A DNA stretch of 42,906 bases from K189A clade bacterium (lineage in GTDB: Bacteria; Pseudomonadota; Gammaproteobacteria; Pseudomonadales; Azotimanducaceae): assembly GCA_009886205.1 (NCBI GenBank), contig QXZU01000162.1, positions 1 to 42,906 of the forward strand, written 5' to 3'. Of this stretch, positions 1-42,906 are shown piece after piece. The notes under the pieces were generated by a model. That model was not told the origin of the DNA and searched no databases. It saw only the letters and a list, made by a program, of their open reading frames with translations. Made by a program: the position numbers and the translations under genes. How positions within the stretch are numbered: the stretch's first letter is position 1; the number at the start of each line of letters is the position of its first letter.

Positions 1-1050
1 TAACTGTGGCTCAACCCCGGCCACGGATAAAAGGGACTCCACACAATCTCTAATTGAGGTATCTAGTGACCTAAACTCAATGCCGATCACAGACTTAATT
101 CGATCATTGCGCAACTCACAACCCGCCCAAATAGCCCTCATCTTGGCCTCGCGCGCTTGTATGTGCTCTGGAAATGGGTCGGTGACTTCCGGCGTATCGT
201 GGCCCAATTCGGGCAACAGCCGGTTGATTGAGGCGCACACGTCTTCCACGTTAATGGTATCAGTTGACCAAGCAATGTAACGGTCGCCGTTTTTAACATC
301 CACGTTTTCCAACAAGCGGATATGACATTCGGCGTCGTCGCGCACGTCTACTGTCATCCACGGTCTGTAAGCGCCATTTTGGTAGTATTTCCCCTTCAGC
401 ATCATTTCAATATTATTCTGCCATGGGCCTTTGTCTTTTTGATGGGCAGCCAAAATGGGGCCAACGTTGTCGGCTGGGCAAACACGAATACAATCCCACT
501 CACCACTGGCTTCAGCGGCGTCGGTGAACATGCGCTCCAGCTCAACTTTACCCATTGAGTAACCTTGGCCTTTAGCAGTGGTTCGCTTGGGGTTTTCTTC
601 GTCTGGGTAGCGGTCCTCGTAAAACACGGGACGGCGTTGCAGCTCGTTTAAATCGGCTTCAGAGATAATGGCCGCAATACTTGAGGTGACGATGACGCGA
701 TTGACCGTACCCGACTTATTGATGCTATCAATAACGTGTTTGCACACGCCGCGTACGTAATCCTGATCGTCATAGTCGCTAACGTGGGAGACGTGGCAAA
801 CCCCTTGGCAACCGGCAAAAGCGTCGTCAAAACAGCCGGGCTTGTCGAGGTCTGCGGAATACAATTTCAATCGCCCGGATGCGTATCCAGGCATGTTGCG
901 CAAAAAGTCAGTTTTGGCTGCGTCGTTCACATCTCTGACACAGGCGCGAACACGATAACCTTTGTCCAATAATAATTTGACCACCCAGCCGCCGATAAAA
1001 CCCGCGCCACCGGTAACTGCTACTGTACTGGCCTTTGGTATAGGTGCCAT
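1..1050 (-). CDS. Extended SDR / dihydroflavonol-4-reductase-like NAD(P)-dependent epimerase-reductase (3' end cut by window)
   Basis: The reading frame is open for all 350 codons from the ATG at 1050 to base 1, so the C-terminus lies outside the window. An N-terminal Rossmann motif TGGAGFIGG (residues 13-21) binds NAD(P). The catalytic pair is YSMGK (Tyr164, Lys168), with the upstream TSS segment (Ser123/Ser124) supplying the serine. This is the layout of the extended SDR group containing dihydroflavonol reductases, cinnamoyl-CoA reductases and 3-beta-HSD/epimerases; the substrate cannot be told from sequence. The start is supported by GGAGG and GAGG just upstream (GGAGGAGAGGACAATG). The same GAGGACAATG leader precedes the next gene on this strand at 2029, so the two may be expressed similarly. 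A soluble cytoplasmic oxidoreductase is inferred. Confidence 0.85.
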   Translation of the reverse strand, partial: MAPIPKASTVAVTGGAGFIGGWVVKLLLDKGYRVRACVRDVNDAAKTDFLRNMPGYASGRLKLYSADLDKPGCFDDAFAGCQGVCHVSHVSDYDDQDYVRGVCKHVIDSINKSGTVNRVIVTSSIAAIISEADLNELQRRPVFYEDRYPDEENPKRTTAKGQGYSMGKVELERMFTDAAEASGEWDCIRVCPADNVGPILAAHQKDKGPWQNNIEMMLKGKYYQNGAYRPWMTVDVRDDAECHIRLLENVDVKNGDRYIAWSTDTINVEDVCASINRLLPELGHDTPEVTDPFPEHIQAREAKMRAIWAGCELRNDRIKSVIGIEFRSLDTSIRDCVESLLSVAGVEPQL

Positions 1051-1153
1051 TGTCCTCTCCTCCAATTACAAAATGCTGATTCAGAGTACCCAGTACTAAA
1101 GAATAAGCGAAGTGCTAAATCTAATTGCGCAGACGTTTTACGCAAGCGTCTTA

Positions 1154-1179
1154 CGTGAGCGCCTTGCGTGAGCGCCTTG
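1154..1179 (+). repeat. 13-bp tandem duplication CGTGAGCGCCTTG
   Basis: There are two perfect adjacent copies (1154-1166, 1167-1179) in the 163-bp spacer between the SDR and crotonase genes; related CGCAAGCGTCTTA sequence precedes them. Confidence 0.92.
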
Positions 1180-1213
1180 CGCTAGGAGTCGTCGCGCCTC
1201 GCTCGGTTAACGA

Positions 1214-2029
1214 CTAGGTGCCGGAAAAATTAGCAGGTCGTTTTTCTAAAAACGCCTGAATGCCCTCTTGACGATCCTTAATCTCAATCTGCGTAATAAG
1301 CGGCGCGGCAAATGTCATAAAGTCTTCATGGCTCATTGTTTCACCGGTGTATATCTGACGCTTCATTAAGCCAATGGCTTTGGTAGGTGCCTGGGCAAGG
1401 CGCTGTGTTAGCGCGTTTAAGGTCTGGGCGAATTCATCCTCACTGGCCACTTTGGTGACCATGCCCCACGCTTTCGCGGTTTCACCGTCAATGGCCTCGC
1501 CCAGAATCAGAAACTCCAATGCGCGTGCACTGCCAATGGCGCGGGTTTGTAGCCACGCGCAGCCGGTCACAGCGTGCATGCCGCGATCAATAACCCGTTG
1601 GTCTTGGAGTCGGGCATTGTCAGTCACTAGGCGAAAATCACAGGCCATGGCGAGGTCTAAGCCCACGCCCAAGGCAAAGCCATGGATTGCCGCAATGGTG
1701 GGTTTACTCATGCCGCGCAGACAGTGCTGGATGCCCGCGTGGGTAACGGGGCTGCTGGGCATAAACGGAAAGTCTCCGGGCAAAGGCCCCATACCGCGTA
1801 AATTATCTCCGGGACAAAAGCCCTTTTCAGAGCCTTGTAGAACAACGACCCGCACTTCGTCATGACGCGCACACCATTCCAGCAAGTAAATGAGTTCGGC
1901 GAGCATTACAGTTGATATCGCATTGCGCAGATCGGGCTTGTGCAGCGTTAGCGTGGCAACACCGTCCATAAAGTTAAATTGCGTCTCAGTTAACGATGTC
2001 GCGTCAAAATCTATCGCAAATGTTGTCAT
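1214..2029 (-). CDS. Enoyl-CoA hydratase/isomerase (crotonase) family protein, atypical active site
   Basis: This is a crotonase fold protein of 271 residues. The oxyanion-hole segments are visible at GFCPGDNL (70-77) and HGFALGVGLDLAMACD (116-131), followed by the usual C-terminal helices. Crotonase-superfamily enzymes act on acyl-CoA thioesters. The two catalytic glutamates of true hydratases are not there: the first is Asp125 in GLDLA, and the second position is occupied by Arg145 (LQDQRV instead of the usual GQPE). An isomerase, hydrolase or other crotonase activity is therefore as likely as hydration. I chose the ATG at 2029 because it has an AGGAGG ribosome site; an in-frame ATG at 2062 would add 11 residues (KAHNKRRAR...). 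It is divergent from the selenoprotein gene starting at 2079. Confidence 0.85.
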   Translation of the reverse strand: MTTFAIDFDATSLTETQFNFMDGVATLTLHKPDLRNAISTVMLAELIYLLEWCARHDEVRVVVLQGSEKGFCPGDNLRGMGPLPGDFPFMPSSPVTHAGIQHCLRGMSKPTIAAIHGFALGVGLDLAMACDFRLVTDNARLQDQRVIDRGMHAVTGCAWLQTRAIGSARALEFLILGEAIDGETAKAWGMVTKVASEDEFAQTLNALTQRLAQAPTKAIGLMKRQIYTGETMSHEDFMTFAAPLITQIEIKDRQEGIQAFLEKRPANFSGT

Positions 2030-2078
2030 TGTCCTCGCCCTCCTCTTATTATGAGCCTTCACATCATAGGATAAAGAA

Positions 2079-2420
2079 ATGGCAAAGAAAGTAGATTGGT
2101 ATTATTTTCGCAGCGGCTGAACCAGCTGTACCCGAGCATCCAAGTTTTTGGAAGCAAGTAACATAACAATAGCAACCACTGTGCCTGCGAGCCGCAAGCT
2201 ACAGCGGGAAGACGCCCAAGCGCTGCTGGCAAAAGCAAGCAAGATGATTGTGGCAAAGGGTAAAAAAGTAGTTGAGTTCAAAGGCGGAAAAGCAGCCACG
2301 GACGAGGCAGTAGACGCCATGTTGGGCAGCACAGGCAACCTGCGCGCACCCACCAGTGTGGTAGGTAAAACACTCTTGATCGGCTTCAATGAAGACGCCT
2401 TTAATGGTGTCTTTAGCTAA
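2079..2420 (+). CDS. Selenocysteine-containing ArsC/Spx-like thioredoxin-fold protein (in-frame UGA at codon 14, UxxC motif)
   Basis: ATG at 2079 has AGGA (2068-2071) seven bases upstream. Translation begins MAKKVDWYYFRSG, meets TGA at 2118-2120, and continues in frame T-S-C-T-R-A-S-K-F-L to a TAA at 2418-2420, giving 113 residues. The N-terminal beta strand, the redox position followed by xxC (Cys17), the AKGKKVVEF segment and the cis-proline loop GNLRAPT then GKTLLIGFNE are typical of the small ArsC-related family. Relatives of this kind, as I recall them, carry Cys-x-x-Cys where this gene has TGA-x-x-Cys, so residue 14 is most probably selenocysteine. A SECIS-like hairpin follows, and selD is present at 9609-11810. 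Role: inferred thiol/selenol redox reductase; arsenate reduction is not supported because the ArsC HxxxCxxxR-type site is absent. The alternative is a simple nonsense mutation in a CxxC gene. Confidence 0.82.
2118..2155 (+). promoter_or_regulatory. Sec UGA codon and candidate bacterial SECIS element
   Basis: The TGA is at 2118-2120. A hairpin forms at 2136-2155: GC, an A·A mismatch, TCCAA, loop GTTT (2144-2147), TTGGA, GC. The upper stem is five perfect base pairs. There are 23 bases between the UGA and the loop, and the loop begins with G. The published bSECIS model asks for roughly 16-37 bases and a G in the first two loop positions, so this fits. A competing small GCTG/CAGC pairing spans the UGA itself. 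SelB binding is inferred, not shown. Confidence 0.65.
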
Positions 2421-2442
2421 GTAGCTCCACTAAGTAGCTTCA
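2417..2442 (+). repeat. 13-bp tandem duplication at the selenoprotein stop codon
   Basis: CTAAGTAGCTCCA (2417-2429) is followed directly by CTAAGTAGCTTCA (2430-2442), with one mismatch. The first copy includes the TAA stop. It is one of many spacer repeats in this window. Confidence 0.85.
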
Positions 2443-2455
2443 CTACTTGTCGCGC

Positions 2456-2477
2456 ATAGCCGCCATTCGGTGGCTAT
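2456..2477 (+). terminator. Possible terminator hairpin after the selenoprotein gene
   Basis: ATAGCCGCC, loop ATTC, GGTGGCTAT forms a 9-bp stem (one G·T pair). It is followed by TCCTTCCC, which is not a clean T run, so intrinsic termination is only plausible. Confidence 0.4.
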
Positions 2478-2593
2478 TCCTTCCCTATTAAACAACCCAG
2501 CTGAAATTTTTCTAGCCTTCTTCTGTCTGAACTTATCCATTAGAGGCAGTCTAGAAAAACATATAGCTTAAGCCGAAAAATTTAGGACACCAT

Positions 2594-3247
2594 ATGAAAG
2601 TTAGCGAAGCCGTTGTAGCGCGAAGATCAATCCGCTCTTTTCTGGACACGCCAGTATCTGATGAACAAATATCTCAACTGTTAGAAAAAGCCGCACGCGC
2701 GCCCTCAGGGGGCAATGTACAACCTTGGCGGGTGTTCGTGATTAATGGCTCGACCATGCCAAAGTTCCACCAGTTCTTGGCTGACACTGATCCTAGAGAA
2801 ACCCCAGCTTACGAAATTTATCCAAAGGAACTGCCCTCCCCCTACCGAGATTCCAGATTCAAAGTGGGCGAAGACATGTACAAACTGCTGAACATCCCGC
2901 GAGACGACAAACCCAGCCGCTTTGCACACTTGGCGAGAAACTTTAAGTTTTTCGATGCACCTGCCGCTTTCTTCTGCTTTATAGACAAAACCATGGGGCC
3001 ACCACAATGGTCAGACCTAGGCATGTTTTTACAAACATTTATGCTGTTGGCGCAGGAAGAAGGACTAGACACATGCGCGCAAGAAGCCTGGGCAAACAGA
3101 TCACAAGCGGTAGCAAGCTTTGTAGGCGCAGAAGACAACTTAATGCTTTTTTGTGGCATGGCCATTGGATATAAAAACCCAGAGGCAGATGTGAACAGTC
3201 TGGTTTCAGACCGAGCGCCGCTGGAGACTTGGGCAAAGTTTGTTTAA
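2594..3247 (+). CDS. Nitroreductase family FMN oxidoreductase
   Basis: 217 residues with the nitroreductase signature: ARRSIRSF at residues 9-16 (FMN phosphate contacts), AARAPSGGNVQPWRV around residues 33-47, and the C-terminal GMAIGYKNPEADVN motif. Members are usually homodimeric cytoplasmic flavoproteins that use NAD(P)H to reduce quinones, nitroaromatics or enones; the natural substrate here is unknown. Start ATG at 2594 follows AGGA at a short distance. It is a single gene, converging on the PhoD gene, with a 45-bp spacer holding an imperfect GGGGC/GCCCC hairpin (3264-3286) without a T run. Confidence 0.9.
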   Translation: MKVSEAVVARRSIRSFLDTPVSDEQISQLLEKAARAPSGGNVQPWRVFVINGSTMPKFHQFLADTDPRETPAYEIYPKELPSPYRDSRFKVGEDMYKLLNIPRDDKPSRFAHLARNFKFFDAPAAFFCFIDKTMGPPQWSDLGMFLQTFMLLAQEEGLDTCAQEAWANRSQAVASFVGAEDNLMLFCGMAIGYKNPEADVNSLVSDRAPLETWAKFV

Positions 3248-3292
3248 TGAGCCAATCTTCTTCGGGGCCTGACTCGCTCAAGCCCCAGCAAC

Positions 3293-5149
3293 TTAACCGT
3301 TGCGGAACTTCCGCTGCCCTGCCTCGCACACATGTACTTGAGAACTTGTAACGTTAAAGTCGCGCTGCAAAATTGTATCGACGAAATGCCATTGATTAGT
3401 CATCTGCGAGGGTGTCAAAGTCACTTCTGCCCAGCCTCGGTGGGCGGTGTCTAAATCTACCAATTCGGTGCTGGCCTGCTTAAACGCTGCGGCTAATTTT
3501 TCTGGTGTTGTTGCTGAATTAGATTCCATGCCAGGACTAGAAATACCCGGCGTACCTATTTCTATACCCACCGCACGTCCATTATCGTCAGCTAGATTAA
3601 AGGCCCAAGCGTTGTGGGTGTCTCCGGCTAACACAATTGGGTTGCTGGCATGACTGATTAGCTGCTCAAACACACGTTGACGGCTGGCTGGATAGCCATC
3701 CCACGCGTCTAAATTGAAGGGCAACCCTAGTTTTTCTAAGCTTTGTAAGCGCCGCACAAAATCAACGTACTCTTTGGGCTTACCCTCCAGATCTAGCGTC
3801 AAATTAGGAATGCCGGTTCGCCCCATGAGCACTTGCTGACCAATAATCTGCCACTTAGAACCTCTCACCTGACCTGCTTTAAGCTCATCGGCTAACCAAT
3901 CTTCCTGATCAAAGCCTAAAATAGTGCGCTGAGGGTTATCGAGTTTTTCGCGTCTAAAAGCCGCGGCATCGGGCAAGTAAGCCCAACCTTTGGGCAATGC
4001 CTTGGGGTCTAAATCAGCAATTTTCGCGTAGTCGGTGACGGCTATTGGTTTACCACTAGACAGGTCGAATGGCAGTAATAGTTGCTGGGACTGCCCGTCT
4101 TCTAATAGCGCTGCCTGCGCAGAGGAAATAATTTTTGGCGCGTTTTGGTTACGTACATCAAAGATTATCGTCTGATAAGTTAGGTCTTTTGCGTACTCCA
4201 GTCCGCGGTCGCGGCCGTGCAGCCGCGTATCTAACATGTGCAGGTCCGCTAATTCGCCAATTTGAAACGAGCGGTAAATTGGCGCTTGGTCACCATTGAC
4301 TGTGGTTCTGATAGGCATCCATTCGTGATACGCCTGCCGCGCAGCGCGTATGCGCTGATGGAAGTCGCCCTCGCCTTCATTGTGATTCTCGGCGCCGTCT
4401 TTCCAAGTGTTATTAGTCAGCTCATGGTCATCCCAAACACAGATAAAGGGGTGGCGTTGATGTACCGCCATTAAATCTGGGTCAGTACGATAGAGCCCAT
4501 AGCGCATACGGTAATCTTCCAATTTGAGTATCTCGCTGGTGGGTTCAACATGCCGACCCAACTGCTCTAGCGCGACCTTGCTCGCGTAGCGCCCTTCTGC
4601 GTACTCGTAAATATAATCACCCAGATGCAGCACCAGATCTAAATCGCTGTCTGCCATGTGCTTGTAGGCGTTGAAATAACCTTGCGGATAATTTGAGCAG
4701 GAGGCTACGCCAATTTTATATTCACTCACCTTGCCCAGTGGCAGGGTTTTAGTTCTGCCTGTAGGGCTACTTTTGCCCGCGACAATAAATCGATAAAAGA
4801 AACTGCCATTAGCTGGCAACCCCGTAGCGTCAACCTTAAGTGTATAGTCAGTCGCCTTGGATGCTGTAGCGGTGCCCGAGCTGACTACTTCGGTGAAGTC
4901 GGCATCATTCGCTACTTGCCAGATAGCCTCAACGGTACTGTGATCGCCGGAGCCGGGGATAACTCTAGTCCATAAAATTACCCGGTCTGATAAGGGGTCT
5001 CCACTGGCCACGCCATGCGTAAAATGCGCAGGCTCCGCCGCTTGCACAGAAAATCCGCGCAACGCCAAAACGCCCAACGTTGCTCCTACACCTTGAATGA
5101 CGCTCCTGCGCTTTATCGGACGATTGATGGATAGGCTCATCTTCTGCAC
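3293..5149 (-). CDS. phoD: PhoD-like alkaline phosphatase/phosphodiesterase, Tat-exported
   Basis: 618 residues. The N-terminus carries a twin-arginine signal, KRRSVIQGVG (Arg14-Arg15), a hydrophobic stretch and a likely cleavage after VQA (residue 37), so export in folded form to the periplasm is expected. The mature protein starts with the PhoD N-domain (HFTHGVASGDP, VILWTRV). Metallophosphatase motifs follow: LHLGDYIYEY, CVWDDHELTNN and VLAGDTHNAW, which supply the Asp/His/Asn ligands for Fe/Ca in PhoD. The family hydrolyses phosphomonoesters and diesters to scavenge phosphate. No Pho box was recognised upstream. An ATG at 5140 (codon 4) is an alternative start. Confidence 0.93.
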   Translation of the reverse strand: MQKMSLSINRPIKRRSVIQGVGATLGVLALRGFSVQAAEPAHFTHGVASGDPLSDRVILWTRVIPGSGDHSTVEAIWQVANDADFTEVVSSGTATASKATDYTLKVDATGLPANGSFFYRFIVAGKSSPTGRTKTLPLGKVSEYKIGVASCSNYPQGYFNAYKHMADSDLDLVLHLGDYIYEYAEGRYASKVALEQLGRHVEPTSEILKLEDYRMRYGLYRTDPDLMAVHQRHPFICVWDDHELTNNTWKDGAENHNEGEGDFHQRIRAARQAYHEWMPIRTTVNGDQAPIYRSFQIGELADLHMLDTRLHGRDRGLEYAKDLTYQTIIFDVRNQNAPKIISSAQAALLEDGQSQQLLLPFDLSSGKPIAVTDYAKIADLDPKALPKGWAYLPDAAAFRREKLDNPQRTILGFDQEDWLADELKAGQVRGSKWQIIGQQVLMGRTGIPNLTLDLEGKPKEYVDFVRRLQSLEKLGLPFNLDAWDGYPASRQRVFEQLISHASNPIVLAGDTHNAWAFNLADDNGRAVGIEIGTPGISSPGMESNSATTPEKLAAAFKQASTELVDLDTAHRGWAEVTLTPSQMTNQWHFVDTILQRDFNVTSSQVHVCEAGQRKFRNG

Positions 5150-5267
5150 TCCAGTTGACTGATAAAACAGTACGCTACTGCAAAATGCGCTTGCTGCCTA
5201 TAGATACCCTTAGCTACCGATAGCTTCCGAGAATTTTATGCCCCCGACGAAACCGTCAAAGTTGGTC

Positions 5268-6614
5268 TCATAGCCCGCTAAGCGTTCTATCTGCACTGAG
5301 GTTTTGGCCCAGTTCCATTACTGACAAAAAGTTTGGAATTTGCTTGCCCATCTGGAAAAAGCCCTTGCTCGCATGGGGCCAGACCAACCGGTCGTAGTCG
5401 CGCATGAAGGCAGTTAAACGGATGCCTTTAGCCGCCAACTTAGGCGCTAGGTTGCGAAGACGCATTTGCGTGGGTCCAGACGGCGCGTAGGGGTGGAACA
5501 ACTGCTCAACTTTTTGCTCTACAGCCCAAGCAACAATTTCTTCTTCGCTCATAGCTTGTTCCACAACGTGGGCGCTCGTTTCTTCCGCAAGGCGTTGCAA
5601 AGTATCTTCTATAGCGCTGGCGCTGAATTGTCTAACGAGTTCGTTAGTTGGTGCAATGGGGCTTCGCGGCGACGCGGACAACGCGGCTATTGTTGACGGC
5701 TGAAAGGGTATCTGTGTACTCAAATCGTCTTCAGTCACCAGCAGCGCTGAGACAGTGTTTTCCCCAAGTAAACAACTCATGGGTTTTGGCCACTCGATTG
5801 GTGTATTTTGCAACGCACCAGGCGAAAGATTTTCTTGTTGGGGTTGCGTGGTAGTAGCGAGTCGTTTAAGGCCCAGGGAATGATCGCACGGGTCTGTAAA
5901 TCGCTCGCTAGAGCACTTTCGAATATTGCTCGCTGTGGCTAAATACGTTTTGTTTTTGGTGTGCAGTCCTGCAACCCATCGCCACGCCAACGTGTTCGAT
6001 GCGGCATCACCGTCTAGAAGGTTACGCAAGAAAAAATCTGCGCCTAGTTCCCAGGGCAGGTGTAGCGTAAAAATCCACACACTGGCAAACCACATGCGCG
6101 CGTGATTGTGCAGGTATCCTGTCGTTAGGAGCTCCTTCACCCAATCGTTAAACGGCGTGATATCTGTCTTGCCTATCGTCGCCAACTCATAGGTTTTCCA
6201 ACGCCTGGGATCTTTCTGCACACTGGTGAGGTTCCACGAAAGGTTCTGCTGATATTCCGGCCAGAGCATGCCCCTGTGTTCAAGCCAGCCTTTCCAATAG
6301 CTGCGCCAAAAGACTTCTTGAACAAATTTGAACGCATCACTCTCGCTGTGCTCTGCTAAGACAGCGGCTAAAACCTCTTCCTCGGTAATGAGCCGGTGGC
6401 GAATGTAAGGTGACAGGTTAGACACGTTTGAGTGCTTGCCCAGGCCATGGTCAAGGTTACGAGTGGCTTGGTATGCCCTGCCAGCGCGTGGCATAAATTC
6501 CTCTAGCTTTCTTAGACCCTCAGAACGGCTGGCAATAACTTCGAAAGATTCGTCACCGTAGTCCGAAGCACTGCTGCCACCTGACCCGTATCCCTGCTGT
6601 AACTGAATATCCAT
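5268..6614 (-). CDS. Photolyase/cryptochrome-like FAD-binding protein with an apparently circularly permuted domain order
   Basis: 448 residues. Residues about 60-245 match the FAD-binding helical domain of photolyases and cryptochromes: KFVQEVFWRSYWKGWLE (96-112), TGYLHNHARMWFAS (165-178), DGDAASNTLAWRWVAG (201-216) and NKTYLA. The alpha/beta antenna domain that normally comes first is absent. Instead, after a Pro/Ser/Thr-rich linker (about 250-285), residues 285-430 look like that domain (VVEQAMSEEEIVAWAVEQ, LRNLAPKLAAKGIRL, VWPHASKGFFQMGKQIP). I infer a swapped order. DNA repair or light sensing is likely but unproven. ATG at 6614 is preceded by AAAGG eight bases away. I recall similar FAD-first proteins in other proteobacteria. 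Confidence 0.75.
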   Translation of the reverse strand: MDIQLQQGYGSGGSSASDYGDESFEVIASRSEGLRKLEEFMPRAGRAYQATRNLDHGLGKHSNVSNLSPYIRHRLITEEEVLAAVLAEHSESDAFKFVQEVFWRSYWKGWLEHRGMLWPEYQQNLSWNLTSVQKDPRRWKTYELATIGKTDITPFNDWVKELLTTGYLHNHARMWFASVWIFTLHLPWELGADFFLRNLLDGDAASNTLAWRWVAGLHTKNKTYLATASNIRKCSSERFTDPCDHSLGLKRLATTTQPQQENLSPGALQNTPIEWPKPMSCLLGENTVSALLVTEDDLSTQIPFQPSTIAALSASPRSPIAPTNELVRQFSASAIEDTLQRLAEETSAHVVEQAMSEEEIVAWAVEQKVEQLFHPYAPSGPTQMRLRNLAPKLAAKGIRLTAFMRDYDRLVWPHASKGFFQMGKQIPNFLSVMELGQNLSADRTLSGL

Positions 6615-6978
6615 ATTTCTAACCTTTATTTTTCGTCAGCTTTTAGTAATCGGCCTCCATCCACGCATTCTTACTCTTGGGAGAGAGGAAACTCGGAGCA
6701 TGGTGTCTTGAGCCGCGACTGCATGCTATCCGCCCGTCGGCATATTGAATAGCTTTCGTCTAAGTAGATATGAGACAAATGCTAACCTTTTCGGTTTTTT
6801 GGCGTTTTTTGATTCAAAACGGCAAAGCTGTAGAGATGTTGGTTAAGTTTAGCGTTACAGTAAGGCTTTGGTAGAGACGAGCGCTTTCCTCTTTGAGGGC
6901 GCTTGGTTAGGCAAGTGCGCTTAAAAAGTGCGATTACAAAAGCGATTAAAAAGTGCTTTCAACAAGGATGACATTGAT
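6615..6978. other. Intergenic, divergent promoter region; no gene seen
   Basis: This 364-bp gap lies between the divergent photolyase-like gene and the small protein at 6979, so it should hold promoters for both. I see no convincing coding frame, operator or RNA. An open frame from GTG 6928 reads into the next gene but has no ribosome site. The visible structure is an AGCGC/GCGCT inverted repeat near 6880-6905 and a direct repeat of TTAAAAAGTGC. Confidence 0.6.
6921..6956 (+). repeat. Direct repeat TTAAAAAGTGC, 25-bp period
   Basis: TTAAAAAGTGC occurs at 6921-6931 and again at 6946-6956, each preceded by GCGC or GCGA. It lies just upstream of the start at 6979. Confidence 0.8.
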
Positions 6979-7308
6979 ATGCAACACGAAAATTGGATAT
7001 GGGAACCCAGCGAAGGCGGGCAGGTTGACGAAAAAACACTGGACCTGAGGCCCGTGGATCCTGTCGCTTACAAAATGAAAGACATTTGGGGTTACGATCA
7101 AGACCAGTTTCCCATCGAACCTTTCGATATTGAAGTGCGTATCACAGCGCCGACCGTCAGAGACGGCTTAAATTTGTTCGAGAAAGCAGTGAAGGAATAT
7201 ATGTTGGAACATTTCGAGGGCTACACCCGCCATCAATATGTTGAGCGGCTCGATTGGAGTGACGAGTTTTCTGAACTAAAAACCTGCGAAATTATCATGA
7301 GTACCTAG
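6979..7308 (+). CDS. Hypothetical protein, 109 residues
   Basis: I do not recognise the family. The protein is acidic, soluble and aromatic-rich: MQHENWIWEPSEGG at the start, PFDIEVRITAPTVRDGLNLF in the middle, then an amphipathic helix and HFEGYTRHQYVERLDW. No membrane segment, signal or cofactor motif is visible. The ATG at 6979 has AAGGA about ten bases upstream and begins the conserved-looking part; an upstream GTG at 6928 would add a basic 17-residue leader without a ribosome site. It stands alone, converging with the gene at 7425-7859. Confidence 0.7.
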   Translation: MQHENWIWEPSEGGQVDEKTLDLRPVDPVAYKMKDIWGYDQDQFPIEPFDIEVRITAPTVRDGLNLFEKAVKEYMLEHFEGYTRHQYVERLDWSDEFSELKTCEIIMST

Positions 7309-7424
7309 TATCCGCGCGCCAAGGTACGCATTGCACCCGTGAGCGCGATACTCTTTTCGACCTCTTCGCCCTCTTGGCCCTCGTCGATCTCAGTGCAACA
7401 GCCTTGTGCAGGGATAGGCGTGTG

Positions 7425-7859
7425 CTAAAACGCGATTTCGATCAGCACGTGGTTAGGCGCAGCGACTTGAATATGATCGTCGTTAGGCTGGCCGTTGCTG
7501 ACGGCTACTTTCGCGAAATAGGCGCTGGCGCGGCTGTTACGACAGAATTTCTCTAATGCTGTGGCGATTTTGCCAACATCCTCGGCTTCTACTGTGGCGT
7601 TTGCTGAGAGGCGTTTGCCTGCCAACTGAATCTCTACTTGCTGTCCCAGCCGTAAGTTTTTCCACCATAAACCGCCCGACTCTGTCATACAAATAATGCC
7701 ACTTTTGGTCTTCAGGTAGCTCACGGGGATTGTGTACATTTTGCCTGAACGAACACCCTTAATTTTGAGCACAACAATATTGTGACTGAACAAAAAATGC
7801 AGGGGCGTACTTGCTAGGAAGATCACCAAAGGATTAAACAGCGAGAGCATAGATTTCAT
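7425..7859 (-). CDS. Nitroreductase/quinone reductase-like (DUF385, split-barrel) family protein
   Basis: 144 residues. The segment VVLKIKGVRSGKMYTIPVSYL (starting near residue 29), then GIICMTESGGLWWKNLRLG and VEIQLAGKRLSANA, follows the split-barrel pattern of the deazaflavin-dependent nitroreductase family: a RSGKxYTxPV strand, a SxGGxxWxxNL loop and a QVxVxxxG strand. Actinobacterial members use F420; proteobacterial members of this type have undefined cofactors. The hydrophobic N-terminus (LFNPLVIFLASTPLHFLF) could contact membrane. No good ribosome site precedes ATG 7859; ATG 7850 is an alternative. Confidence 0.65.
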   Translation of the reverse strand: MKSMLSLFNPLVIFLASTPLHFLFSHNIVVLKIKGVRSGKMYTIPVSYLKTKSGIICMTESGGLWWKNLRLGQQVEIQLAGKRLSANATVEAEDVGKIATALEKFCRNSRASAYFAKVAVSNGQPNDDHIQVAAPNHVLIEIAF

Positions 7860-8013
7860 AACGGCGCCCCAGATTAGAGTTCAATTAAAGGGCTCGATAC
7901 AAGCCCGGTGAGCGCATCCTACGACTTCATCACACGCAAAAACAGCAACTTCAGTGAGACTTTTCTCAACTCGTTCTCGCCCCCTCCTCAACCGCCCTTC
8001 AATCTCTCTTCAA

Positions 8014-8035
8014 CCTCGCTTCTACCTCGCTTCTA
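8014..8035 (+). repeat. 11-bp tandem duplication CCTCGCTTCTA
   Basis: There are two perfect adjacent copies (8014-8024, 8025-8035), inside a pyrimidine-rich spacer upstream of the small gene at 8099. Confidence 0.9.
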
Positions 8036-8098
8036 CCTCTGCGCCAAAATGCTACAACCTTCACAATTCGTTCACGGATAACCGGGCACTGTGCGCTC

Positions 8099-8392
8099 AT
8101 GAATGCAATAGATACGGTCAAAGCGGACCTTAAACCTCGCCTTGAAGAGCTACTTCTTCACCTCAACGCCACTGGCCAAATCGCCGCCACAGCGTTTTTT
8201 ACTAAGATATTCGTAGATCTTGATGCAGTAGAGGGTGAAGAGCAATTGTTAGAATTGTTTATTGAGCTGTCTACTACAGCGTTCCTCGGCATCCCTTTCG
8301 ACGAGGTGGCGCTGGCGCTCATTGACGACGTTTTAATGAACGCCGAGCAGGTTGCTCAGACATTTTCAGTAGACGACTCTACCCCACAATAA
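8099..8392 (+). CDS. Hypothetical protein, 97 residues
   Basis: I do not recognise this one. It is acidic and predicted almost entirely helical, with leucine-rich runs (LEELLLHLNATGQ, EEQLLELFIELSTTAFLGIP, EVALALIDDVLMNAEQ). It shows no signal peptide, cysteines or catalytic motif. The frame is complete from ATG 8099 to TAA, but there is no clear ribosome binding site. It could be a small helical regulator or protein-interaction module, which is speculation. The next gene on the same strand starts 115 bp downstream. Confidence 0.6.
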   Translation: MNAIDTVKADLKPRLEELLLHLNATGQIAATAFFTKIFVDLDAVEGEEQLLELFIELSTTAFLGIPFDEVALALIDDVLMNAEQVAQTFSVDDSTPQ

Positions 8393-8506
8393 TTGGCCTC
8401 AGCGCTTTGGCTAAAAGTTCGCAAGCCAAAGGCTGTTTTTGGGTAGCGGCGGGCCCAGCGATCTCTTATTGTAGCCCTCGAATTTGAGAAGTATTTGAGG
8501 GGATTT

Positions 8507-9592
8507 GTGAAAGCACTAAAAACACTACGATTTGACGGCCCGTTTCAGATGAAGCGCGGCGTCTTAAATAATCCTACTTTTGCCTTTGAAACTTGGGGCA
8601 CACTCAATGCGGACCGGTCTAATTGCGTGTTGATTTTCACCGGTCTGTCACCTTCTGCCCATGCGGCCTCCTCTAATGTTGACCCGTCCGCGGGTTGGTG
8701 GGAGGACATGCTTGGACCCAACAAGCCGATAGACACCAACCGCTACTTTGTTATTTGTATGAACTCTTTAGGCAGCTGCTTTGGCTCCACCGGACCGGCC
8801 AGTATTGATCCAGAAACCGGCGAACATTATCGCTTAACCTTTCCCGTACTTACCGTAGAGGACATTGCCGATACCGCCATCAGCGTGCTTGAACACTATG
8901 CTGTGGAGCAGCTGCATACAGTGGTCGGCGCCTCTATGGGCGGTATGACTGCCCTAGCCTTTGCGCTGAATCACCCGAGTCAAGTCAGACGCCTTGTGTC
9001 TATTTCTTCGGCAGCTAGAAGCCTGCCCTACTCCATTGCTTTGCGGTCGCTGCAAAGAGAAATCATTCGTAAAGATCCGCTATGGGAGAATGGGCAATAT
9101 TTGCTGGCAGAACACGGGCCGGTGACCGGCATGCGGCTGGCACGAAAACTTGGCATGATCAGCTACCGCTCTGGTGAAGAATGGAGCGAGCGATTTGGGC
9201 GCGAGCGCGCTTTAGGGTTTACTGACGAAGACAGTCCGTTTGGCATTGATTTCGAAGTTGAATCTTACTTAGAGACCCATGCAAACAAATTCATTGGTTC
9301 TTTTGATGCCAACTGCTACTTGTATCTTTCTAGAGCGATGGACTTGTTTGATGCAGCAGATCACGGTGGCAGCTTGTCTAGCTGCTTTACCAGCCTAGGT
9401 CTTGAATCTGCACTGGTCATAGGCGTGACCACAGATATGTTGTTTCCTGTTAGTCAGCAAAAAGAATTAGCCGACGCACTAGCAAATCATGTGGGTGAAG
9501 TGATATTCAAGCCGCTGGATTCCATTCAGGGACATGATTCATTCCTAGTCGACATGGACCGATTTAGACCCGCCATCGCTGAGTATTTCTAA
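8507..9592 (+). CDS. MetX-family serine/homoserine O-acyltransferase, probably L-serine O-succinyltransferase type
   Basis: 361 residues with an alpha/beta-hydrolase fold. Family marks: FETWGTLNADRSN, the long NSLGSCFGSTGPASIDPETG loop, nucleophile elbow GASMGGM, acid TTDMLFPVSQQ and histidine GHDSFLVD. MetX enzymes acylate the hydroxyl of homoserine (methionine pathway) or, in a subgroup described from xanthomonads, serine (cysteine pathway). The NSLGSCFGSTGPAS loop and SLQREIIRKDP segment resemble that serine succinyltransferase subgroup from memory, hence the tentative assignment. GTG 8507 is preferred, since GAGG (8497-8500) lies six bases upstream; TTG 8495 would add four residues. It converges on selD with 16 bp between stops. 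Confidence 0.8.
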   Translation: MKALKTLRFDGPFQMKRGVLNNPTFAFETWGTLNADRSNCVLIFTGLSPSAHAASSNVDPSAGWWEDMLGPNKPIDTNRYFVICMNSLGSCFGSTGPASIDPETGEHYRLTFPVLTVEDIADTAISVLEHYAVEQLHTVVGASMGGMTALAFALNHPSQVRRLVSISSAARSLPYSIALRSLQREIIRKDPLWENGQYLLAEHGPVTGMRLARKLGMISYRSGEEWSERFGRERALGFTDEDSPFGIDFEVESYLETHANKFIGSFDANCYLYLSRAMDLFDAADHGGSLSSCFTSLGLESALVIGVTTDMLFPVSQQKELADALANHVGEVIFKPLDSIQGHDSFLVDMDRFRPAIAEYF

Positions 9593-9608
9593 CGCTTTAG
9601 AAAAGCTG

Positions 9609-11810
9609 TTAATAAATTTCCATGATGGAGGCGTCGCAAATCTCACCGATCTGAGTTGCCTCATAACCCAGCACTCTGAGCTGATCTAAACACGCAGCGA
9701 TTTGATGCTGCGGCAGCGTTGCTAACATTCCGCCGGAGGTTTGCGGGTCTACCAGCAGTTGTAGTTTAGGGTCTGCGGCATCAATACCTACGAGCTTATA
9801 GTCTTGCAAAACCAGCGCGTTGGCTTTTTGCAAAGAACTGGCCACACCCTGGCGTACCAACGCTTCAACGCCGGGGAGCATTGGAATATCTGCCAAACGC
9901 AACTTCACGCCGCAACCGGCGCCGCGCAAAATTTCCCCTAGGTGTCCGGCCAGACCAAACCCAGTGACATCGGTGAGCGCCCCTACTTCGTGCGCAACCA
10001 GCACCTCAATACTGGGCCAGTTGCTTTGGTCCATTGACGCCATACACGCGCTGGAAAGCTTGCTCTCTACCTGACCGCGCATGTCTCCAGCCAACACCAC
10101 GCCGGTGCCCAAAGGTTTTGTCAGAATCACACCGTGGCCAATCTGCGCGGCGGCCTTAGTGCTGACCACGCCAGCACTGGCACCCAGTACGGTGAGACCC
10201 AAATTCAGTTCCGCACCTTCCGCTGAATGGCCACCGGCCAGCACAACATCGTGGGCGTTGAGCACATCAACAAGTCCGCTCATAAGCTGAAACAACTCGT
10301 CTTCCATCATTGCCTCAGCCATTAACGGCACGGTAACAAACGCCAGCGCCGCAGAGGGTTTTGCTGCCATGGCGAAGATGTCATTAAGACTATGGTGCGC
10401 GGCTATGCGGCCAAATAGGTACGGATCGCTGACCATGCTGCGAAACCCGTCTACTGTGGCCAGCGTTGTTGGTCCCGTGTTGATGACTTCTGCTGCATCA
10501 TCGCCAATTCCCAACTTTAAATTCACCGACGATTGTGCCGGCAGGCGCGCTAGCACCCGGCGCAGTGGATCAGCTGCCAGCTTCGCACCACAGCCACCGC
10601 AGCGCATTAGGTCTTCGGGCAGGTGCTCGGCTAAGGCGTTTGGCAGAGCGTGCACCGGCGTCTGCATAGACGGCAGATCATTAAATCGGCGCATAAATTT
10701 TTCGTCGATCCACTGCTTCAATTGCCACCAAATTCGTCCTCTTGTAGCCAACGGACCCCAAGAGGCTATCGCCGTGTCATCGCCACAGCCGATCAGATTT
10801 AGGTGATAACGCTGGGGGCGAAATTGACTACTGGATTTAGCAAGACTTAGCCCTTGAATGGCTAGGGCCAAATTGTCGGCCAGAATTGGTCCAGCTCGAA
10901 CAGCATAAACCCCTGCTTTAGGGCGCTCCTGACCAACCAAATGCGCAACATCCCCTGCGGCAAAGATATGCGGGTGAGAGCGGCTACGAAGGCGGTCGTC
11001 TACACGTAAAAATCCTCGTTCATCTTGCTCTAGACCAGTGGCCTTCAACCACTGAGGCGCGCGCACATCGGTGACCCAAAAAACATGATCGGCACGAATA
11101 GTCTGGCTAGAATACTGGAGGGTTAGGTTAACGGTGCAGTCCGCTGTATTGGCCGCTTCCGCAGTGAGACGGTCACATACATAGTTGATTTCTTTCTCCG
11201 CCAAAGCCGCCTCAAGCTGCTTGACCGCTCCTGAACCGTGTCCGGGGAGCAAACTAGGCCCAACTAGGTGTATACCCGTGTTGGCGGGCAGACTCGCCCG
11301 AAAGGACAGGGCTAATTCCGCCCCGCCTGCGCCGGCGCCGATGATGGCAATGCTGCTGGCGTAATGGGTGTCGGCGTGGATACGCTTTTTGATCTCTGCC
11401 CACTTGGGCATGAACTTATTCAGCGGTTTGACACGCATACCTTGGCCCGTTACCGGGGCTTGTTCTGCGCCACAATTCAAAGACAACACATCAAAACGCA
11501 AACTCGGTCGGTCAGCCAACGCAATGGTGTTTTCAACAGGGTCTATGCCCGTAACTCGGGCGCATATTAGGCGTGCCTTGGCAAAAACACACAAAGGCCC
11601 CAGAGCAATATTGATGTCTTTCTCGCTATAGGTCCCAGCGATATAGCCGGGCAACATGCCTGAATAAGGCGAAAGTGCGCTTTCGGAAATAAGTGTGATG
11701 CGAACCCCTGGCACCGGGTTCATGGCGAATTTTTTCAGTACTTGGACATGGCTATGACCGCCGCCAATGAGGACCAAATCGCGAAGTGCAGGGATTTCAG
11801 ATTGCATCAA
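9609..11810 (-). CDS. selD: Selenide, water dikinase SelD fused to an N-terminal NADH-dehydrogenase-like flavoprotein
   Basis: 733 residues in two domains. Residues 1-390 are a pyridine-nucleotide disulfide oxidoreductase of the type II NADH dehydrogenase kind: FAD motif LIGGGHSHVQVL (14-25), NAD motif IIGAGAGGAEL (156-166), and FAAGDVAHL (283-291). Residues 400-733 are SelD: catalytic Cys407 and Lys410 (CGGCGAK), ATP/metal motifs GIGDDAA (435), ATVDGF, GGHSAEG (526), DVTGFGLAGHLGE (614-626) and DPQTSGGML (688-696). SelD makes selenophosphate from selenide and ATP, the donor for selenocysteine, 2-selenouridine and Se-cofactors. The fusion is known in other bacteria, and the flavoprotein may supply reduced selenium. 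The catalytic residue is Cys, not Sec. Its presence supports the selenoprotein at 2079. Confidence 0.95.
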   Translation of the reverse strand: MMQSEIPALRDLVLIGGGHSHVQVLKKFAMNPVPGVRITLISESALSPYSGMLPGYIAGTYSEKDINIALGPLCVFAKARLICARVTGIDPVENTIALADRPSLRFDVLSLNCGAEQAPVTGQGMRVKPLNKFMPKWAEIKKRIHADTHYASSIAIIGAGAGGAELALSFRASLPANTGIHLVGPSLLPGHGSGAVKQLEAALAEKEINYVCDRLTAEAANTADCTVNLTLQYSSQTIRADHVFWVTDVRAPQWLKATGLEQDERGFLRVDDRLRSRSHPHIFAAGDVAHLVGQERPKAGVYAVRAGPILADNLALAIQGLSLAKSSSQFRPQRYHLNLIGCGDDTAIASWGPLATRGRIWWQLKQWIDEKFMRRFNDLPSMQTPVHALPNALAEHLPEDLMRCGGCGAKLAADPLRRVLARLPAQSSVNLKLGIGDDAAEVINTGPTTLATVDGFRSMVSDPYLFGRIAAHHSLNDIFAMAAKPSAALAFVTVPLMAEAMMEDELFQLMSGLVDVLNAHDVVLAGGHSAEGAELNLGLTVLGASAGVVSTKAAAQIGHGVILTKPLGTGVVLAGDMRGQVESKLSSACMASMDQSNWPSIEVLVAHEVGALTDVTGFGLAGHLGEILRGAGCGVKLRLADIPMLPGVEALVRQGVASSLQKANALVLQDYKLVGIDAADPKLQLLVDPQTSGGMLATLPQHQIAACLDQLRVLGYEATQIGEICDASIMEIY

Positions 11811-11946
11811 AGACCTAAGAATACGTTTTTAGATTTTGTGATTTAAACACAAACAAAGGCCTGTCACGGCACTTTGAATTAACTCGTAAAGCAATTACCG
11901 TCCTAGCTCGCCTACTTTACTTTGGCTCAGTTCTGCTCTATTTAAA

Positions 11947-11961
11947 TCAGTTCAGTTCAGT
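11947..11961 (+). repeat. TCAGT pentamer, three tandem copies
   Basis: There are three perfect 5-bp copies in the 260-bp spacer between selD and the CoA transferase gene. That spacer holds no gene that I can see. Confidence 0.8.
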
Positions 11962-12070
11962 CAAGCGCAGTCGGGGCTAGTCCAACCACTCCGAACCTAG
12001 CCATGTTGAGTGCGTCCTCACCGGCAGTTGCGCGGCGACCAAAACGCCAAGCCTCAACGCTGAGTGTTGG

Positions 12071-13276
12071 TTACACGATACCTTGATCTTGCAGCGCAGT
12101 TATCTCTTGTGCCGAGTAGCCCATCTCTTGCAAGACTTCAGCCGTGTGCTCGCCCATTTCAGGCGCTTTGACCATAGCCTTGGTTTTTAGTCCGTCAATA
12201 TTCAACGGATGCTTAATCACCAGAGGCATATCTACGCCTTCTGGCGGCGCAAAGGCCATGTTGTTCGCGAGCACCTGTGGATCTGTCGGCAGGTCCGCCA
12301 CCTGGCCGACAAGGGCGGAAGGTACCCCAATTGCGTGGAACTCGGACATCCACTGCTCCGAGGTTTTGGTTTTGATGATCTGGACTATTTCTTCTGCCAA
12401 TTGCGCGCCATATTCCAAGCGCGCGTCTGAAGTAGCAAAGCGCTCATCTAGCAGCAGGTCCGGACGCTCCATAGCGGCGAACATAAGGTCTACCTCCTCG
12501 TCAGTACGCACCATACTAAACTGCAGCCAACGACCGTCTGCGGCCTCGTACATGCGTCTAGCAAACAATCTCGGCTGACTGGCGTAGTAATCGGTGAAAT
12601 CTGCATTGGCAAAGGTGCCTTGGGCAATACATGAGGCCGACCAAATACCATTGGCGAGCAGTGAAGTATGTACGTGGCTGCCCTCGCCTGTTTGCTGACG
12701 CCGGAACAAGGCGGTGAGGATAGATGCATACAGGCTTACTGAAGTTGGGTGGTCCCCCATGCCAGGTAACGCGGGTGCAGGCGGCGCGCCGGGTGAGCGC
12801 ACCAAATCCATGAGCCCCGAGCGAGACCAGTACGCCACAAGGTCGAAACCTTCGCGATCGCGTTCAGGGCCCAACTCGCCATAGGCTGTTAGGGACGCAT
12901 AAATCATTTTGGGGTTCAGTGGTGCCAAGTCTTCATAACTGAGTTGCCAAGCGCGGCGCATGGGATGAGGCAAGTTGGTGACATAGACGTCACATTCTTT
13001 AACCAGCTTCAGCAGAATTTCTCGGCCTTCGTCTGATTTGAGATTGAGTGTGATTGACCGCTTGTTGCGGTTGTCCATTTCCCAAGTGTAATTCTCTGGG
13101 TGAGTTGGCGTGGAGGCCATGCCTGCAAAAGCTCTATAGCCGTCGCCTATTTCTGGCGCCTCAACTTTTATCACCTGAGCACCGTAGTCAGATAAAATAG
13201 TTGAGGCCACCGGCCCGGCTATCCAACTGCCCATGTCTAGTACTTTCAAACCGGAAAAAAGAAAATCGTCGCTCAC
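12071..13276 (-). CDS. Class III CoA-transferase (CaiB/BaiF family)
   Basis: 401 residues. The N-terminus SGLKVLDMGSWIAGPVAS and YGAQVIKVEAP, then FDLVAYWSRSGLM, the catalytic aspartate Asp175 in ALPGMGDHPTSVSLY, and GSHVHTSLLANGIW are the standard family III marks. These enzymes move CoA between carboxylic acids through an aspartyl-CoA thioester, in carnitine, bile-acid, oxalate and aromatic acid pathways. The substrate is not predictable. The nearby enoyl-CoA hydratase-like and CYP153 genes suggest a lipid- or hydrocarbon-degrading lifestyle. Single-gene transcription unit, on the minus strand. Confidence 0.92.
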   Translation of the reverse strand: MSDDFLFSGLKVLDMGSWIAGPVASTILSDYGAQVIKVEAPEIGDGYRAFAGMASTPTHPENYTWEMDNRNKRSITLNLKSDEGREILLKLVKECDVYVTNLPHPMRRAWQLSYEDLAPLNPKMIYASLTAYGELGPERDREGFDLVAYWSRSGLMDLVRSPGAPPAPALPGMGDHPTSVSLYASILTALFRRQQTGEGSHVHTSLLANGIWSASCIAQGTFANADFTDYYASQPRLFARRMYEAADGRWLQFSMVRTDEEVDLMFAAMERPDLLLDERFATSDARLEYGAQLAEEIVQIIKTKTSEQWMSEFHAIGVPSALVGQVADLPTDPQVLANNMAFAPPEGVDMPLVIKHPLNIDGLKTKAMVKAPEMGEHTAEVLQEMGYSAQEITALQDQGIV

Positions 13277-13328
13277 TGCTGTCTCCCCTATTTATTCCCC
13301 AACGTTCAGCATCGACCCTGTCTACCAA

Positions 13329-13353
13329 AGTGGTAGGTATCTTAGTGGTAGGT
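13329..13353 (+). repeat. AGTGGTAGGT direct repeat, 15-bp period
   Basis: Perfect 10-bp copies lie at 13329-13338 and 13344-13353, upstream of the CoA-transferase start. A nearby CCCCTAAC/GTTAGGGG inverted repeat (13367-13388) lies between the cyclophilin stop and this gene. It lacks a T run, so its function is uncertain. Confidence 0.8.
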
Positions 13354-13481
13354 CGAAGCGCAGAACCCCCTAACAAACCCGTTAGGGGTTAGCGCGCTAG
13401 CTCATGTGGACTATGCCTAACTTGCCCCCTCGACAGCCAGTAATAGCTTCTCCAAATGAACTCATTTGCAAGCCTTACTAT

Positions 13482-13985
13482 TTAGGCATCGCCCATAGCT
13501 TCGTTCCAATCGGCAACTTGCTCGACTGATGCTAACAAAGCCGCCGTGTCCCCTTCAATGGTGACTGACTCAATGACATCACCCTGGGCAATTTCGTTGA
13601 CTATGTCTTGGTCCGCATCGCTTTGCACGGCGCCAAAAATAGTGTGCGCGTCGTCTAACCACGGTGTGGCTACGTGGGTGATAAAAAATTGCGAACCATT
13701 TGTGCCAGGTCCAGCATTGGCCATAGAAAATTTACCCGGCGCGTCATGTCTGAGTGACGGTACAAACTCATCCGCAAAGCGATAGCCCGGGCCGCCAGTA
13801 CCGGTGCCCTGAGGACAACCGCCTTGAATCATAAAATCTGGAATCACTCGGTGAAAACCAATGCCATTGTAAAATCCGCGCTCAACTAAGTTAACGAAGT
13901 TAGCAACGGTCATAGGCGTTTCTTCGGGGTATAGATCTAATCTAATTGTGCCTTTGTTCGTTTCCATTACTGCTACCAGTGACAT
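13482..13985 (-). CDS. Cyclophilin-type peptidyl-prolyl cis-trans isomerase
   Basis: 167 residues with no signal peptide, so cytoplasmic (PpiB-like). The cyclophilin core is clear: [19 protein letters not shown] (residues about 44-62) supplies the catalytic Arg and Phe, and [23 protein letters not shown] supplies the substrate pocket. It catalyses proline isomerisation during protein folding. It resembles the short bacterial form that begins with a beta strand ([16 protein letters not shown]) and [24 protein letters not shown] lies upstream of the ATG. It is a single gene. Confidence 0.95.
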
Positions 13986-14229
13986 AAATCACTCCTTTAT
14001 TGTTGTTATTATTACCGTCGCTCATTGTTGGGGTAGGCCCTACCCTGCGTCAGATAATGAGTTGGCGCTCTGTCATCTAACGTAATTCAGCCCACGTTCC
14101 GCTAGAGCGTATTTCTTTGAGGCCGCTATTTTATACCAGTGTGCTGGCCGGCAATACCGGAAACTGGGATTTGTCTCATTCCATCAGCCTAAACTTGGGT
14201 TTAAAGCGCTAACAGCTAACGCCTAGCCC

Positions 14230-14952
14230 TTAACCATTGCTTTGTAAAAATTGCAGTGCGCGGTCTAAACCTTGCGCCACACCTGCACCCTCTTTCCAAT
14301 TTTCGATCAATTGCGCATTTGGCGCTAACGCGGCTAGGTGTTTTGAGCTTGAATTAGGGTGATAAATATCGTTACCGGCAAAAACCAGCATAGGTGTTTG
14401 GCATTGGCTTACAAAGTCATCTTCCACGCAAAACAGTGGCAACTCATTGTCGAACATTGCGTGCCTGAGAGACGCCATGGCCTCGGGACTAAAGTTGTCT
14501 GACTTAGCCGCCAACAGGTCTTCTGCCCACATGTCGTACATGGCAAAGAAGATGTCACGATTTTCATCGCGCCCAATGGTTTGTAACACCAACGCCGAGG
14601 TCACACGCTCAGGGGCATGTTTAATGAGGTTAAGAATATACGGGCCGCCAATGCACATACCTGCAACATGAAATTGATCAATGCCTAAATGGTCCATAAG
14701 CGCCAGCTGATCAGCCGTGTAAGTATCCCAGTTGTCCCCCACTGCAACCGGTGCAACAGAGTCGCCTGCATTGCGCTGATCCATGGCAATAACCCGATAC
14801 TGGCCTTGTAGCGCATCAATTGGGTTCCACGGGCCGTGATGCCACATAGAAATAGCCGAGCGCATACCGCCAGGTGCAATCAACAGTATTGGATCGCCTT
14901 CTCCATATTCTTCAAAATGTATTTTTATTTCGCCTCGAGTAAACGTTGGCAT
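14230..14952 (-). CDS. Alpha/beta hydrolase with a cysteine at the nucleophile elbow
   Basis: 240 residues. The fold is evident from DPILLIAPGGM (oxyanion region, 20-30), VIAMDQRNAGDS (54-65), the elbow VAGMCIGGPY (97-105) and the acid FAGNDIYHP (191-199). The nucleophile is Cys100 instead of the usual serine, as in dienelactone hydrolases (GYCLGG). No histidine is found where the third triad member should be: the C-terminal strand reads QLIENWKEGAG. It may thus be a thiol hydrolase with a different geometry, or a non-hydrolytic member. The substrate is unknown. It lies downstream of the terminator that ends the CYP153 operon, so it is expressed separately. Confidence 0.85.
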   Translation of the reverse strand: MPTFTRGEIKIHFEEYGEGDPILLIAPGGMRSAISMWHHGPWNPIDALQGQYRVIAMDQRNAGDSVAPVAVGDNWDTYTADQLALMDHLGIDQFHVAGMCIGGPYILNLIKHAPERVTSALVLQTIGRDENRDIFFAMYDMWAEDLLAAKSDNFSPEAMASLRHAMFDNELPLFCVEDDFVSQCQTPMLVFAGNDIYHPNSSSKHLAALAPNAQLIENWKEGAGVAQGLDRALQFLQSNG

Positions 14953-15061
14953 GCTCTTCCCCTTTTTCTTATGTAAAGCTGTTTAACACTCTGATGAAGG
15001 CCGCGGTCCTCCCTTCAACATATATCACTTAATGATTGTCCCGCGATCGCTGGGTTCAGGC

Positions 15062-15094
15062 AAAAAAAAACCAGCTCTGACGAACTGGTTTTTT
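15062..15094 (-). terminator. Rho-independent terminator of the ferredoxin-CYP153 operon
   Basis: CCAG (15071-15074) pairs with CTGG (15085-15088), and the stem is extended by A/T runs on both sides (AAAAAACCAG / CTGGTTTTTT). It lies 36 bp past the P450 stop. Read on the minus strand it ends in a run of nine T. The symmetry could let it work in both directions. Confidence 0.85.
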
Positions 15095-15130
15095 CTTTAC
15101 ACAGCGTCTACTAATACGCTGGGCATACGC

Positions 15131-16375
15131 TTAATGCGTGTGCAGTACCACTTGCAGATCGGTAAAACCGTGGACAAAGTTTGAAGGCACCAATACTGGA
15201 TCGCCAACAACCTCAACCATATGAAAGCGCTTCTGAATTTCTTCCCAAAGTATGCGTATCTGCATCTCCGCAAGACGATTACCCATGCAGCGGTGAATAC
15301 CAAAGCCAAAGGACAAGTGCTGACGCGCTCGGTCTCTGTCGATAATAAACTCGTTGGGTTTATCAATGGCGCGCTCATCGCGGTTACCCGAGATATACCA
15401 CATGACAACCTTCTCGCCGGCCTTAATGGTCTTGCCACCCAAGACATAGTCTTTGGTCGCCTTACGACGCATGTGGGCTAGCGGCGTCTGCCAGCGAATG
15501 ATTTCGGAAACCATTGATGGAATAACGGTTGGGTTATTGCGTAGCTTGGCATATTCACCGGGATTCTGATTCAGGGCTAAGACGCCACCGGTCATGGAAT
15601 TTCGTGTGGTGTCGTTGCCACCTACAATCAGCAGAATAAGGTTGCCCAAATATTCTTGCGGGCTCATGTCCTGGGTTGCTTCACCGTGCGCAAGCATGGA
15701 GATTAGGTCATTAGACAAACCCTGCTTGGCGCGCTCTTCCCACAAATTAGTGAAGTATGCCAAACACTCGAGCAACTCTTCCTGACGCTGCTCTTCGCTC
15801 TCAACAATCCCTGTTTCAGGACCGCCGGTGGCCACATCAGACCAACGTGTGAGCTTGCTTCTGTCTTCGAAAGGAAAATCAAATAACGTTGCTAGCATTT
15901 GGGTAGTCAGCTCGATAGATACTCTATCTACCCAGTTGAATGGTTCACCAACAGGCAAGCCGTCTAGTACCTTTTGTACTCGCCCACGAATGGTGCTTTC
16001 CATGTTCTTAAGGTTCTTTGGCGCCACTGAGCCTTGCACAGTCATGCGCTGCTCGTCGTGTTTGGGCGGGTCCATTGCAATGAACATAGGTAGTGGAAAA
16101 TCTTCTTCTGGATCTACAATGGTAATTGCTGGATCTGAAGAGAAGCTCTGCCAGTTGGCTTCCACTTCCATAATGTCGGCAAAGCGCGTTACGGACCAAT
16201 ACGGTCCAAACTCAGAATCTTTGCAGAAATGGACTGGGGCCTCATTACGCAGGCGGGCAAAATAGTCCCATTTGCGGTCCTGTACCCACAGCTCACGTTG
16301 GCTAACATCAATGTCCTCTAAGGGCACATCTTTAGCTTCGTGATCTATCATTTGTAGAACAGTTGCTTCACTCAT
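15131..16375 (-). CDS. Cytochrome P450 of the CYP153 (medium-chain alkane/fatty acid terminal hydroxylase) type
   Basis: 414 residues, soluble. P450 marks: I-helix GGNDTTRNSMTGG (252-264), ExxR at EIIR (291-294), and heme loop FGFGIHRCMGN with Cys363. Long stretches match CYP153A enzymes from memory: FGPYWSVTRFADIM, MFIAMDPPKHDEQR, VSIELTTQMLATLFDFP, MVSEIIRWQTPLAHMRR and VVMWYISGNRD. CYP153 enzymes hydroxylate n-alkanes, fatty acids and related chains at the terminal carbon, using electrons from a [2Fe-2S] ferredoxin and an NADH reductase. The ferredoxin gene overlaps it by one base upstream (TGATG); no reductase gene lies in this window. Confidence 0.92.
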   Translation of the reverse strand: MSEATVLQMIDHEAKDVPLEDIDVSQRELWVQDRKWDYFARLRNEAPVHFCKDSEFGPYWSVTRFADIMEVEANWQSFSSDPAITIVDPEEDFPLPMFIAMDPPKHDEQRMTVQGSVAPKNLKNMESTIRGRVQKVLDGLPVGEPFNWVDRVSIELTTQMLATLFDFPFEDRSKLTRWSDVATGGPETGIVESEEQRQEELLECLAYFTNLWEERAKQGLSNDLISMLAHGEATQDMSPQEYLGNLILLIVGGNDTTRNSMTGGVLALNQNPGEYAKLRNNPTVIPSMVSEIIRWQTPLAHMRRKATKDYVLGGKTIKAGEKVVMWYISGNRDERAIDKPNEFIIDRDRARQHLSFGFGIHRCMGNRLAEMQIRILWEEIQKRFHMVEVVGDPVLVPSNFVHGFTDLQVVLHTH

Positions 16376-16695
16376 CAGAATTGGAACTCCGGTAGGTCAA
16401 CAGTAAGTCCGTCATGAATTTCGGTGACTTCGATCTGACAAGCCAGGCGAGAACTCGCCTCTCTCTCTGGGTTCAGGTCTAACATAGAATCTTCGGCGTC
16501 GCTGGGTGAACCGATTTTGTCTAACCAATCTGCTTTAACCATAATGTGACAGGTTGCGCAAGAACACTCGCCGCCACAGTCAGCGTCGATGCCTGGTACC
16601 AAATTGTCTAACGCAACCTGCATCAAAGATTTACCAACCTCTGCGTCTACGCTGTGTTCAGTACCGTTGTGCTCAATGAAAGTAACTTTAGGCAT
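16375..16695 (-). CDS. [2Fe-2S] ferredoxin, putidaredoxin/adrenodoxin type, partner of CYP153
   Basis: 106 residues. The cluster ligands are Cys40, Cys46, Cys49 and Cys86, spaced C-x5-C-x2-C-x36-C, exactly as in vertebrate-type P450 ferredoxins; an extra Cys44 sits in the loop (CGGECSCATC). It is first in the operon: its TGA shares a base with the ATG of the P450, so the two are translationally coupled. It should carry electrons one at a time from an NAD(P)H ferredoxin reductase, encoded elsewhere, to the heme. The start ATG at 16695 follows AGGGGG. Confidence 0.95.
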   Translation of the reverse strand: MPKVTFIEHNGTEHSVDAEVGKSLMQVALDNLVPGIDADCGGECSCATCHIMVKADWLDKIGSPSDAEDSMLDLNPEREASSRLACQIEVTEIHDGLTVDLPEFQF

Positions 16696-16891
16696 GTAGT
16701 CCCCCTAGAAATGGATAGTTATAAAATTCGGAGCTAAAGTTAACTAAAGGCTTGAACGCTAGCAATATCTATTTCGGACATTTTGCTTTTAGTGACAATT
16801 AGCGCATTGGTAAAGGCTTGGGGGGATTATGTTGTAATCAGCAAGGTGCAACATGTTGTCTGGAGGCTAGATCGAGCGCGCTGCCAAAATA

Positions 16892-17152
16892 CTAAGGACA
16901 AATGCTGTTTATGGCTTGAGCCAAGGCGGCATCTTTGGCGGTCACCTGGTTACCCGCATCATGGGAGGTCAATTCAATGGTCACGCGGTTGTAAACATTA
17001 GACCAATTGGGATGATGGTCGGCTTTCTCAGCCAGTAATGCGACTTGGGTCATGAAAGCGAAGGCATTGGAAAAATCAGTAAAGACGAAATCTCTACACA
17101 ATTTATTGTTGGTGTGCGCCCAGCCGAGGACGTTGAATTGTTCTGCTGTCAT
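16892..17152 (-). CDS. phhB: Pterin-4a-carbinolamine dehydratase
   Basis: 86 residues. The signature is EKADHHPNW (His46, His47, Pro48) with His64 and TAKD in the spacing expected for the dehydratase active site. It converts 4a-hydroxytetrahydropterin to quinonoid dihydropterin, recycling the cofactor of phenylalanine hydroxylase; some homologues serve molybdopterin or other roles. No phhA lies nearby. It is slightly shorter than usual at the N-terminus (starts [11 protein letters not shown]), but no upstream in-frame start is seen. It is downstream of the gltX/tRNA cluster on the same strand. Confidence 0.88.
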
Positions 17153-17205
17153 CGACTGTTTCCATGCTCACCTTGGTTTTACAGCGCAAGGTGTTGAGAG
17201 AAAAT

Positions 17206-17281
<76 letters not shown>

Positions 17282-17344
17282 GAAACAGCGCGCAATGGTA
17301 GGTAGCTAATCGCCACCTGTCAAACGCCTATTGGCTTAATTGTA

Positions 17345-18841
17345 CTAATCTTGTTGCCATTGGAGTTTTTGGTATTCCTTATCAAGGCGCTTACGCTCTT
17401 TTCCGGAAACTGCAAACACTTCCAATGCATCTCGCAGACGTCCTAGACTTAACGGCGCACCTAAAAAGATCAGCGAATCAAACAGGGGTAATGACACCCC
17501 GCGACCGCTCACCGCGATGAATAAGGGAAAGAGAAAATCTCTTACCTTCATGTCACAGGCTTCGGCTAAGGATTGAAGGGTGGAATAAATTTCTTCTCGC
17601 TGCCAACTGCGCATTTCTTCAAACGCGGCAAGCGTGTGATAGATGACTCTTACCACCTGCTCTCGCTCCAGCGATTTGTGCTGAAAATCGGCCTCATTCA
17701 GGGTCCGTCGTTCGCCAATAAGGTAGTCGACCATTGGCACCAAGTCAGATAACCGTTCTGCACGCTCTTGAACCATTGGCACCAATTGCTTAAGCCGTTC
17801 AGGGTTGAGCATCCACTCGCTTACGCGCTGGGCATACTCATCTGTAGAAAGCGCCCTTAGATACTGAGCGTTAATCCATTTCAATTTTGTCTGATCAAAA
17901 ATTGGGCCACCGGTTGAAATACGGTCCACGTCAAAGACATCGACCATGGCTTGGCGAGTGAAAATTTCTTCCTCGCCCGGCATGGACCAACCCATGAGGC
18001 TTAAATAGTTCAGCAGTGCTTCGGGCAGATAACCCATGTCGCGATAATAAGTCACGCTGGTTGGGTTTTTGCGTTTGGAGAGCTTGCTCTGATCCGGGTT
18101 ACGCAACAAAGGCAGGTGGATCATTTCTGGCGCTTCCCAACCAAAATATTGGTACAGCAAAATATGCTTAGGCACTGAATTGAGCCACTCTTCGCCGCGC
18201 AAAATATGCGTGATTTCCATCAAGTGGTCGTCGACAACAACCGCTAGGTGGTAGGTAGGCATGCCGTCTGCTTTCACCAGAACCTGCATATCAATTTGCG
18301 TAAATGGAATGGATATTTCGCCGCGCAAACGATCGTTGAAAGTACACTGGCCTTCGCCGGGTACCTTCATGCGTACAACATGTTCTTCCCCTGCAGCCAA
18401 ACGTGAGGCAACTTCTCCAGCCGCTAGGTTGATGCAATGACCGTCGTAGCGCGTGGTTTCTTTATTTGCTTGTTGCTTGGAACGCACCTCATCCAGACGC
18501 GCTTTACTGCAAAAGCAGTGGAATGCGTGCTGATCATCCAAGAGCTGTTGCACATACTCTTTATACAGTGCTTTACGTTCACTTTGACGATACGGACCGT
18601 GAGGTCCGCCCTTATCAGGGCCTTCATCCCAATCAAGGCCAAGCCATTCAAGGGATTCAAATATGGACGACTCAGACTCGGCTGTACTGCGCGCCTGATC
18701 CGTATCTTCGATACGTAAAATAAACTCGCCGCCTTCATGACGCGCAAATGCCCAGTTGAAAAGCGCCATGTAGGCTGTGCCTACATGCGGGTCCCCAGTG
18801 GGCGATGGCGCTATTCGTGTGCGTACTTTTTGGCTAGTCAA
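17345..18841 (-). CDS. gltX: Glutamyl-tRNA synthetase
   Basis: 498 residues, class I synthetase. N-terminus RIAPSPTGDPHVGTAY contains the HIGH-type motif, KLSKRKN is the KMSKS-type loop, and VKADGMPTYHLAVVVDDHLMEITHILRGEEW is the usual Glu-site region. It charges tRNA-Glu with glutamate in the cytoplasm. The only plausible start is TTG at 18841, since no ATG or GTG lies in frame upstream. It begins four bases after the GAPDH stop, so it probably depends on translational coupling and read-through from gap. A tRNA-Ala gene follows. Confidence 0.97.
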   Translation of the reverse strand: MTSQKVRTRIAPSPTGDPHVGTAYMALFNWAFARHEGGEFILRIEDTDQARSTAESESSIFESLEWLGLDWDEGPDKGGPHGPYRQSERKALYKEYVQQLLDDQHAFHCFCSKARLDEVRSKQQANKETTRYDGHCINLAAGEVASRLAAGEEHVVRMKVPGEGQCTFNDRLRGEISIPFTQIDMQVLVKADGMPTYHLAVVVDDHLMEITHILRGEEWLNSVPKHILLYQYFGWEAPEMIHLPLLRNPDQSKLSKRKNPTSVTYYRDMGYLPEALLNYLSLMGWSMPGEEEIFTRQAMVDVFDVDRISTGGPIFDQTKLKWINAQYLRALSTDEYAQRVSEWMLNPERLKQLVPMVQERAERLSDLVPMVDYLIGERRTLNEADFQHKSLEREQVVRVIYHTLAAFEEMRSWQREEIYSTLQSLAEACDMKVRDFLFPLFIAVSGRGVSLPLFDSLIFLGAPLSLGRLRDALEVFAVSGKERKRLDKEYQKLQWQQD

Positions 18842-18845
18842 ACGC

Positions 18846-20309
18846 CTAGAAGCCCATCTTCACAACGTCTTCAGGAATCAGCGGGTACACAATACCGGCC
18901 AACGATTGCGTTACTCTAACCACCTGGCAGGCATAACCGAATTCGTTGTCGTACCAAACATAAAGTACGACTCGATTATCTTTAACGATGATGGCTTCGC
19001 CATCAACGATGCAGGCGTGACGATTACCTACCATGTCTGAGGACACGACATCTGGTGAAGTGGTGAAATCAATCTGACGTTGCAATGAGCTATGCAATGC
19101 AGCGTTACGCAAAAAATCTTTCACTTCTTCCTCAGTGGTTTCGCGGCTCAACGTCAGGTTAAGAATAGCTAACGATACGTTGGGTGTCGGTACGCGAATG
19201 GCGTTTCCTGTTAGCTTGCCTTCCAGCTCTGGCAGCAATTTCACTACAGCTGATGAGGCGCCTGTTTCTGTGATTACCATATTCAAAGGCGCGCCACGTC
19301 CGCGGCGATTTGATTTGTGATAATTGTCGATCAAATTCTGATCGTTAGTATAAGAGTGCACTGTCTCCATGTGACCATTAACAATCTCGAAGTTGTCATT
19401 CATGGCTTTGAGCACGGGCACGATGGCATTGGTAGTACAGCTACCCGCAGCAAGTACGTGATCTTCGTCGGTGATGTCTCGGGTATTTAGCCCAGAGACA
19501 ATATTCTTAACAGAGCCTTTACCCGGCGCGGTCAACACTACACGCTTGGTGCCCTTGGACTTCAGGTGCTGAGATAAGCCATCTTTGTCGCGCCAAACAC
19601 CGGTGTTATCGATCACGATGGCGTCATCAATACCGTATTCTGTGTAGTCGATTTTGGCGGGGTCTGAGGCGTAGATAACGCGTATAACATTACCGTTGGC
19701 AATAATGCATTCGTTTTCTTCATCTACACGAATGGTGCCTTGGAAGCTGCCATGAATTGAATCACGGCGTAATAAGCTGGCGCGTCTAACGATATCATCG
19801 TCACTGCCCCTGCGCACAACAATAGCGCGAAGGCGCAACTGTCCGCCGCCGCCGGTTTTTTCAATAAGCAACCTTGCAAGCAAACGACCAATGCGACCGA
19901 ATCCGTAAAGGACAATATCCTGAGGCTTTTCTATCGGCGGTGCTTTGACACCAATCACCGATTTACATTCGCGAACAACAAAATCTTCTGCACTGATGGT
20001 CTCAGACTCCGCCATAAATTTAGTCGCCAACTTGCCAAGATCAACGTGGCATGGGCCTAAATCTAATTTGGAAATGGCTTCGAGAACGGGATAGGTTTCA
20101 AATTCTGAAAGCTCGTTCTGCTCCACTTGACGAACATAGCGGTGAGCTTTCATCAACTGAGTTACGCTTTGGTTGTGCATCGCACGCCCATAACAATAAA
20201 CCACGACATTATTACGGTATAGCTGACCGATCATGGGGATCATTCCCTCGGCTAGGGCTTCTCGTTCTTTCCAGTCGGGAAAATAGTCATCTAGGCTGGG
20301 TAAACTCAC
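18846..20309 (-). CDS. gap: Glyceraldehyde-3-phosphate dehydrogenase, long form with N-terminal extension
   Basis: 487 residues, against about 335 for ordinary GAPDH. Residues 1-130 form an extra helical N-terminal region. The Rossmann motif LYGFGRIGRLLAR starts at 134, the catalytic Cys291 is in AAGSCTTNA and the base His318 is in ETVHSYTND. The enzyme interconverts glyceraldehyde-3-phosphate and 1,3-bisphosphoglycerate. This long form is the type found beside mfd in Pseudomonas, where the two genes are divergent neighbours; here a 5-kb operon separates them. The role of the extension is not known to me. The stop lies four bases before gltX. Confidence 0.95.
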   Translation of the reverse strand: MSLPSLDDYFPDWKEREALAEGMIPMIGQLYRNNVVVYCYGRAMHNQSVTQLMKAHRYVRQVEQNELSEFETYPVLEAISKLDLGPCHVDLGKLATKFMAESETISAEDFVVRECKSVIGVKAPPIEKPQDIVLYGFGRIGRLLARLLIEKTGGGGQLRLRAIVVRRGSDDDIVRRASLLRRDSIHGSFQGTIRVDEENECIIANGNVIRVIYASDPAKIDYTEYGIDDAIVIDNTGVWRDKDGLSQHLKSKGTKRVVLTAPGKGSVKNIVSGLNTRDITDEDHVLAAGSCTTNAIVPVLKAMNDNFEIVNGHMETVHSYTNDQNLIDNYHKSNRRGRGAPLNMVITETGASSAVVKLLPELEGKLTGNAIRVPTPNVSLAILNLTLSRETTEEEVKDFLRNAALHSSLQRQIDFTTSPDVVSSDMVGNRHACIVDGEAIIVKDNRVVLYVWYDNEFGYACQVVRVTQSLAGIVYPLIPEDVVKMGF

Positions 20310-20645
20310 GTTGTCTCCTTCTCATCCAAGCAATATTTAGCGGTTAGCGGCTGGTAGTTTAGCCGCAAGTAAAACTGAGGAAATTTTCGAAATTGAGGAC
20401 CGACCGCACTGTAAATGCCTATAAGACCTTCACAAGGGTAGCCGGTTTTTTCAAAGGTACTCAGAAGAGGTACTCAGAGGTAAAAAGAAGACCTCTGGCT
20501 GGGTTTTAAACACAGCAAAGGCCTAACTAGATAAGAACCTGCCCCTCTAATCCCCTAACTTTCTGGGGAAATTTCGATTTCACGCTCAGCGCGGCGGCAG
20601 TTTATCATCAGAATTGCCGGGATTATAGAATCCCGGTCGTATTAG
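20310..20645. other. Intergenic between the korB stop and the gap start; repeats and hairpins, no gene
   Basis: 336 bp with no supported coding frame; it must contain the gap promoter. It holds three visible structures. AGGTACTCAGA is duplicated at 20455-20465 and 20468-20478. CAGAGGT (20475-20481) pairs with ACCTCTG (20491-20497) across a 9-base loop. CCGGGATT (20617-20624) pairs with AATCCCGG (20629-20636) across ATAG, ten bases past the korB stop. The last may end the korAB transcript, but no T run follows it. Confidence 0.65.
20617..20636 (-). terminator. Strong hairpin after korB, possible terminator
   Basis: A perfect 8-bp stem CCGGGATT/AATCCCGG with a 4-base loop lies 9-10 bp past the stop of korB. 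The minus-strand sequence after it is CAATTCTG, so the T tract of a classical terminator is missing. It may stabilise the 3' end instead. Confidence 0.45.
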
Positions 20646-21701
20646 TTAACGATAACGCTGATTTAGGGCTTCTAAAGTGTCGCTACCCGGGCATAGATCC
20701 GCCTCAGTTAACTCATTTAGAGGCTGGCTGACCGTGTCCATGATGTCATGACACTCAACAGCGTCTGGATCTACAAACAACAGGCCTGTAACCACTTCGC
20801 CCTTCTCCTGCATGCGCTGCACGTAATTGAGCGCGCCCACTCGATCATGGGGGTCGTAGTCGGCGTCAACCTTATACAGTTGCAGCGTAGAGCCATCAGG
20901 CATAGACACATCTTCGCGAGTGCCTTCCGCATAGTCTGCTGTGACCTCGTCATGTGCCATGATCAGATCTGCATCCATAACATTATGGATATGATCGCGC
21001 ACAAATTCGTAACTCTTGGTAGAGCCAGAGTGGTTGTTAAAGGCGACACAGGGCGAAATAACATCAATAAAGGCCATGCCTTTATGCATCAGAGCGGCCT
21101 TAATCAAAGGCACTAACTGTTTTTTGTCGCCAGAAAAACTGCGCGCAACAAAGCTTGCACCAATCTGCAATGCGCTACTGACCAGATCAATGGGCTCGTA
21201 AAGATTAGGCACGCCCTTCTTACTGGTTGAACCTTTATCATTGGTCGCAGAAAACTGACCTTTGGTTAATCCATAAGTGCCGTTGTTATCTACTAAATAC
21301 AGCATATTTATGCGGCGGCGCACAATATGAGCAAATTGACCGAAGCCAATAGATGCACTGTCTCCATCTCCGGATACACCCACGCCAATAAGGTCTCGAT
21401 TGGCCAAATTGGAGCCGGTCATGACGCTGGGCATGCGCCCATGCACCGAGTTAAAGCCATGGCTTTTGTTCAGAAAATAACTGGGGGTTTTGGAGGAGCA
21501 ACCAATGCCTGACACTTTCGCAAATCTGTGCGGTGGTAACGACAGTTCAGCGCATGCTTGAACAATGGCAGCGCTCACTGAGTCGTGGCCACAGCCAGCG
21601 CACAGTGTAGACACAGAGCCTTCGTAATCACGCCTAGTCAGACCTATTTCATTAACAGGCAGTTTGGGGTGATGAACCCTGGGTTTAGCAACAAATGTCA
21701 T
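20646..21701 (-). CDS. korB: 2-oxoacid:ferredoxin oxidoreductase, beta subunit (KorB-like)
   Basis: 351 residues. TPP-binding half: CAGCGH (Cys34, Cys37), GIGCSS (Cys68) and a later Cys in ISPCVAFNN are the expected ligands of the internal 4Fe-4S cluster. The GVSGDGDSASIGFGQF segment (from 108) and DNNGTYGLTKGQFSAT hold the thiamine diphosphate and magnesium. With KorA it oxidatively decarboxylates a 2-oxoacid, most likely 2-oxoglutarate, to the acyl-CoA, passing electrons to a ferredoxin-like acceptor. Its ATG overlaps the korA stop by four bases (ATGA). It is the last gene of the three-gene operon. Confidence 0.92.
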   Translation of the reverse strand: MTFVAKPRVHHPKLPVNEIGLTRRDYEGSVSTLCAGCGHDSVSAAIVQACAELSLPPHRFAKVSGIGCSSKTPSYFLNKSHGFNSVHGRMPSVMTGSNLANRDLIGVGVSGDGDSASIGFGQFAHIVRRRINMLYLVDNNGTYGLTKGQFSATNDKGSTSKKGVPNLYEPIDLVSSALQIGASFVARSFSGDKKQLVPLIKAALMHKGMAFIDVISPCVAFNNHSGSTKSYEFVRDHIHNVMDADLIMAHDEVTADYAEGTREDVSMPDGSTLQLYKVDADYDPHDRVGALNYVQRMQEKGEVVTGLLFVDPDAVECHDIMDTVSQPLNELTEADLCPGSDTLEALNQRYR

Positions 21702-23524
21702 GTTTGCACCTCTGTCACTCGGGACAATTTATTCTCAATGTAGTAATCGGAAATTTGTTCGGTAATGGTGTCCGCAGAGATAGATAGCCCCGCGTAATAG
21801 AGTACCGAAATCAACTTAGCTGGGTTGGTTTGTAACTCATTAATCAGCAATGAGCGCATTTGGCCGTCGCGATTTTGCTCTGCAACGAAGACCAAATCGT
21901 GAGAAGCAATGAACTGCTCCACTTCCTCACCAAAAGGAAATGCACGTACCCTACAGGTATCCATGTGGATACCACTTTCCGCCAAATTATCTAAGGCCTC
22001 AGGCATAGGTAACGCCGTTGTGCCGTAATACAGCACCCCTACCGCCTGGCCCTTGTCAGCAATTTGCGCTGCTGGAACCATTGTTCGAGCGGTTTGCCAT
22101 TTCTTCTGCAGCCGCTCCATGTTGCGTTGATAGACTTCACCAGACTCGGTATAGACCGCGAATTCATCTCGCGAAGTACCCCGGGTAAAGAACGCGCCCT
22201 TTTCCGGGTGAGTGCCAGGATAGGTTCGATAACCAATGCCGTCGCCGTCCACATCTAAGTAGCGGCCAAAGACTTCTACTTCATCTAAGTCTTTAGCGGA
22301 CAAAACCTTACCCCGGTCGTAACGACGGCTGTCGTCCCACTCAAAAGGCTCGCTCAGATTGTCATTCATACCCAACTCTAAATCGCTGAGCACCATAATT
22401 GGGGTCTGCAAACGATCCGCCAGATCTAATGCTTGGGCTGCAAAGTCGAAACACTCTTTTGGCGTAGAAGGGAATAATAGTGGGTGCTTTGTATCGCCGT
22501 GAGATGCGTACGCTGCGCCAATCAAATCCCCTTGCTGGGTACGTGTAGGCATACCCGTAGAAGGACCTGATCTTTGAATATCCCAAATCACCGCTGGTAT
22601 TTCAGCGAAATAAGCCAGACCGAGAAATTCAGACATTAGCGAGATACCTGGACCACTGGTTGCGGTAAAGGAGCGCGCGCCATTCCAAGCCGCACCAATC
22701 ACCACACCAATGGCGGCCAATTCATCTTCTACTTGTAAGAAGGCAAATTTCTTCTGACCGGTGTCTTTATCAATGCGCAGCACATTACTGTGATTCTCAA
22801 AGCTCTCAGCCACAGAAGTAGAAGGCGTTATTGGGTACCACGCACAAACCGTTGCACCGCCATAGACACTGCCTAAACCGGCGGCATCATTGCCATCAAT
22901 CATGATGCGATCACCCACCGCGTCAGAGCGTCTGACTTGCAGCGGTAGCGGCGCATCAAGGTAGTTCAGCGCGTAATCACGGCCTAGTTCTAAAGAGCGG
23001 ATATTGGGTTGTATCAGCGCATCTTTGCCCTTGTACTGGGTCGAAACCATGCCAGTAATGACATCAAATTCAATATTCAGCAGACCCGCAAGCGCGCCCA
23101 AGTAAGCAATGTTCTTGAACAAACTGCGCTGCTTAGGGTCGGTAAATTCAGGCAGCATCATAGATGCGATAGGAATGGCTATTTCATGAATGTCATCGCG
23201 TTTAAGTGCTTTAGCTAAGGGCTTAGAGTTGTCGTAAAGCAGGTAGCCGCCGGGCGAAATGCTGGCAACGTCTTCAACTAACGTTTCTGCATTCATCGCA
23301 ACCATGATATCCACGCCTTCACGGCGTCCTAGATAACCCTTCTCACTGACTCTTACTTCAAACCACGTGGGTAGACCTTGAATATTTGAGGGAAAGATGT
23401 TTCTGGTAGCAACGGGTATGCCCATGCGGAAAAGCGCTTTGGCAAACATGCCGTTAGCACTGGCTGAGCCAGAGCCATTCACGTTTGCGAAGCGGATAAC
23501 GAAATCGTTGTACTTTATACTCAT
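21698..23524 (-). CDS. korA: 2-oxoacid:ferredoxin oxidoreductase, fused gamma-alpha subunit (KorA-like)
   Basis: 608 residues. The N-terminal gamma domain (about 1-190, IRFANVNGSGSASANGMFA) is fused to the alpha domain, which starts near 210 with GNDAAGLGSVYGG and carries the diagnostic YPITPSTSVAE (230-240) and TSGPGISLMSEFLGLA. This gamma-alpha fusion is normal for 2-oxoglutarate ferredoxin oxidoreductases of aerobes such as actinobacteria and some proteobacteria. Start and stop overlap the neighbours by four bases each, showing translational coupling. Exact substrate (2-oxoglutarate, pyruvate or branched 2-oxoacid) is not settled by sequence alone. Confidence 0.92.
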   Translation of the reverse strand: MSIKYNDFVIRFANVNGSGSASANGMFAKALFRMGIPVATRNIFPSNIQGLPTWFEVRVSEKGYLGRREGVDIMVAMNAETLVEDVASISPGGYLLYDNSKPLAKALKRDDIHEIAIPIASMMLPEFTDPKQRSLFKNIAYLGALAGLLNIEFDVITGMVSTQYKGKDALIQPNIRSLELGRDYALNYLDAPLPLQVRRSDAVGDRIMIDGNDAAGLGSVYGGATVCAWYPITPSTSVAESFENHSNVLRIDKDTGQKKFAFLQVEDELAAIGVVIGAAWNGARSFTATSGPGISLMSEFLGLAYFAEIPAVIWDIQRSGPSTGMPTRTQQGDLIGAAYASHGDTKHPLLFPSTPKECFDFAAQALDLADRLQTPIMVLSDLELGMNDNLSEPFEWDDSRRYDRGKVLSAKDLDEVEVFGRYLDVDGDGIGYRTYPGTHPEKGAFFTRGTSRDEFAVYTESGEVYQRNMERLQKKWQTARTMVPAAQIADKGQAVGVLYYGTTALPMPEALDNLAESGIHMDTCRVRAFPFGEEVEQFIASHDLVFVAEQNRDGQMRSLLINELQTNPAKLISVLYYAGLSISADTITEQISDYYIENKLSRVTEVQT

Positions 23525-25305
23525 TCTGCGTATGACCCCAACTGAGGAATGTGTACGATTGAACGCTGCATATCCCAGGCATTAGTCGGACAACGTTCAG
23601 CGCACAAACCGCAGTGCAGGCAGACGTCTTCGTCTTTCACCATCACCCGCGTGGTTTTGAGTACATCTGAAACGTAAATGTCTTGTTCTGTATTATCCGC
23701 TGGCGCTGTAAGTTGCTGGCGTAATTGCGCTTCATCTTCGTTGGCAACAAAGGAAATACAATCCATGGGGCAAATGTCTACACAGGCATCGCACTCAATG
23801 CACAAATTCTCCGTGAACACTGTCTGCACATCGCAGTTCAGGCAACGTTGCGCCTCTTTCTCAGCCAGCGCTTGGTCAAAACCAAGTTCCACTTCAACGC
23901 GAATATTCGTGAGCGCAGACTTCTCTTCACTTAATGGCACGATATGGCGGCTAGCTGCGTCGTGCTCCGCATCATAAGCCCACTCGTGAACACCCATTTT
24001 AGTAGAAATAAGGTTTACACCTTCTGGTGGGCGATCAGCAATAAGATCCTGACCCTGGCAGAACAGGTGAATACTGATCGCAGCGCGATGTGCGTGTGCT
24101 GATGCCCAGATAATATTCTCTGGACCGAAGGCGCTGTCGCCACCAAAAAACACTTTGGGATTGGTGGTTTGCAGTGTGACTTCATTCAATGTTGGGCAAT
24201 CCCACTTATCAAACTCAATACCTAGATCTCGCTCAATCCAAGGGCAATGATTATCCTGACCAATCGCCATCAACACGTGGTCTGCTTCTATGAAGACATC
24301 TGGTTCGCCACTGGGTTCGTACCTTAGCCGACCGTCTTCGCCTTTAACTGGCGTAACACATTCAAACAACACGCCTTGTAGCTTGCCGTCTTTGTGCACA
24401 AATTCTTTTGGTGGACGATTATTGATAATGGGAATGCCTTCGCGCATGGCATCATCTTTTTCCCATTCAGAGGCCTTCATCACTTCAAACGCAGAGCGCA
24501 CAACCACGCTGACAGATTCAGCGCCCAGGCGCAGCGAGGTACGACAGCAATCCATTGCAGTATTACCGCCGCCCATAACAATGACCTTACCCTTCATTTC
24601 GGTAATGTGGCCAAAGGCGACACTGGACAACCAATCAATACCAATATGAATGTGCTTATCAACGTCCTCACGGCCTTTCAGTTCTAGGTCGCGGCCACGT
24701 GGCGCACCTGTACCGACAAAATAGGCGTCAAAATTCATATCCATCATGGCTTTCATGCTGGTGATTTCTTGACCGAAGTGGCAATGCACGCCCATATCTA
24801 AAATACGATCTACCTCTTCATCAAGTACCTCTTCTGGCAGTCTGAAAGCAGGAATCTGGCTGCGCATAAAGCCGCCGCCCTTCTCGTCCTGTTCAAACAA
24901 ATGCACCTCATAGCCCATGGGCAGGAGGTCTCGCGCCACGGCTAGAGATGCTGGCCCTGCACCAATAAGCGCCACTTTCTTACCATTTTTCTCGGTGGGT
25001 ACTTGGGGCATAAACGCCGTAACATCACCTTTATTGTCGGCGGCAACTCGCTTCAGGCGGCAAATGGCCACTGGAGTTTCTTCTGTTCTAACTCTGCGGC
25101 ACGCAGGCTCGCAGGGACGGTCACATGTTCGGCCTAAAACGCCGGGAAACACATTAGAGTCCCAATTCAGCATATACGCTTCGGTATAGCGTTCTTGCGC
25201 AATTAGACGTATGTACTCTGGTACTGGTGTGTGCGCCGGACACGCCCACTGGCAATCCACTACTTTGTGAAAATAGTTCGGATCAAAAATATTGGTTGGT
25301 TCCAT
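23521..25305 (-). CDS. GltD/NfnB-like FAD-dependent NAD(P) oxidoreductase with 4Fe-4S domains, operon partner of KorAB
   Basis: 594 residues in three parts. The N-terminal cysteine domain has Cys18, Cys22, Cys61, Cys65, Cys69 and Cys82 (CQWACPAHTPVPE, GRTCDRPCEPACRR), as in the glutamate synthase small subunit. Next come an FAD site, GAGPASLAVARDL (115-127), and an NAD(P) site, VIVMGGGNTAMD. The C-terminus is a 2x[4Fe-4S] ferredoxin: CIECDACVDICPMDC and CLHCGLCAERCPTNAWD. It could take KorAB electrons through its own clusters to FAD and NAD(P), replacing a separate ferredoxin and reductase. It is first in the operon, and its stop overlaps korA by four bases. ATG 25305 follows AGGGAG. Confidence 0.9.
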   Translation of the reverse strand: MEPTNIFDPNYFHKVVDCQWACPAHTPVPEYIRLIAQERYTEAYMLNWDSNVFPGVLGRTCDRPCEPACRRVRTEETPVAICRLKRVAADNKGDVTAFMPQVPTEKNGKKVALIGAGPASLAVARDLLPMGYEVHLFEQDEKGGGFMRSQIPAFRLPEEVLDEEVDRILDMGVHCHFGQEITSMKAMMDMNFDAYFVGTGAPRGRDLELKGREDVDKHIHIGIDWLSSVAFGHITEMKGKVIVMGGGNTAMDCCRTSLRLGAESVSVVVRSAFEVMKASEWEKDDAMREGIPIINNRPPKEFVHKDGKLQGVLFECVTPVKGEDGRLRYEPSGEPDVFIEADHVLMAIGQDNHCPWIERDLGIEFDKWDCPTLNEVTLQTTNPKVFFGGDSAFGPENIIWASAHAHRAAISIHLFCQGQDLIADRPPEGVNLISTKMGVHEWAYDAEHDAASRHIVPLSEEKSALTNIRVEVELGFDQALAEKEAQRCLNCDVQTVFTENLCIECDACVDICPMDCISFVANEDEAQLRQQLTAPADNTEQDIYVSDVLKTTRVMVKDEDVCLHCGLCAERCPTNAWDMQRSIVHIPQLGSYAE

Positions 25306-25870
25306 AAACTCCCTGTCGCCCCATTACTGCGCGGTTATCGCTTTTCTATAACCGCACTAGATATGCCTCCCACGGCACCTCGATTGAATAACCACCCTGT
25401 TTTTAGAGGATATGGCTACTGAATCCCTCGTCACCTTCCTTATAGATAGAATTTCGATGACCGGTGAACTTTAGCCCAGCGATAATGGGAACACCAGTGC
25501 CCAGTGCACCCTCTCGTCGCTGCGCAGACTAGAATAATTAGGCCTTTTTTCACCTTCTAGAACATCAGAACTTTAACCCGCTGAGGAAGCAGGTAGAATG
25601 CGTCTCCTCGTCATGCAATCTTAGAGTTAGATCAGCGACAAGGGTTTACAAAAGACAACAAAAAATTGATATCGCCGCGAATCAAAAGCGCTTCGTTAAC
25701 GTGCTTTGCTTAGGCTGTTTGTTAACTGCCTTTATGTGATCGTGGGGCTGATCTAGGAACAAAAATTAATGTAGGCAGCGCAGATTCAGTTTGCGATGCA
25801 TTGTCGTGTGCGGCAAATAAAATGGCTGGGCACGCACGCCTTCCGAAACAAATAATATGGATTTTCAGCA
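25306..25870. other. Divergent promoter region between the FAD-korAB operon and mfd; no gene found
   Basis: This 565-bp gap is long for this otherwise compact window. I found no credible coding frame on either strand. It contains the perfect inverted repeat at 25331-25355 near the operon start and several poor AT-rich stretches toward mfd. Just before mfd a nine-codon mini-frame (ATG 25857, MDFQHCAN, TGA at 25881) overlaps the TTG start of mfd. An sRNA or regulator site could be present but nothing specific can be supported. Confidence 0.6.
25331..25355. promoter_or_regulatory. Perfect 8-bp inverted repeat 26 bp upstream of the FAD-korAB operon
   Basis: GCGGTTAT (25331-25338), nine bases CGCTTTTCT, ATAACCGC (25348-25355). 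It could be a dimeric repressor operator or an RNA hairpin in the 5' leader of the operon. The binding protein is unknown. Confidence 0.45.
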
Positions 25871-28800
25871 TTGCGCCAATTGATTCTTAATTCGACAACA
25901 CAACAGCTTGTACCCGCCAAAGACGGCGACACATTGAGTTGGAACGGCCTTAGTGGTTCAGCAGAAATTCTTGCGGTCGCTGAACTGGCCCAAGCCAGCG
26001 ATAATCTGATTGTCGTCATCACTGCGGATTCCTCTGCCACGGAGCGTTGGACCAATGGCATCAACTTTTTTGCCGGTAATACTGGCGAGGACGAGGACAC
26101 GCTCGCCGTACTGCGTTTTCCAGACTGGGAAACCCTACCCTACGACGTATTCTCACCCCACCAAGATATTATATCTGAGCGCCTCGCCTCGCTGTCACAG
26201 TTGCAAGGTAAAGTTAAGGGCGTTCTTACGGTTCCAATCAGCACCATTATGCAAAAAGTTGCGCCTACCTCTTACTTGGGCGGCGCTTGCTTCAACCTTG
26301 CTTGCGGACAAACCTTTGACGTTGCAGAGCAGCGGCTCATTCTGGAATCCGCTGGCTATCAGAGTGCCGACATGGTGGTTGAGCGCGGACAATATGCCGT
26401 GCGCGGTGCCTTAGTTGATATTTTCCCTATGGGCAGCGACTTGCCCGTACGGATTGACCTGCTTGATGATGAAATAGATACCCTTAGAACATTCGACCCA
26501 GAAACCCAGCGTACTGTTGAACAAATAAAAGCCCTCAATCTGCTGCCGGCGAAAGAATTTCCATTTGACGACGCAGCCATCGCTCGATTTCGTGATCGTT
26601 GGCATACCACCTTCAATGTAGATGTAAGACGTTGCAGCGTGTATCAAGACGTCAGCAGCTACATTGCGCCAAATGGTGTCGAGTACTACCTGCCGCTATT
26701 TTTTGAAAAGCTAGACAGCCTCTTCGACTATCTCCCACAAGATGCGATTTTTGTACTCGAAGCAGGCGCCATGGCGGCGGCAGACACGTACCTTACGGAA
26801 GTTGAAGGACGCTACGAGTCACTGCGTTATGACATTGAAAGACCCATATTAGAACCTTCAACCTTATATCTGGCAGCACAAGAGCTACGCCAAAACCTTA
26901 ACCGAGGTAAGCGCATATTTCTTAACGAACCAAACGCTAAGCATGCTGTTGAGTTTGCAAGCCAGGCTATGCCCGACCTGCACATTAATGCGCGACTTGC
27001 CCAACCTAGTCACGCATTACAACAATTTTTACTCGGCAGTCAGAAACCTGTGCTGTTTATTGCCGAGTCTGCCGGACGCAGAGAAGTGTTTGATGAGTTG
27101 TTGCGCAAAAGCTCAATTCAAACCCTGAATGTAAATTCCTTTGAAGCGTATCTGGACAGCGACAGCCACTGTATTAGCGTCTCACCCATTATTGAAGGCC
27201 TGCTGATTGATGATGCCATTATCATCACAGAGAACGAGGTTTTGGGTAAGCGGCCTACTGAAGGCAAGAAAGACAACAACCGTAAGGTGATAGACCCAGA
27301 CCAAATTGTCCGAAACTTAACTGAATTGTCTATGGGTTCGCCGGTCGTACACATAGAGCACGGTGTGGGTCGCTACCTTGGCCTAGAAACTCTACAAATT
27401 GATTCAGCCGACTACGAATTCTTAATGCTTGGATACGCCGGCGGTGCCAAATTATATGTTCCGGTCACCTCACTGCACCTAATTGGCCGCTATGCTGGCG
27501 CAGATGAAGAGCACGCGCCCTTACACCGGCTGGGCTCAGACCAATGGGATCGGGCGAAACGCCGCGCGGCAGAAAAAGTCATCGACGTTGCCGCTGAGTT
27601 GTTAGATATTTATGCCCGCCGAGAGCTCCGCAAATCTCATAGCCTCAAGCCAAGCGAAAGTGAATACGCTGCGTTTGCTGCGGAATTCCCATTTGAAGTC
27701 ACCTCCGACCAAAGAACCGCCATTGAGGAAACCCTGGCAGATATGGCCATGGAACGGGCGATGGACCGTCTGGTTTGCGGCGACGTTGGCTTTGGTAAAA
27801 CAGAGGTCGCAATGCGCGCCGCGTTTGCGGCTGTACAAAGCGGCAAACAGGTGGTGATGTTAGTACCCACCACGCTACTCGCCCAACAACATTACGATAC
27901 TCTGGTAGATCGCTTTGCAAATTGGCCCGTCACTATTGATGTGGCCAGCCGCTCTAAGACAGCGCCAGAAATCGATGAAATTGCCGTAAAAACAGCTAAT
28001 GGCAAAATGGACATACTAATTGGCACGCATAAGTTACTCAGCCCGCAGTTTAAGTTTAACGATTTAGGCTTGGTCATTGTCGACGAAGAGCACCGGTTTG
28101 GGGTGCGCCAAAAAGAGCGCCTGCGTGCCATCCGTGCAGAGGTAGACGTTTTAACGTTAACGGCGACCCCAATCCCCAGAACATTAAACATGTCATTGAG
28201 CGGCATACGCGACTTGTCCGTTATTGCCACTCCGCCAGCGAAACGACTCTCTATCAAAACCTTTGTGCAACAGCGCAGCGAGCAAGGTGTTCGCGAAGCC
28301 ATCAGCCGTGAATTAATGCGCGGCGGGCAAGTTTTCTTTTTGCATAATGAAGTGCGTTCTATTGAGCAAACGGCTGAAACAATACGCGAACTGGTCCCAG
28401 AAGCCCGCGTGGGCATTGGACACGGCCAATTGCGCAAAAACGAACTCGAAGAGGTAATGAGCGAATTCTATCACCGTCGCCTTAACGTGCTCGTTTGCTC
28501 CACCATTATCGAAACAGGTATCGACATACCCAACGCCAACACCATCATTATTGAGCGTGCGGACAAATTTGGCTTAGCTCAACTGCACCAGTTACGTGGA
28601 CGCGTTGGCCGCAGTCATAGACAAGCATATGCCTATCTATTGACCCCAGAGCCTAGGTCAATGACCGCAGACGCAGTAAAACGGTTAGAGGCCATTGAAG
28701 CCTCTGGCGATTTAGGCGTTGGCTTTACGCTCGCCACCCAAGACATGGAAATACGCGGCGCCGGAGAACTCTTGGGCGATGACCAGTCAGGTCAAATCGA

Positions 28801-29353
28801 GTCCATTGGCTTTTCAATGTATATGGATATGTTGAATCGAGCTGTGAATGCCCTGCGCTCGGGTCAAGTGCCTGATCGAGACATGCCGTTGGAGCCAGTC
28901 AGCCAAGAAATCAACCTTCATGTGCCCACATTGATCCCCGATGATTACCTACCTGATGTACAAACTCGACTGATACTTTATAAGCGTATTTCCGCCGCCG
29001 CGTCGCAGTTAGACTTAGACAACCTTCAAGTGGAAATCATTGACCGCTTTGGCCTGCTGCCGCCAGCAATGAAAAATCTATTCCAAGTTACCGGGCTAAA
29101 AATCATTGCGCAAAGCTTAGGTATTATAAAGCTGGACTTGGGTGAAGAACGTGGCAAGTTAGAGTTCAGCAAAACAACCAAGGTTGATCCAATGGAAATT
29201 GTTAAGCTTGTGCAGCAAGAAAGCCAAATCTTCAAGCTAGATGGCGCATCTACCTTGCGCATTGAAAAAGACTTGGGCGAATTTACCGAGCGCGTGGAAT
29301 TTTCTATCGAACTGTTCAACCGTTTGGCGCCGAATGTCGCTGCAGCTGCGTAG
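25871..29353 (+). CDS. mfd: Transcription-repair coupling factor Mfd
   Basis: 1160 residues, full length for the family. The UvrB-like N-terminal part (FPDWETLPYDVFSPHQDIISERL) is followed by the RNA-polymerase-interacting domain (PVVHIEHGVGRYLGLE) and the RecG-like translocase: Walker A GDVGFGKTEV with Lys643, DEEH box at 738-741, TATPIPRTLN, and the TRG-like LHQLRGRVGRSHRQAYAY. It removes stalled RNA polymerase and recruits UvrABC. In-frame TAA at 25853 limits the start to TTG 25871 or TTG 25880; neither has a good ribosome site. It is followed after 19 bp by csiV, the Pseudomonas arrangement. Confidence 0.98.
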   Translation: MRQLILNSTTQQLVPAKDGDTLSWNGLSGSAEILAVAELAQASDNLIVVITADSSATERWTNGINFFAGNTGEDEDTLAVLRFPDWETLPYDVFSPHQDIISERLASLSQLQGKVKGVLTVPISTIMQKVAPTSYLGGACFNLACGQTFDVAEQRLILESAGYQSADMVVERGQYAVRGALVDIFPMGSDLPVRIDLLDDEIDTLRTFDPETQRTVEQIKALNLLPAKEFPFDDAAIARFRDRWHTTFNVDVRRCSVYQDVSSYIAPNGVEYYLPLFFEKLDSLFDYLPQDAIFVLEAGAMAAADTYLTEVEGRYESLRYDIERPILEPSTLYLAAQELRQNLNRGKRIFLNEPNAKHAVEFASQAMPDLHINARLAQPSHALQQFLLGSQKPVLFIAESAGRREVFDELLRKSSIQTLNVNSFEAYLDSDSHCISVSPIIEGLLIDDAIIITENEVLGKRPTEGKKDNNRKVIDPDQIVRNLTELSMGSPVVHIEHGVGRYLGLETLQIDSADYEFLMLGYAGGAKLYVPVTSLHLIGRYAGADEEHAPLHRLGSDQWDRAKRRAAEKVIDVAAELLDIYARRELRKSHSLKPSESEYAAFAAEFPFEVTSDQRTAIEETLADMAMERAMDRLVCGDVGFGKTEVAMRAAFAAVQSGKQVVMLVPTTLLAQQHYDTLVDRFANWPVTIDVASRSKTAPEIDEIAVKTANGKMDILIGTHKLLSPQFKFNDLGLVIVDEEHRFGVRQKERLRAIRAEVDVLTLTATPIPRTLNMSLSGIRDLSVIATPPAKRLSIKTFVQQRSEQGVREAISRELMRGGQVFFLHNEVRSIEQTAETIRELVPEARVGIGHGQLRKNELEEVMSEFYHRRLNVLVCSTIIETGIDIPNANTIIIERADKFGLAQLHQLRGRVGRSHRQAYAYLLTPEPRSMTADAVKRLEAIEASGDLGVGFTLATQDMEIRGAGELLGDDQSGQIESIGFSMYMDMLNRAVNALRSGQVPDRDMPLEPVSQEINLHVPTLIPDDYLPDVQTRLILYKRISAAASQLDLDNLQVEIIDRFGLLPPAMKNLFQVTGLKIIAQSLGIIKLDLGEERGKLEFSKTTKVDPMEIVKLVQQESQIFKLDGASTLRIEKDLGEFTERVEFSIELFNRLAPNVAAAA

Positions 29354-29372
29354 CGAAGACATAGGGTAAAAC

Positions 29373-30779
29373 ATGAGACGCGCAAATAAATCACAAAGCC
29401 AGCGCAGGGTGGGTATTAATTCTGCTGCGACACTTCATGGCGCTTTATTATTAGCGCTGTCTATTGTTATGCAGCCGTACGCGCATTCCGCCACAGATAC
29501 TAACGCCCCGCCCACTGACTTCCCGCCAACCTACGCGCAGCTAGAGTTGGATGAATTTGCCTCTATCAAGAACCTTGAAGATCTGTTGGAAGAGCGCCGC
29601 TTCCGGGTAGAGATGATTGTATTTACTCGCTCAGATCAAACCGCGCTTGGAGAAGAACCCCTGCTATTTATTGAGCCGAGAACACTGCCGAAAAGTATGT
29701 TCGCTTTGACACCTAGCGCCAGCGCAGCAGAGTTTAGGCTTTACGCAGAATCAAATCGCTACTGTATTGGTTATCCAATTATCGCAACTGAGCCACAGCT
29801 ACCCGAAAAATTGAGGGCATTACTGAACAAGGAAAACGAACCGGAACTGACTCAGTGGTATGACGAAGGGATATTGCAGACGGGCGTAGTAGCGACGCCA
29901 GAGCCATTCGATTCAGCGCTAGGCGAAGATTTTTCTTCACTGCCAGAAAATTCGCAGGCGACAGACACTATAAACAGCGAAACCCGTGTGGAAGAAACGT
30001 TGGGTGCTTTCGAGCAGCGCCAGAACGAATTTTCTACTCCGGATGAAGTACTAGAAAACACAGATTTCGAAGTAAAGGCATTAGAGCCAGCGATAGAGTT
30101 AGCCATTCCTGGCAATACGCCGAGCATCATACCCAGCCCCTACTTAAACTTTATTAGCCAGTTAAGCTTATTTGAAAACGATGTCAAACAAGGCAGTTAC
30201 CGCGCCATCCCGCCGGAGGATTTTGAACTCGGTAAAGAGGCATCCATCCTCGATCGCAACCCCAAGTTTAATCTGGTTCTGCACGAGAGCTGGCAACAGG
30301 TAGTACCGCCGCGTGCAGCGCCACAGCAAATCTACGTTGCAGCAAACAACCCTGCTAACTCCCTTCAAGGTTTGATCAGCGTCACCTTAGGTCGCTATCT
30401 ACATTTCGCTGGACAACTGTGGCTTGAGGCACCCGTTGAGGATTATGAGGCAGAACAATTGCTCAGAGGTGGCGACGCTACAAAAACAACGCCGCAATCT
30501 GACCTTGAGCAAATGTTAGTACAGGTTGAATCATTTAGTGATGTGCTGAATGAAGGCACGCTCTCAGATTTGGCAAGGCCAGATTTAGTGGCGGCACCTA
30601 AGACTGCGTATTTCGAACTCAATGAAAGCCGGCGTATGCGCAGCAAGGAGCTACATTACCTTGACCACCCGGCTATGGGCATCATCGTAAAGATCACACC
30701 GGTAGAGGCCTCCTTGGAATTGGTAACGGCCTGGGCGGACTTCGAAGAATACCGAAAAGCAGACGAGCAAGCGCAATAG
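29373..30779 (+). CDS. csiV: CsiV-family protein
   Basis: 468 residues. A basic N-terminus and a hydrophobic stretch (ALLLALSIVMQPYAHSATD) make a signal peptide with cleavage near AHS, so it is periplasmic. RFRVEMIVFTRSDQ is the hallmark start of the CsiV domain, which in Vibrio is a peptidoglycan-binding activator of the LpoA/PBP1a pathway. The tail repeats the pattern: GLISVTLGRYLHFAGQLWLE and RRMRSKELHYLDHPAMGIIVKITP. The middle (180-260) is acidic and variable. Position right after mfd is conserved in Pseudomonas. Function in this organism is inferred from that family only. Confidence 0.85.
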   Translation: MRRANKSQSQRRVGINSAATLHGALLLALSIVMQPYAHSATDTNAPPTDFPPTYAQLELDEFASIKNLEDLLEERRFRVEMIVFTRSDQTALGEEPLLFIEPRTLPKSMFALTPSASAAEFRLYAESNRYCIGYPIIATEPQLPEKLRALLNKENEPELTQWYDEGILQTGVVATPEPFDSALGEDFSSLPENSQATDTINSETRVEETLGAFEQRQNEFSTPDEVLENTDFEVKALEPAIELAIPGNTPSIIPSPYLNFISQLSLFENDVKQGSYRAIPPEDFELGKEASILDRNPKFNLVLHESWQQVVPPRAAPQQIYVAANNPANSLQGLISVTLGRYLHFAGQLWLEAPVEDYEAEQLLRGGDATKTTPQSDLEQMLVQVESFSDVLNEGTLSDLARPDLVAAPKTAYFELNESRRMRSKELHYLDHPAMGIIVKITPVEASLELVTAWADFEEYRKADEQAQ

Positions 30780-30901
30780 GTAACTTGTTTGAGTGTCTGG
30801 CAAAACTTGCAACGGGCTTTTAGCTCTTTCTCTTTCCTTTTCTTGTCTTTTCTTTACTTTCTTTTTTTCTGTCTATCTCTCTTCCTGCCTATCTCTTGCT
30901 A

Positions 30902-30943
30902 ACTTTTTACCTTTTACTTTTTACTTTTTACTTTTTACTTTTT
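30902..30943 (+). repeat. 7-bp tandem array ACTTTTT, six copies
   Basis: There are six consecutive heptamers; the second copy reads ACCTTTT. The array reaches into the 3' end of the hpt gene, where it encodes the final Lys-Lys and the TAA. The flank 30820-30900 is also very pyrimidine-rich. It sits between the convergent csiV and hpt genes. Confidence 0.9.
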
Positions 30944-31516
30944 CGAAGAGGGTAAAGCGTATATCGAGGGTAGGTTCCGACCATAACCTTGTATGTCCAT
31001 ACCGCAGCCAAATAGCAATTTATCAGGACAATTCAAGCCTAAGTAGTCGGCTTTGATTTCGACGTGAGCAATATTTTTGTCTGCTAAGACAGCAATAGCC
31101 ACTTTGCCAGCCCCCGCCTCTAGTGCCCATTTTTTGGCATTGGCCAACGTAATACCCTCACCCAAAAAATCGTCAATCAGCAGAACACTTCTATTTTGCA
31201 GTGGCGGATGCTCAGCGCCTCGCCAAATTAAGTCCCCGCCTTGCTCAGTGTCTGGGCTGCGACTGACGTCCACATAGCCTTGCTGTAGGGGAAACACCAT
31301 GCGCTGCATAAGCTGACCCGTTAGATACAAACCGCCTTGCATAATACTCAATATGATTGGATTTTGATCTTGTAGCGCAACCGTAATTGCCACGGCCATA
31401 CGATCAATGGCCGCTGCCACCTGTTCCTTGGTATAAACGATATCCGCCTTTGCGAAGGCGTGGCCTACGCCTTGAGGCATACCTGCAACGATTTCGATAT
31501 CTGCAAGCCCATTCAT
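30935..31516 (-). CDS. hpt: Hypoxanthine (guanine) phosphoribosyltransferase
   Basis: 193 residues. The PRPP-binding loop is VLLIDDFLGEGIT (111-123) and the pyrophosphate loop lies at SIMQGGLYLTGQL; the C-terminal DLIWRG and KADYLGLNCPDKLLFGCGMD segments match the gammaproteobacterial HGPRT type. It salvages hypoxanthine and guanine to IMP and GMP using PRPP. Usual motif is VDDILDEG, so FLGEG is a small variation around the catalytic acid; the Asp pair DD is kept. ATG overlaps the mscS stop by four bases, forming a two-gene operon. The last codons come from a tandem repeat. Confidence 0.9.
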   Translation of the reverse strand: MNGLADIEIVAGMPQGVGHAFAKADIVYTKEQVAAAIDRMAVAITVALQDQNPIILSIMQGGLYLTGQLMQRMVFPLQQGYVDVSRSPDTEQGGDLIWRGAEHPPLQNRSVLLIDDFLGEGITLANAKKWALEAGAGKVAIAVLADKNIAHVEIKADYLGLNCPDKLLFGCGMDIQGYGRNLPSIYALPSSKK

Positions 31517-32583
31517 AAACTGGGTTCGTTTTGCATCTGTAAATGCACAGTCTGAGTGGGGAATGCGATCTCAGCACCCTGCTCATCTACTATGGCAGCA
31601 ATTTTTAGCAACACGTCTTCTTTGACCTGATGGTAGGTCTGCCAGTCAGTGGTTTCTGTAAAGGTATAAACAAAAAACTCCACCGCCGAGGGACCAAAGC
31701 TTACTAAGTTCACCATCAATATCTGACGGTGATCGATATCCGCGTGCTCTTCCAACATTTTCTTAACGTTTGCGACGATAACGGGTAACCGGTTTACGTC
31801 TTCGTAACGCAGACCAATAGTCTCGTAAATGCGGCGATTCAACATGCGCGAAGGATTTTCAACCGCTAACGAGGTGAAGATCGAGTTAGGCAAGTAAAGG
31901 GGCCGCTTGTCAAAGGTTCTAATACGGGTCAAACGCCAACCTATGTCTTCGACTGTGCCTTCAATATCGCGATCTGGTGAGCGAATCCAATCACCCACAG
32001 AAAATGGGCGATCTAAGAAGATCATCAAGGCGCCAAAGAAGTTGGCTAAGATGTCGCGGGCTGCAAAGCCAATGGCAATGCCACCGATACCACCGAATGC
32101 AAGAACCCCTGAAATTGAAAAACCAAAGGCCTGTAAAACCAGCAAGACGCCAGTGATAACAATAGACGCTCGGAGCAACTTGGCCACCGCAGTAGCTGTT
32201 GTGGGATCGACCTTGGCGCGGTGTTTACCCTGAATAAGATTGGCCTCTATGGCGCTGATAAATCTCAGCGCAAACCAAATCATTAACCAGACCACGGCAA
32301 CGTCGCGAATTTGACCTACGTAGTCGAAAATTTCTGCCTGAGCACCGCCCCCAACGATTTCTGCAGCAAAGGATATACCCAAGATCCAAATGCCAAGCCC
32401 CAATGGCCGTCGCCCGGCATGCACCAGCGCATCATCCCAATGGTTCGATGTGGCTGTAGCGCGCCGTTCAGCACCATCCAAAAACACCTTAGCGATAAAA
32501 CGCACCACGGCGGTAATAAACAGAATTAGAAAAACCTCGCTCACCCAACCATATGTGGTGAACATCGAAATCAGATCATCCAT
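31513..32583 (-). CDS. MscS-family mechanosensitive ion channel
   Basis: 356 residues, inner membrane. Hydrophobic segments lie at about 14-34, 61-80, 92-108 and 134-150, then the pore-lining helix GVLAFGGIGGIAIGFAARDILANFFGALMIF (about 159-189), rich in Gly/Ala as in MscS. The soluble beta domain follows (FSVGDWIRSPDRDIEGTVEDIGWRLTRIRT) and the final strand is EIAFPTQTVHLQ. Such channels open under osmotic downshock. It carries a longer N-terminal membrane region than E. coli MscS (286 residues). The promoter region holds an 11-bp tandem array immediately upstream of the start. Confidence 0.92.
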   Translation of the reverse strand: MDDLISMFTTYGWVSEVFLILFITAVVRFIAKVFLDGAERRATATSNHWDDALVHAGRRPLGLGIWILGISFAAEIVGGGAQAEIFDYVGQIRDVAVVWLMIWFALRFISAIEANLIQGKHRAKVDPTTATAVAKLLRASIVITGVLLVLQAFGFSISGVLAFGGIGGIAIGFAARDILANFFGALMIFLDRPFSVGDWIRSPDRDIEGTVEDIGWRLTRIRTFDKRPLYLPNSIFTSLAVENPSRMLNRRIYETIGLRYEDVNRLPVIVANVKKMLEEHADIDHRQILMVNLVSFGPSAVEFFVYTFTETTDWQTYHQVKEDVLLKIAAIVDEQGAEIAFPTQTVHLQMQNEPSL

Positions 32584-32591
32584 AGTTTGCC

Positions 32592-32646
32592 AAGTTCCCT
32601 AAAAGTTCCCTAAAAGTTCCATACAAGTTCCATACACGTTCCCTGC
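32592..32646 (+). repeat. 11-bp tandem array, five copies, next to mscS start
   Basis: Units are AAGTTCCCTAA twice, AAGTTCCATAC twice and ACGTTCCCTGC once, in strict 11-bp register. The array begins nine bases upstream of the mscS ATG on the other strand, so it lies within its 5' leader. Confidence 0.92.
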
Positions 32647-32794
32647 CTGCGCCGTAGCGAGTTTCATCAATGAAGTGGCGCACTTTATCACGGTTATTAC
32701 GTCTTGTTCGCCGGCACGACACTGGATTCAAAGTCGGCATCTATATTTAAACAGTGCTGTACATAAACTCAGTGTACTGTATATACTGCAAGCA

Positions 32795-32810
32795 CTGTAT
32801 ATTTGAACAG
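32795..32810 (+). promoter_or_regulatory. LexA (SOS) box upstream of lexA
   Basis: CTGTATATTTGAACAG matches CTGT-N8-ACAG exactly. It lies 11 bases before the lexA ATG and its end overlaps AGGA, the probable ribosome site (32809-32812). Two degraded sites precede it: CTGTACATAAACTCAG (32757-32772, one mismatch) and CTGTATATACTGCAAG (32777-32792). LexA autorepression is the inference. Confidence 0.9.
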
Positions 32811-32821
32811 GAACACAGAGA

Positions 32822-33451
32822 ATGAAATCTACCATGGAATTGACCGGTATTTTAACCGCTCGGCAGGCACAAATTTTGGAGCTGATTCGACAATATATCG
32901 GCGAGACCGGTTACCCACCCACCCGAGCAGAAATTGCTAAAGAATTGGGTTTCAAATCCGCTAATGCCGCGGAAGAGCACCTCAAAGCGCTGGCACGCAA
33001 AGGTGCCATTGAAATGATTCCCGGCACCTCAAGGGGCATTCGCATTCCTGAGCTCACCGATCAAGGGCTACCCATTGTGGGTCGGGTTGCAGCTGGCGAT
33101 CCAATTCTGGCCGAAGAAAATATTGAAGATAGAATAGATTTGCCGGCTGGGTTCTTCCAACCCCAGGCAGATTATCTATTGCGTGTTCGCGGCGACAGTA
33201 TGATTGATGCGGGCATTTTAGACGGCGATCTGCTGGCAGTGCACAAAACACAGCAAGCCACCAACGGACAAATCGTTGTTGCTCGTATAGACCAAGAGGT
33301 TACTGTGAAACGCTTTCAGCGCACTAAGAAACGCAACCAAATTCTGTTGCTACCAGAGAATGAGGCTTACAGCCCTATAGAAGTAGATTTAGCAAATCAG
33401 GCATTTGCCATTGAAGGTTTATCCGTTGGGGTCATCCGACAACAAATTTAG
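32822..33451 (+). CDS. lexA: LexA repressor
   Basis: 209 residues. The N-terminal winged helix is [33 protein letters not shown]. The self-cleavage site Ala-Gly is in RVAAGDP, the catalytic serine in RGDSMIDAG and the lysine in VTVKRF. It represses DNA-damage genes and is cleaved with RecA help. The first ATG at 32822 has AGGA nine bases upstream; ATG 32834 (MELTG) is an alternative that would shorten it by four. The SOS box immediately upstream indicates autoregulation. The sulA gene that follows lexA in Pseudomonas is missing here. Confidence 0.98.
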
Positions 33452-33469
33452 TAGCTAATCGTTTCCTGC

Positions 33470-33508
33470 AAGGTGATTGGGCACCCAACATGCCCAGTCA
33501 CCTTTTTT
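33470..33508 (+). terminator. Rho-independent terminator of lexA
   Basis: AAGGTGATTGGGCA pairs with TGCCCAGTCACCTT (14 bp, one T·G) around loop CCCAACA, followed directly by a run of six T. It lies about 20 bp after the lexA stop. Confidence 0.95.
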
Positions 33509-33565
33509 ATGCCCTCTTTTACACCTCGGCTGCCTTTAGGCGCAGGACTGGATCCTCATTTAGAC

Positions 33566-33607
33566 CTAGAACTTGAACTAGAACTAGAACTAGGCCTAGA
33601 ACTAGAG
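33566..33607 (+). repeat. CTAGAA hexamer array, seven copies
   Basis: There are seven consecutive hexamers, four of them exactly CTAGAA and three variants (CTTGAA, CTAGGC, CTAGAG). It lies between the lexA terminator and topA. Confidence 0.9.
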
Positions 33608-33670
33608 CCAAGTTCAAACCCCGCCCTAATGCTAAGTTGATCTTTCGCTGGGGCATTGAGTCTCTAACTC

Positions 33671-33706
33671 TGTCTCTGTCTCTGTCTCTGTCTCTGTCTC
33701 TGTCTC
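33671..33706 (+). repeat. TGTCTC hexamer array, six perfect copies
   Basis: Six perfect TGTCTC units lie downstream of topA. An AGACTAAC/GTTAGTCT inverted repeat (33712-33733) overlaps the topA stop codon, next to the array; it lacks a strong T run. Confidence 0.95.
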
Positions 33707-33726
33707 TAAAGAGACTAACCCATTAG

Positions 33727-36432
33727 TTAGTCTTCGGCCTCGTCCGCTTTCGCAGCTTTCTTTTTAGCTGGTTTTTTATTGGTTTTCTTCGCAGCAGCCT
33801 TCTTTTTCTTAGTTGCAGGCTCACCCTCTTCTATCCACTTAGGCTCAATATAGAAGGCTCTCCAACCGGATGCCTTACCCTCAATCTCCGACTGCACATA
33901 TTGCTCTTTTGTCTTACGGCTATAGCGAATGATGGCTGGATTACCTTTTGGGTCGAACTCTGGGGCGTCCAATAAGTAGCGAAACTTAGGGTCTAACTCA
34001 TTTGCGTGAGGCTTAATCTCAATGACCTTGGGCGCGCGGGTTTCGCGATTTTTCGGAAACTGACTGGCCGCAAGAAAAATTCCCGAAGCACCGTCTCTGA
34101 GCAGGTAATGGTCCTCAACCTTCTCGCACTGTAATTCGGGCATAGGTACTGGGTCTGCTTTTGGTGGCGCAGGCTCTCCACTGCGCAAAAGCTTGCGAGT
34201 ATTTTTACATTCCACACAGCCAAAATACTTACCGAAACGGCCAGATTTCAGCTGCATTTCCTTACCGCATTTATCGCATTCCAATAGCGGTCCGTCGTAG
34301 CCCTTAATTTTGAAAGTGCCCATTTCTATAGCGAAGTTGTCACAGTCAGGGTTGTTGCTACACACGTGCATCTTGCGGGTTTCATCTACAAGGTGGCTGA
34401 GCATGGCGCTGTTACATTTGTCACACTTGCGTAGTCTACGCAGAAGTTTTGACTCGCCTTCTTCATCCTTATCAACGTCTACCGCCTCTTCGCCGGGAAT
34501 CAGGTTGACAGTTTTAGTACAGCGCTCTTTCGGCTTCAGGCCATAACCTGAGCAGCCCAAAAAGACGCCAGTAGACCCATTACGGATCTGCATGTGTCGC
34601 TCACAGGTAGGACACTCAATGTCCGTATCGGTAGGCGTATTGGCGCGCATACCGTTGTCTGGATCCTGAGCACCCACCAACTTTTGGCTAAAGTCGCCAT
34701 AAAACTCGTCGAGCACTTGGTCCCATTGCGCCTGGCCTTTAGCCACTTTATCCAGCTCCTCCTCCATGTTGGCAGTGAAGCTGTAGTCCATTAAGTTTTC
34801 AAAATTTTCCATCAGACGATCTGTCACCAACTCGCCAATCTTCTCAGCGTAAAAGCGTCGATTGGTCAGGGTCGCGTAGCCACGATCTTGAATGGTAGAA
34901 ATAATGCTGGCATAGGTAGAAGGCCTACCAATGCCTTGCTTCTCTAACTCTTTAACCAAGCTCGCTTCACCAAACCGCGGTGTGGGCTTTGTGAAGTGCT
35001 GGATGGCCTCTGAGTCTTTATGCCCCAGTACCTCGCCCTCATACAGGTCAGGTAGCGTAGAATCCTCGTCCTTGCGCGACATTGGCGCCATAACTTTGGT
35101 ATAGCCATCGAACTGCAAAATCCGTCCACGCACGGACAACTCAAATTCACCCGCGGTGACTTTAATGTTTGTACTCAAGTAACGGGCTTCGGTCATTTGG
35201 CAGGCGATGAATTGGTTGCGAATCAATTCATATAAGCGCACAGCATCCGCGTCTACACCCTCTATATGTTCTGGTTTAGTACCGACATTTGACGGGCGAA
35301 CCGCTTCGTGAGCGTCCTGAGCGTCGCCTTTACTGGAGTATTTTTTAGGTTCCTCAGGTAAATAGTCAGCGCCAAAATTCTTATTGATATACTCGCGTGC
35401 GCTTTCTACTGCGTCCGCGCTCAAGTTAGTTGAATCCGTTCGCATATAAGTAATATAGCCTGCCTCATAAAGGCGTTGGGCCATGGTCATGGTTTTCTTT
35501 ACTGAAAAGCCCATGCGGGTGCTGGCGGCCTGCTGCAAAGTAGAGGTAATGAACGGCGCGTTGGGCTTGGTGCGCGTTGGGCGATCATCACGCTTGCTGA
35601 CCACAAAGGTCTGCGCAGACATAAGCTCAAGGGCTGCATGGGTTGTAGTCCCATCAGAGGGCCTAAAATTTTCACCATTTTGCTTGGTCACTTCAAAGCG
35701 CAGCGCCTCTTCTGACCCTTGGCGGGTTAAATCTGCAAACAGATCCCAGTATTCTTCAGGTATAAAGGCGCGTATTTCCCGCTCACGCTCAACAATTAAA
35801 CGCACCGCCACACTTTGCACGCGGCCCGCAGATAATCCACGCGCTACTTTTGACCAAAGCAGTGGCGACAATTCAAAACCCACTACCCGATCTAAAAACC
35901 GACGTGCTTGCTGGGCATGCACTCGGTCCATGTCTATTTCACCGGGGTCAACAAAGGCGGCTTGAATGGCTTTGCGGGTAATTTCATTAAAGACAACACG
36001 GCGATAACGGCTCTCATCGCCGCCAATGGCTTCACGCAAGTGCCAAGCGATTGCCTCGCCCTCGCGGTCCATATCAGTGGCTAGATAAACTTCAGGGGCG
36101 TTTTCAGCGAGCTTGCGCAGCTCTTCAACAACTTTTTCTTTGCCGGGCAGTATTTCGTACTCAGCAGACCATTCTTTGTCTGGGTTAACGCCCATACGAC
36201 GAACCAGCTGTTCACGCGAGCGCTTCTTTTTATACGCCGCTTTTTTCTCGGGGCTCAATGCTTTAGTTTTTTGCGCCTCTTTGGCCCTTGCTTTGGGGTC
36301 AACGGCTTTGGCGCCCACGGGTAGGTCACGAATATGCCCTACACTGGATTTGACAATAAAGTCCTTGCCCAGATAACGATTAATCGTTTTTGCTTTAGCT
36401 GGGGATTCGACGATTACAAGAGATCTTGCCAT
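33727..36432 (-). CDS. topA: DNA topoisomerase I (type IA)
   Basis: 901 residues. TOPRIM domain with [13 protein letters not shown] (5-17) and [14 protein letters not shown], active tyrosine in [11 protein letters not shown], then three C-terminal zinc-finger modules (CPTCERHM...[13 protein letters not shown]...[15 protein letters not shown]...CVEC) and a Lys/Ala-rich tail (residues about 870-901, [18 protein letters not shown]) of the kind that helps DNA or polymerase binding. It relaxes negative supercoils behind transcription. Position near lexA matches Pseudomonas. The upstream gap (36433-36690) holds a perfect 7-bp inverted repeat GACGTAC/GTACGTC at 36482-36501 and no gene. Confidence 0.98.
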
Positions 36433-36481
36433 ATACTTCCAGATATCAGTTGAAGTTGCCTACTTTGCAAAAAGTTCACAA

Positions 36482-36501
36482 GACGTACTCAAACGTACGT
36501 C
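36482..36501. promoter_or_regulatory. 7-bp inverted repeat upstream of topA
   Basis: GACGTAC, loop TCAAAC, GTACGTC, about 50 bp upstream of the topA ATG. It could be an operator or the terminator region of the 36691 gene; there is no T run. Low confidence in any function. Confidence 0.35.
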
Positions 36502-36690
36502 ACCCGGGCAACCTAAGGTTTAAAAATATGCTCACAGAATAAGAGTGAACTTTATTCGATTTGCGACCGCCGAGACGCGGAAAGTGCGAGTTATAGGCCC
36601 AGCCCAGCCCTACTGTCAAGAATTCTCATCTAATAAAATGCAAATATGCTTCTATCAAGCCCTCCATCAACAACAAAATTACCTAAGAAA

Positions 36691-37323
36691 CTAATCCTCC
36701 ACCCACGCATGCGATTTGATACTTTCGATGATTTTGCTCAGCGTCGTATGAATAACATTCAACGGCTCAACGCACGCACCTATAGCAACATCCCCGGCTT
36801 GTTCTTTACTAGAGCGCTCCAGCCAAAAAACGCCTACACAGCGGCCATCTATTGCAATACCCAGCACATCATCGGGCAGTTCAAGTAGCGCTTCCCGAAT
36901 AGATTCAAGCAAGCGGCCCTGCTGCTGCCAAGTGGCCGTATTCTTTGCAAGGCTGTCGGTAGCGCCAGAGGTTGTAACCGCGTCAGCGGCCAGCCCCCAA
37001 CCCTCCATCACGGTCGCAGTTGGCACCGTAGGCACTGCTGGCAGCCGCTGCAACGTAATTGGCGGTAAGTAGTTCAAGGTCCGGCCCAAGGGTAACTGGT
37101 AGCGCATGCACTCCGTCTTGGTACTACGCGCTTGACCACCGGCGGTCACTCTTTCATCGGCGCTAGGGTCTAACTTGAATAAAGCATCTAATTGGATGGT
37201 AAACCCCAGTTGGCGCGCGCGCATACGCAACGCCGTTAAGCGCTTATCTTTGGCGGTCGGCATCAAGTAGAACAGTGGGCCAGCCGCCAAAATAAAAACA
37301 CCTATAATAATAATCCACGACAT
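36691..37323 (-). CDS. Membrane-anchored conserved hypothetical protein, 210 residues
   Basis: An N-terminal membrane segment (SWIIIIGVFILAAGPLFYLMP) anchors a soluble domain that begins TAKDKRLTALRMRARQLGFTIQL. The rest (GRTLNYLPPITLQRLP, DDVLGIAIDGRCVGVFWLERSS) has no motif that I recognise. A protein of similar build lies beside topA in Pseudomonas, so it may be a conserved neighbour of unknown role, perhaps in the envelope. Transcribed on the minus strand, as topA is, with 258 bp between; it is divergent from the Usp gene. ATG 37323 is preceded by a weak ribosome site. Confidence 0.8.
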   Translation of the reverse strand: MSWIIIIGVFILAAGPLFYLMPTAKDKRLTALRMRARQLGFTIQLDALFKLDPSADERVTAGGQARSTKTECMRYQLPLGRTLNYLPPITLQRLPAVPTVPTATVMEGWGLAADAVTTSGATDSLAKNTATWQQQGRLLESIREALLELPDDVLGIAIDGRCVGVFWLERSSKEQAGDVAIGACVEPLNVIHTTLSKIIESIKSHAWVED

Positions 37324-37392
37324 ATTCGAATCTCACTGTTGTTAGGTCATGCCAACGGCGGTATGGTCTGGCAAACCCGCAAGGAGATTGCA

Positions 37393-37839
37393 ATGTCAGA
37401 TTACCAAACCATCGTATTAGCGGTCGATCTTACAGAAGAATCGATCCAGGTTGCGCAGCGCGCATTAGATCTAGCTGGTGAACAAAGTCAGATCCACCTA
37501 GTGCATGTGATTGAGCCACTCAGTCTGGCCTATGGTGGCGACGTTCCAATGGATATGTCTTCCGTGCAGGAACAGATCCAAGAGCAAGCCAAATCGCATT
37601 TAAGCGAATTTGCGAACCAACTGTCCGTACCCAAAGACAATCAGCACCTCATATTCGGCAGGCCTGAAAGCGAAATTCATCGGGTCGCCGAGGAATGTGA
37701 CGCCGACCTCATTGTAGTGGGCAGCCACGGGCGTCACGGACTTGCATTGCTGCTTGGCTCTACAGCCAACAGCGTGCTCCATGGCTCCCCCTGCGACGTA
37801 CTTGCAGTTAGAGTTAGAGAACCTGAGCCGCAAGACTAG
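37393..37839 (+). CDS. Universal stress protein (UspA family)
   Basis: 148 residues, one Usp domain. N-terminal YQTIVLAVDLTEES and the ATP-type motif VVGSHGRHGLALLLGSTANSVL with SPCDVLAVRV at the end are diagnostic. Usp proteins bind adenine nucleotides and raise stress survival; the specific role is not predictable. ATG 37393 has AAGGAG at a good distance, so an open frame starting 18 codons upstream is not used. It is a single gene on the plus strand; a Usp gene at about this place is also known in Pseudomonas. Confidence 0.93.
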   Translation: MSDYQTIVLAVDLTEESIQVAQRALDLAGEQSQIHLVHVIEPLSLAYGGDVPMDMSSVQEQIQEQAKSHLSEFANQLSVPKDNQHLIFGRPESEIHRVAEECDADLIVVGSHGRHGLALLLGSTANSVLHGSPCDVLAVRVREPEPQD

Positions 37840-37936
37840 GGTAAAATTCCTTTCACAGATTAGTAGTATGTATGGTTGTTAACTCCGGCATTTTTTCGCG
37901 CGCAGGCTTCACATGTAACGCTGGCAATAAAACGCC

Positions 37937-39883
37937 ATGAAGTACAAAAAGATAAGGCATTTGGCCGCCATGATCATTGGCGCAGCCTGCTTGCTGATGC
38001 CATTCGCTTTAATAGCCGAGCAAGCCAGCTTATTTGAGCAGCGCGCCACCTACCAGTCGGCGGTAGCAAATTACGCAGCGGGCAAAACCACCCAGGCCAA
38101 CAAACAAGCCGAGCGCTTAGCGGATTATCCGCTCTACCCTTATTTGCAATATCACAAGCTGCGAGTTCGCCTAAACCATGCGAGTGGTCATGAGATGCAG
38201 CAGTTCATGAAAGATCACGTCGAACTGCCAGTAAGCCCGCTAATCTTCAACCGCTGGCTGAAAAAACAAGCGTCAAAACGCCGTTGGAAAACCTTCCTCA
38301 AATATTACTCAGGGTCAGAAAATACCGAACTACAGTGCTATTACTTACGCGCCCTTTACGCAACTGGACGCAAAACCCAAGCACTGGATCAAACCACAGC
38401 GCTATGGGTTTCACCAACCTCCCAGCCGAAAGCCTGTGACCCACTGTTTGCAACCTGGCGAACCACTTCCAGATTTAACGAAGATGTTGCTTGGCAGCGC
38501 CTGCACGCTGCGATCCAAAGTAATCAACGCACCCTCGCCCGTTATTTACTGCGCTTCTTCTCAGGTCAACGTAAGCGCGCGGCTGACGCTTACTATTTGC
38601 TCCATACCCAACCGATTAAAGTCACACGCTATGCAAGCTTCGCCAAAGATAACGAGAAGTATCGCCAAGTTATCCAGCACGGGCTGATTAAGTTGAGCAA
38701 GAAGCAGCCGGAAAAAGCAGCCGTTGCGTGGAAAAAATATAACAAAACTCATAGTTTCAGCGCATCCGCTAAAGCCAGCGTGGAAGAAAGAATTTTGGTT
38801 GGTCTTGCCATGGCCGACAAATTTCCCGCAGAACAAAATAGAACGTTGATCGAATCGCCTTACGCGATCGATGGTCTTGCAGAAGCGGCGCTAAAGAATG
38901 TGCGCTGGCAAGAGTTAAGTTATTGGATTAGCCGCCTGGATGAATCCGAGAGAAGCAAGCTGCGCTGGCAATACTGGTTGGCCAAGTCACTTGATATGAC
39001 CTTTGAAGAAAACGCCATTGAGGCTCAGCAAAGTAAAGACATTTTTCTTAAGCTTGCCCAAGAGCGACAATATTACGGTTTTCTCGCTGCGCAAAAAATT
39101 GGCCAGCCTGGCAAGCTTAACGCCCAGCAACCTTTAGATACCGCAGCAGCGGTACTAAATAATTTAGCAATGCGCGGTGATGTGATGCGCGCGGTTGAGC
39201 TCTTTGCGGTAGGTGACGATTTAAACGGTCGTCGCGAATGGTACCAAGCGAAAAAAACCATGACGCCCGCCGAGTTACAGCAACTGGCGCACTTAGCGTT
39301 AAACATGGGCCGCTTGTTTTTGGCTATCCAAACAGCCAATTCCGCAGAAGCGTTCGATGATTTGGCGCTTAGATTCCCACTGGCCTTCTCGCCTTTATTT
39401 GATGAGGCGAGTCATAAAAACAATACGCAATCTAGCCTCCTTAGAGCAATTGCTAGGCAAGAATCTGCGTTTCAGCCAAGCGTAGTTTCTAGCGCTGGGG
39501 CCCAAGGGTTAATGCAGCTTATGCCAGCCACAGCAAATCTTGCCGCACGCCGTGCACGGCTGCCCAGAGTTGCGCCGGGCGACCTTAAGACACCAGCAAA
39601 GAATATTCCACTGGGCAGCTATCACTTAACCTGGCTGATCCAGCGTTATGACGGTCAGCGCCCGTTAGCCATAGCGGCCTACAATGCAGGGGAACATAGG
39701 ATCGATAGATGGATCAAAGGAAAAGAAGGTGTTCCGATTGATATCTGGATTGAATCTATTCCCTTTAAAGAGACGCGCAACTACGTAAAGAACGTACTCG
39801 CCTTCAACGTGGTTTATGCGCACCTGCTGGGCAATCCAGTGGACGTTCTGCAAGATGCAGAAAAATTTGTTAGACCGCGATAA
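37937..39883 (+). CDS. slt: Soluble lytic murein transglycosylase (Slt70-like)
   Basis: 648 residues. Signal peptide at 1-28 (KKIRHLAAMIIGAACLLMPFALIA, then EQA), so periplasmic. The bulk is the helical superhelical ring of Slt (LVGLAMADKFPAEQ, ALKNVRWQELSYWISRL). The C-terminal catalytic domain has Glu509 in RAIARQESAFQPS, then SSAGAQGLMQLMPATA and AIAAYNAGEHRIDRWI. It cleaves the MurNAc-GlcNAc bond in peptidoglycan, forming 1,6-anhydroMurNAc. Position next to usp matches Pseudomonas. tatD follows 45 bp downstream. Confidence 0.96.
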   Translation: MKYKKIRHLAAMIIGAACLLMPFALIAEQASLFEQRATYQSAVANYAAGKTTQANKQAERLADYPLYPYLQYHKLRVRLNHASGHEMQQFMKDHVELPVSPLIFNRWLKKQASKRRWKTFLKYYSGSENTELQCYYLRALYATGRKTQALDQTTALWVSPTSQPKACDPLFATWRTTSRFNEDVAWQRLHAAIQSNQRTLARYLLRFFSGQRKRAADAYYLLHTQPIKVTRYASFAKDNEKYRQVIQHGLIKLSKKQPEKAAVAWKKYNKTHSFSASAKASVEERILVGLAMADKFPAEQNRTLIESPYAIDGLAEAALKNVRWQELSYWISRLDESERSKLRWQYWLAKSLDMTFEENAIEAQQSKDIFLKLAQERQYYGFLAAQKIGQPGKLNAQQPLDTAAAVLNNLAMRGDVMRAVELFAVGDDLNGRREWYQAKKTMTPAELQQLAHLALNMGRLFLAIQTANSAEAFDDLALRFPLAFSPLFDEASHKNNTQSSLLRAIARQESAFQPSVVSSAGAQGLMQLMPATANLAARRARLPRVAPGDLKTPAKNIPLGSYHLTWLIQRYDGQRPLAIAAYNAGEHRIDRWIKGKEGVPIDIWIESIPFKETRNYVKNVLAFNVVYAHLLGNPVDVLQDAEKFVRPR

Positions 39884-39928
39884 GCGGCCTAACTCAAAGC
39901 ACCGCACCTTAGTAAATGCCTAACAAAT

Positions 39929-40744
39929 ATGATTGATATATGCGTTAACTTCCTCAATCGTCAGTTACAAGCAGACCCTAAGGGGATACTTACGCGCGCC
40001 GAGGCCTGCGGCATTAAGGGAATGGTAATGTGCGCTACAGACTTGGCAATGGTGGCTGACAATATTGCACTGTGCACAGACCCCATCGCTGGCAAAAACC
40101 TCCAATATCGGACCACCGCAGGGGTGCACCCCCACGATGCCAGTACCTGGCATTCCAGCAGCCAGGTACAACTGGCGGAATTCGCCAGCAATCCTTACGT
40201 TTGTGCAATTGGCGAATGCGGCTTGGATTTTAATCGCAATTTTTCCACTCAAGAGGCGCAAATTTTTGCCTTCCAAGAACAAATAGAAGTGGCAATTGAG
40301 GTGAACAAGCCGCTATTTGTCCACGACCGTGAAAGCCGAGGCCAAGTTCTAAAACTCCTCACGCCCAGCAACCTGCCACCCACGGTAATTCACTGCTTTA
40401 CCGGCAGCGAGGAGGAGCTGAAAGGTTATCTAGAAGCTGGATTTTATATTGGCATCACGGGTTGGATTTGCGACCAAAAACGTGGCGAGCATTTACGCGC
40501 ACTGGTTAAGCAAATACCCTTAGACAAATTGCTGGTAGAAACCGACGCACCCTTTTTACGACCGCAAAACGCACCCTTAGATTTTGCCAGCACTCATGGC
40601 ATCGCAGCTAAGTGGAAAAAACGCAACGAACCGGCGTTATTAGGTTGGGTGATCGAAGAGATCGCCAAACAGCGAGAAGAGAGTGTTGAACAAATTACAC
40701 AGGCCAGTAGCCGCAATGCAAAGCTATTGTTTGGTTTTACCTAA
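39929..40744 (+). CDS. tatD: TatD-family DNase
   Basis: 271 residues. It resembles E. coli TatD proper: N-terminal MIDICVNFLNRQL (like DIGVNLTSSQF), TTAGVHPHDASTW, the metal-site cluster IGECGLDFNRNFS, LFVHDRESRG, VIHCFTGSEEEL, GITGWICD and LLVETDAPFLRP. The Glu/His/Asp ligands of the two-metal amidohydrolase fold are kept. TatD is a 3'-5' exonuclease of single-stranded DNA linked to peroxide repair; it is not part of the Tat translocon despite the name. ATG 39929 lies soon after slt and may be cotranscribed. Confidence 0.95.
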   Translation: MIDICVNFLNRQLQADPKGILTRAEACGIKGMVMCATDLAMVADNIALCTDPIAGKNLQYRTTAGVHPHDASTWHSSSQVQLAEFASNPYVCAIGECGLDFNRNFSTQEAQIFAFQEQIEVAIEVNKPLFVHDRESRGQVLKLLTPSNLPPTVIHCFTGSEEELKGYLEAGFYIGITGWICDQKRGEHLRALVKQIPLDKLLVETDAPFLRPQNAPLDFASTHGIAAKWKKRNEPALLGWVIEEIAKQREESVEQITQASSRNAKLLFGFT

Positions 40745-40802
40745 GACCAGCAATAGGTTCAACTGATGCCAACTTTGTCTCGCTCAGCTTAAATCCGCCC
40801 AG

Positions 40803-40852
40803 CTCTGAATAATTCTAAATATCTCTGAACAACTCTGAATATCTCTGAATAA
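40803..40852 (+). repeat. 10-bp tandem array CTCTGAATAA, five copies
   Basis: The copies are CTCTGAATAA, TTCTAAATAT, CTCTGAACAA, CTCTGAATAT and CTCTGAATAA in exact 10-bp register, between the tatD and glutaredoxin-like stops. Confidence 0.9.
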
Positions 40853-40872
40853 TTTGGGGCTACCGCTTAAAG

Positions 40873-41121
40873 TTATTGGCAGTTATGCTGCAGCCAGGTT
40901 TGCAGCGTTTGCGCATCAATAGGCGCACCGAGTTCTGCATCGCCTACTTTCAAAACCGGTATTCTTACGCCGTATGCTTCAACCAACGCATCATTCAAGG
41001 CTATGTCTACCGTGTTCAGCGTTATGCCCTGCATCGCGGGCATAGCAAACAGCATATCCAGTACCTCTTCACACAATGCACAGTGTTCAGTCATATAAAG
41101 GGTTAGGCTAGTCATAGGCAT
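40873..41121 (-). CDS. Glutaredoxin-like (DUF836) small redox protein
   Basis: 82 residues from the ATG at 41121. LYMTEHCALCEEVLDML holds a Cys-x-x-Cys redox pair (HCALC), followed by a thioredoxin-fold strand, IPVLKVGDAE with the cis-proline IPV, and a final helix. The family occurs as small single-domain glutaredoxin-like proteins of unknown partner. Both redox residues are cysteine here, unlike the selenoprotein at 2079. ATG 41115 is an alternative, and an upstream non-ATG extension (to 41163) lacks support. It is convergent with tatD. Confidence 0.85.
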   Translation of the reverse strand: MPMTSLTLYMTEHCALCEEVLDMLFAMPAMQGITLNTVDIALNDALVEAYGVRIPVLKVGDAELGAPIDAQTLQTWLQHNCQ

Positions 41122-41258
41122 TGTTAACGCGCTGTTCTTGAACGCTGATGGTGCCACGGTCAATGCCTAAGAACCAGTTTCAACACAGCCATTACTGCTG
41201 CGGCAATCTTGACACTTAGTCAGGTGTCATTGAATGGCGGGCAAGGTAATATCTTTAA

Positions 41259-42260
41259 ATGTATTACGCGCTCCGACTGACAGACAACCACGACCAAAAT
41301 TCGTACCCCCTGCCACTACATGGTGAGGCGGCGTGGCAGCCTGTAGCAGAAACTCACAGCGCTACCCAGAATCGATGGCGGGCAACAATACCACTACCCG
41401 CTACCCCAAGTGGCCACATCCTTGTGCCTAGTTTTTCCATGCTCGGGGGCAATTATCAATATCAAGTAGCGCTCGTGGAGTGTAAAACCGGGCAAGCGAA
41501 TCGACTTAACCCACTATTAACTGCGACAGAACACTTGGCCCAATGGCCACAAAAATGCTCTGACCTTAGTGCTGTGAGCGCACAAATAGATTGCTGGCAT
41601 ACACAAGACACCCTCACTGACACTCAGTTAGAGATCACAATTGAGTGCAAGTATCCACCCAAGAACTACCTTCTAGTCATAAGTATTCGCCAGATCTCTC
41701 TTTCCACCGAGTGCACAAACCCTACAAGCTTGGCCCTAGCCCAACCCGAGGCGCTGAGCCAAATGACCGCAGCACCCAAGCTGCGCAATAGAATATGTTC
41801 GCCGACCTCGCTGGCAATGGTGCATGCATCGCTGACCGGCAATATGGCCTTCGCGGAGATCGTTGAAGGATGCTATGACCCGGCCACCAAAGCCTACGGC
41901 AAATGGCCATTGGCAATTTACTGGGCCAATCAACTGAACTTAGTGGGTGCTGTAGAAGCGCTTGAGTCTTGGCAGGCGGTCACCCAAGTGCTGGCCGAGC
42001 AATGCTTAATTGTGTGCAGCATACGTTTTGCAAAAAACAGTCTTTCAGGCGCACCTCTTGAAACGTCTGCGGGTCACTTGGTTGTACTCTACGGCATTGA
42101 TGCATCCGACCAAGCGCAGCCCTATGTGCTGGTCATGGATCCAGCGGGGAAAACACCGGAAGCGGTTCAACGCCGCTACAAATTGTCAGAGTTTTCCAGT
42201 GCATGGTTAGATCATCGTGGCGGGGCTTACATAGTGAACCACCCAACCGGAACAAATTAG
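41259..42260 (+). CDS. Peptidase C39-like (papain-like fold) protein
   Basis: 333 residues. The first 165 residues are a beta-rich region (WRATIPLPATPSGHILVPSF) of unknown function. The C-terminal half has a C39-type cysteine site: Cys180 in RICSPTSLAMV, His273 in AGHLVVLYGID and the Asp/Asn-like position in VMDPAG. Peptidase_C39-like proteins include bacteriocin-cleavage domains and many uncharacterised hydrolases. No signal peptide or transporter domain is attached, so a classical ABC-bacteriocin exporter role is not supported. AAGG about eleven bases before ATG 41259 is a modest ribosome site. Confidence 0.75.
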   Translation: MYYALRLTDNHDQNSYPLPLHGEAAWQPVAETHSATQNRWRATIPLPATPSGHILVPSFSMLGGNYQYQVALVECKTGQANRLNPLLTATEHLAQWPQKCSDLSAVSAQIDCWHTQDTLTDTQLEITIECKYPPKNYLLVISIRQISLSTECTNPTSLALAQPEALSQMTAAPKLRNRICSPTSLAMVHASLTGNMAFAEIVEGCYDPATKAYGKWPLAIYWANQLNLVGAVEALESWQAVTQVLAEQCLIVCSIRFAKNSLSGAPLETSAGHLVVLYGIDASDQAQPYVLVMDPAGKTPEAVQRRYKLSEFSSAWLDHRGGAYIVNHPTGTN

Positions 42261-42381
42261 TCTGGCTTTTACTAGGCCGAATTATTTTCGCAAAACTTTT
42301 GCCAACCATTTGTCAAAAAGGGGCCATACCCTCTAAACTTTGCCTCTCCTCAGATCTGACACTCGGTAACTTAGTTCATTG

Positions 42382-42606
42382 ATGCAGCAATTTATTCGAC
42401 ATCTACTACTGACACTGGGATTCGCCCTGCTCACACTGGGGATTCTGGCATGGCAAACCATTAATTTTGATTTAAGCGGGCTGTGGTCGTTCACGGTCAA
42501 TGGTTCCATTCACCCCATTGTCCCAACAGCGTTGGGCCTTGGCATTATTCCCTCCACCCTTTGGGAAATTGTGCTGCATCAATTTAAGGACCAGCATGGA
42601 GGTTGA
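42382..42606 (+). CDS. Small two-helix membrane protein, 74 residues
   Basis: The frame starts ATG 42382. Helix 1 is about residues 5-25 (IRHLLLTLGFALLTLGILAW) and helix 2 about 42-62 (HPIVPTALGLGIIPSTLWEIV), so an inner-membrane protein is predicted. It has no motif that I recognise. Its last 11 bases overlap the start of the next gene (42596), indicating cotranscription. Function unknown; it might be an envelope accessory of the acetyltransferase that follows. Confidence 0.65.
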   Translation: MQQFIRHLLLTLGFALLTLGILAWQTINFDLSGLWSFTVNGSIHPIVPTALGLGIIPSTLWEIVLHQFKDQHGG

Positions 42607-42906
42607 TAGTGATGTATTTCTCCGACGAGTATTGGCCAAGGATGAGTTAGAAGTAGTACGGCTAATGCGTGACAGCGAAGCGCTGCACCAGCCCTGGATA
42701 CAGTCCCCCTCTTCATCCTTGCTGTTCCGACTTTATATGCAGCGAATTCGCCAAGAGGATTTTGAAGGATTTGCCATTTGTCGCCGCAGTGATGAAAATA
42801 TTGTTGGCCTGATCAATGTAAACCACATTGTCCGCGGCACCTTCCAAAGTGCCTCACTAGGTTACTATGTAGGCGCATGCTATGAGGGCCACGGGTATAT
42901 GCGCCA
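42596..42906 (+). CDS. GNAT-family N-acetyltransferase (3' end cut by window)
   Basis: ATG 42596 follows AAGGA (42586-42590) by five bases; 103 codons are visible. The sequence MEVDSDVFLRRVLAKDELEVV, then FEGFAICRRSDENIVGLINV, GTFQSASLGYYVGACYEGHGYM, is typical of RimJ/RimL-type GNATs: the substrate strands and the start of the acetyl-CoA loop Y(V)GxxYxGxGYM. These acetylate protein N-termini, amino acids or small amines. The rest, with the end of the catalytic loop, lies beyond the window. Confidence 0.8.
   Translation, partial: MEVDSDVFLRRVLAKDELEVVRLMRDSEALHQPWIQSPSSSLLFRLYMQRIRQEDFEGFAICRRSDENIVGLINVNHIVRGTFQSASLGYYVGACYEGHGYMR

What the first reader, a model, noticed from the sequence alone, without database searches (positions are those of the whole stretch)
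2079..2420. Hidden selenoprotein: ArsC/Spx-like redox protein with UxxC
Seen: the frame reads through a single TGA (2118-2120) flanked on both sides by good family sequence. The ATG has a good ribosome site, and the TGA replaces the first cysteine of the CxxC pair. A SECIS-like hairpin (2136-2155) has spacing and loop G that meet the bSECIS rules. A conventional caller would start at TTG 2148, losing the redox site. Known: ArsC-like Sec proteins have been reported from marine metagenomes, as I recall, so the novelty lies in the gene and its genomic setting. Inference: Sec incorporation by SelB.
Basis: partly seen in the sequence, partly recalled or inferred. Interest (0 to 1): 0.92.

Follow-up and report, generated by a model that had tools for sequence, protein, structure and literature searches.

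The report
ArsC/Spx-like UxxC selenoprotein gene
A small redox gene whose in-frame TGA almost certainly encodes selenocysteine; it is real and simple ORF finding cuts off its active site, but it belongs to a selenoprotein family already described from marine bacteria.

Summary
Frame 2079-2420 (+) is open except for one TGA at 2118-2120, codon 14, in a UTSC motif. The hairpin 2136-2155 forms at 7 or 8 of 8 pairs in 25 of 28 distinct sequences, with covariation. The window's genome has selA, selB and tRNA-Sec on another contig and selD in this window. Sec insertion by SelB is very likely.

It is not new as a kind. NCBIfam models it (NF041106, 110.2 bits, cut-off 85), and a 2026 review lists that model as a UxxC selenoprotein, citing the 2008 ocean survey.

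The predicted fold is thioredoxin-like, nearest Spx by a small margin, but the Spx segment with G52 and most of the ArsC arsenate residues appear absent. Best reading: a selenol/thiol-disulfide oxidoreductase of unknown substrate. New member of a known kind; low interest.

The parts
2079..2420 (+). ArsC/Spx-like selenoprotein gene, 113 aa, Sec at codon 14 in UTSC, stop TAA
   Evidence: (NF041106, 110.2 bits, cut-off 85)
2068..2071 (+). likely ribosome-binding site AGGA, 7 nt before the ATG
   Evidence: read directly
2118..2120 (+). TGA read as selenocysteine
   Evidence: TGA at this codon in 30 of 30 rows including the window; terminal stops 13 TAG, 9 TGA, 7 TAA, 1 unread
2136..2155 (+). bacterial SECIS-like hairpin, G2144 in the apical loop; 23 nt between TGA and G2144, or 22 nt to the loop if the loop is read as 6 nt
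   Evidence: against: the RNAalifold consensus picks another structure, and the published energy limit is not met in the window
9609..11810 (-). NAD(P)/FAD oxidoreductase-SelD fusion, the genome's only SelD match over the curated cut-off (selenophosphate supply)
   Evidence: (255 bits, cut-off 125), (TIGR03169 390.2 bits, cut-off 310; TIGR00476 252.2 bits, cut-off 125)

Best explanation
Window 2079-2420 encodes a 113-residue selenoprotein of the NF041106 'arsenate reductase-like' family. UGA at codon 14 is decoded as Sec by SelB and tRNA-Sec, guided by the hairpin just downstream (inferred from sequence, not shown by experiment). The protein has a thioredoxin-type fold near Spx (predicted model). 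It most likely works as a selenol/thiol-disulfide oxidoreductase: the Sec14 selenolate attacks a disulfide or oxidised substrate, and Cys17 resolves the selenenylsulfide (inferred from the UxxC motif). It is unlikely to be an arsenate reductase or an Spx-type RNA polymerase regulator, because most of the residues that define those activities appear absent. Substrate and reductant are unknown.
For: NF041106 over its cut-off. TGA in 28 of 28 loci and in L012; motif UxxC in 27 of the 28 loci, UTSS in L064. Stem covariation: 17 cells with changes on both sides against a shuffled mean of 5.1, 0 of 500 shuffles reach it. selB, selA and tRNA-Sec on contig C99, selD in the window. selA over cut-off in 24 of 28 relatives' genomes, with 2 more partial and 2 without, against 26 of 194 genomes of the order. 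Model pLDDT 88.1; best VIA-align neighbour Spx, Z 9.2, 2.6 A over 87 residues. Profile against PDB: putative arsenate reductase 2m46 2.4e-8, Spx 2.2e-7.
Against: No experiment. The hairpin in this one sequence is weak and does not reach the published energy limit. RNAalifold's own consensus does not choose it. On two measures are less striking: 17 of 500 shuffles reach the number of pairs with double changes, 87 of 500 the number of further pair types. In three distant sequences (L064-L066) the given stem has only 2, 4 and 5 of 8 pairs. Two of the 28 relatives' genomes show no selA, perhaps because they are incomplete MAGs (not checked). L064 has UTSS, so the resolving Cys is not universal. 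The fold match is modest: Foldseek's best E is 8e-4 with TM 0.57, and Spx, YffB, ArsC-related and some glutaredoxin chains are nearly tied in Z. The model was made with Cys in place of Sec. The redox activity rests on motif and fold alone.
Confidence: 0.8

Rival explanations
1. The TGA is a true stop or a nonsense mutation or sequencing error; the gene is a pseudogene or starts at TTG 2148.
For: The 90-aa ORF from TTG 2148 exists.
Against: TGA conserved in 29 relatives from several phyla by record title, with conserved sequence before it (W7 and R11 invariant in 29 rows). Terminal stops vary while the inner codon does not. Sec genes are present.
Confidence: 0.02
2. UGA is read through as another residue (Trp or Cys) or by a genome-wide code change.
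For: None found; a frame open under a changed code proves nothing by itself.
Against: Position 14 aligns with the first Cys of the Spx CxxC, the SECIS-like stem covaries, and selA, selB and tRNA-Sec are present. TGA also ends relatives' genes (9 of 29 readable).
Confidence: 0.03
3. It is a selenium-boosted arsenate reductase (E. coli ArsC type).
For: PF03960 ArsC match, weak and below the cut-off (19.4 bits, cut-off 24). Best PDB profile hit is called a putative arsenate reductase (2m46). At the place of ArsC His8, 11 of the 28 relatives have His (position 10), though the window has Phe.
Against: The residues that PMC5593903 (passages) lists as required, anchored by hand on Cys12=U14, Pro95=P91, Gly106=G102: Arg94 becomes A/S90, Arg107 becomes F/Y103, Asn9 becomes R11, Ser15 becomes C17; Arg60 becomes K60 if ArsC Arg60 matches Spx R60 (my assumption). 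Of the four neighbouring or selD genes scanned against NCBIfam none showed an ars family among the families listed; other ORFs were not searched for ars genes.
Confidence: 0.08
4. It is an Spx/MgsR-like redox regulator of RNA polymerase with Sec as the sensor.
For: Closest fold is Spx by a small margin; TIGR01617 Spx/MgsR 31.6 bits, below the cut-off of 75.05; K60 and K62 are invariant where Spx has R60 and K62.
Against: The Spx segment with G52, needed for alpha-CTD binding (PMC2801614, passages), falls in a four-residue gap of this family, and a predicted beta hairpin (55-68) occupies the region just after it.
Confidence: 0.07

Closest known systems
NCBIfam NF041106 ArsC_rel_Se_1, 'ArsC family (seleno)protein'; 'Arsenate reductase-like protein, UxxC' in the 2026 review (PMC13188914)
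   Same: Same family by curated cut-off, same UxxC motif.
   Different: Nothing of substance seen; a new member with its genomic context.
GOS 'Arsenate reductase 2' (cd03032, UxxC; 42 Sec and 238 Cys sequences; PMC2398784 table)
   Same: UxxC, ArsC superfamily, marine; the review assigns NF041106 to this paper. That cd03032 is the Spx branch is recalled.
   Different: Its sequences were not compared here. No Cys form was met among the 29 relatives here, while that survey counted 238 Cys homologs.
Spx (B. subtilis; PDB 1z3e, 3ihq)
   Same: Fold (Z 8.0 to 9.2), CTSC motif position, GYNE/GFNE C-terminal stretch.
   Different: First Cys is Sec; segment with G52 missing.
E. coli-type glutathione/glutaredoxin-dependent ArsC
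   Same: PF03960 superfamily, weak; catalytic Cys12 position taken by Sec.
   Different: Arg94 and Arg107 places not Arg; UxxC (by hand anchoring).

Membership tests
NF041106 ArsC family (seleno)protein | score over the curated cut-off of 85 bits | tested here: met
   110.2 bits over 5-108
Bacterial selenoprotein gene | in-frame TGA aligned with Cys or Sec in relatives | tested here: met
   28 of 28 loci TGA, L012 too; aligned with the first Cys of the Spx CxxC
[quoted passage not shown]
   loop AGUUUU, spacing 22, 6 pairs with one mismatch in the window; such a hairpin in 30 of 30 rows, energy not required and chance rate not computed; rules from PMC13188914
Bacterial selenoprotein gene | SECIS energy at or below -7.5 kcal/mol | tested here: inconclusive
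   window -7.3, -5.8 trimmed, -11.8 for 2115-2160, where a second stem contributes; 12 of 30 trimmed hairpins reach it
Bacterial selenoprotein gene | selA, selB, selC, selD in the genome | tested here: met
Bacterial selenoprotein gene | selenium in the protein | not testable with these tools
   needs labelling or mass spectrometry
Arsenate reductase ArsC (E. coli type) | Arg60, Arg94, Arg107, His8 set | tested here: not met
   K60, A90, F103, F10 in the window, by hand anchoring; residue list; His at place 10 in 11 of 28 relatives
Spx regulator | segment with Gly52 for RNA polymerase alpha binding | tested here: not met
   falls in a four-residue gap (numbering by me); role of G52
Spx/MgsR family TIGR01617 | curated cut-off 75.05 bits | tested here: not met
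   31.6 bits

The most novel reading that the evidence does not exclude
A Sec-restricted branch of the ArsC/Spx fold that has lost both arsenate reduction and RNA polymerase binding, has no Cys orthologues, and depends on selenium for a conserved redox job (invariant R11, U14, K60-G61-K62, G86, R89, P91) in Gammaproteobacteria, Deltaproteobacteria, Myxococcales, Gemmatimonadetes, Krumholzibacteriia and Phycisphaerae.
Probability: 0.25. Interest if true: 0.4.

Novelty: new member of a known kind. Interest (0 to 1): 0.2.

Why it matters
It is a clean case of a selenoprotein gene that simple ORF finding cuts down to a protein without its active site. The 29 relatives examined, all Sec and none Cys, make the biochemistry of this family worth testing, but the family itself is already catalogued.

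Tried and rejected
Single-sequence folding: no better than shuffles, so not used as evidence. Inverted-repeat search of 2079-2200: did not list the hairpin. Rfam on 1900-2600: 6 weak matches, none at its gathering score and none a SECIS family. RNAalifold consensus: a different weak structure (-2.07 kcal/mol), told as evidence against. Viral contigs with the family alignment: 13 pattern matches, no relative. Phylum-wide search with the alignment at E <= 1e-8: 1 of 398 genomes, the own one. In the order sample 84 of 194 genomes matched NF041106, but only 4 over its cut-off, all four with TGA and all in the window's own family; the weaker matches, none with an inner stop among the rows shown, were taken as ordinary ArsC/Spx relatives and not examined. 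Neighbour genes of 25 of the 28 loci (L040, L042, L055 and the window left out; up to two ORFs of 100 aa or more a side): no neighbour shared by more than 4 loci; 16 neighbours were read by eye, without a family search. A scan for other TGA-interrupted frames in the window and in 20 kb of C99: 14 and 3 candidates, none but the present one convincing by eye. Rows dropped: L011 (taken as L039) and L009 (taken as L054), by equal contig lengths and selA coordinates; L001, L010 and L071 are the window itself.

Papers: passages only of PMC1794560, PMC2398784, PMC9312934, PMC13188914, PMC2801614 and PMC5593903; others in search listings only. For a tested function of this family: selenoprotein with Spx (3 papers, all on plants or selenium compounds by title) and selenocysteine with 'arsenate reductase-like' (3 papers, two of them the reviews PMC13188914 and PMC9312934); no title or abstract start listed names one, and the 2026 review says functions of such families remain largely uncharacterised (passage).

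Changed after re-checking: confidence in the best explanation lowered from 0.93 to 0.8, because it includes the mechanism, overlapped with the rivals' odds, and the fold match is only modest.

Full report
Observation. Window 2079-2420 (+) reads as 113 residues with a single in-frame TGA at 2118-2120, inside UTSC. An AGGA lies 7 nt before the ATG.

Family. NCBIfam NF041106 'ArsC family (seleno)protein' matches at 110.2 bits (cut-off 85). Pfam ArsC is weak (19.4 bits, cut-off 24). A scan of genome contigs gave 28 loci from 123 pattern matches. All 28 carry TGA at the aligned codon, 27 as UxxC and one (L064) as UTSS. L012, from another genome of the window's genus, also has TGA. Over 30 rows including the window the inner codon is TGA 30 times, while the terminal stop is TAG 13, TGA 9, TAA 7 and unread once. 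Identity of the 28 to the window gene runs from 96 to 42%, and record titles name Pseudomonadales and other Gammaproteobacteria, Deltaproteobacteria, Myxococcales, Eisenbacteria, Thermoanaerobaculia, Gemmatimonadetes, Krumholzibacteriia and Phycisphaerae. A chance stop, a mutation or an error does not fit this.

SECIS. The hairpin of this one sequence is not exceptional (19 of 200 shuffles; 979 of 5000 synonymous versions). Across relatives it is. 187 of 224 stem cells pair, 25 of 28 distinct sequences having 7 or 8 of 8 pairs; permuting codons within the same amino-acid column gives 175.6 (sd 2.0) and random synonymous codons 144.6 (sd 6.2), with 0 of 5000 reaching the observed value in each. 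Neither null keeps the relatedness of the sequences. On alignment A1 (29 rows, 27 distinct) 83.3% of cells pair, 5 of 8 pairs have changes on both sides (17 of 500 shuffles reach that), 17 cells have such changes (0 of 500), the further pair types are less striking (87 of 500), and sliding the partner by one column either way drops pairing to 44-52%. Loop letters G27, U28, U29 are invariant in the 29 rows. In L064-L066 the stem codons differ and the given stem is largely broken (2, 4 and 5 of 8 pairs), but their own folds show a stem around the same G, in a register shifted by one as I read it. Against: RNAalifold chooses another weak structure, and the window hairpin does not reach the published energy limit; 12 of 30 trimmed hairpins do.

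Machinery. selB (C99:1278-3086, 401.6 bits), selA (C99:3101-4423, 523.1 bits) and tRNA-Sec (C99:46-134, 71.4 bits; ARAGORN: tRNA-SeC, anticodon tca) lie together on contig C99. The only selD match over the cut-off is in this window, fused to an NAD(P)/FAD oxidoreductase, with CGGC where, by eye, the SelD active site lies. Such Ndh-SelD fusions with CxxC are known from marine samples (PMC2398784 passages). selA is over cut-off in 24 of 28 relatives' genomes, partial in 2, absent in 2, against 26 of 194 genomes of the order. The 4 order genomes with NF041106 over its cut-off all have selA, but they share one family in which all 7 sampled genomes have it, so they are not independent.

Mechanism. 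The model (Cys in place of Sec; pLDDT 88.1, pTM 0.76) is a thioredoxin-type fold, closest to Spx by VIA-align (Z 9.2, 2.6 A, 87 residues; other Spx chains 8.0-8.9; YffB 8.8; an ArsC-related protein 8.6; glutaredoxin to 8.0; Vibrio ArsC 7.8). Rows within 1 are tied, so Spx leads only slightly. Foldseek also puts Spx first, with a modest score (E 8e-4, TM 0.57). The profile aligns UTSC with the Spx CTSC, K60 and K62 with Spx R60 and K62, and leaves a four-residue gap at the segment with G52 (numbering by me from the chain). G52 and R60 matter for Spx function (PMC2801614 passages). Of the ArsC residues listed in PMC5593903 (passages), the places of Arg94, Arg107, Asn9 and Ser15 hold other residues by hand anchoring; His8's place holds Phe in the window but His in 11 of the 28 relatives. 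I therefore infer a selenol/thiol-disulfide oxidoreductase with Sec14 as attacking and Cys17 as resolving residue. The substrate is unknown. Gene neighbours do not help: among 25 loci no neighbour is shared by more than 4.

Comparison. The family is in print: an ArsC-like selenoprotein in 2006 (PMC1794560 passages), 'Arsenate reductase 2' UxxC in the 2008 ocean survey (42 Sec, 238 Cys), and NF041106 UxxC in the 2026 review, which cites the 2008 paper for it. So this is a new member of a known kind. That I met no Cys form among 29 relatives does not contradict the 238 Cys homologs of that survey: the query patterns favour close relatives, and the survey's sequences were not compared here.

Noticed in passing
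window 9609-11810 (-): NAD(P)/FAD oxidoreductase-SelD fusion (733 aa) with CGGC in the SelD part; matches TIGR03169 and selD over cut-off, 'fusion_not_SelD' (TIGR04369) below its cut-off.
   Followed up: yes
L070 (G000 contig C99) 46-4444: Sec cassette: tRNA-Sec, a 295-aa ORF that looks hydrolase-like by eye, selB and selA, all on the minus strand within 4.4 kb.
   Followed up: partly
window 16895-17254 (-): TGA-interrupted frame overlapping tRNA-Ala; by eye a pterin carbinolamine dehydratase-like ORF whose TGA lies just before the likely ordinary start, so probably not a selenoprotein.
   Followed up: partly
window 2594-3247 (+): Weakly BluB/nitroreductase-like ORF (217 aa, below all cut-offs shown) directly downstream. 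Four of 25 loci (L039, L041, L044, L046) share a downstream neighbour, 217 aa in L039; the window's own ORF was not in that comparison.
   Followed up: partly
window 33490-33723 (+): Low-complexity frame (RTRT..., LSLSLS...) seen, suggesting simple-sequence repeats.
   Followed up: no
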